The notes beneath the pieces are model-generated. The model made no database searches. It was not told the origin of the DNA and worked only from the letters and a program-made list of their open reading frames with translations. A stretch of DNA of 18,128 nt from Lachnospiraceae bacterium (lineage in GTDB: Bacteria; Bacillota_A; Clostridia; Lachnospirales; Lachnospiraceae). Both the position numbers and the translations under genes were made by a program. Below, in pieces: positions 1 to 18,128 of this stretch. Where the stretch lies: assembly GCA_017613055.1 (NCBI GenBank), contig JAGAES010000068.1, positions 1 to 18,128 on the forward strand. Direction: 5' to 3'. How positions within the stretch are numbered: the first letter of the stretch is position 1; the number at the start of each line of letters is the position of its first letter.

Positions 1-42
1 CTTCTAAGCCGTGTGTCGGGGGTTCGAATCCCTTCTGGCACA
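1..42 (+). tRNA. tRNA-Arg (anticodon TCT), 3' part only
   Basis: The window begins in the anticodon loop of a tRNA. The seven-base loop CTTCTAA (1-7) places anticodon TCT at 3-5, which reads AGA. It is followed by the 3' anticodon strand (8-12), a five-base variable region (13-17), a T arm with GGGGG stem and TTCGAAT loop (18-34), and the 3' acceptor strand with a discriminator A at 42. CCA is not encoded. The 5' half lies outside the window, so pairing of the acceptor, D and anticodon stems cannot be checked. It is the first visible member of a three-tRNA cluster. Confidence 0.85.
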
Positions 43-67
43 ATCGCTTTGTGCGAAAATTTTATAT

Positions 68-142
68 GGTGGGTATAGCGCAGTTGGTTAGCGCGCCAGA
101 TTGTGGCTCTGGAGGCCCTGGGTTCGAGTCCCAGTATCCACC
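68..142 (+). tRNA. tRNA-His (anticodon GTG)
   Basis: A full cloverleaf can be folded. The acceptor strand GTGGGTA (69-75) pairs with TATCCAC (135-141), with one G-U pair. The D stem is GCGC/GCGC, the anticodon stem CCAGA/TCTGG encloses loop TTGTGGC (anticodon GTG), and the T arm is CTGGG-TTCGAGT-CCCAG. Position 68 is G and the discriminator at 142 is C. This is the encoded G-1:C73 pair that marks bacterial tRNA-His for histidyl-tRNA synthetase. CCA is not encoded. Confidence 0.96.
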
Positions 143-148
143 CTGATG

Positions 149-180
149 CAAAGCCTTTCTTGTATATAGTAAAGGCTTTG
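149..180. repeat. 10-bp inverted repeat in the tRNA-His/tRNA-Gln spacer
   Basis: CAAAGCCTTT (149-158) and AAAGGCTTTG (171-180) are perfect reverse complements separated by 12 bases. In RNA this gives a hairpin between the two tRNAs. No run of T follows directly, so it is a poor intrinsic terminator. It could be a processing hairpin or a weak attenuator. It also overlaps the candidate promoter at 160-189. Confidence 0.55.
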
Positions 181-189
181 TGTTATAAT
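160..189 (+). promoter_or_regulatory. candidate promoter in tRNA spacer, start site would fall inside tRNA-Gln
   Basis: TTGTAT (160-165), an 18-base spacer and TATAAT (184-189) preceded by TGT (extended -10) resemble a sigma-A promoter. A start about seven bases after the -10 box would fall near 196, inside tRNA-Gln, so it could not make a whole tRNA-Gln. It might supply the downstream helicase gene, which has no other visible promoter. AT-rich spacer sequence arising by chance is a real alternative. Confidence 0.35.
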
Positions 190-261
190 TGGGCCATCGC
201 CAAGCGGTAAGGCACAGGGTTTTGATCCCTGCATCCGCTGGTTCGAATCCAGCTGGCCCAG
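190..261 (+). tRNA. tRNA-Gln (anticodon TTG)
   Basis: The acceptor TGGGCCA (190-196) pairs with TGGCCCA (254-260). The D stem is GCC/GGC, and the anticodon stem CAGGG/CCCTG encloses loop TTTTGAT, giving anticodon TTG. The T arm is GCTGG-TTCGAAT-CCAGC and the discriminator is G at 261. CCA is not encoded. The terminator that follows closes the tRNA cluster. Confidence 0.96.
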
Positions 262-265
262 TCTG

Positions 266-294
266 AGCGGGACCGGCAGGGTACCCGCTTTTTT
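266..294 (+). terminator. intrinsic terminator of the tRNA cluster
   Basis: AGCGGG (266-271) pairs with CCCGCT (284-289) and runs directly into six T residues (289-294). It sits five bases after tRNA-Gln. The next start codon is only 23 bases beyond the T run, so the helicase gene must either be read through this site or use a promoter upstream of it. Confidence 0.75.
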
Positions 295-317
295 GTTTAT
301 GTCGGAAAGGAAGCCTC

Positions 318-2510
318 ATGGGAGCGGAAGAACGCAGACAATATAAGGATTTTGCGGAGACGCTTAAGAACTCCGACCGCGAGCTTAACCGCATCGCGAC
401 CTCGGAGAATGCGCTTAAGAATTCCGTCCGCGAAGCGTACCGCGCCCTGCAGGAGAGTCTTGCCGTTGACCTTCTTAAAGATATGGACGTGGAGCAGCTC
501 AACATGAGCAGGGAAGGCATCCGCGTCAAAGCCTTCCGCGACGTCGGAATCCGTACCGTTGCGGACGTCTGCAAAGCAACGCAGCGGTCGTTAGAGTCCG
601 TTCCGGGAGTCGGCCCGGTAATGGCCGCCAAAGCGAAACGGAACGCGGACGCGCTCCGGATTTCGGCGGGCAGAACCATACGCGTTAAAGTGGATTATGA
701 GAATCCGAGTCCCGAAGCAAGGAGACTGGTCCGTGCCGTCGGCGTATTAAAACACGCGACGTACTATATGGAACGGGCAGGCCAGCTGTATGCCGCAAGC
801 CACGACGGAATCACCGTGCGGCTTGCCGTGTCCGAATGTCTCGGAAGCGGGCTTTCGTGGTTTTTCACTTCGGGGGAGAAACGGCAGCAGGCACAGCTTG
901 CTTACAGCGAATTGAAGGAATACCTCGCGGCGGAATATGCCGTCGCAGCCGCGGAAATCATCGACGGGTTCCGCGAGGCGTGCGGTTTTTTGGAAGCGCA
1001 GGCATGGAAGGAGTTCGGAAAGAATTCGGCCGCCTACTATGCGCTTCTGTATTCCGTCACGGAAGCCAGTACGGAAGCGGTTACCGATTACGGCGGAATC
1101 CCTTCGGAACTGGTGGAACAGGTCAATGCATATCCGCTCCGCACCGAAGGGCTTCAGGCGGAATTAAGACGTTATCAGGTGTTCGGCGCAAAGTACATCC
1201 TTGCGAGGGAGAGAGTGCTTCTCGGCGACGAGATGGGTCTCGGAAAAACCATCGAAGCGATTGCCGCAATCACGCATCTTCGGGCCGAAGGAAAGACGCA
1301 TTTTCTGGTTGTATGCCCTTTAAGCGTTTTGATGAACTGGCAGCACGAAGTCGCGCGGTTCTGTACGGTTCCCGTGGACGAAATCTACGGCTACGACCGG
1401 AGCGAAGAACTCGCGGACTGGCTTGCAAAGGGCGGCACGGCAATCACAACTTACGAAACCGCCTCGAAGATTGAGCTTCCGGACCGTTTTGCGATTGACC
1501 TTCTGGTCGTGGATGAAGCACAGTATATCAAGAACCCGGACGCGCAGCGCACGAAGGCGGTATGCAATCTTATAGCGCGCTCGCAGAGGGTTTTGCTGAT
1601 GACCGGAACGCCGCTTGAAAACCGCGTTTCGGAGATGGTCGGATTAATCGGTTTTCTGCAGCCGGAGGTGGCATCCCGCGTGAAGCGGTACACGTCCCTT
1701 TCGGAAGCGGAGCGGTTTCGTGAGGAAATCGCCCCGGTATACCTGCGGCGTACCCGCGAGCAGGTGCTCGGCGAACTCCCGGACAAGGAGGAGATCGCGG
1801 AGTGGGGAATCCTGATGGAAGACGAGACGGAAGCCTACCGGAAAGCGCTTGAAACGAACAATTTCATGGAAATCCGCCGCATCTCGTGGAACGTGCCCGA
1901 GACCGGTGCGTCAACGAAAGCGCGCCGTATGCTTGAACTCGTTGACGAAGCGGAAGCGGACGGGCGGAAGGTCATTGTCTTCTCGTTCTTCAAAGAGACG
2001 CTTAAGACCGTCGCGCTGATACTCGGAAACCGGTGCGCAGGCGTCATAGACGGTTCGCTCTCCATGCCGCAACGCGAAGCAATTCTTAAGGAATTCCGCG
2101 AACGCGGGGAGAAGACCGTGCTTGTCTGCCAGGTCATCGCCGGCGGCGTGGGCTTGAATATTCAGACGGCAAGTGTTATCATATTCTGTGAACCACAGTT
2201 AAAACCTTCCATGGAAGAACAGGCAATCGGCCGCGCCTACCGGATGGGCCAGAGCCGCAAGGTTCTCGTGCACCGTCTTCTGATGGCGGATTCCGTGGAT
2301 GAACGGATATTGGATATTCTTGCCGGCAAGCGGGAAGAATTCCTCGCATTTGCCGAGGAATCGGTTGTCGGAAAGATGGATGCAGAACAGGAAGTGACCG
2401 CTGCGGCCATGCAGCAGATTATCGAGGCGGAGAAGAAACGGTATCATGTCGAAGATGCCGCGGATGCCTCGCAATCGGAGGAGGAACACGATGAAGATCA
2501 GAAAGAGTAA
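318..2510 (+). CDS. SNF2-family helicase/ATPase with N-terminal helix-hairpin-helix domain
   Basis: A 730-residue cytoplasmic DNA-dependent ATPase of the SNF2 (Swi2/Snf2, superfamily 2) group, expected to translocate on duplex DNA and remodel protein-DNA complexes. Visible motifs: Walker A DEMGLGKT (304-311), motif II DEAQ (399-402), motif III LLMTGTPLEN (426-435), motif V QVIAGGVGLN (605-614) and motif VI EEQAIGRAYRMGQ (633-645). Before the motor, SVPGVGP at about 94-100 is a helix-hairpin-helix core, a sequence-independent DNA-binding unit; residues 120-275 match nothing I recognise. The tail (715-730) is acidic and Gln-rich. AAAGGA lies about nine bases before the ATG. The stop codon lies inside the next gene, so the two are probably co-transcribed. 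The family is certain; the cellular role (repair, RNA polymerase recycling or defence) cannot be told from this sequence. No nuclease or other defence gene sits beside it. Confidence 0.92.
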   Translation: MGAEERRQYKDFAETLKNSDRELNRIATSENALKNSVREAYRALQESLAVDLLKDMDVEQLNMSREGIRVKAFRDVGIRTVADVCKATQRSLESVPGVGPVMAAKAKRNADALRISAGRTIRVKVDYENPSPEARRLVRAVGVLKHATYYMERAGQLYAASHDGITVRLAVSECLGSGLSWFFTSGEKRQQAQLAYSELKEYLAAEYAVAAAEIIDGFREACGFLEAQAWKEFGKNSAAYYALLYSVTEASTEAVTDYGGIPSELVEQVNAYPLRTEGLQAELRRYQVFGAKYILARERVLLGDEMGLGKTIEAIAAITHLRAEGKTHFLVVCPLSVLMNWQHEVARFCTVPVDEIYGYDRSEELADWLAKGGTAITTYETASKIELPDRFAIDLLVVDEAQYIKNPDAQRTKAVCNLIARSQRVLLMTGTPLENRVSEMVGLIGFLQPEVASRVKRYTSLSEAERFREEIAPVYLRRTREQVLGELPDKEEIAEWGILMEDETEAYRKALETNNFMEIRRISWNVPETGASTKARRMLELVDEAEADGRKVIVFSFFKETLKTVALILGNRCAGVIDGSLSMPQREAILKEFRERGEKTVLVCQVIAGGVGLNIQTASVIIFCEPQLKPSMEEQAIGRAYRMGQSRKVLVHRLLMADSVDERILDILAGKREEFLAFAEESVVGKMDAEQEVTAAAMQQIIEAEKKRYHVEDAADASQSEEEHDEDQKE
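2477..2484 (+). promoter_or_regulatory. ribosome binding site of the lipoprotein protease gene
   Basis: GGAGGAGG lies six bases before ATG 2491, inside the end of the helicase gene. It decides the start. An ATG 45 bases further upstream, at 2446, has no such site and would bury the signal peptide behind a charged extension. Confidence 0.8.
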
Positions 2511-4047
2511 AACAATCGCTTTGCTTCTTGTGACGGTACTGATGGTTTCTTCCCTTTGCGGATGCGGAGGAAAGAAAGAGGAAGAAGAGGAGAAGGTTTT
2601 CGAAGTCCGTTTTGAACTGAACGGCGGAAGCCGCGTCTCCGGCAGCCTTCATCAGGAAGTGGAAGAAGGGAAATCCGCGAAGGAACCCGAAGTAGAGCGT
2701 GAGGGATACTTCTTCGACGGCTGGGATAAGGATTTCTCGGGCATCGAAAAGGATACGGTCGTTAAGGCGAAGTGGATTAAAGCGGTAAATGTCACATTTG
2801 ACGCGAACGGAGGCGAGATTACGCGCGGCGAAAGCACCGTCGTTATCGCATCCGGCAAGAAGCCGCAGGCACCGTCGGTGAGCAGGGAAGGATTTATCTT
2901 CAAGGGCTGGGACCGTGAGGTCGGCGAAGCCACCGAGGACACGACCTATGTGGCGCAGTGGGAGAGAGCCGTTCCGACGGCCGAAGAGGTGTATCAGTCG
3001 CTCGCCGTCAGCATGGTGGAGATTCGAACCTATGACGCGTACGGAGACCCGATCGGACTCGGTTCCGGTTTCTTCATCGATACGAACGGAAAGCTGCTTA
3101 CAAACTTCCACGTTATGGAAGGCGCGTCCACTGCAGAGATTTATCTGTATGACGAAGAGAACGCGAGAACCTATCACGCGACCGAGATCGAAGGCTATGA
3201 TAAGGATATCGATCTGTGCGTCGTGCAGACGGACGTAAGAAATACAACGCCGGTCACGCTCTTCACGGGCAATGTGAAAACCGGTGAGACGATATATACG
3301 CTCGGCAGTTCCAAAGGACTGACCGGCACATTCTCCGACGGAATCGTTTCGAAGGCGTCCCGCCTCAGTGACGGTGTTGAGTGCATCCAGATTACGGCGC
3401 CGATTTCGCCCGGCAACAGCGGCGGTCCGCTTGTGAACGAGTACGGCGAAGTGCTCGGCGTGAATACCTTCCAGTACGTGGAAGGACAGAACCTGAATTT
3501 CGCCGTATCGATTAAGGAACTCGATAATATCGACCGTTCGGAGACGATCACGATTGCACAGTTCGGAGCGCTTACCGGCGATTCCGTGAAACCGAGCGTC
3601 ACGATTGTGGAAACCGGCGACGAGGGTGAATACGTATACAGCATGACCAACGACATCGAGCTGGAGCCGAACGATACGATTGACGATTCGGATCCGCTCA
3701 CGGACGGATACTGGAAAGCCGCATATCTTGCTGACGGAGAGGTGGATATGTTCTACTTCTATATTCCGGAGCCGGCTACCATCACCGTCTATCTGTTAAG
3801 CTACTGGACAGATGATGACCAATATCTGTATGCATATCTGAGGGATGATTACGGCGATGTGCTTCCGGATTCCGCTACCGGACGGAGCGCCTATATCGGC
3901 ATGGATGACTATGACGAAGAAGAAAGCTGCAAGATTGCGACCTTCCGGATCCCCGAGGCCGGCTACTATATCCTCGATACCCACATCCCGAATGACTATC
4001 CGTTCGCAAACGGATGCTATTATCTGGTCGGCTACGAAACTAATTAG
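2491..4047 (+). CDS. lipid-anchored HtrA-like serine protease with InlB-type repeats and PPC-like C-terminus
   Basis: A 518-residue predicted lipoprotein on the outer face of the cell membrane. Residues 1-24 are a signal peptide ending in lipobox L22-C23-G24-C25, so C25 is the likely lipidated residue. After an E/K-rich stretch come two InlB B-repeats (about 37-95 and 98-157), each with an ELNGG or DANGG turn and a GW near the end. A trypsin-fold HtrA/DegP-type domain follows (about 168-348): GSGFFID, H207 in NFHV, D241 in DIDLCVV and S310 in PGNSGGP form the expected triad. There is no PDZ domain. Instead the C-terminal part (about 385-518) starts with EPNDTIDDSDPL and resembles bacterial pre-peptidase C-terminal (PPC) domains. 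The gene overlaps the helicase gene by 20 bp and is closed by a strong terminator. A role in processing or quality control of exported proteins is inferred from the family. Confidence 0.9.
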   Translation: MKIRKSKTIALLLVTVLMVSSLCGCGGKKEEEEEKVFEVRFELNGGSRVSGSLHQEVEEGKSAKEPEVEREGYFFDGWDKDFSGIEKDTVVKAKWIKAVNVTFDANGGEITRGESTVVIASGKKPQAPSVSREGFIFKGWDREVGEATEDTTYVAQWERAVPTAEEVYQSLAVSMVEIRTYDAYGDPIGLGSGFFIDTNGKLLTNFHVMEGASTAEIYLYDEENARTYHATEIEGYDKDIDLCVVQTDVRNTTPVTLFTGNVKTGETIYTLGSSKGLTGTFSDGIVSKASRLSDGVECIQITAPISPGNSGGPLVNEYGEVLGVNTFQYVEGQNLNFAVSIKELDNIDRSETITIAQFGALTGDSVKPSVTIVETGDEGEYVYSMTNDIELEPNDTIDDSDPLTDGYWKAAYLADGEVDMFYFYIPEPATITVYLLSYWTDDDQYLYAYLRDDYGDVLPDSATGRSAYIGMDDYDEEESCKIATFRIPEAGYYILDTHIPNDYPFANGCYYLVGYETN

Positions 4048-4058
4048 ACAGATAACAG

Positions 4059-4093
4059 AAGGGCTGCCGCACCGTTGTGCGACAGCCCTTTTT
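4059..4093 (+). terminator. intrinsic terminator after the protease gene
   Basis: AGGGCTG and CAGCCCT form the outer stem, CGCAC and GTGCG the inner stem with a CGTT loop, and a short T run follows (4089-4093). On the minus strand the same hairpin stands just beyond the 3' end of tRNA-Leu with a poorer T run, so it may serve both convergent transcripts. Confidence 0.85.
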
Positions 4094-4094
4094 C

Positions 4095-4174
<80 letters not shown>

Positions 4175-4188
4175 ATGTATTTCGCCTT

Positions 4189-4217
4189 ATTCTATCATCG
4201 GTGCATACGCTTGTCAA
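4189..4217 (-). promoter_or_regulatory. promoter of tRNA-Leu
   Basis: On the minus strand TTGACA (4217-4212), a 17-base spacer and TAGAAT (4194-4189) form a near-consensus sigma-A promoter. The predicted start near 4182 lies about eight bases before the mature tRNA 5' end, a usual arrangement for stable RNA genes. Confidence 0.82.
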
Positions 4218-4245
4218 TCCTGACGCGCATGCGCTTTATTTTTCC

Positions 4246-4274
4246 TTGTTTTTTCGGCTTCTTTTTGGTACAAT
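4246..4274 (+). promoter_or_regulatory. promoter of the citrate synthase gene
   Basis: TTGTTT (4246-4251), 17 bases and TACAAT (4269-4274) resemble a sigma-A promoter. The implied start near 4281 gives a leader of about 57 bases before ATG 4338. It is divergent from the tRNA-Leu promoter, with about 28 bp between the two -35 boxes. Confidence 0.65.
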
Positions 4275-4320
4275 GTAGATTGACGAAAAATGCATTGGCG
4301 AAGCCAGGAACACCATAGCA

Positions 4321-4329
4321 GAGGAGGGG
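4321..4329 (+). promoter_or_regulatory. ribosome binding site of citrate synthase
   Basis: GAGGAGGGG ends eight bases before ATG 4338 and decides that start over an in-frame ATG at 4290. The latter would lie nine bases from the predicted transcript start and has no ribosome site. Confidence 0.75.
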
Positions 4330-4337
4330 CAACAACT

Positions 4338-5708
4338 ATGGCGAAACGTGTGAATTATTCGGATATCACGGATGATATCCGCCGGCTGACGGAAATCTGC
4401 CGGGACAACAGCAACATCGATCCGGAACTCTATAACCGTTACGAAGTGAAAAGGGGACTTCGTGACCTGAACGGCAAGGGCGTGCTTGCCGGTCTTACCG
4501 AGATTTCCGAGATCCGCACGCTCAAGATTGAAGACGGCGTGGAAAAGCAATGCCCGGGCAAACTGTTCTACCGCGGCATTAATGTCGAAGATATTGTGAA
4601 GGGCTGCGTCGCCGAGAACCGGTTCGGTTTCGAGGAAACCGTATACCTTCTGCTGTTCGGCAAGCTTCCGACCCGCGAACAGCTTACCGAATTCACGAAC
4701 CTGCTCGGTTATTACCGCACCCTTCCGAGCAGCTTTGTAAGAGACGTAATCTTAAAGAAGCCGAGCGCCAACATGATGAACGGGCTCGCAAGAAGCGTAC
4801 TGACGCTTTATTCGTATGATACGAACCCGGAGGACACGTCCCTAGAGAACGTGCTCCGGCAGTGTATCCAGCTGATTTCCATCTTCCCGATGCTTACGGT
4901 GTACAGCTACCATGCACACCGTTACTATTACATGGATGAGGCACTCGTAATCCACCGTCCGCGGACCGACCTTTCCGCGGCCGAGAACATACTGCATCTG
5001 CTTCGCGCCGACAGTCAGTACAGCGAACTCGAGGCAAGAGTTCTCGATATCGCGCTGATTCTTCACGCGGAGCACGGCGGCGGTAACAACTCGACCTTTA
5101 CAACGCATGTCGTCACCTCTTCCGGGACGGATACCTATGCTGCCATGACCGCGGCGCTTGGATCGTTAAAGGGACCGAAGCACGGCGGTGCGAACATGAA
5201 GGTTGTGGAGATGTTCGCCGAGATGAAAGAGAAGGTTTCCGACTGGACCGATGAGGCGGAAGTGGCAAAGTACCTGCGCGCGCTTCTTCACAAGGAGGCG
5301 TTTGACCGGGCGGGTCTCATCTACGGTATGGGCCATGCCATTTATTCCGTATCCGATCCGCGTGCGGTAATGTTCCGCGGCTTCGTCGAGAAGCTTTCCG
5401 AGGAGAAGGGCATGCACAGGGAATTTGCCCTTTATAAGATGGTTGAGGAGCTTGCGCCGAAGGTTATTGCCGAAGAACGCAGGATGTATAAGGGTGTCAG
5501 CGCCAACGTGGACTTCTACAGCGGTTTTGCTTACCAGATGCTCGGTCTTCCCGAAGAACTCTACACCCCGATCTTCGCGGTGGCAAGAGTGGCGGGCTGG
5601 AGCGCGCACCGCATGGAAGAGCTGATTAACGCCGGCAAGATTATCCGTCCGGCTTACAAGAGCGTGTGTGACGAGCGGGATTATGTCCCGATCGCAGAAA
5701 GAGGTTGA
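4338..5708 (+). CDS. gltA: citrate synthase (citrate/2-methylcitrate synthase family)
   Basis: A 456-residue cytoplasmic enzyme that condenses oxaloacetate with acetyl-CoA to citrate, the entry step of the TCA branch that supplies 2-oxoglutarate and glutamate in anaerobes. The catalytic residues are present: H246 in LHAEHGGGNN, H282 in GPKHGGAN and D392 in NVDFYSG. GMGHAIYSVSDPRA (330-343) is the conserved helix-loop near the oxaloacetate site, and RVAGWSAHRMEE (417-428) is the C-terminal signature. An N-terminal stretch of about 45 residues precedes the usual start of the fold, as in the longer clostridial forms. Use with propionyl-CoA cannot be excluded, but no prp gene is adjacent. It is monocistronic by its own promoter and terminator. 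Codon use is strongly biased to C-ending codons (AAC, ATC, TAC), suggesting high expression. Confidence 0.95.
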   Translation: MAKRVNYSDITDDIRRLTEICRDNSNIDPELYNRYEVKRGLRDLNGKGVLAGLTEISEIRTLKIEDGVEKQCPGKLFYRGINVEDIVKGCVAENRFGFEETVYLLLFGKLPTREQLTEFTNLLGYYRTLPSSFVRDVILKKPSANMMNGLARSVLTLYSYDTNPEDTSLENVLRQCIQLISIFPMLTVYSYHAHRYYYMDEALVIHRPRTDLSAAENILHLLRADSQYSELEARVLDIALILHAEHGGGNNSTFTTHVVTSSGTDTYAAMTAALGSLKGPKHGGANMKVVEMFAEMKEKVSDWTDEAEVAKYLRALLHKEAFDRAGLIYGMGHAIYSVSDPRAVMFRGFVEKLSEEKGMHREFALYKMVEELAPKVIAEERRMYKGVSANVDFYSGFAYQMLGLPEELYTPIFAVARVAGWSAHRMEELINAGKIIRPAYKSVCDERDYVPIAERG

Positions 5709-5716
5709 AACCGAAG

Positions 5717-5761
5717 AGGCAGAAAGGATTGCCCTGCCTTTTGTGCGGGCGGTCTGTTTTT
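5717..5761 (+). terminator. probable terminator after citrate synthase
   Basis: Two overlapping hairpins are possible. AGGCAG (5717-5722) can pair with CTGCCT (5734-5739). ATTGCCC (5728-5734) can pair with GGGCGGT (5747-5753, two G-U pairs), followed three bases later by TTTTT (5757-5761). The second is the better terminator. The rest of the 120-bp gap to the next gene holds no promoter I can support. Confidence 0.5.
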
Positions 5762-5828
5762 GTGTCCGTCTGTATGGGCTTAAATTCCGCAGGAATGATC
5801 CTGTGAAGATAAATGGGAGGAATTACAA

Positions 5829-8117
5829 ATGAGAACGTGGAAGAAAATGTTTGCGGTATGTGCCGCGGCAATTATGGCGCTTTCGACCGTCGGGATTATG
5901 CCGGCGAAAGCTTCCGGGAAGGCAATTGATTTTGATTTGCGAAGCGGGTACCGGCTGCTTGAGTACACGGAGCCTTTATCTGACTGGCTTCAGACAATGG
6001 AAATACAATCCGAGGAAAGCGATTATGACAGCACCCTGTTTGACCTTGACGGCGACGGGGCATTTGACATTGCAATCAGTATGTGGGTTCCTTCGGATTA
6101 CACGTATCGTTATGTTCTGACGCCGGTCCCCGGAGGAAACATTCACGGAGACTTCACATTGGAATCCGATGAAGAACACAGAATTTTAAGCTTTTTCGGA
6201 TACAGTGACGACGGAGAAATGATTTCGGAAGAAGTGTCGAAACTTGTGTTTCATTTTCCGAACGAACCGGTCCGCGAGACGTATTCCGTAAAGGTTAACG
6301 GCGGCAAAGCATTCCGCGGTTACTGGAATGAAAACGACGAATGGACGGAAGAGGAAGTTGACTCTGCCGCACCCGGAGAGTCCATCCGCTTTGAAGAAGA
6401 GAAGAAGACCGGGCAGTATCTGAAGGAGTGGAATTCCCAGGGTATTTCGAAAGGCATGACATCCAGTGAAGGACATGCCGTGAGAAGATTTGTCATGCCG
6501 GCGCACGACGTTTCGATGACCCCCGTTTACGGGAATCAGACGCCTTATACGTTAGAAGCGGGGAAAACCGAACTGATCGGAAGCGGATGGCAGCCGGTAA
6601 CCCCCGTTGATTGTTTTTTGAATTCTCTGAGTAATTCTCCGTTCTACAAAGGAACAGACGGTTTCTTTGATGTGGACGGAGACGGAACGGATGACTTGTT
6701 CCTCGGACCGCATAAAAGTCAGGAAGACTGTTCCGCATGTCTGTTTTCCAATCTGGATTCCGTTACGCTGACGGCACCGAACGACGGACCGTATTGGCCG
6801 GTCACGCTGAAATGGAATAAAGAAGCCATGTACGTTATTGACATGTCAAACTTCTTCTATTACGCGTGGCTTTCGCCGAAAGGGAGTGAGCTTCTGTATA
6901 AATCCCTGAAGACATATGAACTTCCGGACAAAACCGGTTTCTTTGACCTCGACCGGGACGGATCCGAAGACATGTATTTCAACGGGTATGATATCAAGGC
7001 TCTTCCGACCTGCAGCATAAACGGTTCGGTTACGATTCCCGCAGATGAGGACGGTGTAAATCATCCGGTGACATTTACCGTTGATACGATCCCTGAAAGC
7101 AGCGCATTTTATAAAGTCAGCCTGGTCTATGAGAACGAACCGAAGGCTCATATCTATCATTCCAGTTATCCACGCTTCGGAGAATGGTTTGAACAGGGAG
7201 ATTATGTTTCCGTGACTCCGGAACCCGGCTATCAGTTCGCCGAAGTAAAGATAGACGGTAATCCGTATCCGTTAGATTCCTATGATATGGAATACGGCTT
7301 CGGGTTTGAAGTTCAGGACCATGATACGGAAGTGAGCGTTCTTTTAAGAAACGAGTCCGGCGGGATTACCGGATACCATACCGTGACGGTGGAAGGAGAT
7401 TACAGTATACCGTTTAAGCTGGACGGCAGCGATTATGAATCTCTGCTTTCCGATGCTTATGTCAAGGAGGGAGACTGGGTTATTATACTCCGAAACGACC
7501 GGACGGCCGATAACTATGTTTCTTCCTGGGAGGTTACCGGAACAGACCGGTATGAAATCGGCGTGAATGTATCGCTAAGATTGCAGATGCAGGATCAGGA
7601 CGTATATGTAAAGCCTGTGTTCGGCAAGGTGGAACCTCTCACGATTGACCTTACGGGCGGGAATTATACCGTCACGGAGGAAATGATCGAAGAGATCGTT
7701 TCGGCGCTTGGGGCCGGGGAGTTCGGCGCGTCTGAGACGGTCCGCAAATTTGATCTGAACGACGACGGAAAGCTTGATGTCCGAATTGACGTACGGGCTT
7801 TGGAAATCACGCCGCTTGATACCTACAGCTGCGGGGATGCTTATACACTCTCCGAGTGGTACAACAAATCCGGACGCTACCATCCGATTAAATTCGTTTA
7901 CAATGCGAACGGCGAAAAGCCGACAGAGGAGAAGAAGGATCCTTCGAAGAAAGCTTCTTCGAAGAAATCGAAGAAGGATTCCGGGTCCTTTAACCCGCTT
8001 TATGTGCTGATTCCCGCAGAAGTGCTTTTCATTGCCGCACTGACGGGCTTGATTATATGGCGCCGGAAGAGAAAGAAGAAGCCGGCTGAGAACGGGGGAG
8101 AACAGAATGAAGCTTAG
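5829..8117 (+). CDS. modular cell-surface protein with FDLDGDG modules and InlB-type repeats, C-terminal membrane anchor
   Basis: A 762-residue exported protein of unknown function. It has a signal peptide (about 1-29, AKA-S cleavage region), a C-terminal membrane helix (about 724-744), a short basic tail (RRKRKKK), and a Lys/Ser-rich linker (697-718), so it is a type I membrane protein facing outward. The outside part alternates two modules. Module A ends its first half in an Asp-rich loop: FDLDGDG at 71-77, FDVDGDG at 280-286, FDLDRDG at 372-378 and FDLNDDG at 641-647, probably Ca-binding, and finishes with a YxPVTF-like strand. Module B (about 151-236, 427-507 and 516-599) resembles divergent InlB B-repeats, with PGE or EGD turns and, in the first copy, FVMPAHDV. 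The order is A-B-A-A-B-B-A. GGGAGGA precedes the ATG. It overlaps the paralogous next gene by 11 bp. Binding to a glycan, protein or neighbouring cell is a guess from the architecture. Confidence 0.85.
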   Translation: MRTWKKMFAVCAAAIMALSTVGIMPAKASGKAIDFDLRSGYRLLEYTEPLSDWLQTMEIQSEESDYDSTLFDLDGDGAFDIAISMWVPSDYTYRYVLTPVPGGNIHGDFTLESDEEHRILSFFGYSDDGEMISEEVSKLVFHFPNEPVRETYSVKVNGGKAFRGYWNENDEWTEEEVDSAAPGESIRFEEEKKTGQYLKEWNSQGISKGMTSSEGHAVRRFVMPAHDVSMTPVYGNQTPYTLEAGKTELIGSGWQPVTPVDCFLNSLSNSPFYKGTDGFFDVDGDGTDDLFLGPHKSQEDCSACLFSNLDSVTLTAPNDGPYWPVTLKWNKEAMYVIDMSNFFYYAWLSPKGSELLYKSLKTYELPDKTGFFDLDRDGSEDMYFNGYDIKALPTCSINGSVTIPADEDGVNHPVTFTVDTIPESSAFYKVSLVYENEPKAHIYHSSYPRFGEWFEQGDYVSVTPEPGYQFAEVKIDGNPYPLDSYDMEYGFGFEVQDHDTEVSVLLRNESGGITGYHTVTVEGDYSIPFKLDGSDYESLLSDAYVKEGDWVIILRNDRTADNYVSSWEVTGTDRYEIGVNVSLRLQMQDQDVYVKPVFGKVEPLTIDLTGGNYTVTEEMIEEIVSALGAGEFGASETVRKFDLNDDGKLDVRIDVRALEITPLDTYSCGDAYTLSEWYNKSGRYHPIKFVYNANGEKPTEEKKDPSKKASSKKSKKDSGSFNPLYVLIPAEVLFIAALTGLIIWRRKRKKKPAENGGEQNEA

Positions 8118-10167
8118 GAAAATGATATCGTTTCTGTTGATGCTATGCGTTATGTTTGCATGCGCCGGGACGGTATATGCGGGAGAAGCAGCGTCTGCGT
8201 CGGATGGCGAAGTGCTTGAGATTGACCTTACGAAAGGCTATTACGAATGCACCCTCTATAGCAAAGACGGGGATTATCCCTATTACAATAACCTTGAACT
8301 GCAGGCAGTCTGTGACTCGGTCTACCACGCCGCATGCCCGGACGCAGGTACCGGGATAAACTTTGAGTATACTGCCGACCTTGATCACGACGGCACCATA
8401 GACCTGATTTCGGGGGCATACGGATACCCGATGGAAGAAGGAATGCCGTCCGTTTATTACCTGATTCCCGCCGCTACCGCCAGCGTGTGCGGGGCCTGTG
8501 AGATACCGCTCCCGCTTGGTTCGTACTCCCGCGGGGATTACACTTCGGTCCGGAATTACACGACGGTTCGGTTTTACTTCCCGGAGGAACCGGTTCAAAA
8601 GGAATATAGTATTACCGTTGAAAGCGGCCATGCCGAGACGAAGGACGGGAAGACCGTTACTTCGGCTGCGCCGGGAACCCTTTTATATCTTGTTCCGGAT
8701 GCGCTTTCAGGCGAATTTGTCGCCGCGTGGGATTCGGAACTGCTTCATACGTTCAGCCGCTTTGAAAACTACGGGAATTACTGGAACAGCTGCGCGGAGT
8801 TCACGATGCCTGCGGCGGATGTCACATTTGCCGCAGAGAAGGGAAAACAGACACCGCTTACGTTTGATTTAACCCCCGGCTTCTGCCTCGGTGAGCAGGG
8901 TGCATGGGAAGCCCCCGGCCTTTACGATATCATGCCGGAAAGCGCAAACCGCGAGGAGAGGCGATTCGATCTGGACGGTGACGGAACGGATGACGTCTGC
9001 TACTATCCGCTCACCCTGTTGGAGATTGAGGGACCGAACCCGTGTGATGACTATATTGATCATACTTATGTGATTCCTCTTGCAACGAGCTCTATACGCG
9101 GTTCCTATACGCTTGAGGGGAAGAGCACTTCCGCATACTGGCCGCTGACCTTTAAATTCCCGGACGAGCCGCTTAAACAGTTTTATTCGGTTACCGTTAC
9201 CGGCGGACATGCCGAGGACTACACGGGCCGTACCATTAACGTAGCGACGCCCGGCGATTGGATTAGAATCGTCTATGATGAGAAGGAAGGCGTAATCTTC
9301 GAACAGGAGTTCATGACGTTTCCGGAGTACGAAAATCTGAATTCCCCGTGGCATATGCGCGAGAATGTTGTGATGCCGGCGTGCGATATTGAGTATATCG
9401 CGCTGACGCATGCTCCGGGCAAGGAACAGGAAGAAGAGAAGTATCCGATTACCGTGATTAACGGGGGTGCGGGCCAACAGTTTTATGAGCCGATTACCGA
9501 GGCTTATCCCGGAGAATGGATTATCGTATACCCGTTCGCCGGTCCGAGAGACGACGGCTATTACTATACCGGCAACTGGTCTTCCGATGATGTGGACCTG
9601 AATGACTATAAAGAGGGTGCGATGACACTGATCATGCCGGATCATGCGGTTACGGTTACGGCGGAAATTAAGAAGCAGGAGCCGGTTACGGTGGATCTCC
9701 GTTCCGGTTCGGCGAAGGTTACTTGGGATATAGCCGCCTGCCTGATGGACGCGAGCGGATCCGATAAGATCTTCTTCGATTTGAACGGGGACCGGACGGA
9801 TGACGTGATTATCGACTTCGATAATGGGATTATCAAAGTGCTTCCCAACTGCACCTGCACGGAGCCCATCGAACTGACCGGAAGAACGGAGGGACCTTAC
9901 TATCCGGTTACGGTGCTTTTCGACGAGAATACCCCGAAGACCGTGCAGCCCACGGTGACCGAAGAGGTAAAGCCTACCGAAACGGTGCAGGCACCGGATA
10001 CGGCAAATGAGAAAGAGAAGGAGAAGAAGGCGCGCGATTCCTTCAACCTTTTCTATATATTCATTCCTGCAATACTTGTGCTCGGAGGAATTGTAACGGC
10101 ATGGGTGCTTCTTTCGAAAAGAGCAAAGAAGTCCTCTGCAGAGAGTGAAGAAAACAGCATAACGTAA
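8107..10167 (+). CDS. second modular cell-surface protein, paralogue of the preceding gene
   Basis: A 686-residue exported protein built on the same plan. It has a signal peptide (1 to about 25, TVYA region), an outside part, a linker rich in P/T/E/K (610-641) and a membrane helix (about 648-670) followed by KRAKK. Module A loops are [11 protein letters not shown] (90-100), [11 protein letters not shown] (287-297) and [11 protein letters not shown] (557-567, with R replacing the usual G at its last loop position). Each is followed by an IP or LP turn, a T/SIxG motif and a YWPLTF or YYPVTV strand. Module B copies lie at about 167-243, 359-433 and 446-520, with [18 protein letters not shown] and [10 protein letters not shown] strands, as in divergent InlB repeats. 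The order is A-B-A-B-B-A. GGGGGAG lies before the ATG, which overlaps the end of the upstream gene, suggesting coupled translation. It may act as a partner of its paralogue. The function is unknown. Confidence 0.85.
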
Positions 10168-10168
10168 G

Positions 10169-10174
10169 AGGAGG
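10169..10174 (+). promoter_or_regulatory. ribosome binding site for a GTG start
   Basis: AGGAGG ends nine bases before GTG 10184. It supports the non-ATG start of the arabinofuranosidase, because no ATG lies in frame at the expected N-terminus. Confidence 0.7.
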
Positions 10175-10183
10175 ATAGGAATT

Positions 10184-11665
10184 GTGATTTCGAAGAAACT
10201 GCGTATTGAGACGGCGAAGAAAGGTGCAACGATCCATAAGGAAATCTACGGGCATTTTTCGGAGCATCTCGGAAGATGCATCTACAACGGCATCTATGTC
10301 GGCGAGGATTCCGATATTCCGAACACGAACGGCATGCGGAACGATGTCGTCGAAGCGCTAAAGGACATGGGAATTCCCGTGTTGCGCTGGCCGGGCGGCT
10401 GCTTCGCCGATGAGTATCACTGGATGAACGGCATCGGCCCGAAGGAGAGCCGTGTCAAGATGATCAACACGAACTGGGGCGGCGTAACTGAGGACAACAG
10501 CTTCGGTACCCACGAGTTCATGGATCTGTGCGACCAGATCGGCTGCGAGCCGTACATCAGCGGCAACGTCGGAAGCGGCACCGTGCGTGAGATGTCCGAG
10601 TGGATTGAGTACATGACAAGCGACAACGTATCCCCGATGACCGACCTTCGTAAGAAGAACGGCCGCGAGAAGCCGTGGCATCTGAAGTACCTCGGTATCG
10701 GAAATGAAAACTGGGGCTGCGGCGGATTCATGACGCCCGAATACTACGCAAACCAGTACCGCCAGTTCCAGCAGTTCTGCAAGAACTACGGCGACAACAG
10801 GCTCTATAAGGTTGCGTGCGGTCCGAACGGCGGCGATACCGCATGGACCGACAAACTGATGTCGATGCTGAATCCGATGATTGCAAGCGCCATCAGCCTG
10901 CATTTCTATACGGTTCCGACCGGACGCTGGGAGGACAAAGGACCGGCAACCGGCTTTACGGAGAAGCTCTATCATGAGACTATCCGCGAGACGCAGAAGA
11001 TGGAGCCGATTATCCGGGACCATCTGGCCGTAATGGACCGTTACGATCCGGACCACAAGATCGGCCTTGCCGTTGACGAATGGGGCTGCTGGTATAACGT
11101 TGAGGAAGGCACCAATCCGGGATTTCTGTATCAGCAGAACACAATCCGCGATGCGATTGTCGCCTCGATTAACCTGAACATCTTCAACCGCCACGCGGAC
11201 CGCATCGTGATGGCGAACATTGCGCAGGTCGTAAACGTGCTGCAGTCCGTTGTCCTGACCGAGGGAACGAAGATGCTGAAGACACCGACCTACTATGTAT
11301 TCAAGATGTACAAGCCGCATCAGGACGCAACGCTTGTCGAGTCCGTTCTGGATGACACGACGGCGGATCACGACGGCATTTCCTACGCGGACGTATCCGC
11401 TTCGGCTTCCGTTAAGGATGACACGCTCTTCGTTACGTTAAGTAACGCAAATCCGAACGAAACTTATACGGTTTCCGCGGATATCGACGAAGCCTACGGC
11501 ACTTACGAAGCACGCATTCTGAGCGGTGCGATGGGAGATTATAACACATTTGACGCACCGGATCAGGTCTTCGATAAGGCTTATGACGGCGTGAAACTCA
11601 CCGGCAGCAGCGCGGAAATCGTACTGCCTCCGTGCAGCGTTGTGACGGTCTCCTTTAAGAAGTGA
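10184..11665 (+). CDS. alpha-L-arabinofuranosidase, glycoside hydrolase family 51
   Basis: A 493-residue enzyme of GH51 that removes terminal alpha-L-arabinofuranosyl units from arabinan, arabinoxylan or arabino-oligosaccharides, with retention of configuration. E175 in [11 protein letters not shown] is the expected acid/base and E299 in AVDEWGCWY the nucleophile. [13 protein letters not shown] (68-80) and [17 protein letters not shown] (22-38) are family signatures. The (beta/alpha)8 barrel is followed by the C-terminal beta domain (about 385-493). There is no signal peptide, so it acts in the cytoplasm on imported oligosaccharides. It starts with GTG after a good ribosome site, 16 bases beyond the second surface-protein gene, and its TGA overlaps the next ATG. 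No sugar importer or arabinose-catabolism gene is beside it. Codon use is more strongly C-ending than in the two surface-protein genes. Confidence 0.95.
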
Positions 11666-11919
11666 TGGATACTTTGAAAATTCCCTGCAGACGCTGTCTT
11701 TTCGAGGGCGTCGACCGGGAACAGGTTGTGAAAATGATTGAAACTTATCTGGAGGCGCTTCCCGACGGGGAGCGCACTCCGGATGCGCTTTATCAGGAAC
11801 GCCTCGCCGTATGCGAGACGTGTCCGAACCTCTCGAACGGACTGTGCAGTCTGTGCGGCTGCTTCGTCCTCTACCGGGCAGGAAAGACCGCCTCAGGTTG
11901 TCCGGGCGGCAAATGGTAA
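11665..11919 (+). CDS. small cysteine-rich protein, DUF6171-like
   Basis: An 84-residue protein with eight cysteines in pairs: C8-x2-C11, C50-x2-C53, C61-x2-C64-x-C66 and C79. The second half reads like a zinc-ribbon or small metal-binding fold (CETCPNL, CSLCGCFV, CPGGKW). It resembles the small Lachnospiraceae proteins filed as DUF6171, which I recall but cannot confirm here. There is no signal peptide. The ATG overlaps the arabinofuranosidase stop as TGATG, so translation is probably coupled; a GTG three bases earlier is an alternative start. There is no strong ribosome site of its own. The function is unknown; metal or Fe-S binding is inferred from the Cys spacing alone. Confidence 0.8.
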   Translation: MDTLKIPCRRCLFEGVDREQVVKMIETYLEALPDGERTPDALYQERLAVCETCPNLSNGLCSLCGCFVLYRAGKTASGCPGGKW

Positions 11920-11949
11920 CGCTTTTATGACGGAAAGGGTGATTCCTTT

Positions 11950-12567
11950 ATGCTTGAAGCAAACGGTTTAATGAAACAATACGGCAAATCCGAGGTCCTT
12001 GAGGGGCTTTCCCTCACACTGAATCCGGGCGAGGGCGTGGCGCTTCTCGGGCAGAACGGAAGCGGTAAGACCACGCTTCTTAAGATACTTGCGGGCGTTT
12101 TGGAGCCGGACGCCGGAGAAGTGACGGTTGACGGGCTTACGGGCAAGGAGGCGAAAGAGAAGGTTTCCTACGCTCCGCAGGATATCGTTCTTTTCGAAGA
12201 ACTGACCGTTACGGAGAATCTGTATTCCTGGTCCTCTTTAAAGGGAGAAGAGAATGCCGCGCGTGCGGAATACCTGATCCGTGCGCTTCAGATGGAAGCG
12301 TTCCGGAAGAAGCGTGTCGACCGCCTCTCGGGCGGACAGAGAAGACGCGTCAATCTGGCTGTTGCTTTAATGGGCAGCTATTCGTATCTGCTGCTTGACG
12401 AACCGCTTGCAGGCGTTGATGCGCAGGGCGGCGAATGCATTGCCGCACTGTTACGGGAGGAGAAGGAAAAAGGAACTGCTATGATTATTTCCGAGCACAA
12501 TCCGACGATTCTGATGCCGCTTATGGACCGTGCTTTAAGACTTGACGGAGGTCATTTTGCTCAATGA
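11950..12567 (+). CDS. ABC transporter ATP-binding protein
   Basis: A 205-residue cytoplasmic nucleotide-binding subunit. Walker A GQNGSGKT (34-41), Q-loop APQ (75-77), signature LSGGQ (126-130), Walker B LLLDE (147-151) and the H-loop histidine H183 in SEHN are all present, so it should hydrolyse ATP. It is short, with no C-terminal regulatory extension. It lies 30 bases after the Cys-rich gene and overlaps the first permease gene by four bases (ATGA). One ATPase with two different permeases suggests a homodimer serving a permease heterodimer. The substrate cannot be read from the sequence. An export or drug/lipid-type ABC-2 role is likelier than sugar import, as there is no binding-protein gene. 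Confidence 0.93.
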   Translation: MLEANGLMKQYGKSEVLEGLSLTLNPGEGVALLGQNGSGKTTLLKILAGVLEPDAGEVTVDGLTGKEAKEKVSYAPQDIVLFEELTVTENLYSWSSLKGEENAARAEYLIRALQMEAFRKKRVDRLSGGQRRRVNLAVALMGSYSYLLLDEPLAGVDAQGGECIAALLREEKEKGTAMIISEHNPTILMPLMDRALRLDGGHFAQ

Positions 12568-13778
12568 GGCTACTTTCGTTCATTTGGTATGATATCAAAA
12601 GGCTGTTCGGCCACGGAAAGACAGCGCTCCTCGCGGTGCTGGCTCCGATTCCCGTTGTGCTGATGTTCGGCCTTTTTCTGATTCCGATTCTTTCAAGCGG
12701 CGAAACCGTTCTGATCAACGGCGGGCTATGCGTGGAAGACGACAGTCTGCTGTTCAAGTCGATGATGAGCATGGTCGTCGAGTATGAAGAGGGACAGGGC
12801 AATGCGAAGATTCTGAGTGTAGAAACCCCGGAAGAAGGAAAACGCATGGTCGAAGACGGGGAAGCCGCGCTCTTTCTGCATGTTCCGAAGGATACTTACC
12901 AAAAAGCAATCAGCGGCGAACGGGCCGTTATGAAGTTTTATTATGCGAAGGCACACGCTTTCGACGCCCTTTTATTCCAAAACGGAATCCGAAGCAGCGT
13001 CTCGGTATTCGGCCAGGGCATCCGTGTAATTCAGGCTGCAGGCGAAACGGCCGGGGCATACGGCATGAACGAGGAAGAATACGTCAAGGTTCAGAAAGAA
13101 GCCGTTCAGGAGCTGATCGGAATCTATATGCACCGCGGCGAAATCGTCGGCCGTTACGGAATCTTCCTTGTCGGCGGCGCATATCATCTCCGCTACGCGA
13201 TGGCGCTCCTTTTCGTTGCGTGCGCCTTCTTTGCTTCGTTTCCGGTCATGTATATGACATCTCTTGACAAGAACGGAATCTATGCGAAAAGAAGCATTCC
13301 CGCAGATAAGAAGACGAAGTTTTTCTTCGCCAGAATCCTTTCCGGAGCGGTTCTCATTCTTTGTACATTCGGCGTGATGTATCCGGTAGCCCGGATGTTT
13401 AAGCAGCTCGGACTCCGTTCCGTACTGTCCGCCGTTCCGGGCATTCTGCTGACGGCGTTCTCATTTTCCGCGCTTGCGGTATTAATCGGTTCCCTGTTCC
13501 GCCGCGGCCAGTCCGCGCTCTGGACCGGGCTTTATTTCGGCGCGGCGTCCTTCCTCGGCGTGACGTTCCTTTCGGACAAAGCCGGGGTTCCCGCGTGGGT
13601 TTCGTTTCTGATGCGGATTTCGCCGCTTCGCGCAAGCGTCAGCATCTTCTCGAACGCGATGTTCAATCTGATGGCGGAGCGGTACGTACAGGATATTCTT
13701 GTGCTTTCCGTATCGGCGGCTGTCTTCGCTGCGGCGGGGTTCTTCGCATACCGGAAGGGAGGTATGCAGCATGAATAA
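12564..13778 (+). CDS. ABC-2-type permease, first of two
   Basis: A 404-residue membrane protein with ABC-2 exporter topology: an N-terminal membrane helix (about 20-43), a large outside domain (about 44-205), then helices at about 207-230, 255-277, 287-310, 318-336 and 377-396. Two related-looking permeases in tandem suggest a heterodimeric channel. ATGA overlap with the ATPase gene and an eight-base overlap with the next permease indicate one transcription and translation unit. The family is assigned from topology and context rather than a sharp motif. The substrate is unknown. Confidence 0.82.
   Translation: MRLLSFIWYDIKRLFGHGKTALLAVLAPIPVVLMFGLFLIPILSSGETVLINGGLCVEDDSLLFKSMMSMVVEYEEGQGNAKILSVETPEEGKRMVEDGEAALFLHVPKDTYQKAISGERAVMKFYYAKAHAFDALLFQNGIRSSVSVFGQGIRVIQAAGETAGAYGMNEEEYVKVQKEAVQELIGIYMHRGEIVGRYGIFLVGGAYHLRYAMALLFVACAFFASFPVMYMTSLDKNGIYAKRSIPADKKTKFFFARILSGAVLILCTFGVMYPVARMFKQLGLRSVLSAVPGILLTAFSFSALAVLIGSLFRRGQSALWTGLYFGAASFLGVTFLSDKAGVPAWVSFLMRISPLRASVSIFSNAMFNLMAERYVQDILVLSVSAAVFAAAGFFAYRKGGMQHE
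13755..13762 (+). promoter_or_regulatory. ribosome binding site of the second permease
   Basis: AAGGGAGG lies eight bases before ATG 13771, inside the end of the first permease gene. It decides this start over an in-frame ATG at 13699, which would add 24 residues of out-of-frame shadow of the first permease. Confidence 0.7.
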
Positions 13779-14895
13779 TCTTGCCGTGATGAAAGGAAGA
13801 GCAAGGGCGCTTTTTTCGGATTTCTGGTCGCTCGGAATCATCGTGATTGCGATTGCCGTATGCATTTACATAGCGTGCTATAACGGCGGGAATACGGAGA
13901 AACGCATCCGGATCGGCGCGGTCAATCAAGACGCCGGAACGTACGGCGCGCACTTCCTTGAACTGCTTTCCGGGGAAGAATACGAGATCTTCGTGACCGA
14001 CCGCGACACAGCCGCTCATGAGATTGCGGTGAACAGGGCGCAGGGCATGATTGAGCTTCCGGAAGATTTCTCGGAGAGAATTCTTAAGGGCGATTATCCG
14101 TCGTTAGTCAAGGTCACCGTCATGGCGGACTCCTACGACATGACATTTTTCACCGAAATTGTAATTAACAACGTCGTCAAGGTGATGACGGAAGCATTGA
14201 CGGAAGAGAAAATGCAGAGCGCGGGCGGTTTTGACGAATCGTTCCGAAGCGAATTCCGCGAGGTGGCGAACGGCGTGTGGAAAGGCGAACCGCTTCTTGA
14301 CATCGAAACCTTCGCCGTCGGAGAGGACGAGGACAGCGGTGACGTAGATTATTACGGAATCCGCTGGTATGCGGTCTTCACGATGTTTTATCTGATTATC
14401 AGCGGAACGTGGATGTGCGATTACACCTCGACCGGGCTGCTCCGAAGGGTAGTGAGCCGCGGCGGAAGAATCTCTTCGCTGTTCGTCGTGCAGATGCTCC
14501 CGGGTCTTTTGGTGAATATTCTCGGCTTCATTCCGGTGCTTTGTGTTTCGAAGCATCCTGCAGCCGTTTCCGTATTCGTTTCGTTCGTACTTTATGCCTG
14601 CGGCACGGCGGCGCTTTCGCTTGTAGTCTGCTCGCTGTCCCGCAAATTCGTGAATCTGATTCTTTCGGCATCGGTGTTCACGATGGCGGCATCGCTCTTC
14701 TCGGGCCTTGTCTGCGACCTGCCGGACTGGGCCGCAATCTGGGATATGGTATCCGTATTCCTTCCGGGGCATTGGTATTTTGCGTCGGTTTGCGAAAAAC
14801 CGTTCCTCTTTGGTGCGGTAATCGTGCTGATTTTCTGGTTTGTTGCCGGAGTTTTCACGTCGTGGTATTTCGGAGTTAAGAGGGGCAGGGAATGA
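13771..14895 (+). CDS. ABC-2-type permease, second of two
   Basis: A 374-residue membrane protein with the same plan as its neighbour: an N-terminal helix (about 18-37), an outside domain (about 38-195) and helices at about 199-216, 235-258, 265-288, 294-314 and 345-366. The outside part starts with RIRIGAVNQDAG, resembling the IGVVNED(D) segment that opens many ABC-2 exporter outside domains. QGMIELPEDFSERI (91-104) matches the 'G.i.iP.dFs' pattern of that group. It overlaps the first permease gene by eight bases and the next gene by four (ATGA). It should pair with the first permease; the substrate is unknown. Confidence 0.85.
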   Translation: MNNLAVMKGRARALFSDFWSLGIIVIAIAVCIYIACYNGGNTEKRIRIGAVNQDAGTYGAHFLELLSGEEYEIFVTDRDTAAHEIAVNRAQGMIELPEDFSERILKGDYPSLVKVTVMADSYDMTFFTEIVINNVVKVMTEALTEEKMQSAGGFDESFRSEFREVANGVWKGEPLLDIETFAVGEDEDSGDVDYYGIRWYAVFTMFYLIISGTWMCDYTSTGLLRRVVSRGGRISSLFVVQMLPGLLVNILGFIPVLCVSKHPAAVSVFVSFVLYACGTAALSLVVCSLSRKFVNLILSASVFTMAASLFSGLVCDLPDWAAIWDMVSVFLPGHWYFASVCEKPFLFGAVIVLIFWFVAGVFTSWYFGVKRGRE

Positions 14896-15647
14896 GAAAA
14901 ACTTTGTTCACGGAAAGAAAATGGGAAACGGTATTTCTGCTGATTGAAGAGGCGGCAATCGCCTGTGTGATTGCATACTATCTTTTTGTTGCCGACCGGC
15001 CGGACCATGCGTTTAAGTTTTTCATCACGATGTTCGTTGTCATGATTCCGCTTATACTCGGACTGCTTCTGTCCGCGAGGGCCCTGCTTCCGGTCTACTG
15101 TTTTGCGGCTGTTTATGCGTCCGGGCATACGGTTGCCAGCTGTTTCGGCTTCTACCTGACCTGCCCGTGGTGGGATAAGGGAATGCATTTTGCAGAGGGC
15201 TTCCTGATTACGATGGTTGCGTACTACGTTCTTCAGCATACGTTCAAGGGCACCGCCGGAAGGAGGGCAGCGATCCTGGCAGCAGCAGTCTCATTTTCCG
15301 TGCTGATTGCAGTCCTTTGGGAGACTGCCGAGTTCACGGCCGACCGGTTCTTTGTGCTCGACATGCAAAAGGACGCGTATGTGACGCACATAGATTCGTA
15401 CCTTCTCGGCGGGAATACCGGCGACATCGAAACAATCGGTAAGATTGAATCGGTTACGGTAAATGGGAAGGAACTCCCGGGGTATATCGACGTCGGCCTT
15501 ACGGATACGATGTATGACCTGATTACGTCGTTAGGGGGCTCGCTATTGTTCCTCCTTTACGCGCTTTTTGACCGCGACCGGCATCCGCTTATAAGGTTTT
15601 TGAAGAGTTCGGAGACGGAGGAGAAAGGGTTTGACGGGGAAGCTTAG
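14892..15647 (+). CDS. DUF2238-like multi-pass membrane protein
   Basis: A 251-residue integral membrane protein with about six to seven helices (around 14-33, 43-61, 65-87, 102-117, 126-143 and 210-226). Conserved polar groups lie near membrane ends: WWDKGMHFAEGF (93-104), WETAEF with D151 (143-151), MQ (158-159) and GLTDTMYDL (202-210). This pattern of D/H, E/E and DTMxD residues is what I recall for DUF2238 (YjdF-type) proteins, whose function is not established. The charged residues suggest a metal- or lipid-headgroup site. It overlaps the second permease gene as ATGA, so it is probably made with the transporter. No terminator follows it. Confidence 0.75.
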   Translation: MRKTLFTERKWETVFLLIEEAAIACVIAYYLFVADRPDHAFKFFITMFVVMIPLILGLLLSARALLPVYCFAAVYASGHTVASCFGFYLTCPWWDKGMHFAEGFLITMVAYYVLQHTFKGTAGRRAAILAAAVSFSVLIAVLWETAEFTADRFFVLDMQKDAYVTHIDSYLLGGNTGDIETIGKIESVTVNGKELPGYIDVGLTDTMYDLITSLGGSLLFLLYALFDRDRHPLIRFLKSSETEEKGFDGEA

Positions 15648-15655
15648 AATCGGTG

Positions 15656-15684
15656 TTGCATTTTCCGTACAAATATGTTAGAAT
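15656..15684 (+). promoter_or_regulatory. extended -10 promoter of the DJ-1 family gene
   Basis: TTGCAT (15656-15661), 17 bases and TAGAAT (15679-15684), with TGT just before the -10 box, form a good sigma-A promoter with extended -10. The start near 15691 gives a leader of about 37 bases. It allows this gene to be expressed apart from the transporter genes upstream. Confidence 0.72.
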
Positions 15685-15727
15685 TGCCGAAAATTACGAC
15701 ATATATCGCATATTGAAGGGAGAAAAA

Positions 15728-16276
15728 ATGGCTAAGGTATACGTTTTTCTGGCAAACGGAGTTGAAGAAATAGAGGCCCTGACGGTTGTTGACGTATTAA
15801 GAAGAGGCGGCATGGAGGTCACCACGGTTTCGGTGACCGGGAAGAAGGAGATTCTCGGTTCGCACGGGATTCCGATCGGCGCGGATGAGCTTTTTGATGA
15901 GGACACGCTTCTTGACGGCGATATGCTTGTGCTTCCGGGCGGACTCAAGGGAACGAACGCGCTGATGGCGCACGAAGGACTCCGGAATCTTTTGATGGCT
16001 TACCGCGACGCCGACAGGTTCATTACCGCAATCTGCGCGGCGCCGAGCGTACTCGGCATGAACGGCCTTCTGAAGGGCCGCAGGGCAACCTGCTATCCGG
16101 GTTTTGAGGACAAGCTCCTCGGCGCGGCGGCGACCGGAGAGGACGTCGTACAGGACGGCAACATCATCACCGGCAAGGGAATGGGAGTATCCATTCCGTT
16201 CGCTTTAAAGCTTCTTTCGGTATTCTCGCCCGAGAAGGCCGAAGAGGTCGGAAAGAAGATCCAGTTCCCGGGTTGA
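15728..16276 (+). CDS. DJ-1/PfpI family protein (YajL/ThiJ-like)
   Basis: A 182-residue cytoplasmic protein of the DJ-1 superfamily, the usual length for single-domain members. The nucleophile-elbow cysteine is C103 in ITAICAAPSVLG. E16 in GVEEIEAL corresponds to the glutamate that lowers its pKa (E18 in human DJ-1). The start LANGVEEIEALTVVDVLRRGG is typical. The histidine after the elbow in human DJ-1 appears as Tyr (TCYPGFE). Family members are linked to oxidative or carbonyl stress; deglycase and glyoxalase III activities have been reported and disputed. AAGGGAG six bases before ATG 15728 sets the start. A GTG at 15653 would begin upstream of the promoter's predicted start. It is closed by a strong terminator. 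Confidence 0.93.
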   Translation: MAKVYVFLANGVEEIEALTVVDVLRRGGMEVTTVSVTGKKEILGSHGIPIGADELFDEDTLLDGDMLVLPGGLKGTNALMAHEGLRNLLMAYRDADRFITAICAAPSVLGMNGLLKGRRATCYPGFEDKLLGAAATGEDVVQDGNIITGKGMGVSIPFALKLLSVFSPEKAEEVGKKIQFPG

Positions 16277-16311
16277 GAATGCAACTTTATTTGTCAGAAA
16301 TTAAGAATCCT

Positions 16312-16353
16312 AAGAGGTTCGGCACGAAAAATGCCGGGCCTCTTCTTTTTTCT
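16312..16353 (+). terminator. intrinsic terminator after the DJ-1 family gene
   Basis: A 13-bp stem (16312-16324 with 16332-16344, two G-U pairs) and a seven-base A-rich loop are followed by CTTTTTT. It is the strongest terminator in the window and marks the end of the long plus-strand block. Confidence 0.9.
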
Positions 16354-16373
16354 TTGAAATCATAAAGAATTCA

Positions 16374-16403
16374 TTGGATTTTCCGGCTCTATTGTAGTAC
16401 AAT
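16374..16403 (+). promoter_or_regulatory. promoter of the PAS-GGDEF-GAF gene
   Basis: TTGGAT (16374-16379), 18 bases and TACAAT (16398-16403) resemble a sigma-A promoter. The start near 16410 gives a leader of about 55 bases. The -10 box lies inside the palindrome described separately. Confidence 0.6.
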
Positions 16404-16407
16404 AGAG
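16387..16407. promoter_or_regulatory. 21-bp palindrome over the -10 box, operator candidate
   Basis: CTCTATTGTA (16387-16396) and TACAATAGAG (16398-16407) are perfect reverse complements around a central G at 16397. The right arm contains the TACAAT -10 box. The element ends before the predicted transcript start, so it would act as DNA rather than as an RNA hairpin. A dimeric repressor bound here would block RNA polymerase. Confidence 0.6.
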
Positions 16408-16419
16408 AGTAATCTAAAA

Positions 16420-16444
16420 TCCCTTTTTGTGGGGTAAAAAGGGA
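16420..16444 (+). promoter_or_regulatory. hairpin in the leader of the PAS-GGDEF-GAF gene
   Basis: TCCCTTTTT (16420-16428) pairs perfectly with AAAAAGGGA (16436-16444) over a loop GTGGGGT. It ends eight bases before the ribosome site GAGGAGG (16452-16458). It is AT-rich, so its stability is moderate. It could affect mRNA stability or translation; nothing identifies a ligand. Confidence 0.45.
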
Positions 16445-16464
16445 AGGTCACGAGGAGGTTTACG

Positions 16465-18128
16465 ATGGCGGATGTGATCGGAAACGGGGAGGAGAGAATT
16501 CAGCAGCTCGAACAGCAGCTGGAGATGGAAAAACAGAAATACCGGATTATCTCGGGCATGGTCAAATGCGGACTGTGGGAATATACCGTTTCCACAGGCG
16601 TTTTGGTGCAATGCCGCCTCGGTGAGGGGATGGGAGAGAAGGATCGTCTTCTGATCCGGAACTTCCGCGAGAGTCTCCTGTCGGCAGGCCTTGTGTATGA
16701 GGCGGACCTGCCTGTTTTCGATGCGCTTTGCAACAGCCTGCAGAACGGAGACGAGGCATTTTCTTACGATATCCGCTCCTATGTGGACGATAAGAAGACG
16801 ATGTGGCTCCGCTATGAGGGCTACACCGTGTTCAACAGCAAGGGCGAGCCGGCCAAGGTTATGGGGCGCACGCTCAATGTGGACCAGGAGAAGAAGGACG
16901 AGCAGGTGACGATGAAGGATGCCGACAAGGACAACGTCACCGGACTCTTTACGCAGAACGTGATCCGTGAGAAGGTCGAGGACTGGGTGAAGAACAGCAA
17001 AGATACCGACCGCTTTGCATTTTTCGTACTGAGCGTTGACGATTTCAGCTCGATTACCGACGAATACGGCCACGCGTACGGTGAGTACATCCTCGAGAAA
17101 CTGGCCGGAGCGCTCGGTTCGGTATTCCTCGATTCCGACTGTCTAGCGCACACGACCGACGACGAATTCATCATGCTGAAGAACGAAATCCGTACGCCTG
17201 CCGAGGTGTACGCGATTGCCCGTGCGGTCGGCAAGGCGGCCGAGCGGATTGAATTAAAGCGCGGCGGCGGCGTCACCGTGAATATCGGTGTCGCAATCTT
17301 CCCGAACGACGGGCGCGACTATACGAGTCTGCATAAGAAGGCCTCGGTTGCCCTTGAGGCGGCGCAACGCAACGTGAACAACAACTGTACGATTTACGAC
17401 GAGTCGCTCGAACTGCATCACGCTTACCGGCCCGCGCACGAGACTGCAAAGCCGGAACCCGAGAAGACCGAAGCGAAGAAGATCGTCGAGCACGAGCAGC
17501 AGACGCAGTACGGCCCGGTGGAACGGAACATCGTGAACCGGATTTTTGATTTCCTTGCGGGCGGCGGCACGGACGCCGAGCTTCAGGAAATCTTCGGCGA
17601 AATCGGAAAGTATTACGGTTATCAGCGCATTTATGCGGTTGTGATGGATCCCCAGAAGCAGCAGTTATGGATCCGGTACAACTGGGAAAGCAGTGAGAAC
17701 CCGCATACCGCGGCGTTCGAAGAAGTGCTCCGCTCGGCGCGCAAGGAACTGAAGAACCGCTTCACGAACGACCCTGCGTTCATCTGCACGAACTCCGCGC
17801 AATTAGGTCTTAAGATTCCGGATGAGATTAAGGAACAGTATCCGGATGCGTCGGTATTCCAGTATGCGATTATCGATTCTGCAGACACATTTGCCTATCT
17901 GACCTTCGTGAAGGAAGTCGATGCGGACTGGAAGAAGGAAGAGCAGGATATCCTTTCGCATCTCAGCAGGCTTTTAGGCATCTATGTCGAACGGTCCCGG
18001 ACGAAAGAAATGCTTTCGGAAGAGGTTCGTTACGCGCGTGCCATTATCGAGAACCAGCAGATTACGAACTATGCAATCCGCCCCGACACGTTTGAACTTG
18101 TATACGTCGGCGATTACACCGGACGGCA
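16465..18128 (+). CDS. PAS-like/degenerate GGDEF/GAF-like/PAS signalling protein, 3' end outside window
   Basis: An open frame of 554 codons without a stop at the window edge. Order: a short coiled coil (about 8-27), a PAS-like domain (about 28-137, ending VMGRTLNVD), a GGDEF-type domain (about 155-312), a charged linker (313-350), a GAF-like domain (about 352-510) and the start of a further PAS-like domain (about 522 onward). In the GGDEF domain DNVTGL, FVLSVDDFSSITDEYGHAYGE and VNIGVAIFPNDG are well kept. The signature at 231-235 is TDDEF instead of GGDEF, and the RxxD inhibitory site is absent (L222, D225). Such domains usually cannot make cyclic di-GMP and may bind GTP or act as structural or sensory parts. 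There is no signal peptide or membrane helix in the visible part. A catalytic GGDEF or EAL domain may follow outside the window. GAGGAGG lies six bases before ATG 16465. Confidence 0.88.
   Translation, partial: MADVIGNGEERIQQLEQQLEMEKQKYRIISGMVKCGLWEYTVSTGVLVQCRLGEGMGEKDRLLIRNFRESLLSAGLVYEADLPVFDALCNSLQNGDEAFSYDIRSYVDDKKTMWLRYEGYTVFNSKGEPAKVMGRTLNVDQEKKDEQVTMKDADKDNVTGLFTQNVIREKVEDWVKNSKDTDRFAFFVLSVDDFSSITDEYGHAYGEYILEKLAGALGSVFLDSDCLAHTTDDEFIMLKNEIRTPAEVYAIARAVGKAAERIELKRGGGVTVNIGVAIFPNDGRDYTSLHKKASVALEAAQRNVNNNCTIYDESLELHHAYRPAHETAKPEPEKTEAKKIVEHEQQTQYGPVERNIVNRIFDFLAGGGTDAELQEIFGEIGKYYGYQRIYAVVMDPQKQQLWIRYNWESSENPHTAAFEEVLRSARKELKNRFTNDPAFICTNSAQLGLKIPDEIKEQYPDASVFQYAIIDSADTFAYLTFVKEVDADWKKEEQDILSHLSRLLGIYVERSRTKEMLSEEVRYARAIIENQQITNYAIRPDTFELVYVGDYTGR

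Follow-up and report, generated by a model that had tools for sequence, protein, structure and literature searches.

Putative calcium-loop domains repeated in predicted surface-protein arrays of a Lachnospiraceae genus

The repeat reported here, designated the D unit, resembles the FG-GAP/calcium blade (PF01839, PF13517; integrin alpha, CRTAC1), in which a nine-residue Dx[DN]xDGxxD loop lies between two strands and is repeated extracellularly. The EF-hand and the type I dockerin share the DxDxDG core of the loop with the D unit. At the level of whole proteins, the Gram-positive fibrillar adhesins offer a comparable design; they combine a signal peptide, a chain of repeated domains and a C-terminal anchor, the first and last of which are predicted here, and Flg_new is one of their stalk domains (PMC9210967).

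The analysed window is an 18,128-nucleotide stretch of DNA from a Lachnospiraceae bacterium, in which two genes on the plus strand, A and B, encode D-bearing proteins (Table 1), with the end of gene A overlapped by the start codon of gene B. A preliminary description had counted seven copies of the repeat across the two products, and these seven repeats are real. A seven-unit profile placed four of them in protein A (residues 30-144, 237-330, 332-419, and 601-692) and three in protein B (residues 34-159, 248-352, and 524-606), and the iterated profile recovered the same seven units, with the first then ending at residue 125. When each unit was left out and scored against the profile of the other six, values of 20.7, 28.6, 35.3, 33.0, 21.3, 50.7, and 28.4 bits were obtained. 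None of 1000 composition shuffles per unit matched the unit's own score, the top shuffle reaching 10.6 bits, and the iterated profile gave at most 8.6 bits on 825 shuffled whole proteins. As cut, the units span 84-126 residues, which corrects the earlier estimate of roughly 90-130.

Table 1. Positions of genes and predicted features in the window
Feature	Position	Strand	Remarks
Citrate synthase	4290..5708	+	left border of array interval
Gene A, 762-aa surface protein	5829..8117	+	D-b-D-D-b-D by profiles
Gene A signal peptide	5829..5915	+	predicted from hydrophobic N-terminus
D unit A1	5919..6203, reaching ~6266	+	profile; calcium loop D72-D80
b unit, gene A	6279..6530	+	residues 151-234; divergent InlB B-repeat type
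D unit A2	6537..6818	+	profile; calcium loop D281-D289
D unit A3	6825..7085	+	profile; calcium loop D373-D381; residues 330-422 modelled singly
Beta domain, gene A	7107..7352	+	residues 427-508; strands in model
b unit, gene A	7374..7622	+	residues 516-598
D unit A4	7632..7904	+	profile; calcium loop D642-D650
Gene A membrane helix	8016..8072	+	residues 730-748, then basic tail RRKRKKK
Gene B, 686-aa surface protein	8107..10167	+	D-b-D-b-b-D
Gene B signal peptide	8107..8181	+	predicted
D unit B1	8209..8583	+	profile; calcium loop D91-D99
b unit, gene B	8602..8838	+	residues 166-244
D unit B2	8848..9162	+	profile; calcium loop D288-D296
b unit, gene B	9181..9408	+	residues 359-434
b unit, gene B	9439..9669	+	residues 445-521
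D unit B3	9676..9924	+	calcium loop D558-D566; R replaces G at loop position 6
Gene B membrane helix and basic tail	10048..10113	+	helix by hydropathy
Alpha-L-arabinofuranosidase	10184..11665	+	Pfam Alpha-L-AF_C; right border

The loop is a fixed stretch of nine residues, D-x-[DN]-x-[DN]-G-x-x-D; against the FDLDGDGxxD pattern first described, B3 has lost the glycine. Loop statistics were taken from 148 non-redundant D units, among which the loop length is invariant; D occupies position 1 in 99%, D or N position 3 in about 100% and position 5 in 98%, G position 6 in 88%, and D position 9 in 99%. A relaxed loop pattern is present in 142 of these units and misses 6. The most variable part of the unit in both sequence and length is the segment linking strand 1 to the loop, which measures 16-55 residues and has a mean entropy of 3.62 bits versus 1.38 in the loop. 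With near-copies counted, the D units total 219 in 66 profiled proteins; one further D-bearing protein, P0087, was excluded from these totals and from the loop and linker counts as being close to P0086. From 503 matched proteins 120 were listed, 116 of them new, and the 98 of these without a D unit at E<=1 were excluded from the architecture counts.

Unit A3, modelled alone, was predicted to be compact (pLDDT 85.5, pTM 0.77), in agreement with the suggestion that the units are independent folds; a full-length model reached a pTM of 0.57. The single-unit model is a strand-loop-strand with a helix preceding the loop (positions 44-52) and a predicted strand, E53-55, after it, and a PDB search with this model returned no significant match. 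Scanned singly, none of the seven window units reached a Pfam cutoff and five listed nothing; for the other two EF-hand_5 was listed, scoring 13.7 and 11.8 bits against a cutoff of 25.9. Neither of the outcomes that would have overturned the first description, a confident named hit for single units or a model in which they do not fold independently, was therefore observed. On the whole window proteins FG-GAP_3 scored 21.3 for gene A and 11.4 for gene B, below its cutoff of 26.9. Summed over the loops of whole relatives, its scores reached that cutoff in three of ten (26.9, 29.2, and 27.1), where no single stretch passes alone and the best stretches cover 13-38 residues around the loop; PF13517 is listed by a source database for 3/24 and 5/25 relatives. 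Since the summed scores reach the cutoff in these relatives, the want of a name is confined to the domain that surrounds the loop; the loop itself is of the FG-GAP/calcium-blade type, not the EF-hand or dockerin type. Of the two likenesses first proposed for that loop, FG-GAP was borne out and EF-hand was not.

The EF-hand and dockerin were rejected because loop position 12 is hydrophobic rather than acidic (most often I 21%, F 21%, L 15%, Y 7%, and V 6% of the 148 units) and because a strand, not a helix, follows the loop in the model. A closed propeller of adjacent blades does not fit either, since the D units alternate with b units, with at most two D units adjacent, and the prediction for one isolated unit is a fold in its own right; the preliminary description had likewise found neither dockerin spacing nor a seven-bladed propeller to fit. 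It is very improbable that the D units are FG-GAP beta-propeller blades split by insertions. The loop spacing and the next strand do match the integrin and CRTAC1 repeats, and the summed scores and PF13517 listings point the same way, but no lone stretch passes, both window proteins fall short, a helix-containing, self-standing fold is predicted for the single unit, and the D units are mostly set apart by b units.

The interleaved InlB-type repeats noted earlier were recovered by profile as b units. Compared with each other, the profiles of the D and the b unit show no relationship (probability 0.4%). In gene A, a further beta domain before the last b unit appears in the structure model only; it had served as a b seed, yet the iterated b profile did not recover it at E<=1e-3. 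Flg_new_2 (PF18998) scored 22.5 bits in gene B against a cutoff of 23.6 and was unlisted for gene A, while six of nine relatives in one set pass (the remainder 19.9, 17.6, and none) and none of ten in a second set, with a best score of 23.2. The linkers are short, with 2-3 residues in 140 of 159 b-to-D junctions and 4-7 residues in 92 of 148 D-to-b junctions.

The two products are alike in having a hydrophobic N-terminus, a C-terminal hydrophobic helix and a basic tail, and are predicted to be exported, single-pass, membrane-anchored proteins. LPXTG is absent from both sequences, and the Pfam and NCBIfam scan recognised no domain for adhesion or carbohydrate binding in either. With export and anchoring predicted, they may form a dedicated surface structure, as was first proposed. 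In several array members the final 70 residues show no hydrophobic helix; in P0014 the helix lies farther upstream.

The window genes had been described as a pair. They are indeed neighbours, but represent one case of a recombining family arranged in tandem arrays, with as many as eight genes on a single contig. Within one genus, several members of which come from the rumen or omasum, 6 of the 22 genomes examined carry D units, numbering 2 to 41 per genome; the units are also present in two proteins with SLH domains that did not belong to the family sample (P0086, G119/L010). The paralogues are mosaic at unit boundaries. P0029 is nearest to P0028 from D1 to b2 (91-96%) and nearest to P0031 in b3 and D4 (96 and 89%), and only P0028 exceeds 45% identity to its D1. 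In the alignment P0004 shares 89% identity with gene B, and it has one extra b unit and 78 more residues; one array includes a truncated copy. Alternatively, the arrays might serve chiefly for surface variation, for instance in evading phages or host immunity, and adhesion would then be a secondary role. The patchy distribution, the mosaic paralogues and the truncated copy are consistent with this, but the mosaicism also fits ordinary gene conversion, and we consider this alternative improbable.

The arrays lie in the interval between citrate synthase and an arabinofuranosidase, which measures only ~340-430 nt in five of the eight array-free congeners examined. In the window the enzyme has a GTG start 16 nt after the gene B stop, behind gaggagg, and the terminator-like sites found on the plus strand lie before or inside gene A. 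Its orthologue (81-92% identical) stands beside D genes in five of the six D-bearing congeners, one of the five being cut by a contig end. These observations would fit fibre capture, in which D or b units, acting together with the downstream enzyme, bind a plant cell-wall polysaccharide such as arabinan or arabinoxylan. However, the sixth genome, G602 (2 D units), has just a 32% identical paralogue, in G003 and G590 the enzyme is oriented differently relative to the D genes, and no carbohydrate-binding family reached cutoff in the scanned proteins. The enzyme is also present in 20 of 22 genomes of the genus at E<=1e-80, D-free ones included; therefore, its link to the D genes is one of chromosomal position, and fibre capture appears unlikely, if less so than surface variation.

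Probably, then, the A and B products are recombining surface proteins that are stiffened by calcium and act as stalks or adhesins, for which we infer a role in adhesion or capture. Their ectodomain would be a chain of small domains in which D units alternate with b units of the divergent InlB B-repeat type. One extracellular Ca2+ is probably bound per D unit and would fix the strand-loop-strand core; the linkers, being short, would make the stalk stiff and presumably rod-shaped. The variable stretch between first strand and loop is a likely recognition surface. The tandem family gains, loses and exchanges units, mostly at one chromosomal site, and such turnover is as expected for surface adhesins under diversifying pressure. 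Counted against the stalk or adhesin reading were the want of a recognised adhesive domain, the pTM of the full-length model, the domain at residues 427-508 that escapes the b profile, the array members lacking a C-terminal helix, the B3 glycine and the six loop misses. Somewhat short of an even chance is the broader proposal that the D unit is a new family with its own fold, in which the Dx[DN]xDG calcium loop has a further and so far undescribed structural setting, and that the arrays between citrate synthase and arabinofuranosidase form a locus dedicated to the recombining surface repertoire of one Lachnospiraceae genus.

Since Pfam contains no model specific to the D domain, such surface arrays stay 'hypothetical', and naming it would annotate a main surface feature of the genus. 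It also provides a clean test case for the entry of the Dx[DN]xDG loop into new folds, and the arrays together with the empty-site congeners make the birth, shuffling and loss of surface proteins traceable.

Unlike in FG-GAP, the D loop sits in a separate domain of 84-126 residues, preceded by a helix and interleaved with other domains; no window unit reaches the FG-GAP_3 cutoff, although summed scores do so in some relatives. With respect to PF18998, gene B falls just below its cutoff and gene A is unlisted. Compared with the fibrillar adhesins (PMC9210967), the A and B proteins have a membrane helix instead of LPXTG, lack a known adhesive domain and occur in paralogue arrays. The D domain looks new, but the kind of protein that carries it is known.

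A D profile was built from the seven repeat units, which were cut near the boundaries of the preliminary description and aligned. It found four D units in protein A and three in protein B, and D units were present in all 24 proteins from the first homologue search; the homologue P0003 was 98% identical to protein B. Units left out of the profile one at a time scored 20.7-50.7 bits, and none of 1,000 shuffles of each unit matched its score. After iteration, the profile had a consensus of 94 positions; among 825 shuffled proteins, the highest score against it was 8.6 bits. A six-frame scan of the window, covering open stretches of at least 60 codons, recovered the seven units and none further. 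The profile recovery, the held-out scores, and the shuffle controls thus bear out a seven-unit repeat across two proteins.

A second profile, made from the stretches between D units, defined the b units. These are of a divergent InlB B-repeat type: protein B scored 22.5 bits in Pfam, slightly below the 23.6 cutoff, which was passed by six of nine relatives in one scan (34.6-61.0 bits; the rest 19.9, 17.6, and none) and by none of ten in another (best 23.2). On comparison, the D and b profiles showed no relationship. The two units are interleaved, most commonly as D-b-D-D-b-D, D-b-D-b-b-D, or b-D-b-D-b-D-b(-D), with b-to-D linkers of 2-3 residues in 140/159 pairs. D-to-b linkers had 4-7 residues in 92/148 pairs and at least 91 in 18, and these long linkers probably conceal an unrecognised domain. 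An extra beta domain at residues 427-508 of protein A was visible only in the structure model. Since the full-length model of protein A had a mean pLDDT of 77.5 but a pTM of 0.57, its domain folds are usable and its overall shape is not. Each of the two window proteins starts with a hydrophobic stretch and ends in a membrane helix followed by a basic tail; LPXTG was found in neither. At L011 (from 1141) and in P0086, long proteins carry b-D pairs, with repeats starting like 'YPVWVGNTQVTS'; P0086 also has SLH domains, and the D unit of L011 does not display the canonical loop.

The end of gene A is overlapped by the start of gene B, which is preceded by a purine-rich stretch. The arabinofuranosidase, which we take to be a GH51 enzyme, had an NCBIfam match of 212.9, below the cutoff of 625. 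Terminator-like sites on the plus strand between 5650 and 11950, which are consensus matches only, lie upstream of or within gene A. Because of this distribution, the gene overlap, and the 16-nt gap, genes A and B and the arabinofuranosidase gene are likely to share one transcript, judging from sequence.

Selected features of the window
Feature	Position	Strand	Length	Remarks
ORF	62-679	-	205 aa	lies over tRNA-His and tRNA-Gln genes of the opposite strand; probably spurious
HtrA-type protease	2446-4047			trypsin-like; two Flg_new (List_Bact) repeats ahead of the protease domain
Gene A	5829-8117	+	762 aa	
Gene B	8107-10167	+	686 aa	
Alpha-L-arabinofuranosidase	starts 16 nt past gene B			follows gaggagg; Pfam Alpha-L-AF_C 168.5 bits (cutoff 27)
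Predicted protein	14892-15647		251 aa	follows ABC-2 exporter genes; unmatched in Pfam and NCBIfam under the thresholds applied

Seven of the eight related loci bore the names Lachnospiraceae or Lachnoclostridium, and three of the genomes came from the rumen or omasum of buffalo or goat. The remaining locus, from Oscillospiraceae, matched one b unit, and no D unit was found in its genome. The two genes had been described as adjacent copies; they are adjacent, but belong to a larger family with arrays of up to eight genes. Locus L001 had five D genes and a truncated copy in a row, with one of the five interrupted by the end of the locus; L006 had six, the sixth past the arabinofuranosidase and DJ-1 genes, and contig C6 of congener G002 had eight at about 79.7-106 kb with core genes in between. 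The truncated remnant at L001:9103-9483 lies within the array and has one in-frame stop in its unit. Within the genus, 6/22 genomes searched had D units (41, 30, 20, 17, 9, and 2). D units occurred in 1/299 genomes of the family-level sample, the centre genome itself, and in 3/291 of the class-level sample, centre included, although distant members were possibly missed with a profile from this genus and limited candidates scored per genome. Each of the two non-centre matches consisted of one unit, scoring 34.8 and 32.4 bits, one in a protein ending in SLH domains (G119) and the other without a visible canonical loop (G089).

The genes also appear to change by units. From D1 to b2, the homologue P0029 was closest to P0028 (91-96%), the only row above 45% identity to its D1, while its b3 and D4 were closest to P0031 (96 and 89%). 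P0004, 89% identical to the gene B product in alignment, has one b unit and 78 residues extra. This mosaic pattern and the extra b unit point to unit-wise gain, loss, and exchange.

Most of the family sits at one site. Eight of the 16 D-free congeners were compared; citrate synthase and arabinofuranosidase lay within one 19.9-kb stretch in seven, separated between aligned ends by about 340-430 nt in five and by 1.7 and 5.1 kb in two, and citrate synthase was outside the view in the eighth. None of these eight stretches yielded a D or b unit. In D-bearing species this interval is filled with D genes, and some D genes lie outside it, for instance past HtrA and SNF2 (G002) or past DJ-1 (G003), and on other contigs. 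An SNF2 helicase gene neighbours the HtrA-type protease gene both in the window and in the congeners G002, G590, G592, and G597. The arabinofuranosidase gene is opposed to the D genes in the loci of G003 and G590 (L026, L023), and not in the window, G001, G002, or G592.

Proteins A and B would be exported, membrane-anchored chains of small domains, export and anchor both being predicted. Each D unit probably binds one Ca2+, which would lock its core, and the short linkers would stiffen the chain. A ligand might be met by the variable pre-loop segment or by the b units; for the InlB B repeat, one study proposes a hydrophobic groove by strand 2 as the ligand-binding site (PMC8900821). A fibrillar-adhesin survey treats Flg_new as a stalk domain and the stalk/adhesive boundary as not always clear (PMC9210967). 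Fibre capture together with the arabinofuranosidase is an attractive alternative, as an orthologue adjoins the D genes in five of the six D-bearing congeners; however, the enzyme occurs in 20/22 congeners at E<=1e-80, with or without D genes. Dextran- and pectin-selected clones are described in one report as resembling Prevotella proteins with an InlB B-repeat among other domains (PMC10076258), a parallel that is no more than suggestive.

Across 148 non-redundant units from 66 proteins, the D loop reads D-x-[DN]-x-[DN]-G-x-x-D, conserved at D1 (99%), D/N3 (about 100%), D/N5 (98%), G6 (88%), and D9 (99%), with a mostly hydrophobic position 12. Its length is constant throughout the alignment, and 142/148 units matched a relaxed pattern. 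The preceding stretch of 16-55 residues is the most variable part of the unit, with a mean entropy of 3.62 bits versus 1.38 in the loop. EF-hands and dockerins need a helix after the loop and an acidic position 12; the D loop shows neither, and this identity was rejected. The exclusion of dockerins in the preliminary description therefore held, whereas of its two suggested likenesses the EF-hand failed and FG-GAP remained, as FG-GAP and calcium-blade loops share the spacing of the D loop. Rigden and co-workers counted 16 structural contexts for the Dx[DN]xDG-type motif and stressed multiple convergent evolution (PMC3123361), so the loop predicts Ca2+ binding, not family membership. The proposed novel surface repeat is supported in part: a real domain and predicted anchored surface proteins stand, while the loop is of known type and the genes are more than a pair. 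D is a real repeat domain that lacks a dedicated model, and the setting of its known loop type looks new.
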